Assembly: GCA_020160935.1 (NCBI GenBank)
Contig: JAIUPL010000027.1
Coordinates: 16,969-80,968, forward strand
DNA from: Bacteroidota bacterium
Lineage (GTDB): Bacteria > Bacteroidota > Bacteroidia > Chitinophagales > Saprospiraceae
DNA: 64,000 nt
Direction: 5' to 3'
Positions 1 through 64,000 of this stretch are shown in pieces (positions within the stretch are counted from its first letter, which is position 1; every line of letters starts with the position of its first letter). A program made the translations under genes and the position numbers. The notes under the pieces were generated by a model. The model was not told the origin of the DNA. It saw only the letters and a list, made by a program, of their open reading frames with translations, and did no database searches.

Positions 1-49
1 ATCCGCCCAATCCTGGATAAAATAGTGAGGCGAAGCCGAACCTCCATTC

Positions 50-661
50 CTATCCTTTTTCAAAAACAAAAAAATCAGAAACGCTCCGATCCCGATGCGG
101 ATTCTCCACGCGTTGTCGAAGCACCCAACCCTCCGGCACATCAGCACTGAAACGGCGCTGCCGGAAATGCGGGAACATTCCTTTTCCCTTTTCCTCTTCG
201 TCGGAGGAAAAAATAATCACCCAGCGACTCGACAATGCAAACAGGTGCTGCATGTAAAGTAAATAGAGCCGTTCCTCGGTGAGGTGAAAGATGACTTCCA
301 GCGAAATAGCCAGATCTGCCTGAAACGATGCCGACACAAAACAATCCGGGTCGTACACTTCAAACTGTTTAGTACGATCTTCCGAAAACAGGGCTTCGCA
401 ACGCTCCACTGCGGAGGCTGCAATATCCAGTCCGATATATTTCGGGTATTCAGCCAGATTTAATTGCCTTCCATCTCCGCAGCCCAGTTCCATGACGGAA
501 TCAATGGAGTGTTCCTGCACAAATGTGTTCAAAAAATTTGCTTTGTATGCCGCCAATACCCCTCCCGAACCAGCGCCGGAATCGCCTCCATCACTATATC
601 GCCGCTCCCAGTAGCGTCGGCTGCCAGGGTAAAAAAGGTGTTTTAGAAATGTGAGGAACAT
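50..661 (-). CDS. class I SAM-dependent methyltransferase
   Basis: This probably encodes a small-molecule or protein methyltransferase of the class I (Rossmann) fold, about 203 residues. The visible signature is the SAM-binding glycine loop VMELGCGDGR near residues 56-65, followed by YIGLDIA, the usual acidic end of strand 2. The C-terminal part is not diagnostic, so the substrate is unknown. The ATG at 661 (protein start MFLTFLKH) is preferred because the in-frame extension upstream is translated GGCAAGA-type repeat. No operon partner is visible: the next gene starts at 1083 on the same strand. The family call is firm, the function open. Confidence 0.75.
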   Translation of the reverse strand: MFLTFLKHLFYPGSRRYWERRYSDGGDSGAGSGGVLAAYKANFLNTFVQEHSIDSVMELGCGDGRQLNLAEYPKYIGLDIAASAVERCEALFSEDRTKQFEVYDPDCFVSASFQADLAISLEVIFHLTEERLYLLYMQHLFALSSRWVIIFSSDEEEKGKGMFPHFRQRRFSADVPEGWVLRQRVENPHRDRSVSDFFVFEKG

Positions 662-668
662 GGGTTGG

Positions 669-711
669 AAGAGGCAAGAGGCAAAATTTAAAGAGGCAAG
701 GGGCAATAGAC
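669..711. repeat. short single-arm GAGGCAA heptamer repeat
   Basis: A short run of GAGGCAA and GGGGCAA words lies directly upstream of the methyltransferase start. It has no mirrored arm. It uses the same words and AAATTTAAA spacer as the larger palindromes at 1128 and 9061, so it looks like a one-armed or decayed member. Confidence 0.7.
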
Positions 712-717
712 AAAAAA

Positions 718-1083
718 TCAGTAGCGATCGGGGTGGGAGATCATGTGTGAAAGTAGTTTGCCTATTTCAGTACTTTGGTTCAGCAAATACTCGTATTCTG
801 ATTTCTGCAAATAATTACATCGGAAAGCGAAGTCGAGCCATACCTGGGTTTCAGAGTTTTCGGCATCTGCATCGGTAATTTTGGAAATGAAATGGGCTGG
901 GTAAATTTTCTTTCTAAAGGCCTCCGCCAGATTAGCGCAAACAGAACGGGATGATCGTCTAATCTGATCCGTCAGCGCATACTTTTCTTCTTGGGGAAAC
1001 TCTTTCGTTTTTTCAAAAATAAACATTGCCAATGCAAAACCTTTCACAAATGCAGAAGTGTTCTTAAAATTGGTTGAAGCCAT
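718..1083 (-). CDS. four-helix bundle protein (S23 / 23S rRNA intervening-sequence family)
   Basis: A 121-residue protein of the four-helix-bundle family first known from ORFs in 23S rRNA intervening sequences and common in Bacteroidota as free-standing genes. The family pattern is seen: FVKGFALAMFIFEKTKEFP, then a Y.LTDQIRRSSRSVCANLAEAF segment, then the acidic DADAENSETQVWLDFA region. It acts in the cytoplasm; its biochemical role is not established, though it assembles as a ring-like oligomer in solved members. The ATG at 1083 starts MASTNFKN. The longer in-frame ORF upstream is repeat-derived (PLALCPLPLA-like) and is not counted as protein. Confidence 0.8.
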   Translation of the reverse strand: MASTNFKNTSAFVKGFALAMFIFEKTKEFPQEEKYALTDQIRRSSRSVCANLAEAFRKKIYPAHFISKITDADAENSETQVWLDFAFRCNYLQKSEYEYLLNQSTEIGKLLSHMISHPDRY

Positions 1084-1127
1084 GTTTTGTAAAATTTGAT
1101 TAAAAATTATTGCAAAAATAATAAAAC

Positions 1128-1422
1128 AAGAGGCAAGGGGCAAGAGGCAAGGGGCAAGAGGCAAGGGGCAAAGAGCAAGAGGCAAGGGGCAAAGAGCAAG
1201 GGGCAAGAGGCAAAGGGCAAAAATTTACAACAGCATAAACATAAGCCGGCCTTTTACCTTCGCCCTTTGCCCCTTGCCCCTTGCCCCTTGCCCTTTGCTC
1301 TTTGCCCTTTGCCCTTTGCCCCTTGCCCTTTGCTCTTTGCCCTTTGCCCCTTGCCCTTTGCTCTTTGCCCTTTGCCCCTTGCCCTTTGCTCTTTGCCCCT
1401 TGCCTCCTGCCCTTTGCCCCTC
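1128..1422. repeat. long inverted repeat with GGCAAGA-type heptamer arms
   Basis: The left arm (1128-1221) is built of GAGGCAA, GGGGCAA and AGAGCAA heptamers and the right arm (1262-1420) of their complements. The centre, about 40 bp, is unrelated. It fills the 337-bp gap between pbpC and the four-helix-bundle gene, and the right arm abuts the pbpC stop codon. Each strand reads as a spurious low-complexity ORF. Expected RNA form: a very long imperfect hairpin. Confidence 0.93.
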
Positions 1423-3829
1423 ACTTCCCCACAATCTCAAACCGCTGCTCCAGCCGATACCCGTCTTTGTCTACCAGTGCCAAAACGTGCTGCCCGACAG
1501 GCGGTTGCAGCGCCATTTGATGAAAGGTGCGGGTGCTGCCCAGGTACACCCCGTCCAGATGCCAGAAAATTTCAATATCCGGCGTACGGTGCGCCACCTG
1601 AAAAACCGTGCTGCTGAGTTTACCGTTGAGGTCGACAGGCACATAAATTCGGGTCGGGTTTTTGGGGTAAATCAGTTGCATGGGCGACTGCATATGCGCC
1701 GTTTGAGCGCCCACACAATCGGGCCGGAAAGGTGGTGGCGACACATATGAAGGATTTTTGCTTTTGAAGTAAAACTCCTCGATAGGTGGCAGCACAAACC
1801 ACGGCACATGCAGCATGGAGGCCTGCGAAGCACAATCGCTGTTTACCTGCCACATGCCCGTAGAGTCGAGGTGCAGCAACTGGTGATTGGGGCAAACAAC
1901 TGCTTTCAGGCCGCTTTTGGGTATCCACAGCGTGTCATTTTCGCAATATTCGCCTGCACGCCAGCCGCTTTTTTTACATACCGGGGCCTGCACCATATCA
2001 TCGTAGGGCGGGTCGAACCAGCGTTCGCCGCCAGGCAGTTGTTCAAAAATTTCAAACAACACAGGCGCCGCCATTTCCACTCCCAGCAGGCCGGGGCGGC
2101 CTTCTCCATCGGCATTGCCCACCCATACACCGACAGCGTATCGGGGCGTTACGCCGGCGGCCCAGGCATCTCGGAAGCCCATGCTGGTGCCCGTTTTCCA
2201 GGCCACGGGGCGGCCTGCACGGAAAAGTTCCCACTCTCCTGCGCTATTGGGCCGTTCCACTTCGCGCATGGCTTCGAAGGTGTACCAGATAGATCCGGCG
2301 CTGAGCAGGTCGGTGCTGCTTTGGTGGGTGTTTGTGTTGCGCCGGGGGCCGTCTTTGTCTTTCAGCAGGATAGGCGCCCGGAAGTCGTCGGAAGCATATC
2401 GGCCGTTGCGATCGTAAAATGTGCCGAGCCGACGTGCCATGCAGGCATACATATTTGTAATGTCGCTCAAGGTCGCTTCCGCGCCGCCCAGAATCAGCGA
2501 CAGTCCATAATGATCGGGCGGGCGGTTCAGGGTCGACAGTCCCAGGCGCTGGAGGTTGAAATGAAATTTTTCCAGTCCATACTGTTGCAGCAACAACACA
2601 AATGGCACATTGAGCGAACGAATCAGCGCGCGTTTGGCGGGTACCGCTCCGTCGTAGGTTTCGTAGTAGTTTTCCGGTTTGTACTGCCCGAGTTGTGTCG
2701 GCACATCATGCAGCAGGCTGTTGGGCAAAATGTCGCCGCTTTCCAGTGCCAGTGCGTAGAGGTAAGGTTTCAGGATACTGCCCGTGCTGCGCGGTGCGGT
2801 GATGATGTCGACCGATTCGCCATGTTCTTTGCCGGCGCCCTGCACATTGCCGACATAGGCCAGCACTTCGCCGGAAGCCACATCGATGATAATGGAGGCG
2901 AGGTTGTGCACGTCATTGCCACTATAAATTTCCTGTCGGCGCATCAGAATGTCCGAAATCCGTTGTTGCAGGTCTTTATCGAGGGTTGTATGGAACCGGG
3001 AAGCGCCCCCGGCAGCGAGGCGATCGAGCAGGTGAGGCGCCAGTTGGGGCAATGGGAGGGGCTGTTCGGGCAGGGGTTCTTCCTGTGAAAGTTCGCATTC
3101 TGCCGCGCTGATTTGTCCATTGTCGCGCAGGCGTTCGAGCAGTCGGTTGCGTTTTTGCACCAGTGCATCGCGGTTGCGGCCCGGGTGAATGAGCGCCGGG
3201 CTATTGGGCAACACCGCCATGGTGGCTGCCTCGGCCCAGGTGAGCAGGTGCGGGCTTTTGCCGTAATAGCGCCACGAAGCGGCTTCTATGCCTACCACAT
3301 TGCCGCCGAAGGGCGCATGAGAAGCGTACAGGTTCAGGATTGTTTTTTTGGAATACGTCAGTTCCAGCCGTGTCGCCCGGAACATTTCCAACAATTTTTC
3401 CCATACCGTGCGCGGCGGATTGCCACGTGCCAGCCGAATGACTTGCATGGTGATGGTACTGCCGCCGCTGACCACCTGCCCACTGCGGGCATTGAGCCAC
3501 ACGGCGCGCAGCAGGCTCACCGGATCTACGCCCGGGTGCCAGCGAAAACGTTTGTCTTCAAAGGCGATGACACAGGCGGCGTACTTGGCAGGCACCGAAT
3601 CACTTTCCGGGAAACGCCACTGCCCGTCGGTAGCAATGCGCGCGCCCAGCAACTGTCCATCGCGGTCTTCCAGCACCACCGAAATGGGCTCGCGAAACAA
3701 GGGGCTTGGCAAGCAAAACAGCCAGATCAAAAGCAATACCAGCAAACCCGCAGCAGTGCGCGGTCGGCGCCGCACCCAGGCTGCCAGCCCAATTCCTATG
3801 CGTTGAAACCAACGCCCTGCGGAACGCAA
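1421..3829 (-). CDS. pbpC: penicillin-binding protein 1C
   Basis: A bifunctional peptidoglycan synthase of about 802 residues. An N-terminal membrane anchor (about residues 25-45, LLVLLLIWLFCL) is followed by a GT51 glycosyltransferase domain with the catalytic EDKRF and the GGSTITMQ motif. The transpeptidase domain shows SILK (SxxK, about residue 346), SLN (SxN) and KTGT (about 545). The C-terminal region matches the BiPBP_C domain typical of PBP1C. It acts at the outer face of the inner membrane. The start appears to be TTG at 3829: no in-frame ATG lies between it and the upstream stop. The alpha-2-macroglobulin gene that often accompanies pbpC is absent; a lipoprotein gene precedes it instead. 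Confidence 0.93.
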   Translation of the reverse strand: MRSAGRWFQRIGIGLAAWVRRRPRTAAGLLVLLLIWLFCLPSPLFREPISVVLEDRDGQLLGARIATDGQWRFPESDSVPAKYAACVIAFEDKRFRWHPGVDPVSLLRAVWLNARSGQVVSGGSTITMQVIRLARGNPPRTVWEKLLEMFRATRLELTYSKKTILNLYASHAPFGGNVVGIEAASWRYYGKSPHLLTWAEAATMAVLPNSPALIHPGRNRDALVQKRNRLLERLRDNGQISAAECELSQEEPLPEQPLPLPQLAPHLLDRLAAGGASRFHTTLDKDLQQRISDILMRRQEIYSGNDVHNLASIIIDVASGEVLAYVGNVQGAGKEHGESVDIITAPRSTGSILKPYLYALALESGDILPNSLLHDVPTQLGQYKPENYYETYDGAVPAKRALIRSLNVPFVLLLQQYGLEKFHFNLQRLGLSTLNRPPDHYGLSLILGGAEATLSDITNMYACMARRLGTFYDRNGRYASDDFRAPILLKDKDGPRRNTNTHQSSTDLLSAGSIWYTFEAMREVERPNSAGEWELFRAGRPVAWKTGTSMGFRDAWAAGVTPRYAVGVWVGNADGEGRPGLLGVEMAAPVLFEIFEQLPGGERWFDPPYDDMVQAPVCKKSGWRAGEYCENDTLWIPKSGLKAVVCPNHQLLHLDSTGMWQVNSDCASQASMLHVPWFVLPPIEEFYFKSKNPSYVSPPPFRPDCVGAQTAHMQSPMQLIYPKNPTRIYVPVDLNGKLSSTVFQVAHRTPDIEIFWHLDGVYLGSTRTFHQMALQPPVGQHVLALVDKDGYRLEQRFEIVGK

Positions 3830-3888
3830 TACATAAGGAAGTACAGGACGACGAAAGATGGTGTAAACAGTTTACAGGTTAATAGAGA

Positions 3889-4521
3889 TCAATTTCCGGC
3901 CAAAAAGCCACTTTGGCACAGTCCGATATAGTCTTTCCACGCGCGCCGCGCCCTGGCAAACGGCGTTTTCAAATGAGCAGGCGTCAAGGTTTCCAGTTTT
4001 GCCAGTAAATCATAAACGTCGCTTGCAGCCTGCACGATTTCCCGGCGAGCGCCAACAGTACCCGCTGGCCAGCGCTGCTCGAGTTGGGCTACATATTCCG
4101 GAAGGTATTCCATCAATTTTTGAGTAAGGGGCTTGTTGTCGAGTGTTAACGCTCGTTCAAACGACGTTGTTATTTGTTGGCTAAATTGCTCAAGCGACAC
4201 AGCCACACCCTGGGCCGCCAGGTCGGCCGTAGCCCGACTCAGTGCATCTAAACGTTTGAGATCAGATGCCGCGAGGGATTGTTTATCAATCTTTTGAAGA
4301 TATGTCTGTAATGCAGCGGCTTCTGTTTTTGATTTCGCTGCATCTTCCGGGGCTGGCAGCATCGGCAGAAAAAGCGTGTCTTTACCGGCTGTCAGGGCAA
4401 TTTTTTCCGGCGAGGCCAGTATTTTCAGAAATCGACGCTCCGCCTCCCGCAAACGATCGGCGTCTGACTGGCAGGCGCTAAGTAAAAACAGGCACCAGAA
4501 GGGCCAGGTCTTGATTATCAT
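3889..4521 (-). CDS. putative lipoprotein, unknown function
   Basis: A 210-residue protein with a lipoprotein signal: hydrophobic stretch WPFWCLFLLSAC, with the lipobox Cys at residue 17. The rest is helical and charged, without a motif I recognise. It lies 59 bp upstream of pbpC on the same strand and is probably cotranscribed, so a cell-wall role is possible but is inference. Its ATG is the left end of the 208-bp palindrome at 4519-4726, and its leader is the mirror image of that of the divergent hydrolase gene, including a TACTTTTG minus-7 box at 4536-4543. Confidence 0.7.
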   Translation of the reverse strand: MIIKTWPFWCLFLLSACQSDADRLREAERRFLKILASPEKIALTAGKDTLFLPMLPAPEDAAKSKTEAAALQTYLQKIDKQSLAASDLKRLDALSRATADLAAQGVAVSLEQFSQQITTSFERALTLDNKPLTQKLMEYLPEYVAQLEQRWPAGTVGARREIVQAASDVYDLLAKLETLTPAHLKTPFARARRAWKDYIGLCQSGFLAGN

Positions 4522-4726
4522 GGTGGAAAAAGAAGCAAAAGTAATAAAAGTCCTGAGTCTTGAGTCCTGAGTCCTGAGTCCGTAGAGTACACCTGATTAC
4601 TTTCGGTTTCATATATGACCAATGCCGAAAGTAATCAGGTGTACTCTACGGACTCAGGACTCAGGACTCAGGACTCAGGACTCAGGACTCAGGACTTTTA
4701 TTACTTTTGCTTCTTTTTCCACCATG
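4519..4726. repeat. 208-bp palindrome (GAGTCCT arms) reaching both divergent start codons
   Basis: Centre at about 4622. From outside inwards on each side: start codon, a 29-bp leader with a TACTTTTG promoter box (4536-4543 on minus, 4702-4709 on plus), four or five GAGTCCT heptamers, the junction CGTAGAGTACACC, an inner stem, and the core CGGTTTC-loop-AATGCCG. The leaders are mirror images without a mismatch; the arms differ by one heptamer and one substitution. Confidence 0.95.
4702..4709 (+). promoter_or_regulatory. minus-7 box TACTTTTG upstream of the YheT-type gene
   Basis: A full match to the Bacteroidota minus-7 consensus TAnnTTTG, 14 nt before the ATG at 4724. The same box in mirror image, at 4536-4543 on the minus strand, precedes the lipoprotein gene. 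Confidence 0.65.
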
Positions 4727-5731
4727 CCCATCATCCACAACTCCTCCTACCCTGGGCCGGCACGCTTTCAGTTCAACGGCCACTTGCAGACACTGATTCC
4801 CGGTATGTTTCGCCGTATCAAAGGTGTTGATTATCAGCGTGAAAGAATAGAAACTTCCGATGGCGACTTCCTCGACATCGACTGGCTGACCCACGGCAAC
4901 CGGCGGCTCGTCATCCTGACCCACGGGCTGGAAGGCAGTTCTGCCGGACAATATATTCGGGGTACGGCACGGCATTTTACCCAACATGGCTGGGACGCGC
5001 TGGCCTGGAATTGCCGATCCTGTTCGGGGGAGATGAATCGCCGATTCCGCATGTACCACCATGGCGACACGGAAGACATCGACGCCATTGTGCAGCATGC
5101 CTTGAAAACGGGCAGGTACGATGTGCTCGTCCTCGTTGGGTACAGCATGGGCGGCAATATCACCATGAAATACCTGGGTACCAAAGGCGATCAGGTGGCG
5201 CCACAGGTGAAGGCCGGGGTTGCTTTTTCATCCCCCTGCGACATTGCTGCAGGCGCAGATGTACTCGATCGCTGGGATAATTTTATTTACAAAAAACGAT
5301 TCATGGGGTTCCTGGAACGGAAAATACGCCTGAAAAACAAACAGTTTCCCGGGCACCTCGACGTCTCGAAACTTCGGAAAGTGCGGCGCTGGCACGATTT
5401 CGACGAGTGGTTCAGTGCGCCTATTTGCGGGTTTCGCTCTGCTGCCGAATTTCATCAGCAAGCCTCTGCCAAAAATTTTCTGGAAGGTATCCGCATACCC
5501 GTTCTGCTGGTCAATGCAGCCAATGATCCGATCCTGACGCCCGAATGTTTCCCGTTCGATATTGCCGAAAAACACCCCTGGTTTCATTTCGAACTGGCGC
5601 CCGGCGGCGGCCATTGCGGGTTCCGGGCTCGCGGCGACCGCGACAGTTCCTGGTCGGAAAGAAGGGCGCTGGAGTTTTGTGTGCAACACGGGAACACGGA
5701 TTACACAGATAAAACGGACTTGCGCGGATAG
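4724..5731 (+). CDS. YheT-family alpha/beta hydrolase
   Basis: A cytoplasmic esterase-like alpha/beta hydrolase of 335 residues in the YheT/UPF0017 group. Visible signs are the N-terminal HLQTLIPG motif typical of the family, LTHGLEGSS (oxyanion region), the nucleophile elbow GYSMGGN, the acid in NAANDPIL, and the catalytic His in GGGHCGF. The substrate is unknown; members have been linked to short-chain esters. ATG 4724 is chosen because the longer ORF runs back through the palindrome. The last dozen or so residues (HGNTDYTDKTDLRG) and the stop are encoded by the left arm of the next repeat, so the repeat has replaced or extended the native C-terminus. Confidence 0.85.
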   Translation: MPIIHNSSYPGPARFQFNGHLQTLIPGMFRRIKGVDYQRERIETSDGDFLDIDWLTHGNRRLVILTHGLEGSSAGQYIRGTARHFTQHGWDALAWNCRSCSGEMNRRFRMYHHGDTEDIDAIVQHALKTGRYDVLVLVGYSMGGNITMKYLGTKGDQVAPQVKAGVAFSSPCDIAAGADVLDRWDNFIYKKRFMGFLERKIRLKNKQFPGHLDVSKLRKVRRWHDFDEWFSAPICGFRSAAEFHQQASAKNFLEGIRIPVLLVNAANDPILTPECFPFDIAEKHPWFHFELAPGGGHCGFRARGDRDSSWSERRALEFCVQHGNTDYTDKTDLRG

Positions 5732-5884
5732 TTGCAACACGGGAACACGGATTGCGCAGATAAAACAGATATGCACGGATAATATTCAGAGAATAATGAT
5801 TTTTGTGCAGAAAAAGAACATCCTCCCTTACCCTTCATTCCAATCCGTGTAAATCCGTCCTATCCGCGAAATCCGTGTTGCACA
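5682..5884. repeat. inverted repeat with AACACGGATT-type arms between two co-directional genes
   Basis: The left part holds two direct copies of an approximately 50-bp unit (GCAACACGGGAACACGGATT..., from 5683 and from 5731). The right part (about 5842-5884) is the complement of one unit, ending GTGTTGCAC just before the ATG at 5885. The left unit encodes the end of the upstream hydrolase and its stop. Confidence 0.88.
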
Positions 5885-8800
5885 ATGGCCAATCCCTACA
5901 ATGAATCCTTTCTCTCCTTTCTACAAACGCTGAATGCTGCACAGCAGTCGGCCGTAGACGCTGTGGAAGGTCCTGTGTTGGTCATTGCAGGTCCGGGAAC
6001 GGGGAAAACACATATTCTTACGGCTCGTATCGGCAACATTCTGACACGTACCGATGCGCGGGCCCAGAATATTTTGTGCCTCACTTTCACAGATGCCGGC
6101 GTGCATGCCATGCGCCAACGCCTGCTCGAACGCATCGGGCCGGAAGCGCACCGGGTGCCCATATTCACGTTCCATGCTTTTTGCAACCGAATCATTCAGG
6201 AAAACCCGGAAGTGTTCGGGAAAGGCAACCTCGAACCCTTGAGCGATCTGGAACGTATAGAACTGGTCAGGCAAATGCTGACAAGGCTGCCTGCCGAACA
6301 TCCGCTTCGGGAAGGCCGAAAAGACACTTTTCAGTTTGAGCAGCACCTGCGCGACCTGTTCGCTACCATGAAAAAAGAGGGCTGGGCGCCGGGGTTTGTC
6401 CTGAAAAAATGCGACGAATACATACGCGATTTACCTCAAAACCCGGAATTTATTTACAAGGTAAATACCAAAAAAGCCCGCAAAGGCGACCTCAAGCAAG
6501 CGCAGATTGACGAGGCCATCGAAAAAATGAACCGCCTGAAAGCCGCTGCCGATCTGTACCCCAAGTACCAGCAATTGCTGGATAAGCACGGGCGGTACGA
6601 ATACGAAGACATGCTGCTGTGGGTCACCAAAGCCTTCTCCAAAAACGAGGCCCTGCTGCGCACCTACCAGGAACGATACCAGTATGTGCTGGTCGACGAA
6701 TTTCAGGATACCAACGGCGCACAATTTCACCTGCTCCAGCAATTGCTCGACTACTGGGATGTGCCGAATATTTTTATCGTGGGCGACGACGACCAGAGTA
6801 TTTTCGAATTTCAGGGCGCGCGCCTGGAAAACCTGGTACAATTTTACCAGCAATACCGCAAAGGGCTGAAAACCATTGTGTTGAGCGATAACTATCGCTC
6901 GGCACAACCCATCCTGGATGCAGCAGCCCACGTGATCAGGCACAACGACATTCGGGCCATTAGCCGCCTTGACCAGCCGCTCGAAAAAATGCTTCGGGCC
7001 AGTGCCGACAGGTTTCAGGCGAGCGCTGCGACGTATACGCCGGCGCGTATCACAGTATATGAAAACCGACTGCACGAACTGGCCGATATTGTTGCCAGAA
7101 TAGAACGGCTCCTTGCACAAGGCACGGCGCCGTCCGCCATTGCGGTGTTGTATGCCCGCCACCGGCAGGCTACACAGTTGCTGGCTTTGCTCGAAAAAAA
7201 GGGGATTCCTTACCAGACAAAACGCCCGGTCAATGCCCTCGATTTGCCGGTTATGCAGCATTTCCGTACACTGCTGACCTATCTGCACGATGAATTGTTG
7301 GAACCGTTTTCCGGCGACCATCGCCTGTTCCCGCTGCTGCACGCCTCTTTTTTCAACCTGGCCCCGCTCGATCTGGCGCAAATTGCATTGGCCATGCGGC
7401 GCGCCGCATCGCGCGAAAACAAAGACCTGTACATCAAAGCAGGTCATGCTTCCTCTAAAAAAACGTATTGGCGAATAGTCCTCTCGGATGCTGCATTTCT
7501 GGAAAATCTGCCGCTTTCCAATCCGGATGTATACCTGCAACTCGCCGCGCACCTGAACGGCTGGATCGCCGACGCCGCCAACCTGCCGCTGCCCCGGTTG
7601 ATCGAACATCTGTACACTCAGACCGGCCTGATGACCTGGGCTTTGCAACAACCCGATCGGGTGTGGCATATTCAGGTGCTGCACACCCTGATGGAATTTG
7701 TACTGCGCGAATCAGCCCGCAATCCGCGACTGGCACTCGGCCGATTGCTCGATTTGCTGCGCAGTATGGACGACAACCAGTTGCCCTTACCTGTGCAACA
7801 GCCCGTACAAAACGGCCCCGGGGTGCAGTTGCTCACCGCACATGCGGCCAAAGGGCTGGAATTTGAGCATGTTTTTCTGTTCGATTGTGTGGACGACGCC
7901 TGGGAAAAAAGCGCCGGTAACAAAAGCGGCAGGTTCGCACTTCCTCCTACTCTTACGCTTTCCGGTGAAGAAGACGCTGTGGAGGCTCGTCGGAGGCTGT
8001 TTTATGTGGCGCTCACCCGCGCCAAGGCGCATTTGCAAGTGTCGTGGGCAGCGGCGGCCTACGATGGCAAGTCGCTCACACAAACGCGTTTTGCCGACGA
8101 AACCACGCTGCCGCACAACCACGCAAGCGTGCCGCAGGATATGCTGCTGGATGCCCAGATCAGTCTGCTGCTGGAACCTGCACAACCGGTTATCACGCTG
8201 CCTGAAGCGGCTTTGCTGGATGAATTGCTCGGTCAATTTAGCCTGAGCATCACGGCGCTCAACCGCTACCTGCGTTGTCCGCTGGCTTTTTACTATGAAG
8301 ACCTGCTGAATATACCAGCCGCAACGAGCGAGGCAGCGGCATTTGGCACGGCCATGCACGGCGCCCTGCAAGAGTTTACCCTGAAAATGAAAGCGGATAA
8401 AAAGATGCAGTGGCCTTCGGCGGAGTCGCTTGTGCGGATGTTCGGGCAGGAAATGGAGCGCCAGCGCGCTTATTTTTCTGAGAATGGCTGGGTGCAACGG
8501 TTTGCGCTTGGGAAAGACTACCTGCGGCGTATACACGTCGAACAGGTGCCTTTTTGGCGAAAACGTGTAATTGTGGAAAGAAAAATTGACAAGGTAGAAC
8601 TCGAGGGGGTGCCGCTTACCGGTGTGATCGATAAAATCGAGTGGTTCGATAATCAAACCATCCGGCTGGTGGATTACAAAACAGGTACGCCGGATATGAA
8701 AAAAACAGCAGCACCCGATGAAAAACAACCCTTCGGAGGCGAGTACTGGCGGCAATTGGCATTTTATACCATCCTGCTGGAAACAGCACATATTTACCCT

Positions 8801-9052
8801 GAAAAAGTAGGGAAAACGGCCATCTCATGGCTTGAACCCGATAAACGCGGCGCATTTCCTGTAGTGGAGATTGCTTTTAGCGGCGCGGAATTACAGGCTA
8901 TGAAAGACACTATTAAAACGGTCTGGAACCGCATTCAGGATCGCGACTTCAATACCGGTTGTGGCAAGGATGATTGCATCTGGTGTACCATGCACCGAAC
9001 CCGTGTTTTTGCAGAAGGCAGCAGGGGCGAGGAGGAAGGGTTGGATGATTGA
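5885..9052 (+). CDS. UvrD-type helicase fused to Fe-S PD-(D/E)XK nuclease
   Basis: A 1055-residue single-chain helicase-nuclease for DNA end processing or repair, of the AdnA/AddB-like kind. SF1A helicase motifs in order: GPGTGKTH (about 36-43), FTFHAFC, VLVDEFQDT (about 268-276), VGDDDQSIF, LSDNYRS, HAAKGLEFEHV (about 653) and FYVALTRAK. The C-terminal third is a RecB-family nuclease with GVIDKIEW and VDYKTG (about 928). Four cysteines fit the AddB-type iron-sulfur staple: one in RYLRCPLAFYY (about 798), then Cys1026, Cys1031 and Cys1034 in CGKDDCIWC. No recBCD or addAB partner is adjacent. Action on chromosomal double-strand breaks is inferred from the family. Confidence 0.9.
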   Translation: MANPYNESFLSFLQTLNAAQQSAVDAVEGPVLVIAGPGTGKTHILTARIGNILTRTDARAQNILCLTFTDAGVHAMRQRLLERIGPEAHRVPIFTFHAFCNRIIQENPEVFGKGNLEPLSDLERIELVRQMLTRLPAEHPLREGRKDTFQFEQHLRDLFATMKKEGWAPGFVLKKCDEYIRDLPQNPEFIYKVNTKKARKGDLKQAQIDEAIEKMNRLKAAADLYPKYQQLLDKHGRYEYEDMLLWVTKAFSKNEALLRTYQERYQYVLVDEFQDTNGAQFHLLQQLLDYWDVPNIFIVGDDDQSIFEFQGARLENLVQFYQQYRKGLKTIVLSDNYRSAQPILDAAAHVIRHNDIRAISRLDQPLEKMLRASADRFQASAATYTPARITVYENRLHELADIVARIERLLAQGTAPSAIAVLYARHRQATQLLALLEKKGIPYQTKRPVNALDLPVMQHFRTLLTYLHDELLEPFSGDHRLFPLLHASFFNLAPLDLAQIALAMRRAASRENKDLYIKAGHASSKKTYWRIVLSDAAFLENLPLSNPDVYLQLAAHLNGWIADAANLPLPRLIEHLYTQTGLMTWALQQPDRVWHIQVLHTLMEFVLRESARNPRLALGRLLDLLRSMDDNQLPLPVQQPVQNGPGVQLLTAHAAKGLEFEHVFLFDCVDDAWEKSAGNKSGRFALPPTLTLSGEEDAVEARRRLFYVALTRAKAHLQVSWAAAAYDGKSLTQTRFADETTLPHNHASVPQDMLLDAQISLLLEPAQPVITLPEAALLDELLGQFSLSITALNRYLRCPLAFYYEDLLNIPAATSEAAAFGTAMHGALQEFTLKMKADKKMQWPSAESLVRMFGQEMERQRAYFSENGWVQRFALGKDYLRRIHVEQVPFWRKRVIVERKIDKVELEGVPLTGVIDKIEWFDNQTIRLVDYKTGTPDMKKTAAPDEKQPFGGEYWRQLAFYTILLETAHIYPEKVGKTAISWLEPDKRGAFPVVEIAFSGAELQAMKDTIKTVWNRIQDRDFNTGCGKDDCIWCTMHRTRVFAEGSRGEEEGLDD

Positions 9053-9060
9053 GAGAGGTG

Positions 9061-9246
9061 AAGGGCAAGGGGCAAGAGGCAAAGTTTAAAGAGGCAAGGG
9101 GCAAGGGGCAAAGTTTAAAGAGGCAAGAGGCAAGGGGCAAAGTTTAAAGAGGCAAGAGGCAAGAGGCAAAATTATACCCCTTGCCTCTTGCCTCTTTAAA
9201 CTTTGCCTCTTGCCTCTTGCCTCTTTAAACTTTGCCTCTTGCCTAC
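9061..9246. repeat. inverted repeat with GAGGCAA heptamers and AGTTTAAA spacers
   Basis: Blocks of GAGGCAA/GGGGCAA separated by AGTTTAAA are mirrored about roughly 9174. It lies between the convergent ends of the helicase-nuclease gene and the thioredoxin-like gene, and the right arm overlaps the last codons and stop of the latter. A role as a bidirectional terminator is plausible. Confidence 0.93.
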
Positions 9247-9890
9247 TGCTTCCCTCCGGAAGCCGACATGGGATCAGGCGCGGTGGTAGGTTTCTTTTTC
9301 ACAGTACAACCTACGGCACGGGTGAAATCCGGGTTGGGTTTTTCGCCGCGCATAAGAGATTCCACGGCTTTTTCCACCCAGCGGTTTTTGGCCAGTTTGG
9401 GTGTTTCCGGGTTATCGTCGATGGCGCCGATGTAGCGAATCACCTTGTCTTGATCGAGCAGGAAAACGTGGGGTGTGCGCGTAGCGCCAAATTTCGGATA
9501 CACTTTTTGTTCTTCATCGAACAGGTATTCGAAAGGATATTTATTGGCCTTGGCCCGTTTCTGCATTTCCTCGAAACTGTCTTCCTCGACGATAAGTGGA
9601 CTGTTCGGATTGATAGCGATCACCGGGAACCCCTGCGGTGCGTACTTGTTGTGCAGGTCGATGATGCGTTGTTCGTACAATTGGGCGTATGGGCAGTGAT
9701 TGCAGGTAAAAATGACGATGTACCCCCGGGCTTCCTTGAAGTCGGACAGAGATACCATTTTGTTATTTACACTTTTCAGAGAGAAATCCTCTGCATGGTC
9801 GCCGACTACATAGCCGGAAGGAGAAGTAGCAGAGATAAAAAGCAGGAAAACGCCTGCCATTAACAGCGGGGAGAAGGCGGGTTTCTTCAT
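9243..9890 (-). CDS. thioredoxin-fold redoxin, exported
   Basis: A 215-residue AhpC/TSA-like thioredoxin-family protein. An N-terminal signal (LLMAGVFLLFISA) suggests export or membrane anchoring. The redox site is TCNHCPYA (CxxC, about residues 63-66); the cis-Pro follows in ATRTPHVFLLD. The tail FTRAVGCTVKKK, with an extra conserved Cys, is typical of this Bacteroidota subgroup. Likely role: thiol-disulfide exchange in the periplasm; the partner is unknown. The last codons and stop fall in the repeat at 9061-9246. The next gene upstream on the same strand is a second thioredoxin-fold protein. Confidence 0.85.
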   Translation of the reverse strand: MKKPAFSPLLMAGVFLLFISATSPSGYVVGDHAEDFSLKSVNNKMVSLSDFKEARGYIVIFTCNHCPYAQLYEQRIIDLHNKYAPQGFPVIAINPNSPLIVEEDSFEEMQKRAKANKYPFEYLFDEEQKVYPKFGATRTPHVFLLDQDKVIRYIGAIDDNPETPKLAKNRWVEKAVESLMRGEKPNPDFTRAVGCTVKKKPTTAPDPMSASGGKQ

Positions 9891-9971
9891 GAAGCAACCG
9901 GAGGGAATAAAAGAATGAACGATAGTGGGATGAATGCGATTATCTGGGCCGGGAAATAGCCCCGATGGTCT

Positions 9972-10532
9972 CTATTTGCCAGTGAGGCAGGGGTACTGTG
10001 ATGAATCTTTTAATACCGAGACGTCTGCAAGAAAGGGGCGCACAAATGTTTCCAGTTCGGTGTAGTTGGCAAATTTACCCAGGTTGAATTTTCGTTGTTG
10101 TCCTTTTATGATCACCGTGGCTGGTATGGCGCCATCCCACTCCTGACTTATTTTTGGAATCCAGGTGTTGGCATCCTGATCGGCAAATAGTACTACTTCG
10201 GATTTAAACTGCTTTTCTTTCAGGAACGGAATAAACTTTTTCTCTAACTGACTTTTAAAATCGAGGCTGACAAGTATCACCAGTACATTCTGACCATTGT
10301 AACGTTCGCGTAGTTCTTCAAAACAAGGTAATTCTTCAATGCAGGGTTTGCACCATGTCGCCCAAAAATTGATAACCAGTGTCGTATCCTTCGCGTTTTC
10401 AATGCGGGACTCGAGTTGGGGCATACTGTCATAAATGGCAAACGATTGGCCTGTAGCGGAGTAGTTGCTCAAACAACAACACACCAGCACCATCAAAAAC
10501 AGGAGAAACCGATTAAGGCGAATGGCTATCAT
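9972..10532 (-). CDS. TlpA-like thiol-disulfide oxidoreductase
   Basis: A 186-residue TlpA/ResA-type thioredoxin. The N-terminal hydrophobic segment (FLLFLMVLVCCCL) is an anchor or signal. The active site is NFWATWCKPCIEELP, and the cis-Pro loop is in GAIPATVIIKG. Likely a periplasmic reductant for cytochrome maturation or metal-binding proteins; this is known of the family and not specific to this gene. It lies 81 bp upstream of the other redoxin on the same strand. Confidence 0.87.
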   Translation of the reverse strand: MIAIRLNRFLLFLMVLVCCCLSNYSATGQSFAIYDSMPQLESRIENAKDTTLVINFWATWCKPCIEELPCFEELRERYNGQNVLVILVSLDFKSQLEKKFIPFLKEKQFKSEVVLFADQDANTWIPKISQEWDGAIPATVIIKGQQRKFNLGKFANYTELETFVRPFLADVSVLKDSSQYPCLTGK

Positions 10533-10641
10533 GAAACAGTATTATTAAAAAAAACAATGCAAGAAACGCATTAACGCTGGAACATCCACCAGCTTTAACA
10601 CTTTTTCCGACGAAAAAAACAATAAATCTTAATAAATACAT

Positions 10642-10678
10642 AAAATCCCCCCGAAACATATGTATTCGGAGGGATTTT
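10642..10678 (-). terminator. intrinsic terminator hairpin after the zinc-ribbon gene
   Basis: AAAATCCC and CCGAA pair with TTCGG and GGGATTTT around a short loop. It lies 32 bp past the 3' end of the minus-strand gene at 10710 and has T tracts on both strands, so it can act in both directions. Unlike most gaps here, this one uses a classical terminator. Confidence 0.8.
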
Positions 10679-10709
10679 AAAGCAAATCAGGGTTCTAAAA
10701 AGTTCATTA

Positions 10710-11465
10710 TCAGGCTTCCACCGCCAATTCCGGATAGGCGATAGAAGTGTCTACCAAAATACGGCCACAGTGCTCGCAAGCGATGATTTTTTTGTGCAGG
10801 CCGATCTCGAGTTGTACTTGCGGAGGCACATTGTTGAAGCAACCACCGCAGGAACTGCGCTCTACGGTCACCACTGCCAGGCCGTTGCGATACGTACGGC
10901 GGGTTTTGTCGTACGAGTTCAGCAGGCGATCTTCGATGCCATGGCGAGCCTTGTCGCTCTGGGCGCGCAACTGGCTCTCTTCCTGTTCGGTTTTTTCAAT
11001 AATACCCTGGAGTTCCACTTTTTTGGCTTCCAGTTCCTTTTGCTTGGCTTCAAAACGCGACTCGGCGATGTTGAGGCTTTCTTTTTTGGCTTCCAGGCCG
11101 GCTTTTGCTTCGCGCACTTTCTTCTCTGACAACTGGATATCCAGTTTGGCCAGGTCGATTTCTTTTTGCAGGGCATTGTACTCGCGGTCGTTTTTCACTT
11201 CCTCGAGTTGTTTCTGGTATTTCTTGATGTTCGCATCGGCTTCCTTGGCAGTTACCTGCAGTCGGCCGATTTCCTGTTCGCTCTCTTTGTAAGCGGCTTT
11301 CAGTTTTTTGATACGGGTATCCAGTCCGGCTACTTCGTCTTCCAGATCGGATACTTCCATGGGGAGTTCGCCTTTCAAAATCTGTATCTCGTCCAGTTGG
11401 GAGTCGACTTGCTGTAATTTCCACAGCAATTGCAGTTTTTCGGCGACGGATGCTTCTACAGACAT
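10710..11465 (-). CDS. coiled-coil zinc-ribbon protein (CT398 / zf-RING_7 type)
   Basis: A 251-residue cytoplasmic protein with a long coiled coil (about residues 10-180) and a C-terminal zinc ribbon: CGGCFNNVP followed by CEHCGRILVD, four Cys in CxxC pairs. This is the CT398/CdsZ-like family. In many Bacteroidota it sits next to a Nif3-like gene, as here (Nif3-like lies 42 bp upstream, same strand), so the two are probably an operon. Proposed roles in the family include nucleic-acid or secretion-related chaperoning, none proven here. Confidence 0.87.
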   Translation of the reverse strand: MSVEASVAEKLQLLWKLQQVDSQLDEIQILKGELPMEVSDLEDEVAGLDTRIKKLKAAYKESEQEIGRLQVTAKEADANIKKYQKQLEEVKNDREYNALQKEIDLAKLDIQLSEKKVREAKAGLEAKKESLNIAESRFEAKQKELEAKKVELQGIIEKTEQEESQLRAQSDKARHGIEDRLLNSYDKTRRTYRNGLAVVTVERSSCGGCFNNVPPQVQLEIGLHKKIIACEHCGRILVDTSIAYPELAVEA

Positions 11466-11507
11466 ACTGTATTTATGGTGGGTGAATGAAATAAATAGTG
11501 ATGCATT

Positions 11508-12359
11508 TCACAGATAAAACACCGGGTTGGTGTTCACTTTTGTGCAATGGAGCGCAAAAGTAGGGAATTTTTCCCGAACAATGTCAAATAAAAGTTCGAT
11601 CGTAAACTGTTCGCTTTCGTAATGCCCAATGTCGGCTATCACCAGCCTGTCTTCGGCATCGAAAAACTCGTGGTATTTGAAATCGGCCGTTACAAACGCA
11701 TCGGCGCCTGTCCTTAGTGCCTCTGACAACAAAAAACTGCCACTGCCACCACAAACGGCTACTTTTTCAACCGGTTTGTTCCGCAAAGCCGTGTGTCGTA
11801 CGCAAGACGCCTGCAGTGCGGATTTGACATGGTGCAGAAAATCAGTTTCGGCCATGGGCTGCGGGAGAAGGCCGATCATTCCGGCGCCTGTAGAGAGTCC
11901 TGAGTCCTGAGTCCTGAGTCCTGAGTCGGGTGCGGACTCAGGACTCAGGACTCGGGACTCAGGACTTCCTTTCCTTGGCGAGAGGATTCTTGTCTCACCA
12001 AGTCCCAGTTTCTCCGCAATTTTCGCATTTACCCCCTGATAATACACATTGTCGAGGTTGGTATGAATGGCATAGAGGGCTACGTCGTGGCGTATCGCTT
12101 GCATCACCGTTCGTTCGACGTAGGAACTTCCGTTGAAACGTTTGAGTCCGCGAAAAACAATCGGGTGGTGGGCCACTACCAGGTTGCAACCCAGCGCAAG
12201 CGCTTCTTCTACGACGGCCTCTGTGGAATCGAGGCAAAAAAGCACCCCGGTCACTTCCGCCTCCGGATGGCCTACGATGAGCCCGGCATTGTCGTATGAT
12301 TCCTGCAAATGCGGCGGCGCAACGGCTTCCAGTACCGCCAGAATATCTTTTATTTTCAT
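11508..12359 (-). CDS. Nif3-like dinuclear metal protein with repeat-derived insert
   Basis: A Nif3/YbgI-type (GTP cyclohydrolase I type 2 homologue) protein, 283 residues. The N-terminal half carries the metal ligands expected in VVAHHPIVF and AIHTNLD; the C-terminal half has GAGMIG and GHYESEQFTIELL. Between them (about residues 132-155) lies a 24-residue segment of translated GAGTCCT repeat, with LSPES- and DSGL-type words. The insert is 72 bp, so the frame is kept. It sits at the linker where other family members carry an extra domain, so the fold may tolerate it. It is paired with the zinc-ribbon gene downstream. Confidence 0.87.
   Translation of the reverse strand: MKIKDILAVLEAVAPPHLQESYDNAGLIVGHPEAEVTGVLFCLDSTEAVVEEALALGCNLVVAHHPIVFRGLKRFNGSSYVERTVMQAIRHDVALYAIHTNLDNVYYQGVNAKIAEKLGLGETRILSPRKGSPESRVLSPESAPDSGLRTQDSGLSTGAGMIGLLPQPMAETDFLHHVKSALQASCVRHTALRNKPVEKVAVCGGSGSFLLSEALRTGADAFVTADFKYHEFFDAEDRLVIADIGHYESEQFTIELLFDIVREKFPTFALHCTKVNTNPVFYL
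11895..11966. repeat. GAGTCCT palindrome inside the Nif3-like coding sequence
   Basis: Five GAGTCCT heptamers and their mirror image flank a short centre (about TCGGGTGCGGA). The GTAGAGT junction and the TTGGCTTC core seen in intergenic members are missing. Length is 72 bp, with no stop in the reading frame used. Confidence 0.93.
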
Positions 12360-12513
12360 TTAAAACGGGTTGTGATGTATATACAAGGACACAATGGGTG
12401 CAAATTTCAGCCGCTTTTTGCTTCCTGAACAAAAGAATTATCATTTCTGTGCCATAAAAATTAGTTTGAGGTTAATATCCTGCAAACACACCTGCATTTC
12501 ATTGCGACCCATG

Positions 12514-12521
12514 TAACTTTG
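12514..12521 (+). promoter_or_regulatory. minus-7 box TAACTTTG upstream of tatA
   Basis: A full TAnnTTTG match 83 nt upstream of the tatA ATG. No clear TTTG minus-33 element lies at the usual spacing. Confidence 0.5.
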
Positions 12522-12604
12522 CCAGGCCTTACCGGTCAAAGGAGGCACTAAAGAAATTGTACGGTTTCTGCCGTATTTTACCATCATTTTAAAAACATAC
12601 GACC

Positions 12605-12823
12605 ATGACAGCGATGTTTTTGTTCCTTGGCAACCTCGGCGCCACCGAACTTACCCTTATTTTTCTTGTAGTTCTTCTCATGTTCGGCGGCAATAAAATT
12701 CCCGAACTGATGCGCGGCCTCGGAAAAGGCATCCGCGAATTTAACAATGCCAAAAACTCGGTGGAAGACGAAATCCGCCAGGGCATGCGCGATGCGGAAA
12801 GAAAGCCGCTGGATGACAAGTAA
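12605..12823 (+). CDS. tatA: Sec-independent protein translocase TatA/TatE
   Basis: A 72-residue twin-arginine translocase pore subunit. It has one N-terminal membrane helix ([14 protein letters not shown]), the hinge [19 protein letters not shown] typical of TatA, and an acidic amphipathic tail. It acts in the inner membrane with TatC, which is not in this window. It is monocistronic, with its own promoter box and a strong terminator. Confidence 0.93.
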
Positions 12824-12844
12824 GAATCTCCGACATTCCTGCTA

Positions 12845-12887
12845 TCCCGAATTTTTCAACCGCTGAGAAATTCGGGATTTTTTTTTT
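12845..12887 (+). terminator. rho-independent terminator after tatA
   Basis: CCCGAATTT (12846-12854) pairs with AAATTCGGG (12868-12876), and a run of about ten T follows. A classical strong terminator. Confidence 0.93.
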
Positions 12888-12980
12888 CGCTGCACAGGGA
12901 CTGATCCCGGAAAAATACGCGCGCAGGCTGACCAAACGCGTCAAAAAAGCCCACCCCGATATTTTTTAAACGAGCCGCTT

Positions 12981-13144
12981 AGAAACTGTTTTAAAACCCC
13001 TCGCCGGCCGCAAAGACTTGTCTTTTAAGGCTATATTTCATCCATTTTTAAAGGAATAGGCGCCACTATGCCTTCAAAAATGAATTTCATCTATCCTTAA
13101 AACTCAAACCTTTTCGCCTCGTCAGGGGTTTTAAAACAGTTTCT
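12981..13144. repeat. inverted repeat, 21-bp arms, downstream of the RiPP-domain gene
   Basis: A 21-bp arm beginning AGAAACTGTTTTAAAA (12981-13001) is mirrored exactly at 13124-13144. The 120-bp centre has no other clear structure. The right arm abuts the TAA stop (13144-13146) of the minus-strand gene. The rest of the 12824-13143 gap holds only the tatA terminator and a possible unstarted reading-frame remnant (about 12889-12969). Confidence 0.88.
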
Positions 13145-13950
13145 TACAGGGCCTTCGACAGTACGTACATCAGATACGTTTCGTCCTGGTTGTTCACGCC
13201 CAGCCGATTGGCCGTCAGATGCAACAAACTCGGCAGGGCTTTTTCCAGGTTGGCGCCGAATTCTTTGATTACCAATTGATTGCCGCGGAACCAGCGCGTC
13301 CATTCCGGCTGCTTGGGGTCGAATTTCTCTTCCTTCAGCGAGTCCCACAGGGTATTGAGATTGGCACGGATACTGTCGGCCTGCGGGGTATAATTTTGTT
13401 CAAAATTGGCAAGCACATTTTGGGGCAGATCGGCGTTTTCCCCGTCTGCCGGCTGGAAAAAGAGGGGAACCCACTGCTCGCAGAGTTGGCGGAAATACCA
13501 TGCTGCTTTTTCGCGTTCGAGCCCGGCAGCGAAAGCCGTCATGGTGTGCATGCGCAGGGTATCGAACAGGGCATCGCCATAGGTGTACTGCGGCCGCTGC
13601 AGGCGGTCGAGTACCACACGGGTGCTGATGTGAAAATACTCTTCGGCCCAGGTCATGGCTTCCTCGCCGCCAAAACGCGTCACTTCAGGATCGTACGGGA
13701 TAGCGAGGCACTCGCCGCGGTCGGCAAACCAGCCTTCCACAGCGGGTTCCAGCGTTTCGCGCAGCCAATCCTGTTCGCCGCGCAGGCGCAGACGGATATG
13801 CAAGCCCTTGTCGTCTTCATATCGAATAAAAAAAGCGCGGGTACCGGATTTGCTCCAGATATACTGTTCGAGGAAAGGCCGCAGTGCGCGTGTCAGAAAA
13901 ACATCGGCTGTTTCCAGCGGATAAAAATGAAAGGAGAGCCATTCTTGCAT
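13144..13950 (-). CDS. orphan thiopeptide-type bacteriocin biosynthesis domain protein (SpaB_C-like)
   Basis: A 268-residue stand-alone protein resembling the C-terminal (elimination/SpaB_C, thiopeptide-type biosynthesis) domain of class I lanthipeptide dehydratases. Supporting features: the start MQEWLSFHFYPL, then RALRPFLEQY, FFIRYEDDKGLHIRLRLR, YDPEVTRFGGEEAM, and a C-terminal HLTANRLGV segment, all family hallmarks. In RiPP pathways this domain eliminates glutamate from glutamylated Ser/Thr. Here no LanB N-terminal domain, cyclase, precursor or transporter is next to it. ATG 13950 is favoured because a promoter at 13955-13983 would start transcription almost at it. The role may be in trans with a distant cluster or something else. 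Confidence 0.8.
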   Translation of the reverse strand: MQEWLSFHFYPLETADVFLTRALRPFLEQYIWSKSGTRAFFIRYEDDKGLHIRLRLRGEQDWLRETLEPAVEGWFADRGECLAIPYDPEVTRFGGEEAMTWAEEYFHISTRVVLDRLQRPQYTYGDALFDTLRMHTMTAFAAGLEREKAAWYFRQLCEQWVPLFFQPADGENADLPQNVLANFEQNYTPQADSIRANLNTLWDSLKEEKFDPKQPEWTRWFRGNQLVIKEFGANLEKALPSLLHLTANRLGVNNQDETYLMYVLSKAL

Positions 13951-13954
13951 GCGG

Positions 13955-13983
13955 CAAAGGTACGGGTTTGGAGCATGTGCAAA
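13955..13983 (-). promoter_or_regulatory. Bacteroidota promoter TTTG-N17-TACCTTTG, near-leaderless
   Basis: Read on the minus strand, TTTG (13980-13983), a 17-nt spacer, then TACCTTTG (13955-13962), both full consensus. The expected transcript start is within a few bases of the ATG at 13950, giving a leaderless or nearly leaderless mRNA. Confidence 0.75.
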
Positions 13984-14030
13984 CATAGCGACATATCTTT
14001 AGCACTCCGAAACAGAATAGTTATACCAAA

Positions 14031-17000
14031 ATGATGAAATACCCGCTCATTTTTACCCTTTTGCTGGGAGTATGCCTGTTGAAGGCCCAAACCCCCAAGC
14101 CCTATTTTCAGCAGGAAGTTAATTACCGCATAGAAGTGTCGCTCGACGACAAAACGCATACTTTGAGCGGCACTGTGGAAATGGAGTACCTGAACAACGC
14201 TCCCGATGCCTTGCAGATGATCTGGATTCACCTGTGGGGAAATGCTTACAAAAACCGTGAAACGGCATTTTGCAAACAAAAACTGCGCGACGGAAACCGC
14301 AATTTTTACTTTGCTGACGACAAAAACCTGGGTTATTTCAAAAACCTCGATTTTTCGGTGGACGGCCGGAAAGCCGCCTGGAAATATGATCCCGACAATC
14401 CCGACATTGCACTTCTTACGCTGGAACAGCCACTACAGCCGGGCGGCCGCATCAAAATTTCCACACCGTTTTTGCTGAAAATTCCGGCCTCGTTCTCTCG
14501 CCTCGGCCATGCAGGCGCGGCTTACCAAATGACGCAATGGTACCCCAAACCCGCCGTGTACGACAACCGCGGCTGGCATGCCATGCCTTACCTCGACATC
14601 GGTGAGTTTTACTCCGAATTCGGCAGTTTCGATGTCAGCATCACCCTGCCTGCCAATTATGTGGTGGGCGCTACCGGCACGCTTCAAACGCCCTCGGAAG
14701 TAGCATTTCTGGAGAGAAAAGTCGAAGAAACAGCCGAATATTTCAAAAAATTTCCTGGCAAACAAGCCAAGCAGATCGACAGTATTCCCCGTTCCAGCGC
14801 CGAATTGAAAACGATCCGGTACACGGCCGAGCGGGTACACGATTTTGCCTGGTTTGCCGACAAATGTTTTTTGGTTGGGAAAGATCAGGCCACCCTGGCT
14901 TCCGGCAAAACGGTCGACTGCTGGGCCATGTTTCGGCGTTATGAAGCCCCGCTGTGGGAAAAAGGCGCATTTTATGTGCGCAGGGCCGTCGAATACTACT
15001 CCGAACGCGTAGGGGAGTACCCCTGGCCACATGCCACGGCCGTGCATTCGGCACTGAGCGCCGGAGCAGGTATGGAATATCCGATGATCACAGTAATAGG
15101 AGAGAGCGATTCACCCAAAGATCTCGACGAAGTAATTACGCACGAAGTAGGACACAACTGGTTTTACGGCATTCTGGCCTCCAATGAGCGCGAACATCCG
15201 TTCATGGATGAAGGCATGAATTCGTACTACGAGTACCGCTACATGGAAAAATATTACGGCAAAAACAGCCCTGTTTCGATGCCTGCAGCCTGGATGGAAC
15301 CCAAACCCAGCCAGGGCTCCATGATCGAACTCGGACAGTTGATTCTGGCGCGTGAAGACATTGGCACCCCGCCCGACCGGCACTCCAACAACATGTCGCA
15401 GGCCGCCTACGGTCTCCAGGTGTACACCAAAACCGGCACCACGCTGCACTGGCTCGAACTGTCGGAAGGAACGGAAAAATTTGATCGTGCCCTGCAGACC
15501 TATTATCGTGAATGGCAGTTCAGGCACCCTTACCCGGAAGATTTGCGCGAAGTGTTTTCAAAAGCGGGCCTCGACGCAGCGTGGTGGTTCCAGTTGATGC
15601 AAACGGAAAAAACCGTCGATGTGGCCATTACCGATATCCACAAAAATGCCGATGGCTGGCAAATAGACGTCGCACAAAAAGGCAGCCTGGCAGCGCCGTT
15701 CCCCATTTCCGCTATGAAAGATGGGAAGCCGGTAGAAACGCGCTGGTTCCGCCCCCGCGAACAGGTAACATTCCCGGCTATCGATGCTGATGAATTTGTG
15801 ATTGATTATGAGCATGTTATACTCGATCTCAACCGGAAAAACAACCAGCGCCGCTGCTCGGGCGTTTTCCCGGGAATAGAACCTGTACAGGTAAAATTGC
15901 TCAACCTGATCGAAGAACCTACGCGCAGCAGGGTAGGCGCTTTGCCCTGGATTGGCTGGAACAACTACGACAAAACGATGCTGGGCCTGATGTTGTACAG
16001 CGCCGCGGCGCCTTCCCAGCGTTTTCAGTACATCCTGGCGCCGGGTTATGGCATTGCCAGCAAATCGCTGACCGGCCTGGCTGATGTGCGATACAAGTTT
16101 TATCCGGGTGGGCCATTCCCGAAAATTACGGTAGGCGTCAGTGCCAAAACCTTTCATTTCAACCAGAATATCGGGCTGGATTACCGCCTGAAAATGGCGC
16201 GTATTGTACCACAAGTTCGTTTCGAACTGCCCGATAAATCGGTGTCCTTCAGGCACTTCCTGAATTTCCGGGTTCTTTTCCTGGATCGGGAAAACGCACA
16301 ATTCGACGGCTCCGGTTTTGCCGGAAAAGAACACATCCAAACGACCATTTACGAGACCCGCTACGAGGCGCGCCAAAAACACTCGCCTAATCCCTGGCAG
16401 TTAAAAGCAGTCCTAGAAAACAGTTCGAACTACAAGAGTATTTTTGGCGAAAAAGCGCCTTATGTACGCGGCACCTTCGAATGGCGGCAGGAGTTTTATT
16501 ACCAGCGCAGCCGCCGTATTACGGCTCGTTTTTTTGCCGGCGCATTTCTGGAAAATACCCAGCGCAATCGCTCGGTGGAGGCCAATGCACTGGCGCTCAA
16601 TCCGCAAGGGTTCAACGACTACAAATTCGATCAGGTGTTTTTTGCGCGTAATGCGCTGGGCGGCGTTTTTTCCAGACAAATAACGCAAACGGATGGCGGC
16701 TTTAAAGGCGCTTTCGGATCGCCCTTCGCTTCGGTTGTCGGCAATTCCAACAACTACCTGCTGGCGCTCAACCTCAAGGCCGATTTGCCGCAACGCCTGC
16801 CCTGGGGCATTCACTTGTGCCCTTACTTCGACCTGGGATATTTTGACGATGCCACGGTTATCGGCCAGGATCGGCCGCGCAGCGAACAACTGCTCTGGAG
16901 CGGTGGTTTTGTGCTCGAATTTTTCAAAGGCGGTTTTGAATTTTACCTGCCGGTAGTGAGTGCGCCGCTTCTGAAAGACCTGTACGCCGAACAACGCGAC

Positions 17001-17084
17001 GGCAATTACCTGCGCAATATTTCCTGGAGTATTCGCATTCCAATCAGGGAACCGGGAGAGGCTTGGGATTTCTTTATGAGATAG
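14031..17084 (+). CDS. M1-family metallopeptidase, secreted
   Basis: A 1017-residue exported M1 (gluzincin) aminopeptidase-like protein. A signal peptide (LIFTLLLGVCLLKAQ) is followed by the beta-rich N-terminal domain. The catalytic zinc motif is HEVGHNWFYG (about residue 369), with the distant Glu ligand in HPFMDEGMNSYYEYRY; AGAGMEYPMI corresponds to the GAMEN exopeptidase loop. The last 400 residues are rich in aromatic beta strands and resemble an added C-terminal beta domain. ATG-ATG occurs at 14031 and 14034. A TATCTTTA box (7 of 8) lies upstream near 14013. No T9SS signal is seen at the end. Likely role: peptide degradation at the cell surface or in the periplasm. Confidence 0.87.
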   Translation: MMKYPLIFTLLLGVCLLKAQTPKPYFQQEVNYRIEVSLDDKTHTLSGTVEMEYLNNAPDALQMIWIHLWGNAYKNRETAFCKQKLRDGNRNFYFADDKNLGYFKNLDFSVDGRKAAWKYDPDNPDIALLTLEQPLQPGGRIKISTPFLLKIPASFSRLGHAGAAYQMTQWYPKPAVYDNRGWHAMPYLDIGEFYSEFGSFDVSITLPANYVVGATGTLQTPSEVAFLERKVEETAEYFKKFPGKQAKQIDSIPRSSAELKTIRYTAERVHDFAWFADKCFLVGKDQATLASGKTVDCWAMFRRYEAPLWEKGAFYVRRAVEYYSERVGEYPWPHATAVHSALSAGAGMEYPMITVIGESDSPKDLDEVITHEVGHNWFYGILASNEREHPFMDEGMNSYYEYRYMEKYYGKNSPVSMPAAWMEPKPSQGSMIELGQLILAREDIGTPPDRHSNNMSQAAYGLQVYTKTGTTLHWLELSEGTEKFDRALQTYYREWQFRHPYPEDLREVFSKAGLDAAWWFQLMQTEKTVDVAITDIHKNADGWQIDVAQKGSLAAPFPISAMKDGKPVETRWFRPREQVTFPAIDADEFVIDYEHVILDLNRKNNQRRCSGVFPGIEPVQVKLLNLIEEPTRSRVGALPWIGWNNYDKTMLGLMLYSAAAPSQRFQYILAPGYGIASKSLTGLADVRYKFYPGGPFPKITVGVSAKTFHFNQNIGLDYRLKMARIVPQVRFELPDKSVSFRHFLNFRVLFLDRENAQFDGSGFAGKEHIQTTIYETRYEARQKHSPNPWQLKAVLENSSNYKSIFGEKAPYVRGTFEWRQEFYYQRSRRITARFFAGAFLENTQRNRSVEANALALNPQGFNDYKFDQVFFARNALGGVFSRQITQTDGGFKGAFGSPFASVVGNSNNYLLALNLKADLPQRLPWGIHLCPYFDLGYFDDATVIGQDRPRSEQLLWSGGFVLEFFKGGFEFYLPVVSAPLLKDLYAEQRDGNYLRNISWSIRIPIREPGEAWDFFMR

Positions 17085-17087
17085 TGT

Positions 17088-17232
17088 AAATAAGTCCTGA
17101 GTCGTAAGTCCTGAGTCCTGAGTCTGTAGAGTACACCTTGATACACTTGGCCTATCAAGATAGGAATGCCAAAAGTATCAAGGTGTACTCTACAGACTCA
17201 GGACTCAGGACTTACGACTCAGGACTTAATTT
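17088..17232. repeat. palindrome, GAGTCCT arms with mirrored variants, convergent gene pair
   Basis: Arms of AGTCCTG words including a GTCGTAAGTCC variant at mirrored positions on both sides, junction TGTAGAGTACACC, inner stem TTGATAC, and core CTTGGCC-loop-GGAATGCCAA. The right arm contains the TAA stop of the minus-strand gene at 17226. Confidence 0.95.
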
Positions 17233-18194
17233 ACAAACAGCACCGAATTATGGTTCCCTTCCAGATCGATCTCTACGCGACGGTTGGCGGGGTCGGTGAT
17301 CCATTGTCCGTCCACTACAAATTTATACAGGTGTTTTCCACCCACCAGGGGCAGTTCGGCGCGCCAGCCGGCGTCTGTGCGGCGCATTTTGATGGCAGAA
17401 GGGTCCCAGTTATTAAAACTTCCGGATAACACGACCTGTTGGGCATTCTGGTGGCCGTCGAGCACAAATTTGACTACTGTGAACACACGCAGCACCGAAT
17501 TAAAGGTAGCATATTGATTGCGCCTTTTTTCGTGGTTGGCCGGGTCTTCCATCCAGGTGCCATCGGCGATGAATTTGTATTCGTAGATGCCGGGAGAAAG
17601 AGTCAGGTGGATTTCCCAGCCGTCGCCCTGGCGTTTCATGTGGATAGCCTGTTCATCCCAATTATTGAATGATCCGGTCAGGATGACTGTTTTTGCCTGG
17701 GTGTAGCCTTTCAGGACAAATCGTACATTGCCGGTATCGCTCACAGTAGGGCCGGGGGCATCGGGGTTTTTCAGGTCATAAATATCGAGGATACTTTTTT
17801 TGTGCGGGTCTACATCGGGTGCAGCCCAGTAGGTGCCATTGATGAGAAATTTGAATTCCCAGTTGGGAGCATCCTTGAAATCGCTCAGGTGTTTGCGTAC
17901 CTGAAAGCGATTGGCGTCGATGCGTTGCATTTTCCAGCCTTTTTTGGACCATCCATTGAAGTTGCCGCTGATGGCCACCTGTGAAATATCGAGGTCGTCG
18001 AAATCGACCATTTGCCCGTTGGAGCGATGCACGGCCAGTTCGTATTCGCGACGGTCGAATTCAAACACCACTTCGTCGCCTTCAAAAAAATAGGTTCCAA
18101 ATGCACTTTTTTCATGTTCCACCTGTGCAAAAGAGCGGAAACCCGCCAACAGCAGCATGAAAACAGTACTATATTTCAAAAATATTTTGATCAT
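17226..18194 (-). CDS. triple E-set/CBM48-like (AMPK glycogen-binding fold) exported protein
   Basis: A 322-residue exported protein with three related immunoglobulin-like modules of the early-set/CBM48 fold. Each has the hallmark of this fold: ISGNFNGWSKKGWKM, LTGSFNNWDEQAIHM and LSGSFNNWDPSAIKM, each followed by a YEFKF/YEYKF/YKFVVDGQW-type strand ending in DPAN. A signal peptide is at residues 1-23 (VFMLLLAGFRSFAQ). The fold binds alpha-glucans in known enzymes; here there is no catalytic domain, so a binding or scaffolding role is inferred. The stop codon lies in the palindrome at 17088-17232. Confidence 0.85.
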   Translation of the reverse strand: MIKIFLKYSTVFMLLLAGFRSFAQVEHEKSAFGTYFFEGDEVVFEFDRREYELAVHRSNGQMVDFDDLDISQVAISGNFNGWSKKGWKMQRIDANRFQVRKHLSDFKDAPNWEFKFLINGTYWAAPDVDPHKKSILDIYDLKNPDAPGPTVSDTGNVRFVLKGYTQAKTVILTGSFNNWDEQAIHMKRQGDGWEIHLTLSPGIYEYKFIADGTWMEDPANHEKRRNQYATFNSVLRVFTVVKFVLDGHQNAQQVVLSGSFNNWDPSAIKMRRTDAGWRAELPLVGGKHLYKFVVDGQWITDPANRRVEIDLEGNHNSVLFVN

Positions 18195-18243
18195 GTCGAT
18201 AATGGTTCAAAGGTATAGCAATTTTGATGGAACCGCGCTCCGC

Positions 18244-19215
18244 TCAGGGCCGGGCTTTTCCATAAAACCGGATGCGTTTTTTTTGATAATTGATGCTGAC
18301 AGGCCGTTGTGACAGGAATTCGTAGCCCAAAACACCATCCACATTGGTTTGGTAAGTGGCATTAATTTCACTCATGTCGATCAGCAGTGTTGCCATGGGT
18401 TTTATGTGCAGGGTATCGAGTTGCGCATGCTGCAATACCCCACTGAACACCTCAATGCTTTCTTTGCCCGCACCGTTGAGGTTGACCCTTCGCCTGATCT
18501 CGAAATGATTTTTTAGAAAACGGCCGCCGGTATTAAAACTCAGCAGGTTTTGCTCTGCGCCTGAATCGAGCGCAAAGACGCGGCCTTTGCCATCGAAATT
18601 CATGCGCAGAATAGCGACGTGCCCGACTACCTGTAAGGGATATTCAACCTTGAGTTGGTATTCCCAGTTGGGCAAGGCTTCTACAGCAACGCCTTTGGCA
18701 TCGGTGCGTATCAGCACCAGTCGCCGTGCTTCATAGTCGAACAGCACTTCATACCCTTCAAAAACATTGTGCCCGACGATGCCCAGCAGGTCTACTTTTT
18801 TGCTCCGCTCGATATGCGACATATCGATCCAGTCGGCAGACACATCCACCACCTGGAGGTTGTCGAGCAGAAAGGTGTCTACTTTCATGGAGCCCATCAC
18901 CCTGACCTTTCCTGTGACGCCACCGGCAGCAGAAGAGGCCGTCATTTGGTTGCCTGGTACGCGATAACGCTGATTGAGGAGCAGTTTGCTTGCGCCGGTA
19001 TCGAAAAAAAAGTTGCCTTCCAGCGTATCCAGCCTGGCCCGAACGGTAATGAGTGTACCGGTAAGTGTAAATGGAATCCGGATGATGTTGGGGGTTTCCC
19101 AGGTCGCCTGTGTCAGGGTCAGTTGGTGTGCGCCTACCACCGGGGCCGGATAGGCGAATGCGGGAGCGCGCAAGAGAAACAAGGCGCAAAAAAGATGGAA
19201 GGGGAGTGTTTTCAT
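18244..19215 (-). CDS. retropepsin-like aspartic protease with two DT/SGA motifs
   Basis: A 323-residue exported protein of clan AA (retropepsin-like). A signal peptide (residues 1-22, LFCALFLLRAPAFA) is followed by FFDTGASKLLL (Asp72) and a second motif, FALDSGAEQNLL (about Asp215). Retropepsins usually carry one motif and dimerise; two on one chain suggest a self-contained pepsin-like active site. A C-terminal GVLGYEFLSQRPVSINY segment matches the end of such domains. A TATCTTTG promoter box lies 8 nt upstream of the ATG. The substrate is unknown. Confidence 0.83.
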   Translation of the reverse strand: MKTLPFHLFCALFLLRAPAFAYPAPVVGAHQLTLTQATWETPNIIRIPFTLTGTLITVRARLDTLEGNFFFDTGASKLLLNQRYRVPGNQMTASSAAGGVTGKVRVMGSMKVDTFLLDNLQVVDVSADWIDMSHIERSKKVDLLGIVGHNVFEGYEVLFDYEARRLVLIRTDAKGVAVEALPNWEYQLKVEYPLQVVGHVAILRMNFDGKGRVFALDSGAEQNLLSFNTGGRFLKNHFEIRRRVNLNGAGKESIEVFSGVLQHAQLDTLHIKPMATLLIDMSEINATYQTNVDGVLGYEFLSQRPVSINYQKKRIRFYGKARP

Positions 19216-19223
19216 ATCTGGGG

Positions 19224-19231
19224 CAAAGATA
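19224..19231 (-). promoter_or_regulatory. minus-7 box TATCTTTG at the palindrome edge
   Basis: A full TAnnTTTG match on the minus strand, directly upstream of the ATG at 19215 and overlapping the outermost bases of the palindrome at 19229-19373. The heptamer arm would therefore occupy the minus-33 region. Confidence 0.6.
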
Positions 19232-19373
19232 TGAAAGTCCTAAGTCCTGAGTCCTAAGTCCTAAGTCTGTAGAGTACACCTTTGTACCCTTGGTATTTGC
19301 TGTTGTTAATGCCAAGGGTACAAAGGTGTACTCTACAGACTTAGGACTCAGGACTCTGGACTTACTTTCATAT
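19229..19373. repeat. palindrome, AGTCCTA/AGTCCTG arms
   Basis: Arms of AGTCCTA/AGTCCTG heptamers, junction TGTAGAGTACACC, inner stem TTTGTACCC, core TTGGTAT-loop-TTAATGCCAA. The flanking ATATGAAAGT is mirrored as ACTTTCATAT, so the symmetry extends beyond the heptamers. The right end includes the TGA stop of the gene at 19368. Confidence 0.95.
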
Positions 19374-21476
19374 TCCCAATAAACTCACCCACCCTTGCGT
19401 ATTCCCCACCTTTTCCGTTACATCTTCCACCTGGAAGGAATATTCATCTTCATCGCGCAGATTGGAAGCGGCATAGGTGTCGGCAGGCAAGTAATAAATG
19501 CGGCCATTGGATGCCAGGACGACCACTTGTAAGGCTTGCCCGGGTGCGACAATGAGTTTTTCGGGATTGGGCAGGGAGAAAAACAGTTTGCGGCGCCGAT
19601 CCACAACGCGGGCAGAAACTGGCAGTACAGATTCTCCGGAGGGGGTCCGATAATGCGGGCGCAGGTAGCGTTCGGGGTTGGCCAGCCGGAAAACCTGATC
19701 CCAGTTGTAGGTGCCGAAATCGGAAACGCTGAGCGTCATGGCCATTTTATTCAATTGGGATGCGTGGGTTGTTGCCACATCGATGCGATCCATACGCATC
19801 TGGCGCAAGCGATCTTTCCAGGCTTTGATGGCTGCGGCGGCGAAAACCCGGTCGGTGAGCAGGCCGTTTCGCGAAAGAGAATCATAACGAGTGCGCATGT
19901 TTTTCTTGTTTTTATCAAAATAGTCGAACCATGCGCGGCTCGTCATGCACCATTCTTCCGAAGATTGAAACATGGCCGCTGTGGCTGTAAAATGCTTCCA
20001 CCTGCGCACCTCGTCCATGTATCGGCGTTGCCGTTCTTTGAGCAATTGTTCGTAATGAGCAAAAATCTGACCGGGTTGAAAAGTCGTTTTGAGCGGGCGC
20101 GCTGCATCGCGTGTAAGCCTCGTCGGCACCCGTAGTTCTTCATTTTCATCGCCTACCACGATGGTGCAACGGTCGTCTTCTTCCGGGTAAATCTGCACAC
20201 GCTTCCAGATACGCGGCTGTGAGAAAAGTCGGTCTACGCTGTTTTCCACATCTGGACGCCAGGCAGCGTCGGTAGAATCGGTGGTTTTGATAAAGAAATA
20301 ACCTTTGAAAGCAGCCAATTCCGTAAAGACATGACTCAGATCGTCGGGGAAAAAATGCTTGTCGGAGTACACAATGCGCACTTCTCCGCGTTCCAGTCCG
20401 CGCGAAAAAAACAGGTCATTCTTGTCCGCATTTCTTCGAAACCATTCAGGAGGTTGTGTAGTCCCTTGTGCATATGCATAACCCGTTCGGATGGATTCCT
20501 GCATCCAGTCGATTTCATCGGCCGTATCGGGCACGGCCCAGCCGTTGTTGTCGGGCAGGCAGGAAAGGCTACTGCCTGCGTTGTTATCCCGGGCGACCGC
20601 ATCGGCACTGAGCACGCGCGGGCGAAAAACTTCCGCGATTCCGACTGTATCGGAAATCGGTGTGCCGTGGCCTTCTTCTGATGGAACAGATGACGGAGGT
20701 GGAATATTAACCCATCGATCCGTGGCATCGGGCAGGTAATACAATGCGGCATCTTTCAAGGCATGCGTGGGCTCAAATACGACGGTGTAATTTTTACCCG
20801 GCGCTATGCGCAGTTGCTCGCCGTTCTGGCTTACCCGCACTTCAAACATGCCACCTGAATTGAAGAAAAACGTACCTCTTTCATCCTGGTAGTGCATGGG
20901 CATTCCCGCCGCGGCGAAGTCTGCCAGGTTTCGGTATTCGCGGAAAAACAGGTCGACCGGCCCGCTCACCGGGCTGCCGTCGGCATGAATGAGGATATTG
21001 CCTCCGATGCGCACCATATTGCCCGATGTCTGGCTTTTGTAGAGTATGCCTGTTTCTGCTTCAAAACGTGCCGACTGGCCTTTGACCGGGTTGCGGAGGT
21101 ACCATTGGGGCCGTTTTTCTGAAAAATAGCCGCTCGCCAGGGTTGCTTTGGAAGATGCAGAAGGCGATGCTGCTGCCGTCCAGCCTGGTTCCCCGGGTAC
21201 GATTTCCTCCACAACGGGTCGAAGTGGGTCGTTCCCGGCCGGAGGTAAGACTGGGGAAGTTGCAAACCAAAAATGCCATGCCGCCCATATCCCGGCTACA
21301 CCTATCAGCAGCATTGCCGCGCGAAAGCCATAGTGTCTGAAACGAAGTCGCCGGTTGAGGTTTTTCTGGCTGGCAGCGATTTTCGACCAGGTTTCGGCAT
21401 CCGGAGCCGGCTGCAACTCCGACAGTTGGCGGCGTACAAAATTTTCGAGTTCAGAAGAGTTATTATGTTGTTCCAT
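19368..21476 (-). CDS. anti-sigma-factor-like membrane protein with large periplasmic region
   Basis: A 702-residue protein. About 45 cytoplasmic residues (LENFVRRQLSELQPAPDAETW) lead into one membrane helix (about 49-66, AAMLLIGVAGIWAAWHFWF). About 630 periplasmic residues follow that I cannot assign; they contain repeated aromatic and acidic stretches. It lies 6 bp downstream of an ECF sigma gene, so it is best read as the cognate anti-sigma or signal-sensing partner. Unlike short anti-sigmas it has no clear zinc motif (HxxxCxxC), so direct sigma binding is inferred. The large outer part could sense an envelope signal. Confidence 0.7.
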   Translation of the reverse strand: MEQHNNSSELENFVRRQLSELQPAPDAETWSKIAASQKNLNRRLRFRHYGFRAAMLLIGVAGIWAAWHFWFATSPVLPPAGNDPLRPVVEEIVPGEPGWTAAASPSASSKATLASGYFSEKRPQWYLRNPVKGQSARFEAETGILYKSQTSGNMVRIGGNILIHADGSPVSGPVDLFFREYRNLADFAAAGMPMHYQDERGTFFFNSGGMFEVRVSQNGEQLRIAPGKNYTVVFEPTHALKDAALYYLPDATDRWVNIPPPSSVPSEEGHGTPISDTVGIAEVFRPRVLSADAVARDNNAGSSLSCLPDNNGWAVPDTADEIDWMQESIRTGYAYAQGTTQPPEWFRRNADKNDLFFSRGLERGEVRIVYSDKHFFPDDLSHVFTELAAFKGYFFIKTTDSTDAAWRPDVENSVDRLFSQPRIWKRVQIYPEEDDRCTIVVGDENEELRVPTRLTRDAARPLKTTFQPGQIFAHYEQLLKERQRRYMDEVRRWKHFTATAAMFQSSEEWCMTSRAWFDYFDKNKKNMRTRYDSLSRNGLLTDRVFAAAAIKAWKDRLRQMRMDRIDVATTHASQLNKMAMTLSVSDFGTYNWDQVFRLANPERYLRPHYRTPSGESVLPVSARVVDRRRKLFFSLPNPEKLIVAPGQALQVVVLASNGRIYYLPADTYAASNLRDEDEYSFQVEDVTEKVGNTQGWVSLLGI

Positions 21477-21482
21477 GTGAAT

Positions 21483-22061
21483 TCAAATCAGGCAGGTGAA
21501 AAGTTTATCCACCATCAGGCGGAGTTGTTTGCAGGCACGCGTGTATTGAGAGCGGACGCTGCTTTCTGCAATGCCCAGTTCCGACGCGATTTCAGCATAA
21601 GACCAGGCTTCGATGGCGTGCATATTGAAAATGGTGCGATAGCCCTCCGGCAATTGCTGAATGAGTTTCAGAATGGCTTCGCTGTTGAGTTCGCTGTCGG
21701 GCTGCGGGTCAAAACCCTGTGGCGGCAATTGGGAATAATCTTCTGCAAAACGAAGCGGGTTTTTCCGGCGCAGGTATTGCAGAATAGAACGCAGGGTCAC
21801 TTTGTGCAGCCAGCCTTCAAAAGATCCATCGCCGCGGTATCGATCCAGGTCTTTAAAAATGGCGAGAAACGCGTCTTGAAGCATATCCTGTGCCTCGGGG
21901 CGATCCCTGGCATAACGCAGGCACACGAGGAACAGGCTTTTGTTGTGCAGTTCGAACAACTGGAACTGGGCATTCGCATCGCCGCGTTTGCAGGCCGTCA
22001 ATAATTTTTTCAGTGTTGACTCCATGTTGTTGATAGGGGGTAATTCTTGCTGTGCAAACAT
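21483..22061 (-). CDS. ECF-type RNA polymerase sigma factor
   Basis: A sigma-70 family ECF factor of up to 192 residues. Region 2 is seen in FLVCLRYARDRPEAQDMLQDAFLAIFKDL and the following RGDGSFEGWLHKV segment. Region 4 helix-turn-helix is in LPEGYRTIFNMHAIEAWSYAEIASELGIAESSVRSQYTRACKQLR. The start may be ATG 22061 or ATG 22025 (MESTLKK); the latter fits family length better. Cotranscribed with the membrane protein downstream, which probably controls it. Confidence 0.92.
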   Translation of the reverse strand: MFAQQELPPINNMESTLKKLLTACKRGDANAQFQLFELHNKSLFLVCLRYARDRPEAQDMLQDAFLAIFKDLDRYRGDGSFEGWLHKVTLRSILQYLRRKNPLRFAEDYSQLPPQGFDPQPDSELNSEAILKLIQQLPEGYRTIFNMHAIEAWSYAEIASELGIAESSVRSQYTRACKQLRLMVDKLFTCLI

Positions 22062-22143
22062 TTATCAGGTTTGCTTTCCTGAACAATACGGTGCATCCCC
22101 GCTGTAATTTGCTGCATGAAGGTGTTTTATTTTTTGATACCTC

Positions 22144-22151
22144 TACTTTTG
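22144..22151 (+). promoter_or_regulatory. minus-7 box TACTTTTG upstream of hisIE
   Basis: A full TAnnTTTG match 25 nt before the hisIE ATG. No clear minus-33 element at standard spacing. Confidence 0.55.
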
Positions 22152-22176
22152 AGCCTGTATTCTAACAATTTCTGCC

Positions 22177-22791
22177 ATGACGCTTGCTCTTTCCCGAACC
22201 CCCGATTTTGAAAAAATGCCCGACGGGCTTGTTCCCGCTATTATTCAGGATGCTCGTACGGCTGCTGTGCTGATGCTCGGCTATATGAATGCCGAATCCC
22301 TGCAAAAAACACAGGAAACCGGACTGGTTACCTTTTTCAGCCGCTCCAAACAACGCCTCTGGACCAAAGGTGAGGAATCGGGCCATGTGCTGCGGGCACA
22401 AAACATTCTGCTCGACTGCGACGACGATACGCTGCTGATACAGGCCACGCCGGCCGGGCCAGTTTGCCACACCGGCGCGGATACCTGCTGGAATCAGAGC
22501 AATGAACCGCGCGATTTTTTGCATCAACTGGAAAATATTATTTGGCAAAGAAAAGATGCTGCTCCGACGGCGTCTTACACGGCGCAGTTATTTGCCAGCG
22601 GTATTGCCAAAATTGCCCAAAAAGTAGGCGAAGAAGCAGTAGAAACCGTCATAGAAGCGCTGGGAGACAATAAAAAACTCTTGCTCAACGAATGTGCCGA
22701 CTTGCTATATCACCTGCTGGTGCTGCTGGCAGCCAAGGAAATTTCGCTGGAAGAGGTAGAAAATGTGCTGTCGTCGCGACATAAGCGCTAA
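22177..22791 (+). CDS. hisIE: bifunctional phosphoribosyl-AMP cyclohydrolase / phosphoribosyl-ATP pyrophosphatase
   Basis: Catalyses the second and third steps of histidine synthesis, 204 residues. The HisI half shows MLGYMNAESL, FFSRSKQRLWTKGEESGH, the metal-binding DCDDDTLL, and the zinc cysteines in GPVCHTG and DTCWNQ. The HisE half shows KIAQKVGEEAVETVIEAL and ECADLLYHLLVLL. It stands apart from the rest of a his operon in this window and has its own promoter box. The 243-bp gap after it shows nothing I can assign. Confidence 0.96.
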   Translation: MTLALSRTPDFEKMPDGLVPAIIQDARTAAVLMLGYMNAESLQKTQETGLVTFFSRSKQRLWTKGEESGHVLRAQNILLDCDDDTLLIQATPAGPVCHTGADTCWNQSNEPRDFLHQLENIIWQRKDAAPTASYTAQLFASGIAKIAQKVGEEAVETVIEALGDNKKLLLNECADLLYHLLVLLAAKEISLEEVENVLSSRHKR

Positions 22792-23034
22792 AAGAATTGT
22801 CTAATTTCTGACAAATTTCATCGGTTGGCATCGATTTGGAAAATAAAGATTCTGTCGATGCGTTAAAATTGTCATTACAGCCGATTATGATTTGGTGAAG
22901 GCGCTGATTGCTTTTCGAAGATTTGCAACTACCCTGTTTCTGATTCTTATTGATACGAACCACCCAACCAAATTGAAAATCACTTGCGGATGCATCGGCC
23001 CCCATTATTCTTTCACTATAAAAAACCACCGGTC

Positions 23035-23706
23035 ATGTTAGCGAGGACATCACTTTTTGCCACTTTAATCATTGTTGCTTTTTCATTTCCAACCCAGGTA
23101 CAGGCACAGGTTCGCCACCGTTTGGGCTTCACGATAGGTAGCAACTACTCTTCCGTACAATCGGATCTGTTTACTACTGCCAATGGCCGCCTCAGCGCGC
23201 TGGTAGGCTGCAATTTTCAGTTTGATTTCAACGAAAATTTCTCCCTGACACAGGAAATTGCCTTCATGCAAAAAGGCGCTTCTGTGCGTACTGTCCGTTT
23301 TGTTCCGGAAGATGTTTCAGAAGAGCACACCTACAATTTCTACTACAATACATTCGAAGCCGGCGTTTTTGCCACTTTTTACCCCATGGGCGGCGCAATC
23401 GGCTTACAGGGCGGCGGCTTTTTCGGCACCAACTACCACAACCTGAACCGCAACAACCGCGATCTGTATGTGGGCGACTACAACAGCATCAACGACGCTA
23501 CACGTGCGGTCGATCTTAATGAGGCTTTTGCAGGTATGGATTTCGGCCCAGCAGCAGGTATCAGCGTGGCAGCCGGTCGTTTTCAGGCCAATGCGCGCTA
23601 CTACTACGGCATGAGCAACCTGTACAACAACCTCGACTTTGTGAAGCCGGGCCATCATATCCGTTCCAATTCGCTGCGCCTGTCGCTGACGTATTTTCTT
23701 CGTTAA
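23035..23706 (+). CDS. outer-membrane beta-barrel protein (PorT/OMP_b-brl_2-like)
   Basis: A 223-residue outer-membrane barrel. A signal peptide (LFATLIIVAFSFPTQVQAQ) leads to alternating amphipathic strands ending with LRLSLTYFLR, a terminal aromatic-X pattern typical of barrels. The subgroup (GFTIGSNYSSVQSD at the start) is the common Bacteroidota PorT-like barrel family. ATG 23035 is preferred over an upstream GTG/ATG because it directly precedes the signal peptide. Function is unknown. Confidence 0.78.
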   Translation: MLARTSLFATLIIVAFSFPTQVQAQVRHRLGFTIGSNYSSVQSDLFTTANGRLSALVGCNFQFDFNENFSLTQEIAFMQKGASVRTVRFVPEDVSEEHTYNFYYNTFEAGVFATFYPMGGAIGLQGGGFFGTNYHNLNRNNRDLYVGDYNSINDATRAVDLNEAFAGMDFGPAAGISVAAGRFQANARYYYGMSNLYNNLDFVKPGHHIRSNSLRLSLTYFLR

Positions 23707-23719
23707 TTCAACGTCGGTT

Positions 23720-23752
23720 AACGTCGGCAGGGTTTTAAACCCTGCCGACGTT
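23720..23752. repeat. short perfect inverted repeat providing a stop codon
   Basis: AACGTCGGCAGGGTTT is mirrored by AAACCCTGCCGACGTT with one central base. The TAA at the centre is the stop of the minus-strand glycosyltransferase, so the left half lies past its end and the right half encodes its last residues. Confidence 0.88.
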
Positions 23753-24778
23753 CATAAAAAGCCGCTGATACGCATCAGCGGCTTTTTCTATGGTGTAGGT
23801 TACCACTGGTTGTTCAATTAGCGGTTTTTCCAGCGCCTCCAGCACCAATTGCGCCAGTTGCTCAGGCGTGTCGGCACAGGCCGCCATCTCCGGCCCGATA
23901 CCGACCGGTGTCGACACCAGCCGGCAGCCGTTTTGCGCGGCTTCGGCCAGCACAAACCCGAACGATTCATAATCAGATGTGTGGAGCAGTACACGCGCCG
24001 TTTGCATGCAGGCCAGCACTTCCGGCCGATCGAGGCCGCCCAGGAACTGAACCCGGTCTGACAGGCCATATGCAGTGGCCATTTGTTCGAGCCTTTTTCG
24101 GAGCGGGCCATCGCCAATGAGCGCGGCCCGAATGCCGGGCTTCCGGGTGTTCAAAATGGACAGGGTTTGCAACCATTTTTCCCAGTTTTTTACCGCTATC
24201 AGCGAACCGACGCCCAGTACATCCAGTGAGCGTTCGGCAGGAAGCAAGGCAGGCGTTTCAGTCGGGTCGATGCCCCAGGGAATCAGGTGCGGGATTTCAT
24301 AACCTGTATTTTTGTAAAATTCGGCGGTATGAAAGGCGGAAAGGCCTATCAGGCGCTCGATGTGCCGGCTTTTCAAACGGCGCAAATACCGGTTGGAGGT
24401 GCGTGCATCCTGCCCCATGAGGGTTGTCCAGTGCGGAATTTTCCACTTCTCAGCAAGTTCGTCTCCTATCACCCAGGCCGGGCCGAGCCAGAAACTATGG
24501 ATCACATCCGGTTTTTCCGTCTGAATGATCTGGCTGGCAAATCGACGCACGCGCGACCAGCTGCGCCAGCGAAGCCAGCGTCGGTTTTGTCCGTTGGCCG
24601 AAACAACCCGGGCGCCGTGCCATAGGGCTGGTTCGTCGCGAAATGGATATTCAAACGCCACGATTTGTATGTCGAATCCACGTGCCTGCATGGCACGCAC
24701 GTACAACTGCAAGGGAGGGATGCAGGTAAAATCCTGTTCGAATGCGGCAAAACCGGGCGTCAGGATCAGCAGGCGCAT
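23735..24778 (-). CDS. GT4-family glycosyltransferase
   Basis: A 347-residue GT-B retaining glycosyltransferase of family 4. The C-terminal domain shows GVGSLIAVKNWEKWL, IGDGPLRKRLE, VQFLGGLDRPEVL and the nucleotide-sugar motif SDYESFGFVLAEAA (E-x7-E, about 268). It acts at the cytoplasmic face in polysaccharide or glycolipid synthesis; the acceptor is unknown. Its start overlaps the stop of the upstream response-regulator gene by one base (TGATG), so translation is probably coupled and the two are an operon. Confidence 0.88.
   Translation of the reverse strand: MRLLILTPGFAAFEQDFTCIPPLQLYVRAMQARGFDIQIVAFEYPFRDEPALWHGARVVSANGQNRRWLRWRSWSRVRRFASQIIQTEKPDVIHSFWLGPAWVIGDELAEKWKIPHWTTLMGQDARTSNRYLRRLKSRHIERLIGLSAFHTAEFYKNTGYEIPHLIPWGIDPTETPALLPAERSLDVLGVGSLIAVKNWEKWLQTLSILNTRKPGIRAALIGDGPLRKRLEQMATAYGLSDRVQFLGGLDRPEVLACMQTARVLLHTSDYESFGFVLAEAAQNGCRLVSTPVGIGPEMAACADTPEQLAQLVLEALEKPLIEQPVVTYTIEKAADAYQRLFMNVGRV
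23756..23787 (+). terminator. terminator hairpin between convergent genes
   Basis: AAAAAGCCGCTGAT pairs with ATCAGCGGCTTTTT. It lies just past the plus-strand barrel gene and inside the 3' coding end of the minus-strand glycosyltransferase. Confidence 0.8.
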
Positions 24779-26157
24779 CAGAGATTGTACTTCTCCAGTC
24801 GGCGGTACAGCGAAGCGCGGGTGAGTCCCAGTTCGGTGGCCGCTTCGGTGATATTGCCGTGGTATTTTTGTAAAGCCTTCATAATCAACTGCTTTTCCAT
24901 GTCGTCAAGGTTCATGGTAGGCAGGTCAATGTCGCGGTCGCCGGAACCCGATTGTCGGAAGAAAAAGTCTTCGGGCTGTAGTTTTTCCCCTTTTGCCATG
25001 ATCACGGCACGCTCTACGGCGTGTTGAAGTTCGCGCACGTTGCCGGGCCAGGCATAACGGTGCATTTCCTTGAGCAATGCGGCGCTGAGCCCCGTTACAG
25101 GGCGGTTGTATTTTTTGGAAAATTCTTTCAGGAAATGCAAGGCCAGCGGTTCGATATCGTCGATGCGGTCGCGCAGCGCCGGAATATGAATTTCAATGGT
25201 ATTAATGCGGTACAACAAATCCTGCCGGAAAGTGCGGTTTTTGACGGCATCGAACAGGTTCTGGTTGGTAGCGGCAATCACACGTACATTGATCGGGCGC
25301 ACGCGGTTGGAACCTACACGCGTGACGGTTCGGTTTTGCAGCACGGTGAGTAATTTGGCCTGCAAGCCGAGGGTCAGGTTGCTGATTTCATCCAGAAAAA
25401 TGGTGCCGCCGTCGGCTGCTTCGAAACGGCCGGGGCGGTCATCGCGAGCATCGGTAAAAGCGCCTTTCACATGGCCGAACAGTTCGCTTTCGAACAGCGT
25501 TTCGGTGATGGCGCCCATATCCACTTTCACAAAATTGTCGAGCGCGCGTTTGCTTTTGGCATGAATGGCCTGGGCGATGAGGTCTTTACCGGTGCCGTTT
25601 TCGCCCAAAAGCAACACATTGGCATCGGTTTCTGCCACCCGCTGCACCGTTTCAAATACCTCTTCCATAGCCCGGCTCTGGAAAATGAGCGCAGGCATAT
25701 CGCGCGCTTCAGCCAGGTTTTTACCCTGTTGCCGCGATTTTAACTGACTGGCTTCTTCCTGGCTGTTTTTGAGCCGCAGGGCCGAATGCAGGGTGGCGAG
25801 TAGTTTGTCGTTGTCCCAGGGTTTGAGCACAAAATCGGTCGCACCGTTTTTGATGGCTTTTACGGCCAGTTCCACATCACCGTATGCCGTGATGAGTACT
25901 ACCACCGCTGTTGGGTCGATTTCCAGGATGCGGGCAAGCCAGTCGAACCCTTCCTGCCCGGTATTTTTGGCGCTTCGTCCGTAATTCATGTCGAGCATGA
26001 TAACGGAATAACGTTTTTCCTTCAGCAATACGGGAATTTCCTCGGGATCGCGCGTGGTATCTACCTCTGCGAAATGCCGTTTGAGGAACAGTTTGCCGGC
26101 GCTGAGCACGCCCGGATTGTCGTCTACGATGAGGATGTTGGATTCGTTCATGTACAT
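24778..26157 (-). CDS. sigma-54-dependent response regulator (NtrC type)
   Basis: A 459-residue two-component regulator. The receiver domain (about 8-125) has the acidic pair VDDN, phosphoacceptor Asp56 in MLDMNYGR and the Lys in VLKPWD. The AAA+ domain has GENGTGKD (Walker A), ELFGHVKGAFTDA (the sigma-54 contact loop, GAFTDA in place of GAFTGA) and GGTIFLDEIS (Walker B). A Fis-type helix-turn-helix ends the protein (NITEAATELGLTRASLYRRLEKY). No histidine kinase gene is nearby. It is divergent from the efflux cluster at 26507, which may be its target. ATG 26157 or 26151. Confidence 0.93.
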   Translation of the reverse strand: MYMNESNILIVDDNPGVLSAGKLFLKRHFAEVDTTRDPEEIPVLLKEKRYSVIMLDMNYGRSAKNTGQEGFDWLARILEIDPTAVVVLITAYGDVELAVKAIKNGATDFVLKPWDNDKLLATLHSALRLKNSQEEASQLKSRQQGKNLAEARDMPALIFQSRAMEEVFETVQRVAETDANVLLLGENGTGKDLIAQAIHAKSKRALDNFVKVDMGAITETLFESELFGHVKGAFTDARDDRPGRFEAADGGTIFLDEISNLTLGLQAKLLTVLQNRTVTRVGSNRVRPINVRVIAATNQNLFDAVKNRTFRQDLLYRINTIEIHIPALRDRIDDIEPLALHFLKEFSKKYNRPVTGLSAALLKEMHRYAWPGNVRELQHAVERAVIMAKGEKLQPEDFFFRQSGSGDRDIDLPTMNLDDMEKQLIMKALQKYHGNITEAATELGLTRASLYRRLEKYNL

Positions 26158-26160
26158 GGC

Positions 26161-26306
26161 TGGGAAAGTCGTAAGTCCTGAGTCCTAAGTCCGTAGATTA
26201 CACCTATATACTCATGGCATTCCTTTGTGCATAGACTATGAGCATCCATGTGTAATCTACGGACTTAGGACTCAGGACTTAGGACTCAGGACTTACAACT
26301 ACAAAG
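26161..26306. repeat. palindrome, AGTCCTG/AGTCCTA arms, between divergent genes
   Basis: Heptamer arms, junction CGTAGATTACACC (one base off the usual box), inner stem imperfect, core in reverse orientation (GGAATGCCA on the minus strand). It lies between the regulator start (26157) and the efflux operon, so it is in a 5' region of both. Confidence 0.92.
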
Positions 26307-26355
26307 ACAGTGCCTTCCGCTAACAGTCTGCAAATCAAGTATTTTTTTTTGAGAT

Positions 26356-26455
26356 AGTGTTCATTTTCGGACACTTGCGTTCGCCAACGAACGCGGGAGA
26401 CAGGATGTGATTCATTCTAATTTTTTGATTTTCAATTTTTTAGAAAACTGGCACG
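26356..26455 (+). promoter_or_regulatory. candidate sigma-54 control region of the efflux cluster
   Basis: A dyad AGTGTTC-N6-GGACACT (26356-26375) and a hairpin GCGTTCG-CCAA-CGAACGC (26377-26394) lie 75-95 bp upstream of TGGCACG (26449-26455), a full sigma-54 minus-24 element. The minus-12 element is not consensus (TTGTT, one base too close). An activator site plus a weak sigma-54 promoter is plausible given the neighbouring NtrC-type gene. Confidence 0.35.
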
Positions 26456-26506
26456 GGCTTGTTAACATCCTTGCATTATCATTCATCCTTACATTTTGCA
26501 GTTACT

Positions 26507-27754
26507 GTGGACAGACCCATCAAGAAAAAAAGATTTACACCCCAACGCATAGCACTAGGACTGGGTGCACTGGCTTTTATTGCTTTTGTAGCGCACCTGT
26601 TGTTTAATGGCAATCAGAGCAGCCTGAATGTTGACCGGGAAAAAATTACGGTTTCCAAGGTGTCGCGCGGCGTTTTCGATGAGTTTATCGTAGTTACCGG
26701 TGTAGTACAGCCGCTCAAAACCTACCAACTCGACGCTATTGAAGGCGGTTATGTATCGCAAAAACTGCTCGATGGCGGCGCAACGGTAAAACAGGGCGAC
26801 CTGATTCTGAAACTGGAAAACCAGCGCCTCATGCTCGATTTTGTGAACCGGGAAACAGAGATGTACGACCTGATCAACAACCTGGAAAATACACGACTGC
26901 GCTTGCGTCAGGACAAATTTGCCCTGAAAAAGACACTTTCCGAACTCGATTTTCAGATTCGACAGGCCAAAGACGATTTTGACCGCAATGCCAGACTGTA
27001 TGGCGATAAAGTGATCAGCGAACAGGAATACACACGTTTCAAAAACACCTATGAACGCCTGGTGCAGCAACGCGATATTGAAGTGGAAAACCAGAAGTTT
27101 CAGGAAGAAAACAGCATTACGCAGATCAAACAACTGGAAGGAACACTCGACCGCACCCGCCTCAACCTGAGCATGATGAAGAAAAACCTCGAAAATCTTT
27201 CCGTCAGAGCCCCGGTTTCCGGTTTGCTGTCGCGGGTGGATGTAGAAATCGGCGCCAGTATCACGGCCGGCCAAAACATCGGCCAGATCGACGATCTCAA
27301 CGGATTTAAAATGCGAGTGGAAGTAGACGAGCACTATCTTTCGCGCATCTTCCCGGGACTGGAAGGGTCTTTTGAGTTCAATGGTGAAAATGTGGAACTC
27401 GTGGCCTCCAAAGTATACCCGGAAGTGAGCAACGGCCGCTTTCAGGTGGATATGACCTTCAAAAAAGCGCCTTCGGGTGTGCGTCGCGGACAATCGGCGC
27501 CCGTGCGGCTCCAACTGGGTAAACCCGCCGAAGCCACCTTGCTTGCCACCGGCGGTTTTTTCAGCGATACGGGCGGCAACTGGGTATACGTGGTAGATGC
27601 CTCCGGCTCCAGAGCAGAAAAACGGGATATTTCACTCGGCCGCAAAAACCCGCAGTTTTTTGAAGTGCTGAGCGGCTTGCAACCCGGAGAAGAAGTTATT
27701 ACGAGTTCGTACGAGAATTTTGGCGATAAAGATGTGCTGAATTTGCAGAATTAG
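26507..27754 (+). CDS. HlyD/RND-type membrane fusion protein of ABC exporter
   Basis: A periplasmic adaptor of about 415 residues. A membrane anchor (ALGLGALAFIAFVAHLLF) precedes the lipoyl-like half-motif GGYVSQKLLDGGATVKQGDLILKLEN, a long coiled-coil hairpin (about 100-210), and the second half VRAPVSGLLSRVDVEIGASITAGQNI. The beta-barrel and membrane-proximal domains follow. The start is probably GTG 26507 (VDRPIKKKRF); the upstream ATG at 26459 adds an unlikely leader. It heads a four-gene MacAB-like cluster: adaptor, ATPase, ATPase, permease. The substrate is not evident. Confidence 0.88.
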   Translation: MDRPIKKKRFTPQRIALGLGALAFIAFVAHLLFNGNQSSLNVDREKITVSKVSRGVFDEFIVVTGVVQPLKTYQLDAIEGGYVSQKLLDGGATVKQGDLILKLENQRLMLDFVNRETEMYDLINNLENTRLRLRQDKFALKKTLSELDFQIRQAKDDFDRNARLYGDKVISEQEYTRFKNTYERLVQQRDIEVENQKFQEENSITQIKQLEGTLDRTRLNLSMMKKNLENLSVRAPVSGLLSRVDVEIGASITAGQNIGQIDDLNGFKMRVEVDEHYLSRIFPGLEGSFEFNGENVELVASKVYPEVSNGRFQVDMTFKKAPSGVRRGQSAPVRLQLGKPAEATLLATGGFFSDTGGNWVYVVDASGSRAEKRDISLGRKNPQFFEVLSGLQPGEEVITSSYENFGDKDVLNLQN

Positions 27755-27957
27755 AGGGGTTGAAGGGTTGAGGGGTTGAGAGTTGAGGGGTTGAGATTGT
27801 AGCCCCTTGGCCTCACTGGTAGGAATGCATAACCTCTCAACCCCTCAACCCCTCAACCTCTCAACCCCTCAACCCCTCAACCTCTCAACCCCTCAACCCC
27901 TCAACCTTCTCAACCCCTCAACCCCTCAACCCTCCTCAACACTTATCAACCCACCTA
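27755..27957. repeat. inverted repeat with TTGAGGGG-type arms
   Basis: Left arm GGGTTGAGGGGTTGAGA and longer right arm of CTCAACCC words. The centre is CCTTGGCCTCACTGGTAGG then AATGCA, the apical core in degraded form. The right arm ends just before the ATPase ATG at 27960 and gives a spurious in-frame extension. Confidence 0.93.
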
Positions 27958-27959
27958 TC

Positions 27960-28637
27960 ATGATAAAGACAAGCAACCTCCACAAATTATTCACGACCGA
28001 CGAAGTGGAAACTACCGCCCTCAATGGCGTAAGCATTGAAATTCAACCCGGCGAATTTGTAGCCATGATGGGGCCTTCCGGTTGCGGCAAGTCCACATTG
28101 CTTAATATTCTCGGCTTGCTCGACAACCCCACGGAGGGCGAGTATCATTTTTTTGGCACGGAAGTCGGAAAAATGAACGAACGCAACCGAGCCAACCTGC
28201 GCAAAGGCAATATTGGCTTTGTGTTCCAGTCGTTCAACCTCATCGACGAACTGACGGTGTATGAAAACGTCGAATTACCCCTGCTCTACCTCAAAACGCC
28301 CGCTTCCGAGCGCAAAAAACTGGTAGAGGCCCAACTCGACCGCATGAACATCATGCACCGCCGCAACCACTTTCCACAGCAACTGTCGGGCGGTCAGCAG
28401 CAACGCGTAGCCATCGCGCGGGCCGTAGTAGCCAATCCGAAAGTCATCCTGGCCGACGAACCGACAGGTAACCTCGATTCCACCAACGGCCTCGAAGTGA
28501 TGAACCTGCTCACCCAACTCAACCAGGGCGGCACCACCATCGTCATGGTAACGCACTCGCCACACGATGCCGGCTTCGCACACCGTATCATCAATTTGTT
28601 TGACGGGAAGGTGGTGACGGAGAATTTTCATGTGTAG
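27960..28637 (+). CDS. ABC transporter ATPase, MacB/LolD type (first of two)
   Basis: A 225-residue ATPase. Walker A GPSGCGKST, Q-loop in FVFQSFNLID, signature LSGGQQQRVAIARA, Walker [14 protein letters not shown], and H-loop VTHSPH are all present, including the LolD/MacB-typical NLDS D-loop. It powers the permease encoded at 29904, probably as a heterodimer with the second ATPase. ATG 27960 follows the repeat; upstream in-frame codons are repeat-derived. Confidence 0.93.
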   Translation: MIKTSNLHKLFTTDEVETTALNGVSIEIQPGEFVAMMGPSGCGKSTLLNILGLLDNPTEGEYHFFGTEVGKMNERNRANLRKGNIGFVFQSFNLIDELTVYENVELPLLYLKTPASERKKLVEAQLDRMNIMHRRNHFPQQLSGGQQQRVAIARAVVANPKVILADEPTGNLDSTNGLEVMNLLTQLNQGGTTIVMVTHSPHDAGFAHRIINLFDGKVVTENFHV

Positions 28638-28917
28638 AGGTGAGAAGTGAGAAGCGAGAGGTGAGAAGTGATTTTCAAAAACAGCCGCTTTTTTGCGGGG
28701 TACGCCTGTATTAACATCTGTTATTTAGCCGTTTTTATCCAACCTGCCTGCGCAAATCGGGCGGCTGTTTTTGGGAAAATTTAGGTTGAAAAGTGTTGAT
28801 GGGTTGAGGAGTTGAGATTGTCACCCTTGGCCTCACTGGTAGGAATGCACAACTCTCAACCTCTCAACTCCTCAACCCATCCCTCATCAACCTTTATCAA
28901 CCATATCAACCTCCCAC
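28638..28917. repeat. composite repeat region between the two ATPase genes
   Basis: Three parts: a one-sided GAGAAGT heptamer run (28638-28670); an inverted repeat CAAAAACAGCCGC (28676-28688) with GCGGCTGTTTTTG (28761-28773); and a second TTGAGGGG-type palindrome (about 28785-28917) whose core CTTGGCCTCACTGGTAGG is the same as at 27755. Confidence 0.87.
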
Positions 28918-28918
28918 C

Positions 28919-29602
28919 ATGCTTGAACTCAAAAATATCGAACGATATTACCAAAATGGCGCCACCAAAACCTATGTGCTGCGCTATGTAAATGCCCATA
29001 TTGCTGAAGGAGAGTTTGTCAGCATCATGGGGCCCAGCGGTTCGGGCAAAAGCACCCTGCTGCACATCCTTGGTATGCTCGACGAGCCCACAGAAGGGGA
29101 ATACTGGTTTCTTGGCGAAGCCGTACACAAATTCAACGAACGCCGCCGCACCGAGCTGTATCAGCAGTACATCGGTTTTGTATTTCAAGCCTATCACCTG
29201 ATCGACGACCTGACGGTGTACGAAAACCTTGAAACCCCCTTGCTTTATAAAAAAGTGCCCTCAGGCGAGCGAAAAAGCCGCATCGCCGATCTGCTCGACC
29301 GTTTTAATATGGTGGCAAAAAAAGACCTGTTTCCTGCCCAACTTTCCGGCGGACAGCAGCAACTTGTAGGTATTGCACGCGCCCTGATCGGAAACCCCAA
29401 ACTCATTCTGGCCGACGAGCCTACTGGCAACCTGCAAAGCCAGCAGGCAAAGGAAATTATGGACGTTTTCAAAAAACTCAATGAAGAAGACGGCGTAACC
29501 ATCGTGCAGGTAACCCACTCCGACGCCAATGCTCAATATGGCAAACGCATCCTGCACCTGATGGATGGGCGTGTGGAAAGCGAGGAGATTGTGAAGAAGT
29601 AA
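28919..29602 (+). CDS. ABC transporter ATPase, MacB/LolD type (second of two)
   Basis: A 227-residue ATPase with Walker [10 protein letters not shown], signature [14 protein letters not shown], Walker [14 protein letters not shown] and H-loop VTHSDA. Two positions differ from the first ATPase: the D-loop reads NLQS, with Gln for the usual Asp, and the residue after the signature is Leu for Arg. The pair may therefore form an asymmetric dimer, but this is inference. Cotranscribed with its neighbours. Confidence 0.92.
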
Positions 29603-29880
29603 GAACAAGAGGCAAGGGGCAAAAAGCAAGAAGCAAAAGGCAAGGGACAAGAGGCAAGGGGCAAGAGGCAAGGGACAAGAGGCAAGGGGCAAGAAGCAAA
29701 CGGGAAGGGGCAGAACCAGTCAATTGCACAAATCCATTTGTCAACCACTTTGCCCCTTGCCTTTTGCCCCTTGCCCCTTGCCTTTAGCCACTTTGCCACT
29801 TTGCCCCTTGCCCCTTGCCCCTTGCCCTTGCCTCTTGCCCCTTGCCTCTTGCCCCTTGCCTTTTAAAAAATTGCCTCTTT
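29603..29880. repeat. inverted repeat with GGCAAGA heptamer arms upstream of the permease
   Basis: Left arm of GAGGCAA/GGGGCAA/GGGACAA heptamers, a centre around CAATTGCACAAATCCATTTG, and a right arm of TTGCCCC/TTGCCTC words. It fills almost the whole 301-bp gap; no gene or promoter is seen. Confidence 0.93.
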
Positions 29881-29903
29881 AAATATTATCCACTTACGCT
29901 ACC

Positions 29904-32288
29904 ATGTTCAACAACTATCTGCTCATTGCATTCCGCAATTTGCGGAAAAACAGCACTTATACACTGCTGAATATTTTAGGGCTCGGGCTGAGTATTGCCT
30001 GTTGCATTGTCATTTTTCTGATGCTGCAGTACCACCTCAGTTTTGATGCGTACCACAGCAGGGCGGATCGCACCGTACGGGTTGTTACCGACGTGCATAT
30101 GGAAAGCATCACACCTTTCCGGGGCGCGCCCAATCCGATGTCGAAAGCCCTGCGAACGGAATTTTCATTTTTGGAAAATGTGGCGATGTATGCTACCCGT
30201 GCGGAGGCTCTGATCAGTGTGCCGGGCACTTCAGGTATTCCCGACAAGTACAAGGAAGAGGACAAATTTGCTTTTGTAGAACCTGAATTGTTTGGTATTC
30301 TGGATCTTCCGCTGTTGCAGGGCGACGCCAAGGCACTTGCGGAACCCAATACAGCGCTCATTACCGAAAATCTGGCCCGCAAATACTATGGAACGATTGA
30401 TGCGGTGGGGAAAACGTTTCGATACGACAACAAGGTGGATTTTCGAGTGGCAGGTATCCTGCGCAATTTGCCCGTCAATACGGATTACAACAGCGAAATT
30501 CTGGCTTCCTGGGCTACGCGCGCTTCCATGTCGGAGTACAGCCCGTTCATGGATAACTGGGGCGGCATGAATGGCGGCACTTATTGCCTGGCAACCTTTC
30601 GCGAAGGGCACCGGCAGTCGGAACTGGAGGCTGCCATACCCGAATTCAGGAAAAAATACCGGCATCCGGAAAGTGAAATGCTGTTTTTATACAAGCCTTT
30701 GCCGCTTACCAGCATCCACCTCAATAACGATTACAACACCGGTATGATGAAGAAAAGTTACCTGTGGGCGCTGGCCCTGATCGGGTTTTTTCTGTTGATC
30801 ACGGCCTGTGTCAATTTTATCAATATGGCTACCGCGCAAGCGCTCAAACGCGCCAGAGAAGTGGGCGTGCGGAAATCGCTGGGCAGCACGCAGGGGCAAT
30901 TGTTTTGGCAGTTTATTTTTGAAACTGCCCTGATCGTAGTGGCGGCTGTCGTGATTGGATGGGTAATGGCACGGATTTTCCTTCCCTATCTGAATACCTG
31001 GACCAAGGATCAGGTTGAATGGACGGGCACGGATTTGAAGATGTTGATAGCGTTTTTACTGGCTTTGAGTGTGGTCATCATTTTCCTGGCCGGCGCCTAT
31101 CCCGGGTTGGTGCAGGCGCGTTTCAAGCCGGCGGTTTCGTTGCGCGGCCTGGCAGAAACCAAACCTGCAGGCGGCTTTTCCCTACGACGTATGCTGGTAA
31201 CCACACAATTCACCATTTCCCAGATTCTCATCATCGGAGCAGCGGTGGTGACTGCCCAGATCGAGTTTGCGCGCAATGCCGACTGGGGTTATCGCCCGGG
31301 TGTGGTGTTCACGGTGCCGGTGCCCGATACCGATCATATGAAATCCCTGAAACAAGAGATCGCCTCCATTGCAGGGGTAAAAAACGTGTCGTTGTGCTAC
31401 CAGCCGCCGGCCTCCAGTTCCAACAACCAAAACGGCGTGCAATTTGAAAACCGAAGTGCAGGCGAGCCATGGGCAGTTAATTTCAAACCTGCCGATGCCG
31501 ATTACCTCGAAACCTTTGGTCTGCAACTCGTAGCCGGCCGAAACGTGATGCCCTGCGATACGGTTCGGGAATACGTTGTAAATGAAACCTTTGTAAAAAA
31601 ACTCAACCTCGCTGGCCCGCCAGAAATTCTCAACCGCTCTGTCAATATCGATGGAATAAAAGGGACAATTGTGGGCGTGGTGCGCGATTACCACAACTGG
31701 GAATTGTCGCAGGATATTTCGGCCATCGCTTTTTCCACCCGTTCATCCTCTTATTCCAACTGCGCCATCGAACTGATGCCAGGCAATCCGGCGCCGGTGA
31801 TGGAGCAGATCAAACAGGTATGGGAGCGCAATTACCCTGAGTACTACTACGAACATACGTTTATGGATGAACGCATGGCGCAGTTCCTCGAATCGGAAAG
31901 CATCATCATGAACCTGATTCGCATTTTTGCCGGCATCGCCATCTTCATCGGCTGCCTGGGCTTGTACGGACTGGCTTCGTTTATGATTTTGCGTAAAACC
32001 AGGGAAATCGGTATTCGGAAAACACTCGGCGCCAGTGTACCCGGAATTCTGTGGCTGTTCGGACGCGAATATATTCGCCTGATTCTGGTGGCTTTTGTTA
32101 TCGCTACGCCGATGGCATGGTGGGCCATGAACGCCTGGTTGCAAGAATATGCCTATCGAACAACATTAGGTCCCGGCATCTTCGCTTTTGCGCTGGCCAT
32201 GACATTTGTAGTGGCGTTATTGACGGTGGGTATTCAGAGTGCGCAGGCGGCGCTGGCGAATCCGGTGAAGAGCCTGAATAGAGAGTGA
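29904..32288 (+). CDS. ABC transporter permease, MacB/FtsX type
   Basis: A 794-residue membrane protein with the duplicated MacB/FtsX layout common in Bacteroidota. A first helix near residues 20-40 (LLNILGLGLSIACCIVIFLML) is followed by a large MacB_PCD periplasmic domain. Helices follow around 290-410 (ALIGFFLLITACVNFINMATAQALKRAREVGVRKSLGS and later), then a second periplasmic domain and C-terminal FtsX helices around 670-780 with REIGIRKTLGA. The VGVRKSLG and IGIRKTLG words are FtsX signatures. It works with the two ATPases and the adaptor upstream. Confidence 0.92.
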   Translation: MFNNYLLIAFRNLRKNSTYTLLNILGLGLSIACCIVIFLMLQYHLSFDAYHSRADRTVRVVTDVHMESITPFRGAPNPMSKALRTEFSFLENVAMYATRAEALISVPGTSGIPDKYKEEDKFAFVEPELFGILDLPLLQGDAKALAEPNTALITENLARKYYGTIDAVGKTFRYDNKVDFRVAGILRNLPVNTDYNSEILASWATRASMSEYSPFMDNWGGMNGGTYCLATFREGHRQSELEAAIPEFRKKYRHPESEMLFLYKPLPLTSIHLNNDYNTGMMKKSYLWALALIGFFLLITACVNFINMATAQALKRAREVGVRKSLGSTQGQLFWQFIFETALIVVAAVVIGWVMARIFLPYLNTWTKDQVEWTGTDLKMLIAFLLALSVVIIFLAGAYPGLVQARFKPAVSLRGLAETKPAGGFSLRRMLVTTQFTISQILIIGAAVVTAQIEFARNADWGYRPGVVFTVPVPDTDHMKSLKQEIASIAGVKNVSLCYQPPASSSNNQNGVQFENRSAGEPWAVNFKPADADYLETFGLQLVAGRNVMPCDTVREYVVNETFVKKLNLAGPPEILNRSVNIDGIKGTIVGVVRDYHNWELSQDISAIAFSTRSSSYSNCAIELMPGNPAPVMEQIKQVWERNYPEYYYEHTFMDERMAQFLESESIIMNLIRIFAGIAIFIGCLGLYGLASFMILRKTREIGIRKTLGASVPGILWLFGREYIRLILVAFVIATPMAWWAMNAWLQEYAYRTTLGPGIFAFALAMTFVVALLTVGIQSAQAALANPVKSLNRE

Positions 32289-32492
32289 GAGATGTGAGAG
32301 GGTGAGAGCGTGAGAGATGTGAGAGCGTGAGAGTACGTAGAGTTGACCGCTTCGCCACAAAAATTGAAATTAAAAGAGCGAAGCGGTCAACTCTACGTAC
32401 TCTCACCCTCTCACATCTCTCACGCTCTCACTCTCTCACTTCTCTCACTCTCTCACTTCTCTCACGCTCTCACTTCTCTCACGCTCTATACG
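32285..32492. repeat. palindrome, GTGAGAG arms, class-2 core, convergent genes
   Basis: Arms of GTGAGAG words, junction CGTAGAGTTGACC, then GACCGCTTCGC and its mirror GCGAAGCGGTC around an AT-rich loop (CACAAAAATTGAAATTAAAA). The same core in reverse orientation occurs at 37724-37912. The right arm overlaps the stop of the 32486 gene. Confidence 0.95.
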
Positions 32493-32974
32493 ATCTCTCC
32501 ATTCGCCATGATCTCCATAAACCGCGTTTTCGAGGTCGTAGGATCAAAATGGCTGCCGCCTTCCGAGGATGTGCCTTCCCCGATGGTGATTTCGTATTCT
32601 TCGTCGATGTGGGCTACCGAGCGAAAAACGCGGTTGTCGATCACATTGGTTTGGGCAATGACCTTGCAATCAATCAGTTCCCCTTTCATGGTGAAAGTAG
32701 CCAGGTAATATTCGTAGTTGAGCAGGGTGGCTTTCCACCATACCAGCGCGATAAACTGTTCCGTGTCTTCGATGGCGAAACAGGGCACGTATTCGGTGAA
32801 TTCATCGAGCACGGCAGCGCTGGATTCAGCCGGCAGGATAAACTGTTCAATCATGGCGTCCGGCAGCGGTTCATTTTCGACGCCAAACGTATGGTGCGTG
32901 TCTTCGCCCAGCGTGACGGGCATGGGCACAGGAGGAAATTTTGCTACAAAATCAGGGAAAATAAATCGTTGCAT
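32486..32974 (-). CDS. hypothetical protein, 162 residues
   Basis: I do not recognise this family. The protein is acidic, has no signal peptide or membrane helix, and carries a repeated YEYYLATFTMKGELIDCKVIA-type strand pattern suggestive of a beta-sheet domain. It may be a small cytoplasmic protein widespread in Bacteroidota, but that is only an impression. Its end overlaps the palindrome at 32285-32492. It is not obviously linked to either neighbour. Confidence 0.6.
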   Translation of the reverse strand: MQRFIFPDFVAKFPPVPMPVTLGEDTHHTFGVENEPLPDAMIEQFILPAESSAAVLDEFTEYVPCFAIEDTEQFIALVWWKATLLNYEYYLATFTMKGELIDCKVIAQTNVIDNRVFRSVAHIDEEYEITIGEGTSSEGGSHFDPTTSKTRFMEIMANGEIV

Positions 32975-33098
32975 GTGTCGTCATTGAATCTGCAAAGGTC
33001 GTTGTTTGCAGATAAAATTAAAACGCAACAAACAGATGGAATGGGTTTGGGTTCATAAAAGGTCATTCGTGCCTGAAAAGAATTGAACGGAGGCACTC

Positions 33099-34637
33099 TT
33101 ATGGTTGCCCATTTCCCAAAAAAGATTCAAAATCATTCAATTGTGCCATCTTCAATACCCGAGGAATTTTTGCCTGCCCGTTTAGTTTTCCACGTTGTTC
33201 GAGCCATTTCAGGAATACTTCATTGGACAGCAGTCGCACACGCACTTCCTGCAAGGCATATTTCCGCTCGGTAGCATAGTCGTCGTTTAAAACACACAAT
33301 TCCTGATCGACGGCCTGTGCAAATGCCTGTGGCGTAATACCCTGATTTTCAAGGGACACATACCATTGGTGCGCCCATTTGCTGCCCAATGGCACGCCTG
33401 CAACTGTAAATTCGCGCACGCCTGCATTCAAACGTGCATTGGCTCGCCGCACGGCCTCGTTCAGGTTGTCGATAGACAAGTGTTCGCCGCACACCGTCAG
33501 GTATTGTTTGGTGCGACCGGTAAGTTGCACCTGGCAACGCTCTGTATCCGTAAATCGCAGGGTGTCGCCGAGCAAGTAGCGCCAGGCGCCAGCGCTGGTG
33601 CTGATCAGCAGCGCATAATTTTCATGAGGTTGTACTTCATCAAGGGTAAGTGCAACAGGCTGGGCGCTGCGCAGGTCGCCGTTTTCGTCAAAATTTTCAT
33701 CGTTAAACGGGACAAATTCATAAAAAACACCACAATCGGTGAGCAATTGCATGGTATTCCGCCCCGGCTGGTTTTGAAAAGCAAAAAAGCCTTCCGAGGC
33801 CATATAGGAATTGATGTATTGCACCTGCTTGCCCAGCAATTGCTCGAAATTGGCTTGATAAGGTTCGAAAAACACCCCACCGTGCACCAATACCGAGAAA
33901 TCGGGCCATATTTCATGGATGTTTTGCAAACGGTGTTTTTCCAGAATACGCTCCAGAATTAGTTGCAACCACATCGGATTGCTCACGGCAAATCCGATAT
34001 CCCAACCCGGCGCCTCCGTTGCGATGCGTTCGATGCGTTCGCTCCAGTCTGGCAAGTCGGTAATCAGTCGACCGGGCCGGTAATACGGTTCGAGCCACAA
34101 GGGGCGATTCAGCCCCAGAATACCGCTCAAATCACCCGTCCAGTGCTGCCCTTCCCTTGCAGGGCGCGTACACGAGCCCACCATCAGCATTTGTTTGGTG
34201 TACTGCCGGTTAGGTATTCCAAAGCGTCGCATATTGAAAAAAAGCCGCCGAGAGCCACGTTTCATCCCGCGTATCATGTCCTCCGTCAGGGGCAGGTATT
34301 TGGTAGCCGACTGACTCGTACCGCTCGACAGTGCGAAATAGGGCACCTGTCCCGGCCAGCAGATGTCGGGCATATCGTGCAAATGCGCCTGCGACCACCA
34401 TCGGTCGTACATACCCTGGTAGTCAGTGGCCGGCGCCTGCCGACGAAAAGCCGAGTACATATCGGGTGCATACAGCGCCTCCTGAAAACCGTAAAAACGC
34501 CCGTAAGCAGTATTTCGGGCTTTATTCAGCAGGCGAAAAAGTTGAACGTGTTGTTGCTCCACCAGGCTGAGGCGTTTTCGCTCGGCAATGGCGCCGAGGC
34601 GTGTGCCCTGGCGAATCAGGCTTCCGATAATGGACAT
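33099..34637 (-). CDS. GH3 superfamily acyl-adenylating protein
   Basis: A 512-residue protein of the GH3 (auxin-responsive promoter) fold, related to the ANL adenylating enzymes. The N-terminal part has PYFALSSGTSQSATKYLPLT, the ATP-binding loop (SSGTSxxxxK), followed by INSYMASEGFF. The C-terminal part has RYLLGDTLRF, corresponding to the GDxxR adenylate motif, and LTGRTKQYLTVCGEHLSIDNL. Plant GH3 enzymes conjugate amino acids to acyl acids; the bacterial substrate is unknown. It is monocistronic, followed by a repeat and the WYL gene upstream. Confidence 0.92.
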   Translation of the reverse strand: MSIIGSLIRQGTRLGAIAERKRLSLVEQQHVQLFRLLNKARNTAYGRFYGFQEALYAPDMYSAFRRQAPATDYQGMYDRWWSQAHLHDMPDICWPGQVPYFALSSGTSQSATKYLPLTEDMIRGMKRGSRRLFFNMRRFGIPNRQYTKQMLMVGSCTRPAREGQHWTGDLSGILGLNRPLWLEPYYRPGRLITDLPDWSERIERIATEAPGWDIGFAVSNPMWLQLILERILEKHRLQNIHEIWPDFSVLVHGGVFFEPYQANFEQLLGKQVQYINSYMASEGFFAFQNQPGRNTMQLLTDCGVFYEFVPFNDENFDENGDLRSAQPVALTLDEVQPHENYALLISTSAGAWRYLLGDTLRFTDTERCQVQLTGRTKQYLTVCGEHLSIDNLNEAVRRANARLNAGVREFTVAGVPLGSKWAHQWYVSLENQGITPQAFAQAVDQELCVLNDDYATERKYALQEVRVRLLSNEVFLKWLEQRGKLNGQAKIPRVLKMAQLNDFESFLGNGQP

Positions 34638-34739
34638 GGTGCTGTGTTTTTGGCTACCTGGCTAAAAAACACAAATGTCAAACGACCGCATCCGAAGCGT
34701 GGAAAGTGTGCGTTAAGGATGGGTGAAGTTTTGGTAAAG

Positions 34740-34990
34740 AAAGGGCAAGGGGCAAGGGGCAAGGGGCAAGAGGCAAAGGGCAAGGGGCAAAAGGCAAGAA
34801 GCAAGAGGCAAAGGGGCAAGATGCAAGACGCAAAAAGCAAAAGGCAAATTCTATCTGTAAAATTGCCCCTTGCTTTTTTGCCTCTTGCCCCTTGCCTTTT
34901 GCCCCTTGCTTCTTGCCCTTTGCCCCTTGCCCTTTGCCTCTTGCCCCTTGCCCTTTGCCTTTTGCCCTTTGCCCCTTGCCCTTTGCCCTC
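34740..34990. repeat. inverted repeat with GGCAAGG/GGCAAAA heptamer arms
   Basis: Left arm (34740-34845) and right arm (34862-34985) of GGGGCAA, GAGGCAA, AAGGCAA and AGAAGCAA words, centre AATTCTATCTGTAAAATT. It fills the gap between the WYL regulator and the GH3 gene, abuts the WYL stop, and gives long spurious ORFs on both strands. Confidence 0.93.
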
Positions 34991-35996
34991 ATCCATACAA
35001 TCCCGCCGCTTCTTCCAGCACCGCACTGATTTTTTTCACCAGAATACGCGGGCTCAAGACCTTCACTTTGGGCCCAAATCCCAGGATTTCGCGTTCCAGT
35101 TCGAAATTGAGCACCACTTCGATTTGAATGATGATCTCCTGTTCCGATTCTTTCAACACGGTTTGAGAGGCGTGCAGGGGCTTGGTGAGCAAATAAGGAA
35201 TGGTGTCGCGTCGTACGCTGAGCACTACCTTCGCGGGGTTGTCTTTTTCGGATTTGGTAACGCCGATCACATTGTCGAAATAGTGATTGAAATCGACTTC
35301 TTTGTATGTATAATACGTTTCTTTCAACAACTCTTCCAGCCCTTCGATGCGGTCGAGCGCCAGCGTAACCAGGTGGCGCTGGGCTTTGTTGCGGCAAATC
35401 ACAAACCAGCGATTGCGGTATTCTTTCAACAAATAAGGGTAATAAACGCCTTGTTTGGTACTTCTGGCACGGAAAGATCGGTAGTCGATCAGCACCGCCC
35501 GGCGGGCAGCAATGGCTTTGTACAGTGGATCGATCCAGTTCAGTCCTTTCAGCAAGGGGTTCGATTCGAACTGGATGATGTCGGGACCGTGGGTGCGGCT
35601 GCGCTGGAGTTCGTTTTCCAGTTTGGCGATCATCTCGCTCATTTCCCCAAAATGGTTAAACCCGTTCAGGTGTTTGAGGATGCCTACCACTTCGTTCATT
35701 TTTTGCAGGTCGGCCGAGGTCAGTTTGGACTGGGTAATACTGAATGTGGGGTCTTCGTAGGTGTAGTATTTTCGCTCCTGCACCACGATCGGGGCGCTGT
35801 ACAACTTGTCACTGCGCATGGTTTGCAGGTCGAGTTGGAGGGTGCGTTTGCTTACCCCGTCGCGAATACCTTCGTATTCATACAAGGCTTCGGATACCTT
35901 GTCGATCAGGTTTTCGAGCGTCCAGCGACGCCCGCGGTTGCGCAGGCATTCATCGATGGTTTTGTAGCGAATGAGGGCGAGTTTGTTTAATGCCAT
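34989..35996 (-). CDS. WYL-domain transcriptional regulator
   Basis: A 335-residue DNA-binding regulator. The N-terminal winged helix-turn-helix (MALNKLALIRYKTIDECLRN...GVSKRTLQLDLQTMR) is followed by a WYL-type domain (KAIAARRAVLIDYRSF, then LKEYRNRWFVICRN) and a C-terminal WCX-like extension. WYL domains are thought to bind nucleic acid or nucleotide ligands. It is divergent from rtcB, and two matching palindromic operators lie between them, so it very probably controls rtcB and its own gene. The motif residues read NRWFVI rather than a classical W-Y-L, as is common in this subfamily. Confidence 0.92.
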   Translation of the reverse strand: MALNKLALIRYKTIDECLRNRGRRWTLENLIDKVSEALYEYEGIRDGVSKRTLQLDLQTMRSDKLYSAPIVVQERKYYTYEDPTFSITQSKLTSADLQKMNEVVGILKHLNGFNHFGEMSEMIAKLENELQRSRTHGPDIIQFESNPLLKGLNWIDPLYKAIAARRAVLIDYRSFRARSTKQGVYYPYLLKEYRNRWFVICRNKAQRHLVTLALDRIEGLEELLKETYYTYKEVDFNHYFDNVIGVTKSEKDNPAKVVLSVRRDTIPYLLTKPLHASQTVLKESEQEIIIQIEVVLNFELEREILGFGPKVKVLSPRILVKKISAVLEEAAGLYG

Positions 35997-36093
35997 GGCA
36001 GGGTTGCGGCGAATTTATTTGGAACTTAATACCGGATGAAGCGGTTAGTCGGGTGCTGTTTGATTTTTTTGAAATCGCACAAAAGTATTTATC

Positions 36094-36112
36094 TGCGCAA
36101 TCTATTTGCGTA
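36094..36112. promoter_or_regulatory. operator A, TGCGCAA-N5-TTGCGTA
   Basis: A 19-bp dyad, TGCGCAATCTATTTGCGTA, about 100 bp upstream of the WYL start codon. The half-sites match those of operator B exactly and the spacer is again 5 bp. Probable binding site of the WYL regulator, controlling its own promoter. Confidence 0.8.
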
Positions 36113-36214
36113 ATAAACCATTTGGTGTTTTTTTCAAAAAAAATAAAAAAATATTTCAATTGAAAATCAATTGTTTAGAAACAATTTTGAAAAATTTTAT
36201 GATAAAAATTTTAC

Positions 36215-36233
36215 TGCGCAATTCTATTGCGTA
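36215..36233. promoter_or_regulatory. operator B, TGCGCAA-N5-TTGCGTA
   Basis: A 19-bp dyad, TGCGCAATTCTATTGCGTA, 48 bp upstream of the rtcB ATG. It lies just upstream of a possible minus-7 box (CACCTTTG, one mismatch, 36245-36252), so a bound protein would occlude the promoter. The stretch between the two operators is very AT-rich. Confidence 0.8.
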
Positions 36234-36280
36234 GTACGGTGTTCACCTTTGCTTTGTCAAAAAGAAAACACAACTATAAA

Positions 36281-37723
36281 ATGAAACGCACTACCCAGAC
36301 ACCGATCCCCATCACCGGAAAAGACCTGCTGACGCTGGGCTTCAGCGAAGGGAAAACCATCGGTCTGGCCCTCGAAATAATCGCAGGTCCGCTGGCCACT
36401 GAAACCAAACAACGCACCCTGACCCTGCTCAAACGCGTTCGGAAAAATCCCGAATCGTACCTCGACGACGCAGCACTGGCTCCGCTGGCCGCCGCCCTGA
36501 TCGAAGCCGCGCAGGCACAGGTAGATACCACTATTCCATTGAAAGAAACCACTGATTCATACGCCGTTTTCGGAAAAGATCAGATCGAAGAAGGCGCCCT
36601 CAACCAGATGAACATAGCCATGAAACTTCCGGTAACGATCGCCGGGGCCCTGATGCCGGATGCGCATCAGGGCTACGGACTGCCGATCGGCGGGGTGCTG
36701 GCTACCAAAAATGCCGTCATTCCGTATGGCGTCGGCGTCGACATCGGTTGCCGTATGGCGTTGTCCGTGTTCGATATTCCCGAAAAACACTTCTTCGACC
36801 ACCGGTCGACCTACAAGCGCGAACTGATTGCCCATACGGCTTTCGGCGCCGGAAACGGTTTCCGCGGCCAGGATCGCGCCTACCACCAGGTGCTCGATCG
36901 CAAGGAATTCGAGATGAACGGCCTGCTGCGCGGTCTGAAAGACAAGGCTTTTGCCCAATTGGGCTCTTCCGGCGGCGGTAACCACTTTGTAGAATGGGGC
37001 ATTATCGATTTTGAAGAAAAAGACGAGGCGCTGGGCGTGGAAAAAGGCCGTTACCTCGCACTCCTGACGCATTCAGGTTCGCGTGGACTCGGCGCTACAC
37101 TTGCCGGACACTACACCCGCATCGCCAAAGACTTGTGCAAATTGCCGCAACATGCTGCCAACCTGGCTTACCTCGACCTCGACAGCGAGGCCGGGCAGGA
37201 GTACTGGCTGGCCATGAACCTCGCCGGCGATTATGCCTCGGCCTGCCACGAGGTGATCCATCGCCGGCTGACCAAGGCCATCGGCGCCAAGGTGCTGGCC
37301 AGCGTGGAAAACCACCACAATTTCGCCTGGAAGGAAACCCTGAACGGCGAAGAGGTGGTCGTGCACCGCAAAGGCGCTACGCCGGCCGGGAAAGGGGTGA
37401 TGGGCATCATTCCGGGTTCCATGACCGCACCGGGGTTTCTGGTGCGCGGAAAAGGAGAGGTTTCCTCGATCCACTCCGCTTCACATGGCGCCGGGCGTCA
37501 GATGAGCCGCACCCAGGCCATCAAAAACGTATCGAAAAACGAACTGCGCACCCTCCTGCAGGATATGGGCGTCACGCTGATCGGTGGGGGCCTCGACGAA
37601 GCGCCGATGGCCTACAAAAACATTCACCAGGTCATGGCTTCCCAGCAGGAACTGGTAGATACCGTTGCCCGCTTTACCCCGAAAATGGTGAGAATGGCGG
37701 ATGATGGAAGCAGAGAAGATTAA
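36281..37723 (+). CDS. rtcB: RtcB-type RNA ligase
   Basis: RtcB joins RNA 3'-phosphate or 2',3'-cyclic phosphate ends to 5'-OH ends using GTP and manganese; it repairs cleaved tRNA and other RNA. This protein has 480 residues, longer than E. coli RtcB. Seen are ALMPDAHQGYGLPIGGVLAT (metal-binding DxH), VDIGCRM (metal Cys), GSSGGGNHFVEW, LTHSGSRGLG, a metal-site VENHHNFAW, and SASHGAGRQMSR with the His that is guanylylated. ATG 36281 starts MKRTTQTPIPITG; the upstream in-frame codons include the operator. No archease or RtcA gene is adjacent. Neighbours: WYL gene upstream, tRNA-like RNA and a slipin downstream. Confidence 0.96.
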   Translation: MKRTTQTPIPITGKDLLTLGFSEGKTIGLALEIIAGPLATETKQRTLTLLKRVRKNPESYLDDAALAPLAAALIEAAQAQVDTTIPLKETTDSYAVFGKDQIEEGALNQMNIAMKLPVTIAGALMPDAHQGYGLPIGGVLATKNAVIPYGVGVDIGCRMALSVFDIPEKHFFDHRSTYKRELIAHTAFGAGNGFRGQDRAYHQVLDRKEFEMNGLLRGLKDKAFAQLGSSGGGNHFVEWGIIDFEEKDEALGVEKGRYLALLTHSGSRGLGATLAGHYTRIAKDLCKLPQHAANLAYLDLDSEAGQEYWLAMNLAGDYASACHEVIHRRLTKAIGAKVLASVENHHNFAWKETLNGEEVVVHRKGATPAGKGVMGIIPGSMTAPGFLVRGKGEVSSIHSASHGAGRQMSRTQAIKNVSKNELRTLLQDMGVTLIGGGLDEAPMAYKNIHQVMASQQELVDTVARFTPKMVRMADDGSRED

Positions 37724-37912
37724 CAGAGCGTGAGAGCGTGAGAGATGTGAGAGATGTGAGAGAGTGAGAGATGTGAGAGTACGTAGAGTTGACCGCTTCG
37801 CTCTTTTAATTTAATTTTTATGGCAAAGCGGTCAACTCTACGTACTCTCACATCTCTCACATCTCTCACGCTCTCACCCTCTCACATCTCTCACACTCTC
37901 TCACATCTAAGA
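37724..37912. repeat. palindrome, GTGAGAG arms, class-2 core
   Basis: GTGAGAGAT-type arms, junction CGTAGAGTTGACC, core GACCGCTTCGC-loop-GCAAAGCGGTC. The core is the same as at 32285, in reverse orientation. It separates rtcB from the downstream RNA region. Confidence 0.95.
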
Positions 37913-37954
37913 AATATGCTCCGAACCCTCCCAACCCTCGTCGGGCGCATCTCC

Positions 37955-38269
37955 TCGCGCCGTTGTGTGGGCCGCGTGCGGTACCATATTCAGGTTGCAG
38001 GCAGTAGGTGTCATATACAGTGTGTGTCGCGGGTTCGACTCCCGCCTTCCCTCGAGGATGTAGCTAAGTGGTATAGCAACACTTTTGTGATTGCAGGTTC
38101 GAATCCTGCCCGGCGCGTTGTCGGTAGCATAATGGTTAATGCACTGGACTTTTAATCCACCACCATCAAAAGAAGGGTAACTTTTAAAAATAGCCCGCGA
38201 ACGCGTCGGTTGCACCCTGCTGTACGACAGCAGTCGGCGAACAACTTGCAGGTTTCGACCGCTACCGAC
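37955..38269 (+). ncRNA. tRNA-like modules downstream of rtcB
   Basis: At least three tRNA-like pieces, none a canonical tRNA. Two perfect T arms: GCGGG-TTCGACT-CCCGC (38029-38045) and GCAGG-TTCGAAT-CCTGC (38093-38109). Two D-arm-like hairpins: GCTA-AGTGGTA-TAGC (38063-38077) and GCAT-AATGGTTA-ATGC (38127-38142). One anticodon arm TGGA-CTTTTAA-TCCA (38145-38159), whose 7-nt loop carries a Lys-type UUU anticodon. A helix GTCGGTAGC (38120-38128) with GCTACCGAC (38261-38269) can close the third module. The 15 nt between the second D and T arms are too short for a normal anticodon arm plus variable loop. CGCGCCG (37956) can also pair with CGGCGCG (38111). Same strand as rtcB. Confidence 0.7.
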
Positions 38270-38437
38270 ACAGCATGTAAACGGAAGGGAAAGCCCCGGC
38301 TGGAACCATGCCACTCCAGGTGTATGCCTGAAGCGGTACGGCCTATGCCATACTTTTCTGAAAGATACCTGCCCTGCCGGATGCCAGGGAAACCTCCGTT
38401 TTCTGCCGACGGGTGCAATTTGACGCGTTCTTTTTTT
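38200..38437 (+). ncRNA. structured RNA with long closing stem and T-tract end
   Basis: AACGCGTC and TTGCACCC (38200-38217) pair with GGGTGCAA and GACGCGTT (38411-38429), followed by a run of T (38431-38437). Inside lie a hairpin CTGCTG-TACGA-CAGCAG (38217-38233), helices GTCGGC/GCCGAC (38233-38238 with 38405-38410) and AAACGGA/TCCGTTT (38279-38285 with 38395-38401), and hairpins CTGGA/TCCAG (38300-38319) and CCCTG/CAGGG (38372-38389). The segment 38261-38269 left free between two helices is the one that pairs with the tRNA-like module upstream, so both parts may be one molecule. No known RNA family is recognised. Confidence 0.7.
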
Positions 38438-38494
38438 GTATAAATATTTTATTAAATACTGATAATCAACGCATTATCATAAAACTCCGACATC

Positions 38495-39589
38495 ATGAAA
38501 TTCTTCACCGTCCCCGTCAACCAGGTAGCGCTGGTTTTCAAACAACAACAACTGGCACAGGTGCTCACCGCCGGCAGTTATTGGGTAGGCTTCGGTAAAA
38601 CGGTCGAATTGTACGACATGTCTTCGCCGTTTTTGCCGGGACAGGAACTGAACGTGTTGCTTCAACATGCCGACCTGGCTGCCCTGCTCGATGTGGTGGA
38701 ACTGGCCGACAATGAAATTGCGCTGCTCTACCGCGACGGTAATTTCCGGCAAGTGCTCAGCGCCGGCAAGTTTGCGTTCTGGAAAGGCGCTACCGTGTAC
38801 AGCGTGGTGAAAGCCGACCTGCGCAGCCTGTATATCGATGCGTACATCGACAAAAACCTGCTCGAAAAAGGTGCGCTCAACCCCTATGTACGCTTGTATC
38901 GCATCGAGGCATTCGAACAGGGTATCCTGTTTGTCAACGGCGAAATGGTGCAAAAACTGTCCACTGGTTCACATTATTTCTGGAAAAACGCCGACATCGT
39001 GACGGTGGTAAAAACCGATCTGCGGCAGATCACCGTCGACCTGCTCGGCCAGGAAGTGCTCACGAAGGATAAAGCGCAGTTGCGTATCAACATCACCGTG
39101 CAATACCGCGTGGCGGACATCGTGAAAGCGCTGGTCGACAACAAGGATTTTGAGCGCCAGTTCTACACGCAAATGCAAATGGCCTTGCGGGAAATCGTCG
39201 GTAAACAAACCTTCGACGAACTCATGGACAACAAAGACCGCATAGCCGAACAGGCGCTGGCAGGCGCTACCGAAAAAGCCGCGCAACTGGGCGTGGAACT
39301 CGTCGACTTCGGGGTGAAAGACATCATCCTGCCCGGCGACATCCGCGAGATCATGAACCAGGTGCTCGTGGCCGAAAAACGCGCACAAGCCAACGTCATC
39401 ACCCGGCGCGAGGAAACAGCCTCCACCCGCAGCCTGATGAACACTGCCAAACTGATGGAGGAAAACGCCATGCTGTTCAAACTAAAAGAGATGGAATACG
39501 TGGAAAAAATCGCCGAAAAAATCAACTCCATCACCGTTTCCGGCGGAAGCCAGGTGGTCGATCAGTTGAAACAGTTGTTCGTAAAATGA
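38495..39589 (+). CDS. slipin / SPFH (band 7) domain protein
   Basis: A 364-residue SPFH-family protein closest to slipins. The SPFH core is seen in TVDLLGQEVLTKDKAQLRINITVQYRVAD and IVGKQTFDELMDNKDRIAEQ, followed by GVELVDFGVKDIILPGDIREIMNQVLVAEKRAQANVI, the slipin signature, then a coiled-coil tail. The N-terminal 120 residues are unusual: no transmembrane helix, and two similar strand-rich segments (VNQVALVFKQQQLAQVLTAG and NEIALLYRDGNFRQVLSAG) suggesting an internal duplication. Slipins occur next to rtcB in several bacterial RNA-repair operons. A terminator follows at 39620. Confidence 0.9.
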   Translation: MKFFTVPVNQVALVFKQQQLAQVLTAGSYWVGFGKTVELYDMSSPFLPGQELNVLLQHADLAALLDVVELADNEIALLYRDGNFRQVLSAGKFAFWKGATVYSVVKADLRSLYIDAYIDKNLLEKGALNPYVRLYRIEAFEQGILFVNGEMVQKLSTGSHYFWKNADIVTVVKTDLRQITVDLLGQEVLTKDKAQLRINITVQYRVADIVKALVDNKDFERQFYTQMQMALREIVGKQTFDELMDNKDRIAEQALAGATEKAAQLGVELVDFGVKDIILPGDIREIMNQVLVAEKRAQANVITRREETASTRSLMNTAKLMEENAMLFKLKEMEYVEKIAEKINSITVSGGSQVVDQLKQLFVK

Positions 39590-39619
39590 GGAAGTGTGGA
39601 AAGAACGCCAAAACACCCG

Positions 39620-39651
39620 GGGATTTGTCGCGCAGGCGGCAAATCCCTTTT
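39620..39651 (+). terminator. terminator after the slipin gene
   Basis: GGGATTTG pairs with CAAATCCC around a GC-rich loop, followed by TTTTC. It ends the rtcB-RNA-slipin island. The rest of the 39590-39792 gap shows nothing I can assign. Confidence 0.85.
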
Positions 39652-39792
39652 CATTTCACAATGAGTTCTAAAAGATGCCTTACAAGTTCCAAACAAAGCG
39701 TTACCCGCTGTTTTCCACTCGTATACAGGTCGCTTTCAGCGCGAAATTTTGATTTTGAGAAGCCGCGCATCAAACAGGAAGGCGTCTGAACT

Positions 39793-41127
39793 ATGTCTAA
39801 GTTATACTCTTTTGCACTTGTAATCCTTGTTTCCATTTCCGTTTCCACACACCTTTCAGCACAATGCAGCCCTTCCGCACCAGCCGAAGGCTCCTGCTCG
39901 GGCGGCAATGGCGCTGCCACCGACGGCGCCAATATCAACAACAACCAGACCTACTGGTACAGCAGCACCGGCACATTCCAGAACGGCGTGAACCTCAACA
40001 GCGGCGGTACGCTACGCGTATGTGGCAACCTGACGCTCAATCAAATCAACCTCAACGGTGGCACCATCATCGTCACTTCTGGCGCTACCCTGACCATCAA
40101 CGGCGGCGGTACGCTCAACCTGAACAACAACGTGATGATCGCCAACTATGGCACCCTGAATATCAACCGGGACGTATTGTTTCAAAACAACGGAAATACG
40201 ATCGTCAATGCCACTATTTCATCCGTCATTAATATGCCCAACTACAAAATGACGGTTTCCGGTCCCAATACCTCCAGCGGAAATATCTTCATCAACAAAG
40301 GCACGATCAACCTCCATACCCTGGAAGTGACGGCCAACAGCAATGGCGTTTGCCTTGGCAACCAGTCGGTGATCGACACGAAATATTACATCAATTCGAA
40401 GGACAATGCCATTACTGTGGAGCCCGGCGCCGTGGCGGTTCTGCGTTTTACCCAAAACGGCCAGAACAACGCGGCGCTCACTTCTCATTCCGGTCTGCAC
40501 GTGTGCAAAGCACCCGGCGCAACGTTTACCGGCACCAACACGGGTTCGGCTACCATTTATGACAACTGCACATCGGCGGCTGTGGCGCTGCCCGTCACCC
40601 TCACCGATTTTCAGGTAAAAACCACCGGCGCTGCCGTTCAGGTATCCTGGGAAACGGAACAGGAAGCCGACAACCACTACTTTATCGTAGAGCATAGCAC
40701 CGACGGTATTCATTTTGAAACCGGAAGTGCAAAAGTGGACAGCAAAGGAAAAAGCGGCGGCAAGTATTCCTGGCTGGATGCCGCACCCGCGCCTGGAAAA
40801 AACTACTATCGTTTGTTACAAGTCGATGTCGACGGCGCCTCGCAGTACCTCGGTATTCGTGCTGCCACCGTTGCAGGAAGTGTTTTGTCGGCACAGGTGT
40901 ATCCCAATCCGGCCGACGAGCGCGTGGTGGTATCTCTCCCACAAGACAATGAAAATCAGTTCATTGTAACCCTCCTGGACATAAACGGCAAACAGGTGCT
41001 GCGCAATACCGTTGCACCCGGCACCGCAGCGCTCGAACTCGATTTATCGCACCTGCCTTCCGGACCGTATTACGTGATGATTGCAGGCGAACGTTCGGTG
41101 CAGAGCATTAAGGTGGTGAAGAGATAG
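39793..41127 (+). CDS. secreted protein with T9SS type A sorting domain
   Basis: A 444-residue cell-surface or secreted protein. Signal peptide at residues 1-23 (FALVILVSISVSTHLSAQ). Residues about 45-240 are rich in N-G-G-T repeats (GGTLRVCGNLTLNQINLNGGTIIVTSGA) and predict a right-handed beta-solenoid. Residues about 270-350 form a fibronectin-like segment (VSWETEQEADNHYFIVEHSTDG). The C-terminal 80 residues are a T9SS type A sorting domain: VYPNPADERVVVSL ... LLDINGKQVL ... LPSGPYYVMI ... QSIKVVKR. It is exported by Sec, then across the outer membrane by T9SS. Function is unknown; an adhesin-like role is possible. Confidence 0.9.
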   Translation: MSKLYSFALVILVSISVSTHLSAQCSPSAPAEGSCSGGNGAATDGANINNNQTYWYSSTGTFQNGVNLNSGGTLRVCGNLTLNQINLNGGTIIVTSGATLTINGGGTLNLNNNVMIANYGTLNINRDVLFQNNGNTIVNATISSVINMPNYKMTVSGPNTSSGNIFINKGTINLHTLEVTANSNGVCLGNQSVIDTKYYINSKDNAITVEPGAVAVLRFTQNGQNNAALTSHSGLHVCKAPGATFTGTNTGSATIYDNCTSAAVALPVTLTDFQVKTTGAAVQVSWETEQEADNHYFIVEHSTDGIHFETGSAKVDSKGKSGGKYSWLDAAPAPGKNYYRLLQVDVDGASQYLGIRAATVAGSVLSAQVYPNPADERVVVSLPQDNENQFIVTLLDINGKQVLRNTVAPGTAALELDLSHLPSGPYYVMIAGERSVQSIKVVKR

Positions 41128-41138
41128 TTTGGTTGGTT

Positions 41139-41328
41139 TTTGTTATTAAGTTATTGGTTATTAAGTTATTGGTTATTAAGTTATTGGTTATTAAGTTATT
41201 AGGGGTGGGTAAGGGTTTTTGAGTTCATTCATCTTGGCATCCCTATTCAAGAAGCCAGGATGAATGAACTCAAAAACCCTTACCCACCCCTAATAACTTA
41301 ATAACCAATAACTTAATAACAAAAAGGC
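41139..41328. repeat. palindrome, TTATTAAG/TTATTGG arms, convergent genes
   Basis: Arms of TTATTAAG and TTATTGG words, a mirrored GGGGTGGGTAAGGGTTTTTGAG stretch, and the core TTGGCATCCC-loop-AAGCCAGG, which on the minus strand reads CTGGCTTCTTGAATAGGGATG. The 278-bp gap has nothing else. Confidence 0.95.
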
Positions 41329-41405
41329 AGGCCGGACATTTCGCCCAACCCGCCAATAACCCTAAAAAACCAAATGAAAAGATTTTTCAGACGTCTGTCT
41401 ATATT

Positions 41406-41843
41406 TTAATTGCGGGCAAACTTGAGTATGTCGGTATCGCCGTTGCCGCCGCTGGTGTGTTCGAAGTGCATGAAGGTGTCGGTCATTTGAATAATGCGCC
41501 AGTCTTCTTCTATTTCCGACAATGCGCTGGGTACAGCGCCATTGAAATCGATCAGAAATTTATTCGCGCTGTCGTCGAAGCCTGTACCCCAGGTGCCGTT
41601 CCAGGTTTGGCTGCCGTTGGTAGCGCTCATGCTGCCGTTGGCGCCGAATTCGAAGGTGTAGGCCGCGTAATTGCCCGTTTCATCTTTTTTATCAAAGAAA
41701 TAGGTTACTTTCCAGGTGCCGGCACCTGGCGTCTGGCCATTGCCATTGGGGCCCGAATTGCCATTGCTGTTGTCGTCGCAGGCGGTGGCGCTCAGAATAG
41801 AGAAAAGAGAAATCAGGACGGGCAAGAATTTGAAGTTTGACAT
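41406..41843 (-). CDS. putative lipocalin-like lipoprotein
   Basis: A 145-residue lipoprotein. The lipobox is LSATAC with Cys22, followed by a low-complexity Asn/Gly linker (DNSNGNSGPNGNGQTPGAG) of the kind that tethers surface lipoproteins in Bacteroidota. The body has WKVTYFFDKKDETGNYAAYTFEFGANG, TWNGTWGTG and FMHFEHTSGG, a lipocalin-like or DUF-type beta domain. The ligand is unknown. Likely displayed at the outer membrane. Confidence 0.75.
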   Translation of the reverse strand: MSNFKFLPVLISLFSILSATACDDNSNGNSGPNGNGQTPGAGTWKVTYFFDKKDETGNYAAYTFEFGANGSMSATNGSQTWNGTWGTGFDDSANKFLIDFNGAVPSALSEIEEDWRIIQMTDTFMHFEHTSGGNGDTDILKFARN

Positions 41844-42029
41844 ATCAGTATGCTGCTTTCGTGAACGATTGATGTGACAAAAGAACCCTGCCCGCTTTTC
41901 GGTGCCAAAAACAACTGACCCAGGCAGGCAATGAATGCACTGAACGGGAATTATTGGCTACCGGAATTTATCCGCCCGCCTGCGTTTCTTCGTATATGGG
42001 TAAACTGAAAACAATTCAATGACACCCTT

Positions 42030-42722
42030 ATGAAAACAGTATTCATGACCGGCGGCACCGGTTACCTCGGTTCGAGGCTTGCCCAACAACTGCTCAAACG
42101 CGGGCATCAGGTTATCCTGTTTGTGCGACCCGAATCTGCGCACAAGGCCCCGGCAGACGCCATCGTTGCCACCGGCAACCTGTTCGACCCTGTGGCCATG
42201 TGCCCCTTTATCCCTGAAAACAGCGTGTTCGTGCAACTGCTCGGCGTTCCGCACCCCTCGCCGCGCAAACGCGACCTGTTTTACAAAATCGACCTGGAAT
42301 CGGTAAAAGCCTCCGCTTTAGCCGCCCGACTGGCGGGCGCAGGGCATTTTGTGTACGTAAGCGTGACACAGGAACCTACCCGCATCATGCACGACTACCA
42401 GCAGGTGCGGGCGCAAGGCGAAGGCTACATCCGCCAAACGGGCCTGATGCACACCTTCATTCGTCCCTGGTACGTGCTGGGGCCGGGGCACTGGTGGCCG
42501 CTGCTGCTATGGCCTTTGTACAAAATACTGGGATGGCTGCCCGCCTCGCGCCGCAAAGCGCGTGCGCTGGGCCTGGTTAGTCTACGGCACATGCTAAACG
42601 CATTGCTGCTGGCCGTAGAACAACCCGAACAACTGCCCGAGGTGCTGGAAGTGCCTGATATCCGCAAATTTGGCGGTCGGAAGGCTGAGGCACAGGTGGT
42701 GGTGGTTCCATCGGGTGTGTAG
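42030..42722 (+). CDS. NAD(P)-binding SDR/NmrA-like protein
   Basis: A 230-residue Rossmann-fold protein of the atypical short-chain dehydrogenase type. The dinucleotide motif is VFMTGGTGYLGSRLAQQL at the N-terminus, with VILFVRPE ending strand 2. Residues VYVSVTQEPTRIMHDYQQVRAQGEGYIRQTGL correspond to the family's core, although a classical YxxxK is not evident. The substrate is unknown. Its 3' end abuts a short palindrome and the convergent hydrolase gene. Confidence 0.87.
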   Translation: MKTVFMTGGTGYLGSRLAQQLLKRGHQVILFVRPESAHKAPADAIVATGNLFDPVAMCPFIPENSVFVQLLGVPHPSPRKRDLFYKIDLESVKASALAARLAGAGHFVYVSVTQEPTRIMHDYQQVRAQGEGYIRQTGLMHTFIRPWYVLGPGHWWPLLLWPLYKILGWLPASRRKARALGLVSLRHMLNALLLAVEQPEQLPEVLEVPDIRKFGGRKAEAQVVVVPSGV

Positions 42723-42812
42723 ATTTGACAACTTTTTGAAAGTTGTCAAATCTTAAAACCGATGCATCGTCTGAAACCCAGATTTGACAACTTTCAAAAA
42801 GTTGTCAAATCT
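42722..42812. repeat. double palindrome of TTTGACAACTTT words, convergent genes
   Basis: Two copies of GATTTGACAACTTT...AAAGTTGTCAAATC, each itself a palindrome, mirrored around a centre containing GATGCATC. They lie between the SDR and hydrolase stops; the second overlaps the hydrolase end. Confidence 0.9.
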
Positions 42813-43665
42813 CCAAAAAGTCCCTTACGGCCCGCACCACCGACGAATGCTGCATGCGGTGGCCGTGTTCCTGCGTTTCGATATACGCTGCGCCCCAGCG
42901 TTCAGCCAGCAGTCGACCTTCTTCCACGGGCGCCACATCGTCGTGTTCGTCGTGCATCACAAGGCCTTGTACGTCGCTGAGCAGGGTGATTTTTTGCGCG
43001 ACGGAATATTCGTGTATCGGAATGCCGCCCTGCCGTTCTATTTCATGAAACACGCGCTGGATCACGGTTTCATTGGCGCCGATGTACCCGCTGAAATCGC
43101 GGATGACGCGTTCTGTTTCTGCAAAGGCAGCCAACAGCACCATTTTTTCGGGTCGGGGGCCGCCCAGCAGTGCAGCGCTCATCACGGCCGCGCCACCGCC
43201 GAGTGAATGCCCTACCACGGCGTAGAAATGGCCTTTTTCTTCGAGGAATTGTTTGACAACCTTGCTGAATAGCAGCACATTGAGCCGATCGCCGCCGGAA
43301 AGTCCGCTGCGTGGCGCATCGAACGCCCACACCTGAAACCCTTTTTTCCGCAAGGCTTTGATGTATTGTCGCCAGCGCGCTGAGTTGGATTCCCAGCCAT
43401 GCAGAAACAGCACTTGACGGCCATTGCCCTCCCCGGTCGGCTCCCAGCGATAGGTGCTGATGGGCATTCCTTCAGCCTGCCACATCGGCTGCTGCGCTGC
43501 CAGCAGGAAATTTTTATCCTGCACATCCATCGGCTTTCGGCGCGGACTGCAAAACAGCCGAAACGTGAGCCGCCCTGCCATCGCCGGCGACATGCGCGAC
43601 AAGGCATTGAGGCTCCGGCCAAGGTTGCGGAGTTTGCGAAGGGTGGAGGGGGAGAAATGCCGCAT
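42805..43665 (-). CDS. alpha/beta hydrolase
   Basis: A 286-residue alpha/beta hydrolase. VLFLHGWESNS marks the oxyanion region, VVGHSLGGGAAVMSA the nucleophile elbow with Ser, DEHDDVAP the acid, and EHGHRMQHSS the catalytic His. Cytoplasmic; the substrate is unknown. The gene ends within the palindrome at 42722-42812. It lies about 180 bp downstream of lpxD on the same strand, separated by a palindrome. Confidence 0.87.
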   Translation of the reverse strand: MRHFSPSTLRKLRNLGRSLNALSRMSPAMAGRLTFRLFCSPRRKPMDVQDKNFLLAAQQPMWQAEGMPISTYRWEPTGEGNGRQVLFLHGWESNSARWRQYIKALRKKGFQVWAFDAPRSGLSGGDRLNVLLFSKVVKQFLEEKGHFYAVVGHSLGGGAAVMSAALLGGPRPEKMVLLAAFAETERVIRDFSGYIGANETVIQRVFHEIERQGGIPIHEYSVAQKITLLSDVQGLVMHDEHDDVAPVEEGRLLAERWGAAYIETQEHGHRMQHSSVVRAVRDFLEI

Positions 43666-43673
43666 AGCGTAAT

Positions 43674-43842
43674 TGGGTTATTAAGTTATTGGTTATTAAG
43701 TTATTGGGGAGGGGTAAGGGTTTATTTCTTCATTTGATTTGGCTTCTTCAATATGGATACCAAGATGTATGTACTAACAAACCCTTACCCCTCCCCAATA
43801 ACTTAATAACCAATAACTTAATAACTCAACAACCAATAACTT
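43674..43842. repeat. palindrome, TTATTAAG/TTATTGG arms, co-directional genes
   Basis: TTATTAAG and TTATTGG arm words as at 41139, mirrored GGGGAGGGGTAAGGGTTT, core TTGGCTTCTTCAATATGGAT then ACCAAG. The apical core is nearly the same as at 41139 in the opposite orientation. The right arm meets the lpxD stop. Confidence 0.95.
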
Positions 43843-44774
43843 TAACGGATTTTCCTCAACACCTCCGGCAACTGCCTCAACGCCGCCAGTTCCTTGTATT
43901 TCTCTCGAATTTCCTCGGCAGGAGCGCCGAAATAGGTTTTTCCGCCTTCTAATGATTTGGATACGCCGGAAGTGGCCAGTACGATCGCGCCTTTGCCGAT
44001 GGTGATGGCCTGCGCCACGCCCACTTGTCCATACAGCACCACATTGTCTTCGATGATCGTTTTGCCGCCGATACCCACTTGGGCGGCGAACAGGCAGTTT
44101 TTGCCCACCACTACCCCGTGGCCGATGTGAATCTGGCAGTCGAGTTTGCTGCCTTCGCCTATGATGGTGTCGCCGCTCACGCCCTTGTTGATGGTGCAGC
44201 CGGCGCCGATGTCGACGCGGTCATGGAGCAGCACGCGGCCGCCGGAACGCCATTTCTGAAATGAGCCGTCGGGTTGTTTTTTGTAGTAAAATGCGTCGGA
44301 ACCGATGATGCTGTTGGGGCCGATGCTCACATAATCGCCGATGAGGGTGTATTCGCCGATGTAGGTGTTGGCCTGAATATGGCAGTAGGCTCCAATTTTT
44401 ACATTGGCGGCAATCACCACGCCAGGTTCGAGAATGGCCGTGGGGTGGATGTCGGCCCGTGGGCTGATGGGCTCGGTCAGCGGCTCAAAAGGGCGGTATT
44501 CACGCACCAGCGAATCGTAGGCTTCGAAAGGCTGCGGCACCACGAGGATCACTTTGCCGGGCGGGCATTCTACGGCTTCGTTGAGCAGGATGACCGTGGC
44601 GGGGCTGGACAGCGTTTTTTCAAAATATTTTTTGACGTCGGAAAAGGCGATGTCTCCGGGCTCCACCTTGTGGATTTCGTTGATGCCGGTGGCCGACAAA
44701 GTGGCATCGCCGATCACCTGCGCCTGAAAACGGGTCGCCAGTTCGCTGACGGGAATGGGCTGTGGAAATTTCAT
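43842..44774 (-). CDS. lpxD: UDP-3-O-(3-hydroxymyristoyl)glucosamine N-acyltransferase
   Basis: The third enzyme of lipid A synthesis, 310 residues. The N-terminal UDP-binding domain is followed by a left-handed beta-helix of hexapeptide repeats (VVIAANVKIGAYCHIQANTYIGEYTLIGDYVSIGPNSIIG). The catalytic His is likely in IHIGHGVVVG, and GGKTYFGAPAEEIR resembles the LpxD C-terminal cap. It is alone here, not in an lpxD-fabZ-lpxA operon as in many gammaproteobacteria. A TACTTTTG box (44802-44809) precedes it. Confidence 0.93.
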   Translation of the reverse strand: MKFPQPIPVSELATRFQAQVIGDATLSATGINEIHKVEPGDIAFSDVKKYFEKTLSSPATVILLNEAVECPPGKVILVVPQPFEAYDSLVREYRPFEPLTEPISPRADIHPTAILEPGVVIAANVKIGAYCHIQANTYIGEYTLIGDYVSIGPNSIIGSDAFYYKKQPDGSFQKWRSGGRVLLHDRVDIGAGCTINKGVSGDTIIGEGSKLDCQIHIGHGVVVGKNCLFAAQVGIGGKTIIEDNVVLYGQVGVAQAITIGKGAIVLATSGVSKSLEGGKTYFGAPAEEIREKYKELAALRQLPEVLRKIR

Positions 44775-44801
44775 ATTGGAATGGTGTAATGGTTAGAGCC
44801 G

Positions 44802-44809
44802 CAAAAGTA
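44802..44809 (-). promoter_or_regulatory. minus-7 box TACTTTTG upstream of lpxD
   Basis: A full TAnnTTTG match on the minus strand, 27 nt before the lpxD ATG. Heptamer repeats begin just upstream, at the position where the minus-33 element would lie. Confidence 0.65.
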
Positions 44810-44810
44810 G

Positions 44811-44928
44811 AGGTGAGAAGTGAGAAGTGAGAGGTGAGAGGTAAGAATTTGTGAGTATGATACCACTCAGCCCTCTCTTGCCTCTCACCTCTCACTTCTC
44901 ACCTCTTACTTCTCACTTCTAAATTTAC
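44811..44928. repeat. palindrome, GTGAGAA/GTGAGAG arms, between divergent promoters
   Basis: AGGTGAG and AAGTGAG heptamers are mirrored around a centre of about 40 bp without the conserved core. The lpxD minus-7 box lies at the left edge and a TACATTTA box (7 of 8, 44930-44937) for the GH10-like gene at the right edge. Confidence 0.92.
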
Positions 44929-44955
44929 GTACATTTACCGCAAAACCAGTCTTTT

Positions 44956-46584
44956 ATGAAACAACACACTCAATTCCCTGTTTTTGCGCTTTTTTTGGGT
45001 ATTTTTTTGCTGTCACAAAATGTATATGGACAGCGGCCGCCGGCTGCGCCGGTGGCAGAGATGCGTGGCGCGTGGATTGCCACCAGTTTTAACATCGACT
45101 GGCCATCAAAACCCGGCTTGTCGATCGATCGACAGAAAGTAGAGTTCGACAGCCTGCTCGATGTGTTGAAGGCCATGAATATGAATGCGGTATTTGTACA
45201 GGTGCGGCCTTCAGGCGATGCCATGTATCGCTCGCCCAACGTGCCCTGGAGCAAATTCCTGATGGGCCAGCAAGGCGTTGCCCCCCCGGATTCCACCTAC
45301 GATCCGATGCAATACATGATAGAAGCGGCGCACAGGCGCAGGATGGAGTTTCATGCATGGCTGAACCCGTACCGCGCCACGCTCGACCTGGATACGGCTG
45401 CTTTGTCGCCCCTGCACCCGCTGCGTTCGTTGCCCGACAACCGCAAAGCGCAGTGGTTTTTCCGTTATGGCCGGCGTTATTATTTTAACCCCGCCAACCC
45501 CTCTGTTCAGCAATATCTGGTGAATGTGGTGAAAGACATCGTGCTGCGCTACGATGTGGATGGCATCCATTTCGACGACTATTTCTATCCATACAAAGAG
45601 GCAGGTGAAACACTGAACGACTACAATGAATTTGCTTCTGACCCGCGCGGCTTTTCTACCATTGAAGACTGGCGCCGCGACAATGTCAGCCGACTGGTTT
45701 CGGCGGTGTCTGCCAATATCCACAAACTCAAACCTTATGTGCGTTTCGGGATCGGGCCTTTCGGGGTATGGCGCAACCGCGATCAGGATCCGGTGATGGG
45801 TTCGGATACCCGCGCAGGCGTTACCTGCTATGACGATTTGTATGCCGACGTGTTGCTATGGCTGAAAAACGGCTGGATCGATTATGTGGCGCCTCAACTG
45901 TACTGGAGCATCGGTTTTGTGCCCGCCGATTATGAGAAACTCGTAGACTGGTGGAGCAAAAACACCTATGGAAAGCAGTTGTACATCGGCCATGCAGCCT
46001 ATAAAATCAACAACGCCCCCAACGATGTGAACTGGACACGCCCCGATGAGATCAAACGCCAGATTCAAATGAATCGCAGCAATCCGAACGTCAGCGGCAG
46101 CATCTTTTTTTCCACCAAACCACTGCTCAGGAATCCGCTGGGCGTGCAGGATTCCCTGATCAACGACCTGTTTAAAACGCAGGCGCTGGTGCCGCCTGTG
46201 GCCAGTTTGTCGAAAATGCCGCCCGCTACCCCGCAGATATGCCGCATAGAAGGTTCGCCGAGTTCGGTGCGCCTGGCCTGGAATATCTGCGATGTGATCG
46301 CTGCCGAACAAATGCCTTATTACTTTGCTATCTACCGCTTTCAGGGGGAGGCGGTGGGTGACTTTCGCAATCCGCGTAACCTGCTCGCTACGACAGCATT
46401 TAATGCAGATGCTGACAAATGGACCTACGAGGATCAGACGGCGGTAGAAGGCGAATATTACACGTATGTTGTCATGGCGTTCAACCGCCCGAATGTGCAG
46501 AGTTACAGCAGCGCCCCTGTTTTTGTGAAAAAAACGGCAAGTACGGCAAAACGGAAGAAGAAGATATTTGGGTACCTTTTTTAG
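44956..46584 (+). CDS. glycoside hydrolase family 10-like (DUF187/GHL10) exported protein
   Basis: A 542-residue exported protein. The signal peptide (LFLGIFLLSQNVYGQ) is followed by a TIM barrel of the GHL10 family: EMRGAWIATSFNIDWPS, MNMNAVFVQVRPSGDAMYRS, EFHAWLNPYRATL, YDVDGIHFDDYFYPY (likely catalytic Asp/Glu region) and WIDYVAPQLYW. The C-terminal 110 residues resemble a fibronectin type III domain. Family members act on glycans in the periplasm or on the cell surface, and some have been linked to peptidoglycan; the substrate here is unknown. Confidence 0.9.
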   Translation: MKQHTQFPVFALFLGIFLLSQNVYGQRPPAAPVAEMRGAWIATSFNIDWPSKPGLSIDRQKVEFDSLLDVLKAMNMNAVFVQVRPSGDAMYRSPNVPWSKFLMGQQGVAPPDSTYDPMQYMIEAAHRRRMEFHAWLNPYRATLDLDTAALSPLHPLRSLPDNRKAQWFFRYGRRYYFNPANPSVQQYLVNVVKDIVLRYDVDGIHFDDYFYPYKEAGETLNDYNEFASDPRGFSTIEDWRRDNVSRLVSAVSANIHKLKPYVRFGIGPFGVWRNRDQDPVMGSDTRAGVTCYDDLYADVLLWLKNGWIDYVAPQLYWSIGFVPADYEKLVDWWSKNTYGKQLYIGHAAYKINNAPNDVNWTRPDEIKRQIQMNRSNPNVSGSIFFSTKPLLRNPLGVQDSLINDLFKTQALVPPVASLSKMPPATPQICRIEGSPSSVRLAWNICDVIAAEQMPYYFAIYRFQGEAVGDFRNPRNLLATTAFNADADKWTYEDQTAVEGEYYTYVVMAFNRPNVQSYSSAPVFVKKTASTAKRKKKIFGYLF

Positions 46585-46589
46585 AGGGA

Positions 46590-46700
46590 TGAGTTATGAG
46601 TTATGAGTTATGAGTTATACTCACGTTGCTATCGGTTACTCTAAAGAAGATACCGATAGCAACGTGAGTATAACTCATAACTCATAACTCATAACTCTAA
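46590..46700. repeat. palindrome, GAGTTAT heptamer arms, convergent genes
   Basis: GAGTTAT heptamers repeated about four times on each side, then ACTCACGTTGCTA and core TATCGGTTACTC-loop-GATACCGATA, mirrored. Almost perfect symmetry. Confidence 0.95.
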
Positions 46701-46704
46701 AAAC

Positions 46705-47241
46705 CTATTTTTTCTTAAACTTGTCCCACACGCCCCAGTCCTTCACCTTATTGCGCTCGCGTTTGGCGATAATATAACGTACCGACAGCGAGGCGCCGGT
46801 CCAGTCGAAAGGTTTTACTTCGTTGCCGGAGAGGTGGAGTTCGGGTTTCCAGTCGACAGCGAAATTGATACGGCCAACGGAGAGTTCGGCGCCGCCGATG
46901 CCGGTGAGGCCCCACACGTTGTTTTCAGTGAGGGCATCCGCGCTGCGGGCACTATTGGTGCCGTAGTAGTGCATACCGCCACCAGCGTAAAAATTGAATC
47001 CCCGGAACAGAATTTTATGGTGTTTTTCGGCCAAAAGGGTGACGCCGAAATTATCGGAAGCAATGGGTGTGTGCAGAATGCCTTCCGCGGTCCAGCCATT
47101 GGTGATGTATTGTTGAACAGTGAGGTTGACGCCGTTGTCGATGCGGATACCGGCAGCGGTTTTATAGCGTTGAGCAGAAACGGTATGGTTGAACAGGAAA
47201 AGTGCAAAAGTGAGTGCGGTAAGCAGGCGAACGTATTTCAT
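46705..47241 (-). CDS. outer-membrane beta-barrel protein
   Basis: A 178-residue protein with a signal peptide (LTALTFALFLFNHTVSAQ) and alternating strands (GIRIDNGVNLTVQQYIT, FNFYAGGGMHYYG, LSVGRINFAVDWKPELHLSG, ASLSVRYII) of a small eight-strand-type barrel. The C-terminal tail KDWGVWDKFKKK extends past the barrel. A structural or unknown outer-membrane role; no specific family is recognised. Confidence 0.75.
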   Translation of the reverse strand: MKYVRLLTALTFALFLFNHTVSAQRYKTAAGIRIDNGVNLTVQQYITNGWTAEGILHTPIASDNFGVTLLAEKHHKILFRGFNFYAGGGMHYYGTNSARSADALTENNVWGLTGIGGAELSVGRINFAVDWKPELHLSGNEVKPFDWTGASLSVRYIIAKRERNKVKDWGVWDKFKKK

Positions 47242-47368
47242 ATTGCTGGATGGTATTCCGTTTTGTGTGCAGGAATGATTCGAAAACGGGGCTGTCCTGA
47301 CAGGTATTTTGGCAGGAAAGTCGCTTTAAATGTTTTTTAACGTCGGCACTTTCTATTTTCGCCGGCCA

Positions 47369-48187
47369 ATGCCCGATGGTATGCTCTATTCGATAGTAGC
47401 CTTTTGTAAATTTTACTGGCGTGCAGTAACGAAATACCAGATTCATTCACCTTTTGTGTTTGAACTGGCACAGGCGGTGCTGGAGGATCGGCGCGACTAC
47501 TACGCTTTTCGCGATGTGGAGGTATTGCGTGCGCGGATGTTGGCAAGCGAGGCACTACTGGAGGTGACCGATTATGGCACCGGAGCCGAAAAAGGCCTGA
47601 AAAAGCGCACGTTGCGCTCCATCGTCCGCAGGGCTGGCAGCAGTGCGCGGCAGGGGCAGCGGCTGTTTCGGCTGCTGCAGTGGCTGGCTCCCAAAACGGT
47701 AGTAGAAATGGGTAGTTCGGTGGGTATCAGTACCTTGTATATGGCTTCTGCGGTGCGGAATGCCCGACTGGTTTCGCTGGAAGGATGCCCGCAAACGGCC
47801 GAAGTGGCCCGTACCAATCTGGAAGTGCTGGGATTGCGACATGCCGAAATTATCACCGGCCCGTTTGAAAAAAACCTGATACCCGCCTTGCAACAACTCC
47901 GGCAGGTCGACCTGGTGTTTGTCGACGGCAATCACCGGGAAAAACCTACACTGGATTATTTTGAACAAAGCCTGCCCTTTGCCCACAACCACACGGTATT
48001 TGTGTTCGACGATACCCACTGGTCGGCTGGAATGCAGGCAGCATGGCAACGAATACAGCAACACCCGCGCGTAACGCTCAGCATAGATTTTTACGACTTT
48101 GCCCTCGTATTCCTGAACCCGGATTTCAAGGTCCGGCAGCACTGGAGTATCGTGCCAGCGTGGTGGAAATTGTGGAAATTTTATTGA
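47369..48187 (+). CDS. class I SAM-dependent methyltransferase
   Basis: An O-methyltransferase-like protein of about 272 residues. Seen are TVVEMGSSVGISTLYMASAV (SAM loop), LEGCPQTAEVARTNLEVLG, VDLVFVDGNHREKPTLDYFEQ and VFVFDDTHWSAGM, the order of class I enzymes related to catechol or caffeoyl-CoA types. The start is uncertain: ATG 47369 (MPDGMLYS) or 47381; the longer ORF begins upstream. The stop lies next to the repeat at 48186. The substrate is unknown. Confidence 0.82.
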   Translation: MPDGMLYSIVAFCKFYWRAVTKYQIHSPFVFELAQAVLEDRRDYYAFRDVEVLRARMLASEALLEVTDYGTGAEKGLKKRTLRSIVRRAGSSARQGQRLFRLLQWLAPKTVVEMGSSVGISTLYMASAVRNARLVSLEGCPQTAEVARTNLEVLGLRHAEIITGPFEKNLIPALQQLRQVDLVFVDGNHREKPTLDYFEQSLPFAHNHTVFVFDDTHWSAGMQAAWQRIQQHPRVTLSIDFYDFALVFLNPDFKVRQHWSIVPAWWKLWKFY

Positions 48188-48345
48188 TGCGGGTTGATAA
48201 GAGTTGATAAGAGTTGATGAGGGTTGATATTCAGCCACTCGATAAATGGAATATCCAACCCTTACCCCGAGCCTCTATTTATCAACCCTCATCAACCCTC
48301 ATCAACCCTCATCAACCTTATCAACCCCATCAACCCTAACCATAA
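48186..48345. repeat. inverted repeat with GTTGATAAGA/GTTGATGAGG arms
   Basis: Decamer words GTTGATAAGA on the left and ATCAACCCTC on the right flank a centre of about 60 bp with GGAATATCC and GATATTC mirrored. It lies between the co-directional methyltransferase and MATE genes and gives a spurious N-terminal extension to the latter. Confidence 0.88.
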
Positions 48346-48356
48346 ACAACAGCATC

Positions 48357-49697
48357 TTGAAACTCGACCTGACCTACCGCCAAATTTGGAATATTTCTGC
48401 GCCGATTATGCTTGGCTCGGCCGCGCAGAACGTCATAGCCCTGAGCGATGCTGTATTGTTGTATCACCTGGGGGAGGTAGAATTTGCAGCCATCGGGTTT
48501 GTAGGCGTATTTTACATCACCATTGCGGCTATAGGGTATTCTTTTTCTCGTGGCGGGCAGATCATCATAGCACGGCGCATGGGAGAAGGGCGACCCGGAG
48601 CGGTAGGGCACGTGTTCCACACCATGTTGTTGTTCGAATTGGCCCTGGCTGCAATGATGTGGGCGTTTATGCGCTTCGGAACCGGGTGGTTTTTCAGTCT
48701 TTTTCTGGATAATTCACCGGATGTGTACAGCAAATGTCTGGAGTACATCCATTACCGTTCCTACGGCATATTTTTCAGTTATTCGGGGGTGGCGCTGATT
48801 TCCTTATATACAGGCATTGCCCGACCGGGCATTATTTTGCTCGATACAATCGTGCTGGCTATTGTGAATCTGGCGCTCAACTACGGGCTTATTTTCGGAA
48901 AATTCGGACTGCCAGCCATGGGCATCGGTGGCTCCGGCCTGGCGAGCAGCATCGCCGAAGGAGTTGCATTTGTGGTATTTGTGCTGTTCATGGCACTGGA
49001 TCGCAAAAACAGGGTCTTGCAAATTTTTTCAATGCCCCGACCCGACTGGCCACTTACCCGCCAGCAACTGAACATCGCACTACCCGTAGTGGCGCATGCC
49101 GCCGTTGGGCAGGGCAGTTGGATTTTCTTTTTTGGGATGGTCGAAAACCTCGGCGAGCGCGCATTGGCAATATCCAACCTGGCGCGTACGGTGTACCTGA
49201 TGTTGTCTATTCCACTCTGGGGGTTCTCTTCGGGCGTTAACACGCTCGTCAGCAACCTGATAGGGCAGGAGCGGCATTCCGACGTGCTGGCAGCCGCCTG
49301 GAAAACGGGCAAACTATGCTGGGTGGTGACGATGCTCCTGGCTGTGCCCGTGCTGTTTTTCCCAGGACAAGTGCTGTATCCCTTGCTGGGCAAATCGGAT
49401 ATGAGCCTGATAGGCGAAACACAACCCGTTTTTTACCTGATGCTGGGTATTTTGTCATTTGCCACTTTCGGGTCGGTATTGGTCAATTCTTTGGCAGGCA
49501 CCGGCGCCACCTGGTTCGGGTTGCGGTTACAACTCATTTCTTTAAGCGTTTATCTAACGTATATTTTTACGGCTGTAAATATTCTGCACAGTGGCCTTTT
49601 TTGGGTCTGGGTGGCCGAAATCGTTTATTGGTCAGTCATGATCCTGATGGTAGTGTACTTCCTGCGATCGGAACGCTGGCACGGGGTGGAGTTTTAG
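48357..49697 (+). CDS. MATE-family multidrug/sodium antiporter
   Basis: A membrane transporter of about 446 residues, 12 helices expected. The MATE pattern is seen in IWNISAPIMLGSAAQNVIALSDAVLLYHLG and, in the second half, LNIALPVVAHAAVGQGSWIFFFGMVENLGERALAISN. It exports drugs or metabolites using ion gradients. The start is uncertain: no ATG lies between the repeat and the first helix, and a TTG at 48357 (LKLDLTYRQ) is the best candidate; the ATG at 48246 would add 37 repeat-derived residues. Confidence 0.88.
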   Translation: MKLDLTYRQIWNISAPIMLGSAAQNVIALSDAVLLYHLGEVEFAAIGFVGVFYITIAAIGYSFSRGGQIIIARRMGEGRPGAVGHVFHTMLLFELALAAMMWAFMRFGTGWFFSLFLDNSPDVYSKCLEYIHYRSYGIFFSYSGVALISLYTGIARPGIILLDTIVLAIVNLALNYGLIFGKFGLPAMGIGGSGLASSIAEGVAFVVFVLFMALDRKNRVLQIFSMPRPDWPLTRQQLNIALPVVAHAAVGQGSWIFFFGMVENLGERALAISNLARTVYLMLSIPLWGFSSGVNTLVSNLIGQERHSDVLAAAWKTGKLCWVVTMLLAVPVLFFPGQVLYPLLGKSDMSLIGETQPVFYLMLGILSFATFGSVLVNSLAGTGATWFGLRLQLISLSVYLTYIFTAVNILHSGLFWVWVAEIVYWSVMILMVVYFLRSERWHGVEF

Positions 49698-49929
49698 AGC
49701 GTGTTATTTTTACTCCTCATCCCTGTTGAGGCTGCCTGACTAAAATCCATCTCTCAGGCAAATTTCTACATCCATTTACATCTATTAGTGGTCAAAAACC
49801 CCTTGCAATGCGCAGGTGGAAAAAATTTTTTTGTTTTTTTAAAAAAAATTTTTAAACTCAATGTGTTGATTTTCAATAAATTAATGGAAGCGACACAGCC
49901 AAGTACCCGGCTTGGGTAGGTTCTATGTA

Positions 49930-49961
49930 TTGCAAAGAACCTTCCCGTGCCACTATCTTTG
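49930..49961 (+). promoter_or_regulatory. promoter with TATCTTTG minus-7 and TTG minus-33
   Basis: TTG (49930-49932), 21-nt spacer, TATCTTTG (49954-49961). It serves the operon that starts at 49980. The rest of the 49698-49979 gap is AT-rich, with T and A runs around 49828-49856, and holds no other feature I can assign. Confidence 0.7.
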
Positions 49962-49979
49962 CCTCACCAACTAATAGAA

Positions 49980-50237
49980 ATGATCTACCACGCCATGCAA
50001 AACAAGTTGAAAATTGCCTTCGTCATTATCAGTCTGGCAGCCACAGTGATCACCCTGTATGCTGCCAACCAGCAAAGCAGCGGTCAATCAACCATCGGCG
50101 GTGTCGACGTATCACACCTTTCGCCACAAATGCTGAGCATCACCCCAAAGGTGACGCGTGCAGGCAAAGGCACTTCCATCCGACTCGATAGTATCCGGGC
50201 GGTCGATTCTTTACAAACAGAAACAACTAATCATTGA
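49980..50237 (+). CDS. small protein with N-terminal signal or membrane segment
   Basis: A protein of 85 residues (80 if started at ATG 49995), with a hydrophobic segment KIAFVIISLAATVITLYAA followed by a polar Ser/Thr-rich tail. I do not recognise it. It ends just before the padR gene and shares the promoter at 49930-49961, so it is first in the padR-PspC operon. A signal peptide or single-pass anchor is likely. Confidence 0.6.
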   Translation: MIYHAMQNKLKIAFVIISLAATVITLYAANQQSSGQSTIGGVDVSHLSPQMLSITPKVTRAGKGTSIRLDSIRAVDSLQTETTNH

Positions 50238-50242
50238 AGCAT

Positions 50243-50584
50243 ATGGATTTGGAAAATGCAAAAGCACAAATGCGGAAAGGCGTTTTGGAACTGTGCATCC
50301 TGGCTATTATAGAAGGCGACGAGGTGTATCCGAGCGATATTATAGCCAGGCTGAAAGCCAACGACCTGATCGTGGTGGAGGGTACGCTGTACCCCCTGCT
50401 GACCCGCCTGAAAAACGACGGACTGCTGGAATATACCTGGCGCGAAAGCAATTCGGGGCCGCCACGCAAGTATTTCAAAATCACTGAACTCGGTACTAAA
50501 GTGCTGGAAAGTCTGTCGAGCAGTTGGCAACAACTGGTGCAGTCAGTCGATCAAACCCTGCAAAACGGGCAACGCAGCAATTAA
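50243..50584 (+). CDS. PadR-family transcriptional regulator
   Basis: A winged-helix regulator of 113 residues. MDLENAKAQMRKGVLELCILAIIEGDEVYPSDI and LIVVEGTLYPLLTRLKNDGLLEYTWRESNSGPPRKYFKIT are the PadR signature. It likely represses the operon in which it lies, including the downstream PspC-domain gene, a pairing common in Bacteroidota. A TTG start slightly upstream (50234) is possible but less likely. Confidence 0.95.
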   Translation: MDLENAKAQMRKGVLELCILAIIEGDEVYPSDIIARLKANDLIVVEGTLYPLLTRLKNDGLLEYTWRESNSGPPRKYFKITELGTKVLESLSSSWQQLVQSVDQTLQNGQRSN

Positions 50585-50679
50585 CCGTCAACCAACTCAA
50601 CCCTATCCTTTCATTCGTGAAAGCAATATCCGGCTAACATTTTCCGGAAAACAAGCGAATCAAGGTACAACATCAGATT

Positions 50680-52872
50680 ATGAACAAGATTCTGAATATC
50701 AATCTGGGCGGATATGCCCTCACCATAGACGATGATGCCTACGAATACTTGCAGGCATATCTCGAAAGCATTCGCCGGCGCTTCAGCGAAAGCGAGGGCC
50801 GCGATGAAATTCTGGCCGACATCGAAGGACGCCTCGGAGAAATCCTGACCGAATCGCTGGGCGCCCGCACCATCGTCATGCTGCCCGATGTGGAAGCAGC
50901 CGTTTCCGTGATGGGTAAACCCGAAGATTTCGGCGATGAAACGACCGAAACCACCCAGCAAAGCAAACAACGCAGCAGTGGTAGCAGCAGCAGCAAACAA
51001 AGCGGTGTAAAACACGGCAAACGCCTGTTCCGCGATGAAGAAGACGCCGTTGTAGCCGGTATCTGCTCGGGTTTGTCGGCCTACTTCGGCATTACCGATC
51101 CGGTGTGGATGCGCCTGCTCTTTGTGGTACTTGCATTCGTTTCGTTCGGTTTCTGGGTTCCAGCCTATGCCCTGCTCTGGATTCTGGTACCGCCGGCAAA
51201 GTCGGCAGCCGATCGCCTGGCCATGCGCGGCGAGCCGGTCAACGTAGACAATATCGCCCGCGAAATTGAAGACAGTTTCGAACGTCTGGGAAACCGCATG
51301 AATGAATTCGGCGCCTCCGCCAAAAAAGGTACCAGCCCGGGTGCTGCTGCCATGAACCGCGGCGTAAATGCCATTGGAACGATTTTCGGCTTTATGCTGC
51401 GCTTTATTGCCAAATTCGGCGTCCTCATTATCATGCTCGTAGGTTTTGCCCTGTTTATCGCCCTGGCCGTTTCCTGGGTAGCAGGCATCTGGAGCCTGGT
51501 AGCAGCGGCCCCTTACATCGACTACTTCAGCCCGTATTCCAATGCCACTACCTGGCTGGGATTCACCAATCTGTTCTTTCTGCTGGGTATTCCCATCGTG
51601 ACCCTGGTGCTGGTTTTCGCCCGTGTTCTGTTTAAAGTAAGCACGCCGGGGTGGCTGCGCGGCAGCCTGGGGGTCTTCTGGGGTATCAACCTCGTGAGTT
51701 TCATATTCCTCGTGGCCGCAGCGGCCAAGGAATACCGCAATACCGGCACTGTAACTTCCAATGTCGACTTGTCAGGCGTTCGTTCCGATACCCTGCGCGT
51801 AGAAGGCATCCGCCTCACTGGCGATTCGGACTACGAGGACTTGTGGTTCAACCCTGAAAATGACGGCGTACGCATTGGCGAAAACAACCTGGAAGTAAGT
51901 GGCCCCATCGAAGTACGGGTACGCACCAGCAGTTCGGGCGCATTTCGCTGCGTCCAAACCGTCAAGGCGCAAGGTACATCCAGCCTGAACGCCCAGGAAA
52001 ATGCCAGCGAAGCGCGTTTCACCGTTAGTACCGAAGGCAATACACTGCGCATTCCTACTTCCTACAGCATTCCGAGAGGTAAAAAATGGCGGGTACAGCG
52101 CATCCGCATCGATATCGAAGTACCCGAAGGGAAATCAATTATTTTTGATGAAAACATCTACGGGTATTCGGCTGCCGACCTCGATGACTATGCCGATGAA
52201 AACGACGAGAATTACATTTCGCATGAGCCCGAACGTATGTTCCGTATGACCGCCGACGGCCTCATTTGCACCAATTGCCCTGAACTGGGTGATCGGAATT
52301 ACCGCAGCAACCGCAATTACGAGAAATTCATTTTCGAAGGCGGTATTCAAGGCGAAATTCGCCAGGGCAACAACTTCCGTGTGGAAATTGAAGGCTTTGA
52401 AACCGACAAAAACAACATCCAGAAAATTCAGTCGGGCGACAAAATCACCTTTACCACCAATGGAAAAAAACTCAATGGCCCGGTACATGTGCTGATCGAA
52501 ACGCCGACTTTCACCTCTTTACACGCCGACAACAGCGGCGAAATCGTCATCCGCGGCTTCGATGAAGGCGAGGCCTCTATCACCGCCAAAGGTAGCAGCG
52601 CCATCAAGGCCTACCTCGACTGCCGTTCGCTGAGCGTCAACCTTTCAGGCACGGCAGCACTCGACCTGACAGGTAAAGGAGAAGAAATAGATGTCAACCT
52701 CACCGATGCATCTGTGCTGGAATCGACCAACTGGCGCGCCAACAGGGGAGAAATTTACACCTCGGAAAGCGCCAAAGCCCGCGTTTTTCTAAAAGATCAG
52801 GTGTTGGTGGTGTCTACCGGTACCAGCAGCGTACGGGTAGATGGCGGCGCGGAAGTGCGCAATAAGGAGTAA
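50680..52872 (+). CDS. PspC-domain membrane protein with C-terminal adhesin-like domain
   Basis: A 730-residue membrane protein. An N-terminal segment typical of the PadR-PspC pair (ILNINLGGYALTIDDDAYEYLQAYLESIRRRFSESEGRDEILADIEGRL) precedes a PspC domain (about 120-180, RLFRDEEDAVVAGICSGLSAYFGITDPVWMRLLFVVLAFVSFGFWVPAYALLWILVP). Further helices lie around 230-330, with a DUF2807-like beta domain at the C-terminus (NSGEIVIRGFDEGEASITAKGSSAIKAYLDCRSLSVNLSGTAALDL). Probably an envelope-stress or surface protein; the partner regulator is PadR upstream. Confidence 0.9.
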   Translation: MNKILNINLGGYALTIDDDAYEYLQAYLESIRRRFSESEGRDEILADIEGRLGEILTESLGARTIVMLPDVEAAVSVMGKPEDFGDETTETTQQSKQRSSGSSSSKQSGVKHGKRLFRDEEDAVVAGICSGLSAYFGITDPVWMRLLFVVLAFVSFGFWVPAYALLWILVPPAKSAADRLAMRGEPVNVDNIAREIEDSFERLGNRMNEFGASAKKGTSPGAAAMNRGVNAIGTIFGFMLRFIAKFGVLIIMLVGFALFIALAVSWVAGIWSLVAAAPYIDYFSPYSNATTWLGFTNLFFLLGIPIVTLVLVFARVLFKVSTPGWLRGSLGVFWGINLVSFIFLVAAAAKEYRNTGTVTSNVDLSGVRSDTLRVEGIRLTGDSDYEDLWFNPENDGVRIGENNLEVSGPIEVRVRTSSSGAFRCVQTVKAQGTSSLNAQENASEARFTVSTEGNTLRIPTSYSIPRGKKWRVQRIRIDIEVPEGKSIIFDENIYGYSAADLDDYADENDENYISHEPERMFRMTADGLICTNCPELGDRNYRSNRNYEKFIFEGGIQGEIRQGNNFRVEIEGFETDKNNIQKIQSGDKITFTTNGKKLNGPVHVLIETPTFTSLHADNSGEIVIRGFDEGEASITAKGSSAIKAYLDCRSLSVNLSGTAALDLTGKGEEIDVNLTDASVLESTNWRANRGEIYTSESAKARVFLKDQVLVVSTGTSSVRVDGGAEVRNKE

Positions 52873-52875
52873 GGG

Positions 52876-53066
52876 GTGTTTTTGGGTTTTGGTGTTTTAG
52901 TGTTTTGAGGTGCTTCGCGCCCGATATTGAGGGTAAGGGTTGAGAGGGTTGAGAGGGTTGAGGGTTGAGAGGGTTGAGAAGAACGGAACTACCCATTCCC
53001 TCCCCGCAAGCCCTGAAAGGGCGTCCGCAATAGCACAGCGCAACGCGCTGTGTATTCGAAAACACG
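52876..53066. repeat. mixed repeat stretch with GTTTTGG and GGGTTGAGA words
   Basis: A TTTTGGTGTTTTAG stretch, then GGGTTGAGA words, then a mirrored CACAGCGC-AACGCGCTGTG near 53031-53051 and AAACACGAAAACACC. Imperfect mirror symmetry; no conserved core. No gene is seen. Confidence 0.75.
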
Positions 53067-53092
53067 AAAACACCAGAATTTGATATGGAAAA

Positions 53093-53122
53093 CGGCACGC
53101 CTGGAAAGCCAGGTGTGCCGTC
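53093..53122 (-). terminator. terminator hairpin after the peroxiredoxin gene
   Basis: CGGCACGCCTGG pairs with CCAGGTGTGCCG, with TTTTCC after it on the minus strand. It lies 20 bp past the stop of the peroxiredoxin gene. Confidence 0.8.
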
Positions 53123-53141
53123 ATTATTTATCAAAAACGCC

Positions 53142-53597
53142 TTATATCTCAAAAATCTGCTCCGCGTGGTTCTCCGTATTCACTTTGGAAATGATGCGTT
53201 CGATTTTGCCATTTTCATCGATCACGAAGGTGGTACGGTGTATGCCCATATATGCGCGGCCCATAAATTTCTTCTCACCCCACACCCCGTAGGCTTCCGA
53301 TACGGCATGGCTTTCGTCGGACAAGAGTGAAAAGGGCAGGTTGAATTTATCCTGAAATTTTACGTGTTTTTTCACCGAATCGGGGCTGACTCCCAGCACA
53401 TCGTATCCTTTTGACAGGAAAGAATGGTAACTATCGCGCAGGCTGCACGCTTCGGCGGTGCAACCGGGCGTGTCGTCTTTCGGGTAAAAATACAGCACCA
53501 GTTTTTTGCCTTTGTAATTGGCAAGGCTTACCATTTCGCCTTTTTCATTGGGTGCGGAAAAATCGGGGGCAGGATCGCCTTCTTTCAAATGGAACAT
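53142..53597 (-). CDS. bcp: thiol peroxidase/peroxiredoxin, Bcp/PrxQ type
   Basis: A 151-residue peroxiredoxin that reduces peroxides with thioredoxin. Seen are KLVLYFYPKDDTPGCTAEACSLRDSY (peroxidatic Cys in PGCT and the nearby resolving Cys of the atypical 2-Cys PrxQ type) and the conserved Arg in IHRTTFVID. Cytoplasmic. Its start codon abuts the palindrome at 53598, and a TACCTTTA box on the minus strand within the palindrome core (7 of 8) is the likely promoter. Confidence 0.95.
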   Translation of the reverse strand: MFHLKEGDPAPDFSAPNEKGEMVSLANYKGKKLVLYFYPKDDTPGCTAEACSLRDSYHSFLSKGYDVLGVSPDSVKKHVKFQDKFNLPFSLLSDESHAVSEAYGVWGEKKFMGRAYMGIHRTTFVIDENGKIERIISKVNTENHAEQIFEI

Positions 53598-53790
53598 ATG
53601 AGTGGAGAGTAGTGAGTGGTGAGTAGTGAGTAGTGAGTAGTGAGTGGTGAGTAATGAGTGGTGAGTGGGTTAACCTTAAAGGTAATATTTTGTTCATTCT
53701 ACTTTTAAATCTCCAAGTACCTTTGCCCCAAACCCACTACTCACCACTCACCACTCACTACTCACTACTGACTACTCACCACTCACTATT
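53598..53790. repeat. palindrome, GTGAGTA/GTGAGTG heptamer arms, between divergent starts
   Basis: Heptamers GTGAGTA and GTGAGTG with their mirror run right up to the ATG of hldD (53791) and the ATG of the peroxiredoxin gene (53597). The 70-bp centre holds TACCTTTG (53718-53725, plus) and TACCTTTA on minus, so both transcripts would carry a heptamer arm as 5' leader. Confidence 0.94.
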
Positions 53791-54783
53791 ATGATCGTCG
53801 TTACCGGTGCGGCCGGATTCATTGGCTCCTGCATGATCAAACGCCTCAACGATGCGGGATACACAGACATTCTGGCTGTGGATGATTTCAGCAGACCTGA
53901 CAAACAGGTAAATCTTTCTTTCAAAAAGGTCAGCAGCCAGATGCACCGGCTGAACCTCATTCGCTGGCTGGAACGCAACCATGTAGATGTGGAAGCCGTG
54001 CTTCACATCGGCGCGCGCACCGATACCACAGAAATGAATACGGCTATTTTCGACGAACTCAACCTCGAATACTCCAAGGCCTTGTGGATGTTGTGCGCAG
54101 GATTTCAGATTCCATTTTTGTATGCCAGCAGTGCGGCCACCTACGGACTTGGCGAGCATGGCTACGTCGATGATCATGCGCTTATTCCGCTGCTGAAGCC
54201 GCTCAATCCGTACGGACAAAGCAAGCAGGATTTTGATGTGTGGGTACTGGAAACACTTGCCAAAGGCGGCGCCGACGCTTCGGCCATGGCACCGCCGCAT
54301 TGGGCGGGCTTCAAGTTTTTCAACGTGTATGGCCCCAATGAATACCACAAAGGCCGCATGGCCTCGGTTATTTTTCATACCACCCGCAAAATCAAGGCTA
54401 CCGGCGAAATGCAACTTTTTCGCTCGCACCGCCCCGATTTCAAGGACGGCGAACAAAGCCGCGATTTTATTTATGTGAAAGATGTGGTGGATGTGCTGCT
54501 CTTTTTCCTCGAAAAAAGGCCACCCAGTGCTATCTATAACCTGGGCACCGGAAAAGCGCGCACTTTCCTGGATCTGGCCAAAGGAACCTTCCGGGCTATG
54601 AATCTGGAACCCAATATTTCCTTTATCGATACGCCGGCCGACATACGCGATACTTATCAGTATTTTACCGAAGCCGATATGAGCAAACTGCGGCAAGCCG
54701 GTTATCACCAGCCATTTTACGGACTGGAAGAAGGCATCGAGGATTATGTGCAGCGGTATTTGCGGGAAGAAGTGATTTACTAG
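53791..54783 (+). CDS. hldD: ADP-L-glycero-D-manno-heptose-6-epimerase
   Basis: A 330-residue NAD(P)-dependent epimerase that makes the heptose precursor of LPS. Seen are IVVTGAAGFIGSCMIKRLND (Rossmann), LYASSAATYGLGEHGY (Ser/Thr of the triad), the YGQSK motif in NPYGQSKQDFD, and HKGRMASVIFHTTRKI with DFIYVKDVVDVLLFFL. Cytoplasmic. Convergent with two small membrane-protein genes. The initiating ATG is set directly after the palindrome. Confidence 0.93.
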   Translation: MIVVTGAAGFIGSCMIKRLNDAGYTDILAVDDFSRPDKQVNLSFKKVSSQMHRLNLIRWLERNHVDVEAVLHIGARTDTTEMNTAIFDELNLEYSKALWMLCAGFQIPFLYASSAATYGLGEHGYVDDHALIPLLKPLNPYGQSKQDFDVWVLETLAKGGADASAMAPPHWAGFKFFNVYGPNEYHKGRMASVIFHTTRKIKATGEMQLFRSHRPDFKDGEQSRDFIYVKDVVDVLLFFLEKRPPSAIYNLGTGKARTFLDLAKGTFRAMNLEPNISFIDTPADIRDTYQYFTEADMSKLRQAGYHQPFYGLEEGIEDYVQRYLREEVIY

Positions 54784-54790
54784 GGCGCAA

Positions 54791-55084
54791 TTACTTTCCC
54801 ACAAATCCTTCTTTCAGCATAAACACCGTCATAAGCAGGGTAGGCAAAAAATACAGCACAGACATTAAAATGCCGTTGCGCATGTGTTCGCCCGTCATAT
54901 CTCCTTTTGCATGGAGGCGCAGGCAGTCGATGATGATGCGCCCGGCGCCGTACAATCCCCATAGCAAGAAAAATGCGGATATGCCTTTGTTCAGCATGGG
55001 CAGAAATGTCGGCATGGGCTGCTCTACCCACTGATAATATGCGTATGTACCAATGTACAGGCACATGTAGTAAAAGAAGTACAT
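54791..55084 (-). CDS. small integral membrane protein
   Basis: A protein of 97 residues with three predicted helices (MYFFYYMCLYIGTYAYY, ISAFFLLWGLYGAGRIIID and NGILMSVLYFLPTLLMTVFML). An upstream start at 55111 (106 residues) is possible. I do not recognise a family. It lies 34 bp downstream of another small membrane-protein gene on the same strand, likely an operon, and convergent with hldD. Confidence 0.68.
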   Translation of the reverse strand: MYFFYYMCLYIGTYAYYQWVEQPMPTFLPMLNKGISAFFLLWGLYGAGRIIIDCLRLHAKGDMTGEHMRNGILMSVLYFLPTLLMTVFMLKEGFVGK

Positions 55085-55117
55085 AGTGACTTGGCTTTGG
55101 CAGTGAGACAATACGGG

Positions 55118-55429
55118 TTAATTCCAGCGGGCATTTTTGCCCGCCAACACTACGACGGCCAGCCAGAATAAATACGGAAGCGCCACCACCAGTGGCCCCG
55201 ACACAAGCGATATGGCGGCCGTCGCCCGGTCGTGGTTTTTAAGATAAATGCTGCCTGCAAGAACGATGAGCATAATGGACATCAATGCCGACCACAGCAG
55301 GATATACCGCGTGGTAGGGGCCGCATACTGTCCGAATACGCCTTGCAAAAATTCGCGCCAGCCATACAAAGCGGCCAGTACATTGAGGAGCCAAAGGCCC
55401 CAGAAGAGGGTTAAAGTTGTTTTCGACAT
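55118..55429 (-). CDS. small integral membrane protein
   Basis: A 103-residue protein with three or four predicted helices (LFWGLWLLNVLAALYGW, ILLWSALMSIMLIVLAGSIYL, AISLVSGPLVVALPYLFWLAVVVL). I do not recognise a family. It is next to the other small membrane protein and downstream of the broken hepT gene on the same strand; whether it shares their transcript is unknown. Confidence 0.68.
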   Translation of the reverse strand: MSKTTLTLFWGLWLLNVLAALYGWREFLQGVFGQYAAPTTRYILLWSALMSIMLIVLAGSIYLKNHDRATAAISLVSGPLVVALPYLFWLAVVVLAGKNARWN

Positions 55430-55477
55430 GGTATTTTTTGATAAGTTGAAAGAGTTACGGAATAAATTTCTGTCAAA

Positions 55478-55821
55478 CTACTTCAATTCATCGATGATAG
55501 TACTCATTTTTTCCTTTAATAAAATCAAGTCAGAGGTGGCTACTCTCCATATCATACCTAACGTAACTCCAAAATATTGGTGAATCACCACTTCTCTCAT
55601 TCCAGCCATCTCTTTCCATGGAATATCAGGATATTGAGTCCTGGTTGTGTTTGAAAGGTTTTTTACAGCCTCGCCAATGATTTCAATCCTGCGAAGTACT
55701 GCATCCTGTTTTCAATATTTTCCTCAAACTCTTTTTCAGTTAAACCAGACACATATCGCCCAATGAGGTCTATGGACTCATAAATCTCTTCCAGAAATAA
55801 TATTTCATCCCGCTTAGCCAT
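55478..55821 (-). pseudogene. hepT: hepT, HEPN-type toxin gene with a frameshift
   Basis: Read in two frames, this gives a HepT-type HEPN RNase-fold protein. The first frame gives MAKRDEILFLEEIYESIDLI and ends in EENIEN; the second continues DAVLRRIEIIGEAVKNLSN and contains the catalytic motif REVVIHQY (R-x4-H-x-Y). One base is missing at about 55710, in AACAGGATGC, where AAC-nAG-GATGC is expected (family form ENQDA or similar). The span is 344 bp, not a multiple of three. The start overlaps the mntA stop by 8 bp, the normal order of the pair. Either a true loss of the toxin or a sequencing error. Confidence 0.85.
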
Positions 55822-56098
55822 AAATCCTGATTTCCTCTGACAGAATCCTTTGACGCAGTCTAGGTTTTATGGCCTCATATTCAACCAAATCCACTTTGCT
55901 ACCAAGGATTTCTTCAAGTTCGAACTTAATACCAACGAATTCTAGTAGGCTGATTTGGGTGCCAAATTCCACCAACAGATCGATATCACTCCCTTTTCGG
56001 GTATGGCCCATTGCCACAGACCCAAAAATGCCGGCACGTTTAATGTGGTGCTTTATGAGGGTTGGTGTGATTTTATATGTTATTTCATCGATCTGCAT
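55814..56098 (-). CDS. mntA: MntA-type nucleotidyltransferase antitoxin
   Basis: A 94-residue minimal nucleotidyltransferase. The motif GSVAMGHTRKGSDID (G-S-x10-D-x-D) matches the MntA antitoxin that AMPylates the HepT toxin to silence it. The third acid is likely in KVDLVEYEAI. It is intact, with the hepT frame following at an 8-bp overlap, and lies 18 bp downstream of a large helicase gene on the same strand, so the three may be cotranscribed. Confidence 0.92.
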   Translation of the reverse strand: MQIDEITYKITPTLIKHHIKRAGIFGSVAMGHTRKGSDIDLLVEFGTQISLLEFVGIKFELEEILGSKVDLVEYEAIKPRLRQRILSEEIRIYG

Positions 56099-56116
56099 GA
56101 TTCCAGTATTTTAGAG

Positions 56117-59100
56117 TTACTGCTGCTGCAACAACTTGCTGGCCAATTTCCTGGCCTCCTGTTTCGGGCTTTTCCACCAGTGCGCCGACAATACGGGCAC
56201 ATATGCAATGCCCTGTTTCCGGAAATAATGCCCCAGTTTTTCTTCCCATTCATAACTGGGCATGGGCGTAGGCGCCAGCACCCCGTCGAACGCCAGCACA
56301 CTGCTTTGCTCTTCCGGGCCTTTGCCTTCTATAAACAGCGGCGCCCGCACGCCGGCGGCCATGGCCGAGCGTTTCATCTGGTTTTGCTCGAAGTACGGGC
56401 GCAGGGCCAGTTCCACCTCCTCGCTGAACAGCGTGGGCTCGAAATACGAATCGGTATATTGCAACAAGGCCTTCATCTTGTTGAGTTGCTCTTCTGCCGC
56501 TTCGCGTTCGCCCCGCTGGATGAAATCGGCGAAGGTGACCAGGTGCGACAAGATGCAGGTGCCCAGGAAGTTTTTGTCGGCCGCCAGTACCGAGTGCAGG
56601 CCTTCGGGTATGGAGTGGGCAATGTAAAACTTCTGCGTAGCGCGGGTGAGCACCACGTGCAACTGATTGAAACCCAATTGACTATTCCAGAAATACAGGT
56701 GGCGTGTAAGCGTGCCTTGCGCATCGATCACGCCGTGTGTGAGCGACAACAGCAACACATCGACGTGCTGGCCTTGCAGTTCTGAAAACTGGTACACACC
56801 CAGACCATTGAGGTACAGTTGCTGAATTTTTTCCCAGCCCGCCATTTTACGCTGGCGGATTTTCAGCAGTTGCCCTGCAATGAGGTCGCGTTGTTCCACC
56901 GTAGCGCACGCGATACCCACCACCGGGTAGGTATTGGCAGGCGTGGGTTCTATGAGGTTGAGCCAGTCGATGATCTGACGGGCTTCGGCTTCATTGGTGC
57001 CACTGATCTCGTCATATCGGCCCTCCACGTTGGTAACTACGGTAGAGTCGAGTGCGCTGCGGCCGGAAGGAATGCGTTTGAACGGCGTATCGAACGCGAT
57101 TTTATTGAACCGCACCCAGCCTTCGGGTGTGTCCTGGTGGTGGTATTGCAATTGCTGCGTTTTGGCGCCGATGCCTTTGCAAAATTCCAGAATATCGTCT
57201 TCAGCAAAAGGCGTCATATCCTGTTTGGCGTCGCCGAACACCACGAGGTGCCGCGCCAGATCGAACAGGTGGTAACACTCCTGCTTGGGAATATTGTGCG
57301 CTTCGTCGACCAGTACAAGGTCGAACACCATATTGGACAACTGCACCACATCCAGCGCCACTTCCGGTGTGGTAAGTAGCACAGGCAAGGTTTCGGTAAG
57401 TGCTTCTATGTGGTTGTGAAACAATTCCTCGGCTTTGAGATTGGCCGAAAGTTTCCGGTTGTCTTTTCCAAACCAGTTTTTGTAGGCCTTCGAATTGGCC
57501 GATTTCAGGGATTTCAGCGCTTTGTTTTTGCGTTCCTGCCATTGTGTGCTGATTTGCCCCGGCAGCAGTCGCTTCAGTTCGCGGCTGTAATCAGCGAGGT
57601 CTTCCAGTGTTTGGGTATCCCATTGCAGGCCGGGGTGGAATTCGTTTTGCAACAGGTAGTGCAGGTACCAACTTTCAAAAGCAGCCTGCCAGTTTTGCGG
57701 TTTGATTTTGCAAAGCGCGCGCACGGCTTTTTGAGCCGGCGCCGGCAGGGAAAGCCAGTGTTTTTGCCAGATATAAAAATCGTCGAAATCGCGCAGGTAA
57801 AATTGTGTGTCTTCCAGCCGTGCAATCAGGTCTTCCAGAAACTCCTGGCGTTTCGGAATGGTCAGCATCTCGTGTTTCAGGGCATCCTGGTACAGTCCGG
57901 CGTTGTTGAATTCGTCGAGGAAAATATCGAGCGAATACTCCAGGTCTTTGATTTGCTCCTTGAAATCGAGTTCGGAGTGGATGCTTTTGGCATTGAGTCG
58001 GCGCACATCTTCACGCACGATGGCCGGAATACGTTTGCGCCACATGCGCAGCGCAGCATCGAAGTCTTTGGTAAATTCGCTGATTTTCCGAATGTTGCGG
58101 TTGTCGAAGTTGGGCGGGAAATCAAACTCAAAGTATTTCCGGAGGCTGTAAGTGCGCCGCATTTCCTCGAAAATAACTCCCAGGCGTTCCTTGGCCGCCA
58201 CGATTTCCTTATAGCGGTCGCTGAACACGCCGTACAGTTTTTCCACATTGGAAATGGCCTTTTCAAAATCGGGGCCAAAGCGCGTCACGCCATCTTCGAG
58301 GCCGTCGCGGATGCGCTTGACGTATGCCGACAGATCGGAAAAATACTGTTCGTAGTGGTCGAGCAGGCTTTCCGAGTAGTCATTGGTTTTGGAAATAAAG
58401 CGGTGGTGCAACCCCGTGGCTTTTGCCATCAGAATATTCACCTGCTCTTCCGTCCAGGCCCGGCCGCGTTCATTGGAGTATTCCGTAAAAATGTGGTGGC
58501 TGAGTTTGTTCAGCGGGTGATGCAGCGTGGGAAAACGACGGAACAAAGGTTCGGAAGCATAAATAGCCTCCACGATCGTATCGTACTCCTCTTTTTTGAA
58601 AACAAAATCCTGCGTATTCAACTGACTGAGCAGCAGTTCCTTACCTTCCGTTCTGTTGGCGCGCAGGTAGCGCCCTACGGTTTCTGTAAAACTCAGGTTA
58701 CCAAACAGCGGCGTATGCAATTCGTCCCAGGCAGAATCCAGTTTCTGTTGTTCGCGCTGGGTTTTGTTCAGCACGGTTTTGAACATTTCCGGGTCGTAGG
58801 TGGCCTTGCTTTTTGATTCCGCAGACATGCGCAGCATATCTGCCAGCATGAGTTTGTCGTTTTCCAGGTCGCGCAGCACGAAGGAACATTCTCCTACGCC
58901 CTTTTCCAGCAGGAATTTTTGTGCGCGCCGCAACGCGCCGATACTTTTGGATACGACGAGGCATTTTTTTCCATTGGACAAGGCATTCATCACAATGGCC
59001 GAAATCAGGTAGGTTTTTCCAGATCCGGAGGCGCCTTCCACCACGGTCAGGGCATTGCGTTGCACCGCACTCATGACCGAACGCTGGGAAGGGTCGAGCG

Positions 59101-59866
59101 GGAGCAGTGAAAACGAATGCCCCCAGTCCTTGCTGTCGGCGGGCAAATCGGGTGCTACGATCGGTGGTTGTGTCACAGTGGTGCGGGGCAGGGCAGGGAA
59201 GATACCTGCCACGGCCGACCAGCACAGACGGCCCTCCTCGATAAAGGATTGCGTTTCTTCGATCAGCGGAAATGGCTGGATGCTGAGCGGAAGTCCGTCT
59301 TCCGTGAGGTTGAGCAGCAGGCGGATACTGTCTGACAATTCACCGAACGTATTGGCTGTCAGTGTTTTGGAATCCACCAGCTGTTGAACTTTGGCCGATA
59401 GATCAGTGCCATACAAGGCATCCAGCAAGTGAAACAGCGGGTAATTGGGCATCACGCCGAGCGAGGTATTGCGCAGCACGTGCCAGAAATCAGCCTGTTG
59501 CTGATCGGGTTCCAGCGAAATTTGCCAGATAAACATCGGCGCCGCTACTTCCTGTCCGCCTACCCGTGCCAGCACAAACGGGTAACCGATACCCAGGTTT
59601 TTGGTGCCGAACACCTTTTCGCGGTTGCGGGCTTCGAAATACAGGTGACTAAGCCAATCGCCCGCCGGATGATTGGCTTGTATGACCAGGTCGAAAGAAC
59701 GATTATCGATCAGTTCGTGTATGCACTGGATCGCAAAACTGTCGTTCAACGCGCACAGGTCGCTTCGAACCGGGGGTTGAGGCCGGGCATTGAGCCATTC
59801 GAGTGCGGCGCCGCTGTATGCAGCAGAAGTTGTGGCAACGGAGGCAGGAGTATTGGTTTCAGACAT
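56117..59866 (-). CDS. large SF1 (Upf1-like) helicase with C-terminal Vsr-like nuclease-fold domain
   Basis: A 1249-residue protein of a defence-type helicase group. A 260-residue N-terminal region of unknown fold is followed by SF1B motifs: VVEGASGSGKTYLI (Walker A, about 282), a long insertion rich in helices (about 330-830), VLVDEAHNIP (motif II, about 852), LVVFGDAKQD (motif III), ELQGQHVDVLLLSLTHG (motif V) and LHVVLTRATQKF (motif VI, about 1072). The C-terminal 110 residues (VLAFDGVLAP ... YEWEEKLGHYFRKQGIAYVPVLSAHWWKSP) have the outline of a Vsr/DUF559-type endonuclease fold, but the catalytic acid and Lys pattern is not clear. Role in nucleic-acid defence is inferred. Followed by mntA-hepT. 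Confidence 0.87.
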   Translation of the reverse strand: MSETNTPASVATTSAAYSGAALEWLNARPQPPVRSDLCALNDSFAIQCIHELIDNRSFDLVIQANHPAGDWLSHLYFEARNREKVFGTKNLGIGYPFVLARVGGQEVAAPMFIWQISLEPDQQQADFWHVLRNTSLGVMPNYPLFHLLDALYGTDLSAKVQQLVDSKTLTANTFGELSDSIRLLLNLTEDGLPLSIQPFPLIEETQSFIEEGRLCWSAVAGIFPALPRTTVTQPPIVAPDLPADSKDWGHSFSLLPLDPSQRSVMSAVQRNALTVVEGASGSGKTYLISAIVMNALSNGKKCLVVSKSIGALRRAQKFLLEKGVGECSFVLRDLENDKLMLADMLRMSAESKSKATYDPEMFKTVLNKTQREQQKLDSAWDELHTPLFGNLSFTETVGRYLRANRTEGKELLLSQLNTQDFVFKKEEYDTIVEAIYASEPLFRRFPTLHHPLNKLSHHIFTEYSNERGRAWTEEQVNILMAKATGLHHRFISKTNDYSESLLDHYEQYFSDLSAYVKRIRDGLEDGVTRFGPDFEKAISNVEKLYGVFSDRYKEIVAAKERLGVIFEEMRRTYSLRKYFEFDFPPNFDNRNIRKISEFTKDFDAALRMWRKRIPAIVREDVRRLNAKSIHSELDFKEQIKDLEYSLDIFLDEFNNAGLYQDALKHEMLTIPKRQEFLEDLIARLEDTQFYLRDFDDFYIWQKHWLSLPAPAQKAVRALCKIKPQNWQAAFESWYLHYLLQNEFHPGLQWDTQTLEDLADYSRELKRLLPGQISTQWQERKNKALKSLKSANSKAYKNWFGKDNRKLSANLKAEELFHNHIEALTETLPVLLTTPEVALDVVQLSNMVFDLVLVDEAHNIPKQECYHLFDLARHLVVFGDAKQDMTPFAEDDILEFCKGIGAKTQQLQYHHQDTPEGWVRFNKIAFDTPFKRIPSGRSALDSTVVTNVEGRYDEISGTNEAEARQIIDWLNLIEPTPANTYPVVGIACATVEQRDLIAGQLLKIRQRKMAGWEKIQQLYLNGLGVYQFSELQGQHVDVLLLSLTHGVIDAQGTLTRHLYFWNSQLGFNQLHVVLTRATQKFYIAHSIPEGLHSVLAADKNFLGTCILSHLVTFADFIQRGEREAAEEQLNKMKALLQYTDSYFEPTLFSEEVELALRPYFEQNQMKRSAMAAGVRAPLFIEGKGPEEQSSVLAFDGVLAPTPMPSYEWEEKLGHYFRKQGIAYVPVLSAHWWKSPKQEARKLASKLLQQQ

Positions 59867-59989
59867 AAGGCTTTTCTTATCACGCGTACTTACAACGCAA
59901 AAGAACGCATTTTGGTGGAAGTGAGGCCGAAAATGAATACCAGAAAATTTTGCTTCACTGAATGCACTGAAATTTCAGGTGAAACACGC

Positions 59990-59997
59990 TACCTTTG
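59990..59997 (+). promoter_or_regulatory. minus-7 box TACCTTTG of the SRP RNA gene
   Basis: A full TAnnTTTG match whose 3' end lies 4 bp before the SRP RNA 5' end, the spacing expected for a transcript start at about 60001. A CTGAAATTTCAG palindrome is at 59968-59979. Confidence 0.75.
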
Positions 59998-60000
59998 CGG

Positions 60001-60091
60001 CGTGCCGGGCGACCAGCTCCTGCAAAACCTCCCCAGGGCAGAAATGCAGCAAGGATATGTGGTCGTAGCGGTGTGTTCGGCACTTTTTTTT
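60001..60091 (+). ncRNA. ffs: signal recognition particle RNA (4.5S type)
   Basis: A small bacterial SRP RNA, which with Ffh targets membrane proteins. The closing stem is GTGCCG (60002-60007) with CGGCAC (60078-60083), and GACCA/TGGTC (60011-60015, 60060-60064) forms an inner helix. The apical domain IV hallmark is CCCCAGG-GCA-GAAA-TGC-AGCAAGG (60031-60054), a GNRA-type loop closed by GCA/TGC, with the asymmetric internal loop of the Ffh site. A T run (60084-60091) ends it. The remaining gap up to the transaldolase ATG contains one hairpin region. Confidence 0.88.
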
Positions 60092-60092
60092 C

Positions 60093-60166
60093 GACGGGCG
60101 AATAAGCGATTGTAGGAAGGAGCGATTTTTTTTCGCTTTATTTCAACACGGCTTATTCGCCCGTTT
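60093..60166. repeat. inverted repeat GGGCGAATAAGC downstream of ffs
   Basis: GACGGGCGAATAAGC (60093-60107) is mirrored by GCTTATTCGCCCGTT (60151-60165), with an inner AGCGA-T8-CGCT hairpin (60121-60136). It may be a second terminator or the leader structure of the transaldolase gene. It does not use heptamer words. Confidence 0.8.
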
Positions 60167-60209
60167 CCTTTTCCAACAACTCAACCGTTCACATACTGCT
60201 CTCCAACCC

Positions 60210-60875
60210 ATGTTATTTTTTGTAGATACTGCCAACCTCGACCACATCAAGGAAGCCAGCGAACTGGGCATTCTCGACGGCGTGACCACCAATCCTTCGC
60301 TCATGGCCAAGGAAGGCATCTCGGGCGATAATGCTGTGCTGCAACACTACCAAAAAATCTGCGAAATCGTCGGCCCCGGCCACGATGTAAGTGCAGAAGT
60401 GATTTCCACTGATTATGCCGGCATGGTAAAAGAAGGAAAAAAACTGGCCGAACTGCACGAAAACATCGTGGTAAAGGTTCCTATGACGGTCGACGGCGTG
60501 AAAGCCATTTCCCATTTTTCGGAAATCGGCATCAGAACCAACTGCACGCTGGTGTTCTCTGCCGGTCAGGCCATCCTGGCTGCCAAAGCCGGCGCCACCT
60601 ACCTCAGCCCTTTCATCGGCCGCATCGACGATATGTCGTGGGAAGGTATCGACCTGATCAAGGAAATTGTGGAAGTTTATACTACCCAGGGCTACGAAAC
60701 GGCCATCCTGGCTGCCAGCATCCGCTCGCCGCTGCACATCGTTCAGTGCGCCAAAGCCGGCGCCGATGTGGTGACTTGCCCACTATCTGCCATCAAAGGT
60801 CTGTTCTACCACCCGCTGACAGACATCGGGCTGGAGAAGTTTTTGGCGGATCATAAGAAGAGCCAACTTTCTTAA
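60210..60875 (+). CDS. transaldolase/fructose-6-phosphate aldolase family protein
   Basis: A 221-residue class I aldolase of the small transaldolase subfamily (TalB3/FSA-like). MLFFVDTANLDHIKEA, VTTNPSLMAKEG, the Schiff-base Lys in VVKVPMTVDGVKA, and ATYLSPFIGRIDD and ILAASIRSPLHIVQCAKAGADVVTCP are the family signature. It transfers dihydroxyacetone units between sugar phosphates in the pentose phosphate pathway. Cytoplasmic. The stop overlaps the start of the repeat at 60874. Confidence 0.94.
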   Translation: MLFFVDTANLDHIKEASELGILDGVTTNPSLMAKEGISGDNAVLQHYQKICEIVGPGHDVSAEVISTDYAGMVKEGKKLAELHENIVVKVPMTVDGVKAISHFSEIGIRTNCTLVFSAGQAILAAKAGATYLSPFIGRIDDMSWEGIDLIKEIVEVYTTQGYETAILAASIRSPLHIVQCAKAGADVVTCPLSAIKGLFYHPLTDIGLEKFLADHKKSQLS

Positions 60876-61022
60876 AAGTCCTGAGTCTACAGTCCTGAGT
60901 CCTGAGTCTGTAGAGTAGACCGCGTTGCTTTTGGCTTCACAAAATTGGATGCCAAAAGCAACGCGGTCTACTCTACAGACTCAGGACTCAGGACTGTAGA
61001 CTCAGGACTTATGACTCAGGAC
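60874..61022. repeat. palindrome, GAGTCCT arms with mirrored variant, convergent genes
   Basis: GAGTCCT arms with an identical variant (TCTACAGTCC) on both sides, junction TGTAGAGTAGACC, inner stem GCGTTGC, core TTGGCTTC-ACAAAATT-GGATGCCAA. The right arm carries one more outer heptamer pair than the left. It supplies the last residues and stop of the gene at 61009. Confidence 0.96.
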
Positions 61023-61326
61023 TGTCTTTGTCTTCCCCCAGCAATTCCTTCGCTTTATCACTCAGAAATCCGAGTGCGCCGCCTTCATGGGCGGCAATTT
61101 TTTCCTTGGCGGCTTGTGCTTCGGCGAGTTTGGCAGCGGCTTCGGCTTTTGCCTCGGCGGCCATGGCTTCGGCTTTTTCGCTCCACTCGGAGAGTTTTTC
61201 GGACGCAGCGTCCGTCAGTTCGCCTATTTTTTCGGAAGCGACGTCTTTGAGTTCGCCCAATTTTTCAGCAGCCTTTTCGGCAGCCTCTTTTGCATTGTCC
61301 TGGATGTTTTTGAGAAAATCTTCCAC
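61009..61326 (-). CDS. Ala/Glu/Lys-rich helical protein (LEA-like)
   Basis: A protein of about 105 residues (start GTG 61326), almost wholly charged and alanine-rich amphipathic helix (NAKEAAEKAAEKLGELKDV, AEAKAEAAAKLAEAQAAKEK). It resembles LEA-like or apolipoprotein-like stress proteins; no family assignment is possible. The last residues DKDSPES and the stop are encoded by the palindrome at 60874. Upstream in-frame codons are repeat-derived. Confidence 0.65.
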   Translation of the reverse strand: MEDFLKNIQDNAKEAAEKAAEKLGELKDVASEKIGELTDAASEKLSEWSEKAEAMAAEAKAEAAAKLAEAQAAKEKIAAHEGGALGFLSDKAKELLGEDKDSPES

Positions 61327-61328
61327 TT

Positions 61329-61497
61329 TGATAGAGGTGATAGAGCGTGAGAGAGTGAGAGTTGTGAGAGATCGTAGAGTCCACCACGTTCTCTTAAGCC
61401 TCAAAGATACGAATGACTTTTCCTTCTCACAACTCTCACATCTCTCACTCTCTCACATCTCTCACTCTCTCACTCTCTCACCCTCTCACGCTCTATT
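61329..61497. repeat. asymmetric repeat, GTGAGAG arms
   Basis: GTGAGAG words on the left (61342-61378), junction CGTAGAGTCCACC, then a centre lacking the mirrored inner stem, then CTCTCAC words to 61490. The core has been lost or replaced. It lies in the 5' region of two divergent genes. Confidence 0.88.
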
Positions 61498-61622
61498 TTT
61501 GGCATAGTGTTTGAATTTACACCCCTGTTTTCAAATCATCCTTTAATCACGCCAGCGGTTTCTTGCGGGACATACTATGAGAGAAAGTGTCCCTTTTTCC
61601 GATGGTCTCATGAAAAGTTTTT

Positions 61623-61931
61623 ATGATCGCAACACAAGTGCATGCCCCGGTGAGCCCTGCTCCGGCCGAGGGCGGAGTGGAATTGTACCGTAATTCACCG
61701 AATCCGTTTATTGAAATGACGCTGCTGTGGTTTCGGATGCCTGCACCTTCCAAGGTGGTTATCCGAATTTTCGACGCAGTAGGTTGCGAAATCAATGCCA
61801 AGTCGGGTTATTTTGAAGCAGGTGAGCAACATATGGTGTTGCACCGCGCCGACTTGCGCGAGCCAGGCATTTATACCTGCCGGCTCGAAACGCCGTTTGG
61901 AACGGCTACGAGGAAGGTGATGATGTATTGA
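61623..61931 (+). CDS. orphan T9SS type A sorting domain
   Basis: A 102-residue ORF with almost only a T9SS type A sorting domain: VELYRNSPNPFIEMTLLWFRMP (YPNP-like start), VVIRIFDAVGCEIN, GEQHMVLHRADLREPGIYTCRLET and TATRKVMMY. No signal peptide is present, and the frame is stopped just upstream (TGA at 61611), so it is a fragment rather than a complete secreted protein. Likely a remnant of a larger T9SS cargo gene; expression is not shown. Confidence 0.7.
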   Translation: MIATQVHAPVSPAPAEGGVELYRNSPNPFIEMTLLWFRMPAPSKVVIRIFDAVGCEINAKSGYFEAGEQHMVLHRADLREPGIYTCRLETPFGTATRKVMMY

Positions 61932-62094
61932 CTAAAGTCCTGAGTCGTAAGTCCTAAGTCCTAAGTCTGTAGAGTACACCTTTGTGCCCTTGGCTTCATA
62001 TAGATTTGATGCTAATAGTAGCGCTGTCTACTCTACAGACTCAGGACTCAGGACTCAGGACTGACGACTTAGGACTGACGACTTAGGACTTAAA
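61932..62094. repeat. palindrome, AGTCCTG/AGTCCTA arms, convergent genes
   Basis: Heptamer arms, junction TGTAGAGTACACC, core TTGGCTTC-ATATAGATTT-GATGCTAA. The inner stem has diverged: one side reads TTTGTGCCC and the other TAGTAGCGC, while the arms and junction remain mirrored. It overlaps the ndk stop. Confidence 0.94.
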
Positions 62095-62509
62095 ACATAT
62101 CCACTCCACCGAAGTGAAATGCGCCTTCGATAGCCGCATTTTCGTCGCTGTCAGAACCGTGTACAGCGTTTTCTCCGATACTGGTTGCATATTTGGCGCG
62201 GATGGTGCCGGGCGCTGCCTGCGCCGGGTTGGTAGCGCCGATCAGGGTACGGAAATCTTCCACTGCATTATCTTTTTCAAGAATGGCTGCTACGATCGGG
62301 CCGCTGCTCATAAATTCGCAGAGTTCGCCATAGAAAGGGCGTTCTTTGTGTACGGCATAAAATTCGCCTGCTTTGGCAGGGCTGAGTTGAGTCAGTTTCA
62401 TAGCAACGATACGGAAACCCGCTGCGTTGATCATTTGCAGAATGTTGCCAATGTTACCGGCGCGTACTGCGTCGGGCTTAATCATGGTGAATGTGCGATT
62501 GCCTGCCAT
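62090..62509 (-). CDS. ndk: nucleoside diphosphate kinase
   Basis: A 139-residue enzyme that equilibrates nucleoside di- and triphosphates. The N-terminal [53 protein letters not shown] and the active-site His in [12 protein letters not shown] are complete. The start ATG 62509 (MAGNRTF) is set by homology; an upstream extension is rejected. The stop lies in the repeat at 61932. A TACCTTTG promoter lies at 62559-62566. Confidence 0.97.
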
Positions 62510-62558
62510 GTTTGTGCTGTATAAAAATGAATAATGTGGTTTTTGAATTTTGAGGGCG

Positions 62559-62586
62559 CAAAGGTAGAGCAAGATTTTATTCCAAA
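62559..62586 (-). promoter_or_regulatory. ndk promoter, TTTG-N16-TACCTTTG
   Basis: On the minus strand, TTTG (62583-62586), a 16-nt spacer, and TACCTTTG (62559-62566), 50 nt before the ndk ATG. Both elements are full consensus. Confidence 0.7.
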
Positions 62587-62653
62587 TAAGCGACTTAAAA
62601 AGGTTTTCTGAAAAATAATCTGTGGCGCGCCGTTCAATTCAGGCCGAACACCG

Positions 62654-62661
62654 TACTTTTG
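62654..62661 (+). promoter_or_regulatory. minus-7 box TACTTTTG upstream of nrnA
   Basis: A full TAnnTTTG match 92 nt before the nrnA ATG; no clear minus-33 element. The span in between holds no other gene. Confidence 0.5.
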
Positions 62662-62753
62662 CCGGTCTTTTGCACCCGCAGAGGCGCAGACGCCTGCTTT
62701 ACCCCTGCAAAAAAATCTTTGAACAGGCACTGCGCACAAATCTTTTGCACACG

Positions 62754-63764
62754 ATGGAATTTCCTTCCGCGCTCAAACAACTGCTTCGCATACCTCAGAA
62801 CGTCGCCATTCTGTCGCACCGCAACCCCGATGGCGATGCGATCGGCAGTTCGCTGGCCATGCGGCATTACCTCGAACAGTACGGCCACACGGTCCATGTG
62901 TTGTTCCCATCGGAGTTTCCGGAAGAATTTGATGCCTTGCCAGGCTCGGAAGATATTCTGCTGTGGGATATTCACACGGAGGAATGCAAAAATGTACTGG
63001 TCCGGAAAAACGTGTTCTTTTTTCTGGATTTCAACGGATACGGCCGCATCGATAAAATGGGCGACTTTATCAAAGACCTGCCCGGCACCCGTATCATGAT
63101 CGACCACCACCTGTACCCCGATCCGATCGCCGATTATACGTATTCGGAACCGGAAGCCAGCAGTACCTGCGAACTGGTGTATCGTTTTATTCACGGACTG
63201 GGCGATACGATGAAAATAAACCCCATGATCGGGAAGTGTATTTACACCGGACTGATTACGGATACCGGCTCGTTCCGGCATGCTACCAACCCGATGGTGT
63301 TCCGCATTGCTGCCGATCTGGTAGAGCGCGGCCTCGACGATACTGCCGTGCAGGACATGATTTTTAACTCCCAAAAAGAGAAACACCTGCGGCTGCTCGG
63401 GCATTGCCTCACCCACCGCATGGAATACATGCCGGAGTACCATACCGCCCTGATCTGGCTTTCCAAAAAAGACTACGAGATTTTCAATATCCAGCGCGGC
63501 GACACCGAAGGCATTGTCAATTACCTGCTCAGTATCAGGGATGTGAAACTGGCAGCATTTATTCACAACCAGCCGACAGTGGTCAAACTCAGCCTGCGAT
63601 CAAAAGGCGACCTCGATGTACAGGAAATTTGTAAAAAACACTTTAATGGCGGTGGGCATAAAAATGCTTCCGGCGCTTACTCGCACGACAGCCTGAAAGC
63701 GACGATTGATAAATTCAAAAGCCTGCTGCCTGAATACAAGGAACAACTGAATGCTAAAGGATAG
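62754..63764 (+). CDS. nrnA: DHH-family oligoribonuclease / pAp-phosphatase
   Basis: A 336-residue NrnA-type enzyme that degrades short RNA oligonucleotides and pAp. DHH-superfamily motifs are complete: LSHRNPDGDAIGSSLA, FFLDFNGYGRI, MIDHHLYPD, ITDTGSFRHATNP, and the DHHA1 domain ending with FNGGGHKNASGAYS. Cytoplasmic. ATG 62754 (MEFPSALKQ) is chosen over the longer in-frame ORF. Its promoter box lies at 62654. Confidence 0.95.
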   Translation: MEFPSALKQLLRIPQNVAILSHRNPDGDAIGSSLAMRHYLEQYGHTVHVLFPSEFPEEFDALPGSEDILLWDIHTEECKNVLVRKNVFFFLDFNGYGRIDKMGDFIKDLPGTRIMIDHHLYPDPIADYTYSEPEASSTCELVYRFIHGLGDTMKINPMIGKCIYTGLITDTGSFRHATNPMVFRIAADLVERGLDDTAVQDMIFNSQKEKHLRLLGHCLTHRMEYMPEYHTALIWLSKKDYEIFNIQRGDTEGIVNYLLSIRDVKLAAFIHNQPTVVKLSLRSKGDLDVQEICKKHFNGGGHKNASGAYSHDSLKATIDKFKSLLPEYKEQLNAKG

Positions 63765-63771
63765 TGTTTGG

Positions 63772-63896
63772 AGGCCTCACCCCCCGGCCCCCTCTCCAAC
63801 GGAGAGGGGGTGACTTCCCGCTTGGCTTCTTGTTTGAAAAAGCCAAGGTTACTCGCTCCCCCTCTCCGTTGGAGGTGAGGTTAACCCATAAGTCAG
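63772..63896. repeat. palindrome, CCCTCTCC/GGAGAGGG arms
   Basis: CCTCACCCCCCGGCCCCCTC and CCAACGGAGAGGGGG on the left with a mirror on the right, core TTGGCTTC-TTGTTTGAAA-AAGCCAAGG. The core matches the class-1 apex although the arms are unrelated to heptamers. Confidence 0.92.
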
Positions 63897-63956
63897 GGGG
63901 ATTTGAAAAAAGTTATAGTTCTTTGACAGACTGAAACCATCTAAAGTTGTTAAGCA

Positions 63957-64000
63957 ATGATTTTAGAACCAATCATACGCGAACAGATGTCGCATTATCG
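63957..64000 (+). CDS. partial reading frame at the window end
   Basis: An ATG (63957) followed by MILEPIIREQMSHY to the last base. It may be the start of a real gene, cut by the window; too short to identify. A promoter is not clear (TTATAGTTCTTTG, 63913-63925, is only suggestive). Confidence 0.3.
   Translation, partial: MILEPIIREQMSHY

Follow-up and report, generated by a model that had tools for sequence, protein, structure and literature searches.

The locus considered here places a gene for the RNA ligase RtcB and a gene for an SPFH/Band-7 (slipin) protein on either side of a spacer rich in tRNA-like elements, and it raises the question of what this RNA is and whether it works together with its two neighbours. 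The window is a stretch of 64,000 nucleotides from a Saprospiraceae genome (Bacteroidota), and its annotated features are listed in Table 1. The order read from the sequence alone, a WYL regulator gene divergent from rtcB with a slipin gene downstream, was borne out by Pfam, and a terminator-like hairpin does follow the slipin gene. The rtcB gene, for which the mechanical open reading frame starts at 36227, encodes an RtcB-family ligase and is the sole RtcB gene found in its own genome (one match). A large palindrome at 37726-37881, in the gap that separates rtcB from the RNA, was rejected as a part of the system; its core has 63 matches in the same genome, many of them both strands of one place, and it is therefore an interspersed repeat. 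The microRNA-family matches of the Rfam search fall on this repeat.

Table 1. Positions of the genes, predicted operators and predicted RNA elements of the locus in the window.
Feature	Position	Strand	Basis
WYL-WCX transcription regulator gene	34989-35996	minus	divergent from rtcB; Pfam WYL 4.6e-11, WCX 2.2e-8
Predicted WYL operator, copy 1 (CTGCGCAATCTATTTGCGTAA)	36093-36113		motif count and exact core
Predicted WYL operator, copy 2 (CTGCGCAATTCTATTGCGTAG)	36214-36234		motif count and exact core
rtcB RNA ligase gene, 480 aa	36281-37723	plus	Pfam RtcB 5e-81
Hairpin P1	37944-37961	plus	alignment read by eye
Hairpin P2 (GUGUGG..CCAUAU)	37965-37989	plus	sole 5'-domain helix found by RNAalifold
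T arm 1, perfect 5 bp	38029-38045	plus	sequence and alignment
Acceptor-like hairpin A1 (3' strand, loop, 5' strand: permuted)	38046-38060	plus	covariation
D arm 1	38063-38077	plus	100% of cells paired (40 loci)
Linker at the usual anticodon-arm place of module 1	38078-38092	plus	alignment; no conserved anticodon arm
T arm 2, perfect 5 bp	38093-38109	plus	sequence and alignment
Acceptor-like hairpin A2 (permuted)	38110-38124	plus	covariation
D arm 2	38127-38142	plus	90% of cells paired (40 loci)
Anticodon-like arm, 7-nt loop, UUU in the window	38144-38160	plus	95% of cells paired (40 loci)
Hairpin P3, loop pairing with 38192-38196 (predicted H-type pseudoknot)	38168-38196	plus	swapped-locus test
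Large 3' domain, closed by 38199-38217 with 38411-38430	38199-38430	plus	fold z -4.67 and swapped-locus test
U tract, 7 U, likely 3' end of the RNA	38431-38437	plus	sequence
SPFH/Band-7 (slipin) gene, 364 aa	38495-39589	plus	Pfam Band_7 2.3e-28
Terminator-like hairpin 3' of the slipin gene	39620-39647	plus	sequence

The sequence-only reading had described tRNA-like modules and, apart from them, a structured RNA. Its elements are real, with the two perfect T arms and the two D arms found where it had placed them, but the T arms, D arms, anticodon-like arm and 3' RNA all belong to one conserved predicted structure spanning 37944-38437, and the order of the arms is permuted. Each T arm precedes its own closed acceptor-like hairpin, which is then followed by a D arm, and the two tandem modules are therefore predicted to have the order of a circularly permuted tRNA. 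A canonical cloverleaf, in which the acceptor stem encloses the D, anticodon and T arms, is absent. The claim that none of the parts is a canonical tRNA holds, as ARAGORN reports no tRNA gene in the window and the enclosing pairing expected of ordinary tandem tRNAs reaches just 52.3%, compared with 93-95% for the local hairpins. Two tRNA matches in Rfam were marginally above the 29-bit cut-off, at 31.7 and 29.1 bits.

Homologous loci were collected by means of the slipin gene, yielding 23 relatives from 150 genomes and then the best 80 of 569 together with three viral loci. At least one perfect T arm was found upstream of slipin in all 24 loci of the first set (window included) and two in 20 of them, while in the further 83 loci T arms outside ARAGORN tRNAs were found in 78 on the coding strand and in one on the other strand. 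Two perfect T arms lying 54-76 nt apart occur in 74 of the 107 loci, of which 69 were kept after a redundancy cut. Covariation was counted in forty of these 69 loci (alignment A2), hand-picked for clean alignment, and the T arms were omitted from the count because the loci had been selected for paired T arms. On this basis 94.6% of 975 cells are paired and all of the 25 pairs show two-sided changes, in 325 cells compared with 97.7 in shuffles; all five tested helices covary. RNAalifold alone recovers the same seven helices, with two-sided changes in 29 of 33 pairs. Hairpins A1 and A2 are paired in 95.4% and 92.9% of cells in the forty loci, and across all 69 loci a full local 5-bp stem was found in 58 for A1 (swapped maximum 22) and in 57 for A2 (swapped maximum 19). 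In the window itself, two of the six positions of A1 are mispaired. Covariation among homologous loci and relatedness of the rtcB-slipin spacers, two of the outcomes on which the sequence-only reading had made its RNA depend, were both found. The P1 loop UUUCUG[UA]A is present in 34 of 69 loci (none of 69 in the reversed control) and is diverged in the window. The motif GGAUACCG was rejected as a universal element, as it occurs in 18 of 69 loci and is absent from the window.

The multi-helix RNA with a closing stem and T tract was also present, the stem consisting of 9+10 bp rather than the 8+8 bp given before, with two G-U pairs and, in its 3' strand, a single bulged base. The segment 38192-38440 folds better than 200 of 200 dinucleotide shuffles (z -4.67), and taken as a whole 37985-38445 stands out less (z -2.07, equalled by two of 100 shuffles). 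A swapped-locus test was applied to the 56 of 69 loci in which P3 could be found by pattern and to the 55 with a T run. The own-locus mean was 4.05 for the P3 pseudoknot helix, compared with a maximum of 3.21 in 10,000 permutations, and 7.49 for the closing helix of the 3' domain, compared with a permutation maximum of 6.47. This test replaced an earlier shuffle test of the pseudoknot that was weakly selective (a score of at least 13 in 49 of 69 loci and in 23.6% of shuffles). In a DNA search of 150 genomes, 38180-38445 matched, apart from the window, just two short segments of 22 and 30 nt; the sequence of the 3' domain thus drifts fast.

The order of T arm, closed acceptor-like hairpin and D arm is shared with YrlA (Rfam RF02553; Salmonella rsr-yrlBA-rtcBA), which is likewise linked to rtcB. 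The window RNA differs in having a second tandem module, an anticodon-like arm, a pseudoknot and a long 3' domain, and its neighbour gene encodes an SPFH protein and not Ro60. Circularly permuted tRNA genes, as described in PMC3978253, also consist of inverted tRNA halves joined via the acceptor ends, and these mature into translating tRNAs. In the present RNA, the lack of a conserved anticodon arm in module 1 speaks against such maturation, and the acceptor hairpin persists as a closed stem that covaries.

The anticodon-like arm had been called Lys-type. An arm with UUU is indeed present in the window but it is not Lys-specific, as the triplet varies between species, with 29 kinds in 63 scanned arms and UUU being the commonest (10). 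U33 and a purine at position 37 were found in 52 and 54 of the 63 arms, and both counts are upper bounds because the scan gave a bonus to these bases. The well-paired helix, the 7-nt loop and the variable triplets are what might be expected of a decoy or bait that anticodon nucleases cut instead of genuine tRNAs and that RtcB reseals, where the cut RNA may also signal to the WYL protein. We consider this unlikely, as module 1 would lack the bait, no arm was found by the scan in six of 69 loci and some of the 63 arms are misplaced, and a decoy would not need the pseudoknot or the 3' domain. Moreover, Salmonella YrlA is not cleaved by the nuclease (PMC7790460); a tRNA mimic therefore does not have to take part in repair directly, a point that also weighs against the preferred reading given below.

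The distribution of the RNA was surveyed in a 395-genome sample of the phylum with the model R1, which at an E-value of 0.001 matches in 393 of the genomes; a cut of 98 bits, placed by eye in the score gap from 98.6 down to 91.8, was used instead. All 16 genomes above this cut are among the 20 that carry this slipin, and in all 16 the RNA adjoins the slipin gene, although a copy away from slipin may be missed since at most seven first-look candidates per genome were scored. The remaining four slipin genomes gave 74.5 (L164), 41.9 (L163) and 33.9 bits (L161) and a 15.3-bit fragment (L159). No convincing match was found at the loci of seven other, distant SPFH proteins (L024-L030), and the RNA is weak in Enterobacteria (R1 13.6-15.6 bits; fold z -0.26 and -0.57). 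The slipin protein had no match in 50,697 phage records.

Sixty-three loci had full flanks (at least 5 kb upstream and at least 4 kb downstream). Repair enzymes, counted as RtcB, T4-type RNA ligase, PNKP-like kinase and PrfH-like protein (our label for an RF-1 domain protein), were found in 44 of them, a WYL gene in 35 and at least one tRNA gene in 32, these labels resting on tblastn with queries from the same loci. At least one of the three markers is present in 60 of the 63, a count without a random-locus baseline; no repair enzyme lies within reach in 19, and all three markers are missing at L056, L098 and L120. In many relatives the RNA has a true tRNA array as its neighbour. Good support for the earlier proposal, a system for RNA repair that brings its own RNA, comes from the sole RtcB, the covarying RNA, its co-occurrence with slipin and the repair genes and tRNA arrays nearby in relatives. 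The further proposals, that this RNA might be a substrate or sensor of cleavage and that the WYL protein might sense RNA ends, gained no support from the analysis.

At every locus where it was found, the RNA lies directly upstream of slipin, a position that a cis-acting slipin leader would explain equally well. Such a leader would be an attenuator, tRNA-like or ligand-sensing, in which read-through into slipin depends on the closing helix and U tract. The distance from T arm 1 to the start of the slipin match (393-783 nt, median 473, 69 loci) and the resemblance of the closing helix and U tract to a terminator are consistent with such a role. A simple leader is nevertheless hard to reconcile with a tandem pair of tRNA-like modules whose elbows are intact, a non-systematic look found no alternative antiterminator fold, and in the window the RNA sits after rtcB and not at the start of the operon; the leader is thus distinctly improbable.

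A strict bacterial Y RNA bound by a Ro60/Rsr protein would account for the YrlA-like module order and for the YrlA model (RF02553) matching in the window (39.2 bits) and in eight of eight relatives searched (24.6-45.6 bits). This identity has very little to recommend it and was rejected, because all of these scores are below the 69-bit Rfam cut-off and the TROVE family (PF05731) has no match in the window's own genome, which is 97.9% complete (the control was positive in Deinobacterium). A gene upstream in L034 was considered as a TROVE protein and rejected, as Pfam gives DUF7788 alone; a Ro60 partner there is unconfirmed. Functionless remnants of a decayed array of tandem tRNA genes have practically no chance of being the answer: true arrays do lie beside the RNA in many relatives, and R1 matches elsewhere, at 91.8 bits or less, were taken as tandem tRNA genes (an assignment compared with the called tRNAs for retrieved loci alone, L127 and L137 among them), but the covariation in all five tested helices, the pairing of the local hairpins (95 and 93%) against 52% for the tandem arrangement and the strict position before one SPFH subfamily rule this out.

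Control of the operon by the WYL protein is supported at the level of DNA motifs. The palindrome CTRCGCAA-N5-TTGCGYAG was found, with at least 13 of 16 positions, upstream of the WYL gene in 40 of 43 loci, compared with 0.1% of shuffles and none of 43 inside the WYL gene, the consensus having been read from some of the same regions later counted. Its exact core, TRCGCAA-N5-TTGCGYA, has two copies in the genome, both between WYL and rtcB, where they would serve as candidate operators.

The observed gene order, covariation, conserved palindrome and tight co-occurrence of the RNA with the SPFH gene are probably best explained by a likely operon in which rtcB, a conserved covarying RNA and the gene for a Band-7 (SPFH) protein are probably under the control of WYL, and in which the RNA with its two predicted permuted tRNA-like modules is a likely partner of an SPFH ring that brings cut tRNAs to RtcB. 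Damage to tRNA or translational stress would relieve or activate the WYL protein so that the operon is transcribed. Damaged tRNAs are described as regulating the Salmonella rtcBA operon (PMC7790460). In Anabaena, according to PMC10272220, RtcB, a slipin (alr0740) and a 26-tRNA array (the trn operon) are under one stress-relieved repressor, TrcR, and rise under chloramphenicol; that regulon differs in its separate loci and its RHH repressor. The transcribed RNA might fold with an L-shaped tRNA elbow formed by the T and D loops; because its acceptor ends are joined by a loop, it would be neither chargeable nor usable in translation. It may then assemble with the SPFH oligomer in the manner of a bacterial Y RNA and the Ro60 ring, the complex holding tRNA-binding enzymes or broken tRNAs; YrlA is reported to link ring-shaped Rsr with ring-shaped PNPase (PMC8394870). 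RtcB would finally reseal the tRNAs, and the adjoining tRNA array, present in about one third of relatives, would replace those lost.

The AlphaFold2 model of the slipin (mean pLDDT 81.5, pTM 0.55) consists of three tandem beta units, an SPFH core and C-terminal helices, with no membrane helix apparent. Membership of the SPFH/Band-7 superfamily is indicated both by Band_7 above its Pfam cut-off and by the SPFH fold. The 2016 survey of Burroughs and Aravind is said to have named 'a novel tRNA-like molecule' with SPFH/Band-7 repair modules, and we take the present locus (SPFH gene, tRNA-like RNA, RNA ligase) to be very probably of the same kind; this kind of locus is thus partly known.

The eukaryotic vault (MVP, TEP1, vault RNA) likewise combines an SPFH protein having extra N-terminal beta units with a small structured RNA. 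Of the 50 matches listed for the slipin model, ten are to MVP, and five of these are the sole ones in the list whose alignment begins at model residues 2-4; MVP is absent among the 50 listed for the N-terminal Foldseek search, which excludes nothing. Pfam MVP_shoulder stayed below its cut-off (16.4 bits compared with 25) in two of 51 slipin members, and no vault-repeat family is among the 25 listed of 41 Pfam matches. The MVP domains are called unique to the vault in PMC13100048, and PMC7916137 leaves a prokaryotic origin of MVP unresolved. We tentatively suggest, with more doubt than belief, that a vault-like ribonucleoprotein for mending tRNAs may exist in bacteria. Its ring or cage would be built from a soluble SPFH protein with stacked N-terminal beta units and organised by a two-module permuted tRNA-mimic RNA; it would replace Ro60 and Y RNA and gather cut tRNAs for RtcB, while adjoining tRNA arrays would replace those destroyed by anticodon nucleases. 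On this view the vault of eukaryotes, with its SPFH shell, its TROVE protein and its small RNA, would be a remote counterpart.

A vague link between slipins and nearby rtcB genes is turned by these findings into a testable complex, comprising an RNA defined by a covariance model together with its partner gene, regulator and likely operator, and the RNA-slipin system occurs in cultured strains of Pedobacter, Flavobacterium and Chitinophaga, among them Pedobacter caeni DSM 16990, Flavobacterium hibernum DSM 12611 and Chitinophaga filiformis DSM 527. If the preferred reading is true, tRNA mimicry by circular permutation would serve SPFH-based repair systems besides those built on Ro60. This bears on the role of bacterial Y-like RNAs in RNA repair and on whether SPFH ribonucleoproteins of the vault type have bacterial counterparts.

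The predicted structured RNA between rtcB and the slipin gene contains two tRNA-like modules whose elements follow the order of a tRNA circularly permuted, twice (Table). In tRNA the acceptor strands lie at opposite ends of the molecule, whereas the acceptor-type strands of this RNA are adjacent and connected through a loop; the opening in module 2 falls between its anticodon arm and T arm. The bacterial Y RNA YrlA is likewise circularly permuted but with one copy, compared to the two found here. No match to TROVE (Ro60), the partner family of YrlA, was found in the genome carrying the window (5.84 Mb, 97.9% complete).

Features of the rtcB-slipin locus (window positions; A1/A2, acceptor-like hairpins)
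Feature	Position (strand)	Order or location	Basis
Second copy of GTGAGAGATGTGAGAG palindrome	near 32285-32430		
WYL regulator gene	34989-35996 (-)	divergent from rtcB	
Predicted WYL operator, copy 1	36093-36113	between WYL and rtcB	consensus match
Predicted WYL operator, copy 2	36214-36234	between WYL and rtcB	consensus match
rtcB	36281-37723 (+)		
Large imperfect palindrome of GTGAGAGATGTGAGAG units	37726-37881	between rtcB and the RNA	
Predicted RNA	37944-38437	between rtcB and slipin	
RNA, 5' part		P1, P2 hairpins, then tRNA-like modules	
RNA, module 1		T arm 1, hairpin A1, D arm 1, linker (15 nt in window)	
RNA, module 2		T arm 2, hairpin A2, D arm 2; then anticodon-like arm	
RNA, 3' part		hairpin P3, its loop pairing downstream (predicted pseudoknot); large domain with long closing helix; U tract	
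slipin (Band_7)	38495-39589 (+)		

The fold was tested on 40 loci, drawn from a non-redundant set of 69 that have two T arms. With the T arms included, 96.1% of 1375 cells were paired with two-sided changes in 31 of 35 pairs; because T arms had served to select the loci, the fairer count omits them, and 94.6% of 975 cells remain paired. The covariation that the sequence-only reading had proposed to test in homologous spacers was observed, with two-sided changes in all 25 pairs outside the T arms (two-sided in 325 cells, where shuffles gave 97.7). Sliding the partners reduced pairing to 32-44%, and RNAalifold predicted the same seven helices unaided. Of the 69 loci, 58 have a full 5-bp stem directly after T arm 1 and 57 have one directly after T arm 2, whereas the maxima over 5000 locus swaps were 22 and 19 respectively. 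The pseudoknot, assessed in 56 loci, and the closing helix, assessed in 55, both lie above all 10,000 swaps. Ordinary tandem-tRNA pairing, in which the acceptor 5' strand of one tRNA would join the 3' strand that follows T arm 2, reached only 52.3% against 46.2% in shuffles and was rejected; together with the local hairpins in permuted order, this agrees with the earlier statement that none of the tRNA-like parts is a canonical tRNA.

Gene order and domain matches also bear out the proposed layout, in which WYL is divergent from rtcB and the RNA elements occupy the non-coding stretch between rtcB and the Band_7 gene. The window rtcB is the only RtcB match in its genome. The palindrome following it is an interspersed repeat, its 81-nt core having 63 matches genome-wide (both strands counted), and is the cause of false microRNA-family matches.

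A slipin search of 150 same-family genomes gave full-length matches at 23 further places, spread over 22 genomes; any slipin match was found in 67 of the 150, mostly to more distant SPFH proteins. In all 24 loci (window included), several hundred nucleotides upstream of slipin lack another frame of at least 110 aa, as far as contigs reach, and hold at least one perfect T arm, with two in 20. Scanning named-species genomes added 80 Bacteroidota loci (the best 80 of 569 matches, among which the best named ones are Saprospiraceae and Chitinophagales MAGs, which places the window in the Bacteroidota) and viral contigs another three. Perfect T arms occur upstream on the coding strand in 78 of these 83 loci and on the other strand in one. 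The five without such an arm are L059, L082, L097, L137 and L138 (L-numbers denote fetched slipin-type loci), where the upstream sequence at hand is 71 nt for L097 and 27 nt for L138.

R1, a covariance model of the tRNA-like part, was searched against 395 genomes of the phylum, with up to seven first-look candidates scored per genome. At E 0.001 it matched in 393, a spread that we put down to tandem tRNA genes. The scores split into 98.6-120.2 bits (16 genomes) and at most 91.8 bits. All 16 high-scoring genomes fall within the 20 that carry slipin at E 1e-60, and their R1 match lies just upstream of slipin. The other four slipin genomes have weaker matches at L164 (74.5 bits), L163 (41.9) and L161 (33.9) and only a fragment at L159. 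At seven loci of distant SPFH proteins R1 gave no convincing match, the best being that at L029 (14.7 bits, E 0.069).

Inverted repeats upstream of WYL gave the consensus CTRCGCAA-N5-TTGCGYAG. At least 13 of its 16 positions are matched within 260 nt upstream of WYL in 40 of 43 regions, from some of which the consensus was read, compared to 0.1% of dinucleotide shuffles and none of 43 stretches taken from within the WYL gene itself. Allowing one mismatch at most, the core occurs at seven places genome-wide against five for the reversed pattern. Since the exact core TRCGCAA-N5-TTGCGYA is found only at the two window copies, WYL likely controls the rtcB-RNA-slipin operon and little else.

Of 106 loci searched, 49 have window-type RtcB and 43 have WYL nearby by tblastn, and 46 have tRNA genes according to ARAGORN. 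Among 63 loci with full flanks (viral loci and duplicate L126 excluded), 44 have a repair enzyme, 35 WYL and 32 tRNA genes, with at least one of these in 60. L033 carries a T4-type RNA ligase and a PNKP-like kinase-phosphatase, and L051 an RF-1 domain protein after RtcB, by our reading PrfH. The common order is WYL, RNA, slipin, rtcB in Pedobacter, and WYL, rtcB, RNA, slipin in the window, L057 and L058. In Saprospiraceae relatives (L043-L048, L050) the RNA is preceded by a conserved gene that encodes some 180 aa and has TPR-like sequence; the one scanned scored 24.8 bits for TPR_19 (cut-off 25), and tblastn matches occur in 12 of 106 loci. A partial DUF7788 gene precedes the RNA at L034:2597-3634 and may, as read by eye with TROVE unconfirmed, encode the C-terminal region of a Ro60-like protein.

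Of 104 loci, not counting viral L137 and duplicate L126, 33 have at least three same-strand tRNAs, giving 235 genes, three without assigned isotype. Thr occurs in none of these loci, Val in one, Ala in two and Gly in four, whereas Asp occurs in 23 and Phe, Arg and His in 18 each. Thr, Val, Ala and Gly together account for seven of the 235 genes, where a fifth would be expected with all isotypes equal. Known anticodon nucleases target many of the favoured isotypes (Lys, His, Asn, Asp, Tyr, Arg, Glu, Gln). Nine to 16 tRNA genes surround the RNA and slipin at L036, L044, L045, L099, L106, L118, L125, L127, L128, L129 and L131. The IMG/VR viral contig L137 has 36 tRNA genes, a slipin at 7001 that is 36% identical to the window's, and D/T-arm fragments upstream of it.

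Beyond Bacteroidota, related slipins occur on Photobacterium (R1 48.9 bits), Burkholderia (37.0) and Subdoligranulum (21.1) records; the first two matches may be tRNA genes, as ARAGORN calls odd or plain tRNAs at both. Slipin and nucleotidyltransferase genes were observed in E. coli and Citrobacter (L147, L148, L175), the E. coli pair adjoining a zeta-toxin family gene and the Citrobacter pair rtcR. In Citrobacter freundii, slipin and rtcR diverge, and the nucleotidyltransferase gene comes after slipin. Of 5426 E. coli genomes, 1419 carry at least 80% of the 3.55-kb slipin-nucleotidyltransferase stretch. The enterobacterial slipin leader has a TGGCAC-type (sigma-54) promoter and by eye a T-arm-like and closed hairpin pair, with weak R1 score and fold z.

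Rfam 15 gave no family for the RNA in the stretches covered, which were window 35500-40500, the sequences of eight relatives and four loci from outside Bacteroidota, and no description was found in the literature searched, a search that lay outside the 2016 survey of Burroughs and Aravind. The abstract of that survey reportedly names SPFH/Band-7 modules together with a novel tRNA-like molecule. The kind of locus is thus partly known, and the extent of novelty depends on the content of the survey.

The sequence evidence fixes the predicted structure of the RNA, its partner gene and its likely regulator, while function is inferred from the gene neighbours, YrlA and Salmonella rtcBA. YrlA links the Rsr ring to PNPase (PMC8394870), and Salmonella rtcBA is switched on by damaged tRNAs (PMC7790460). 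The RNA may be a decoy or a cis-acting leader. We favour as likely an RNP scaffold, in which an SPFH oligomer and an RNA with two tRNA mimics would act in the service of RtcB.
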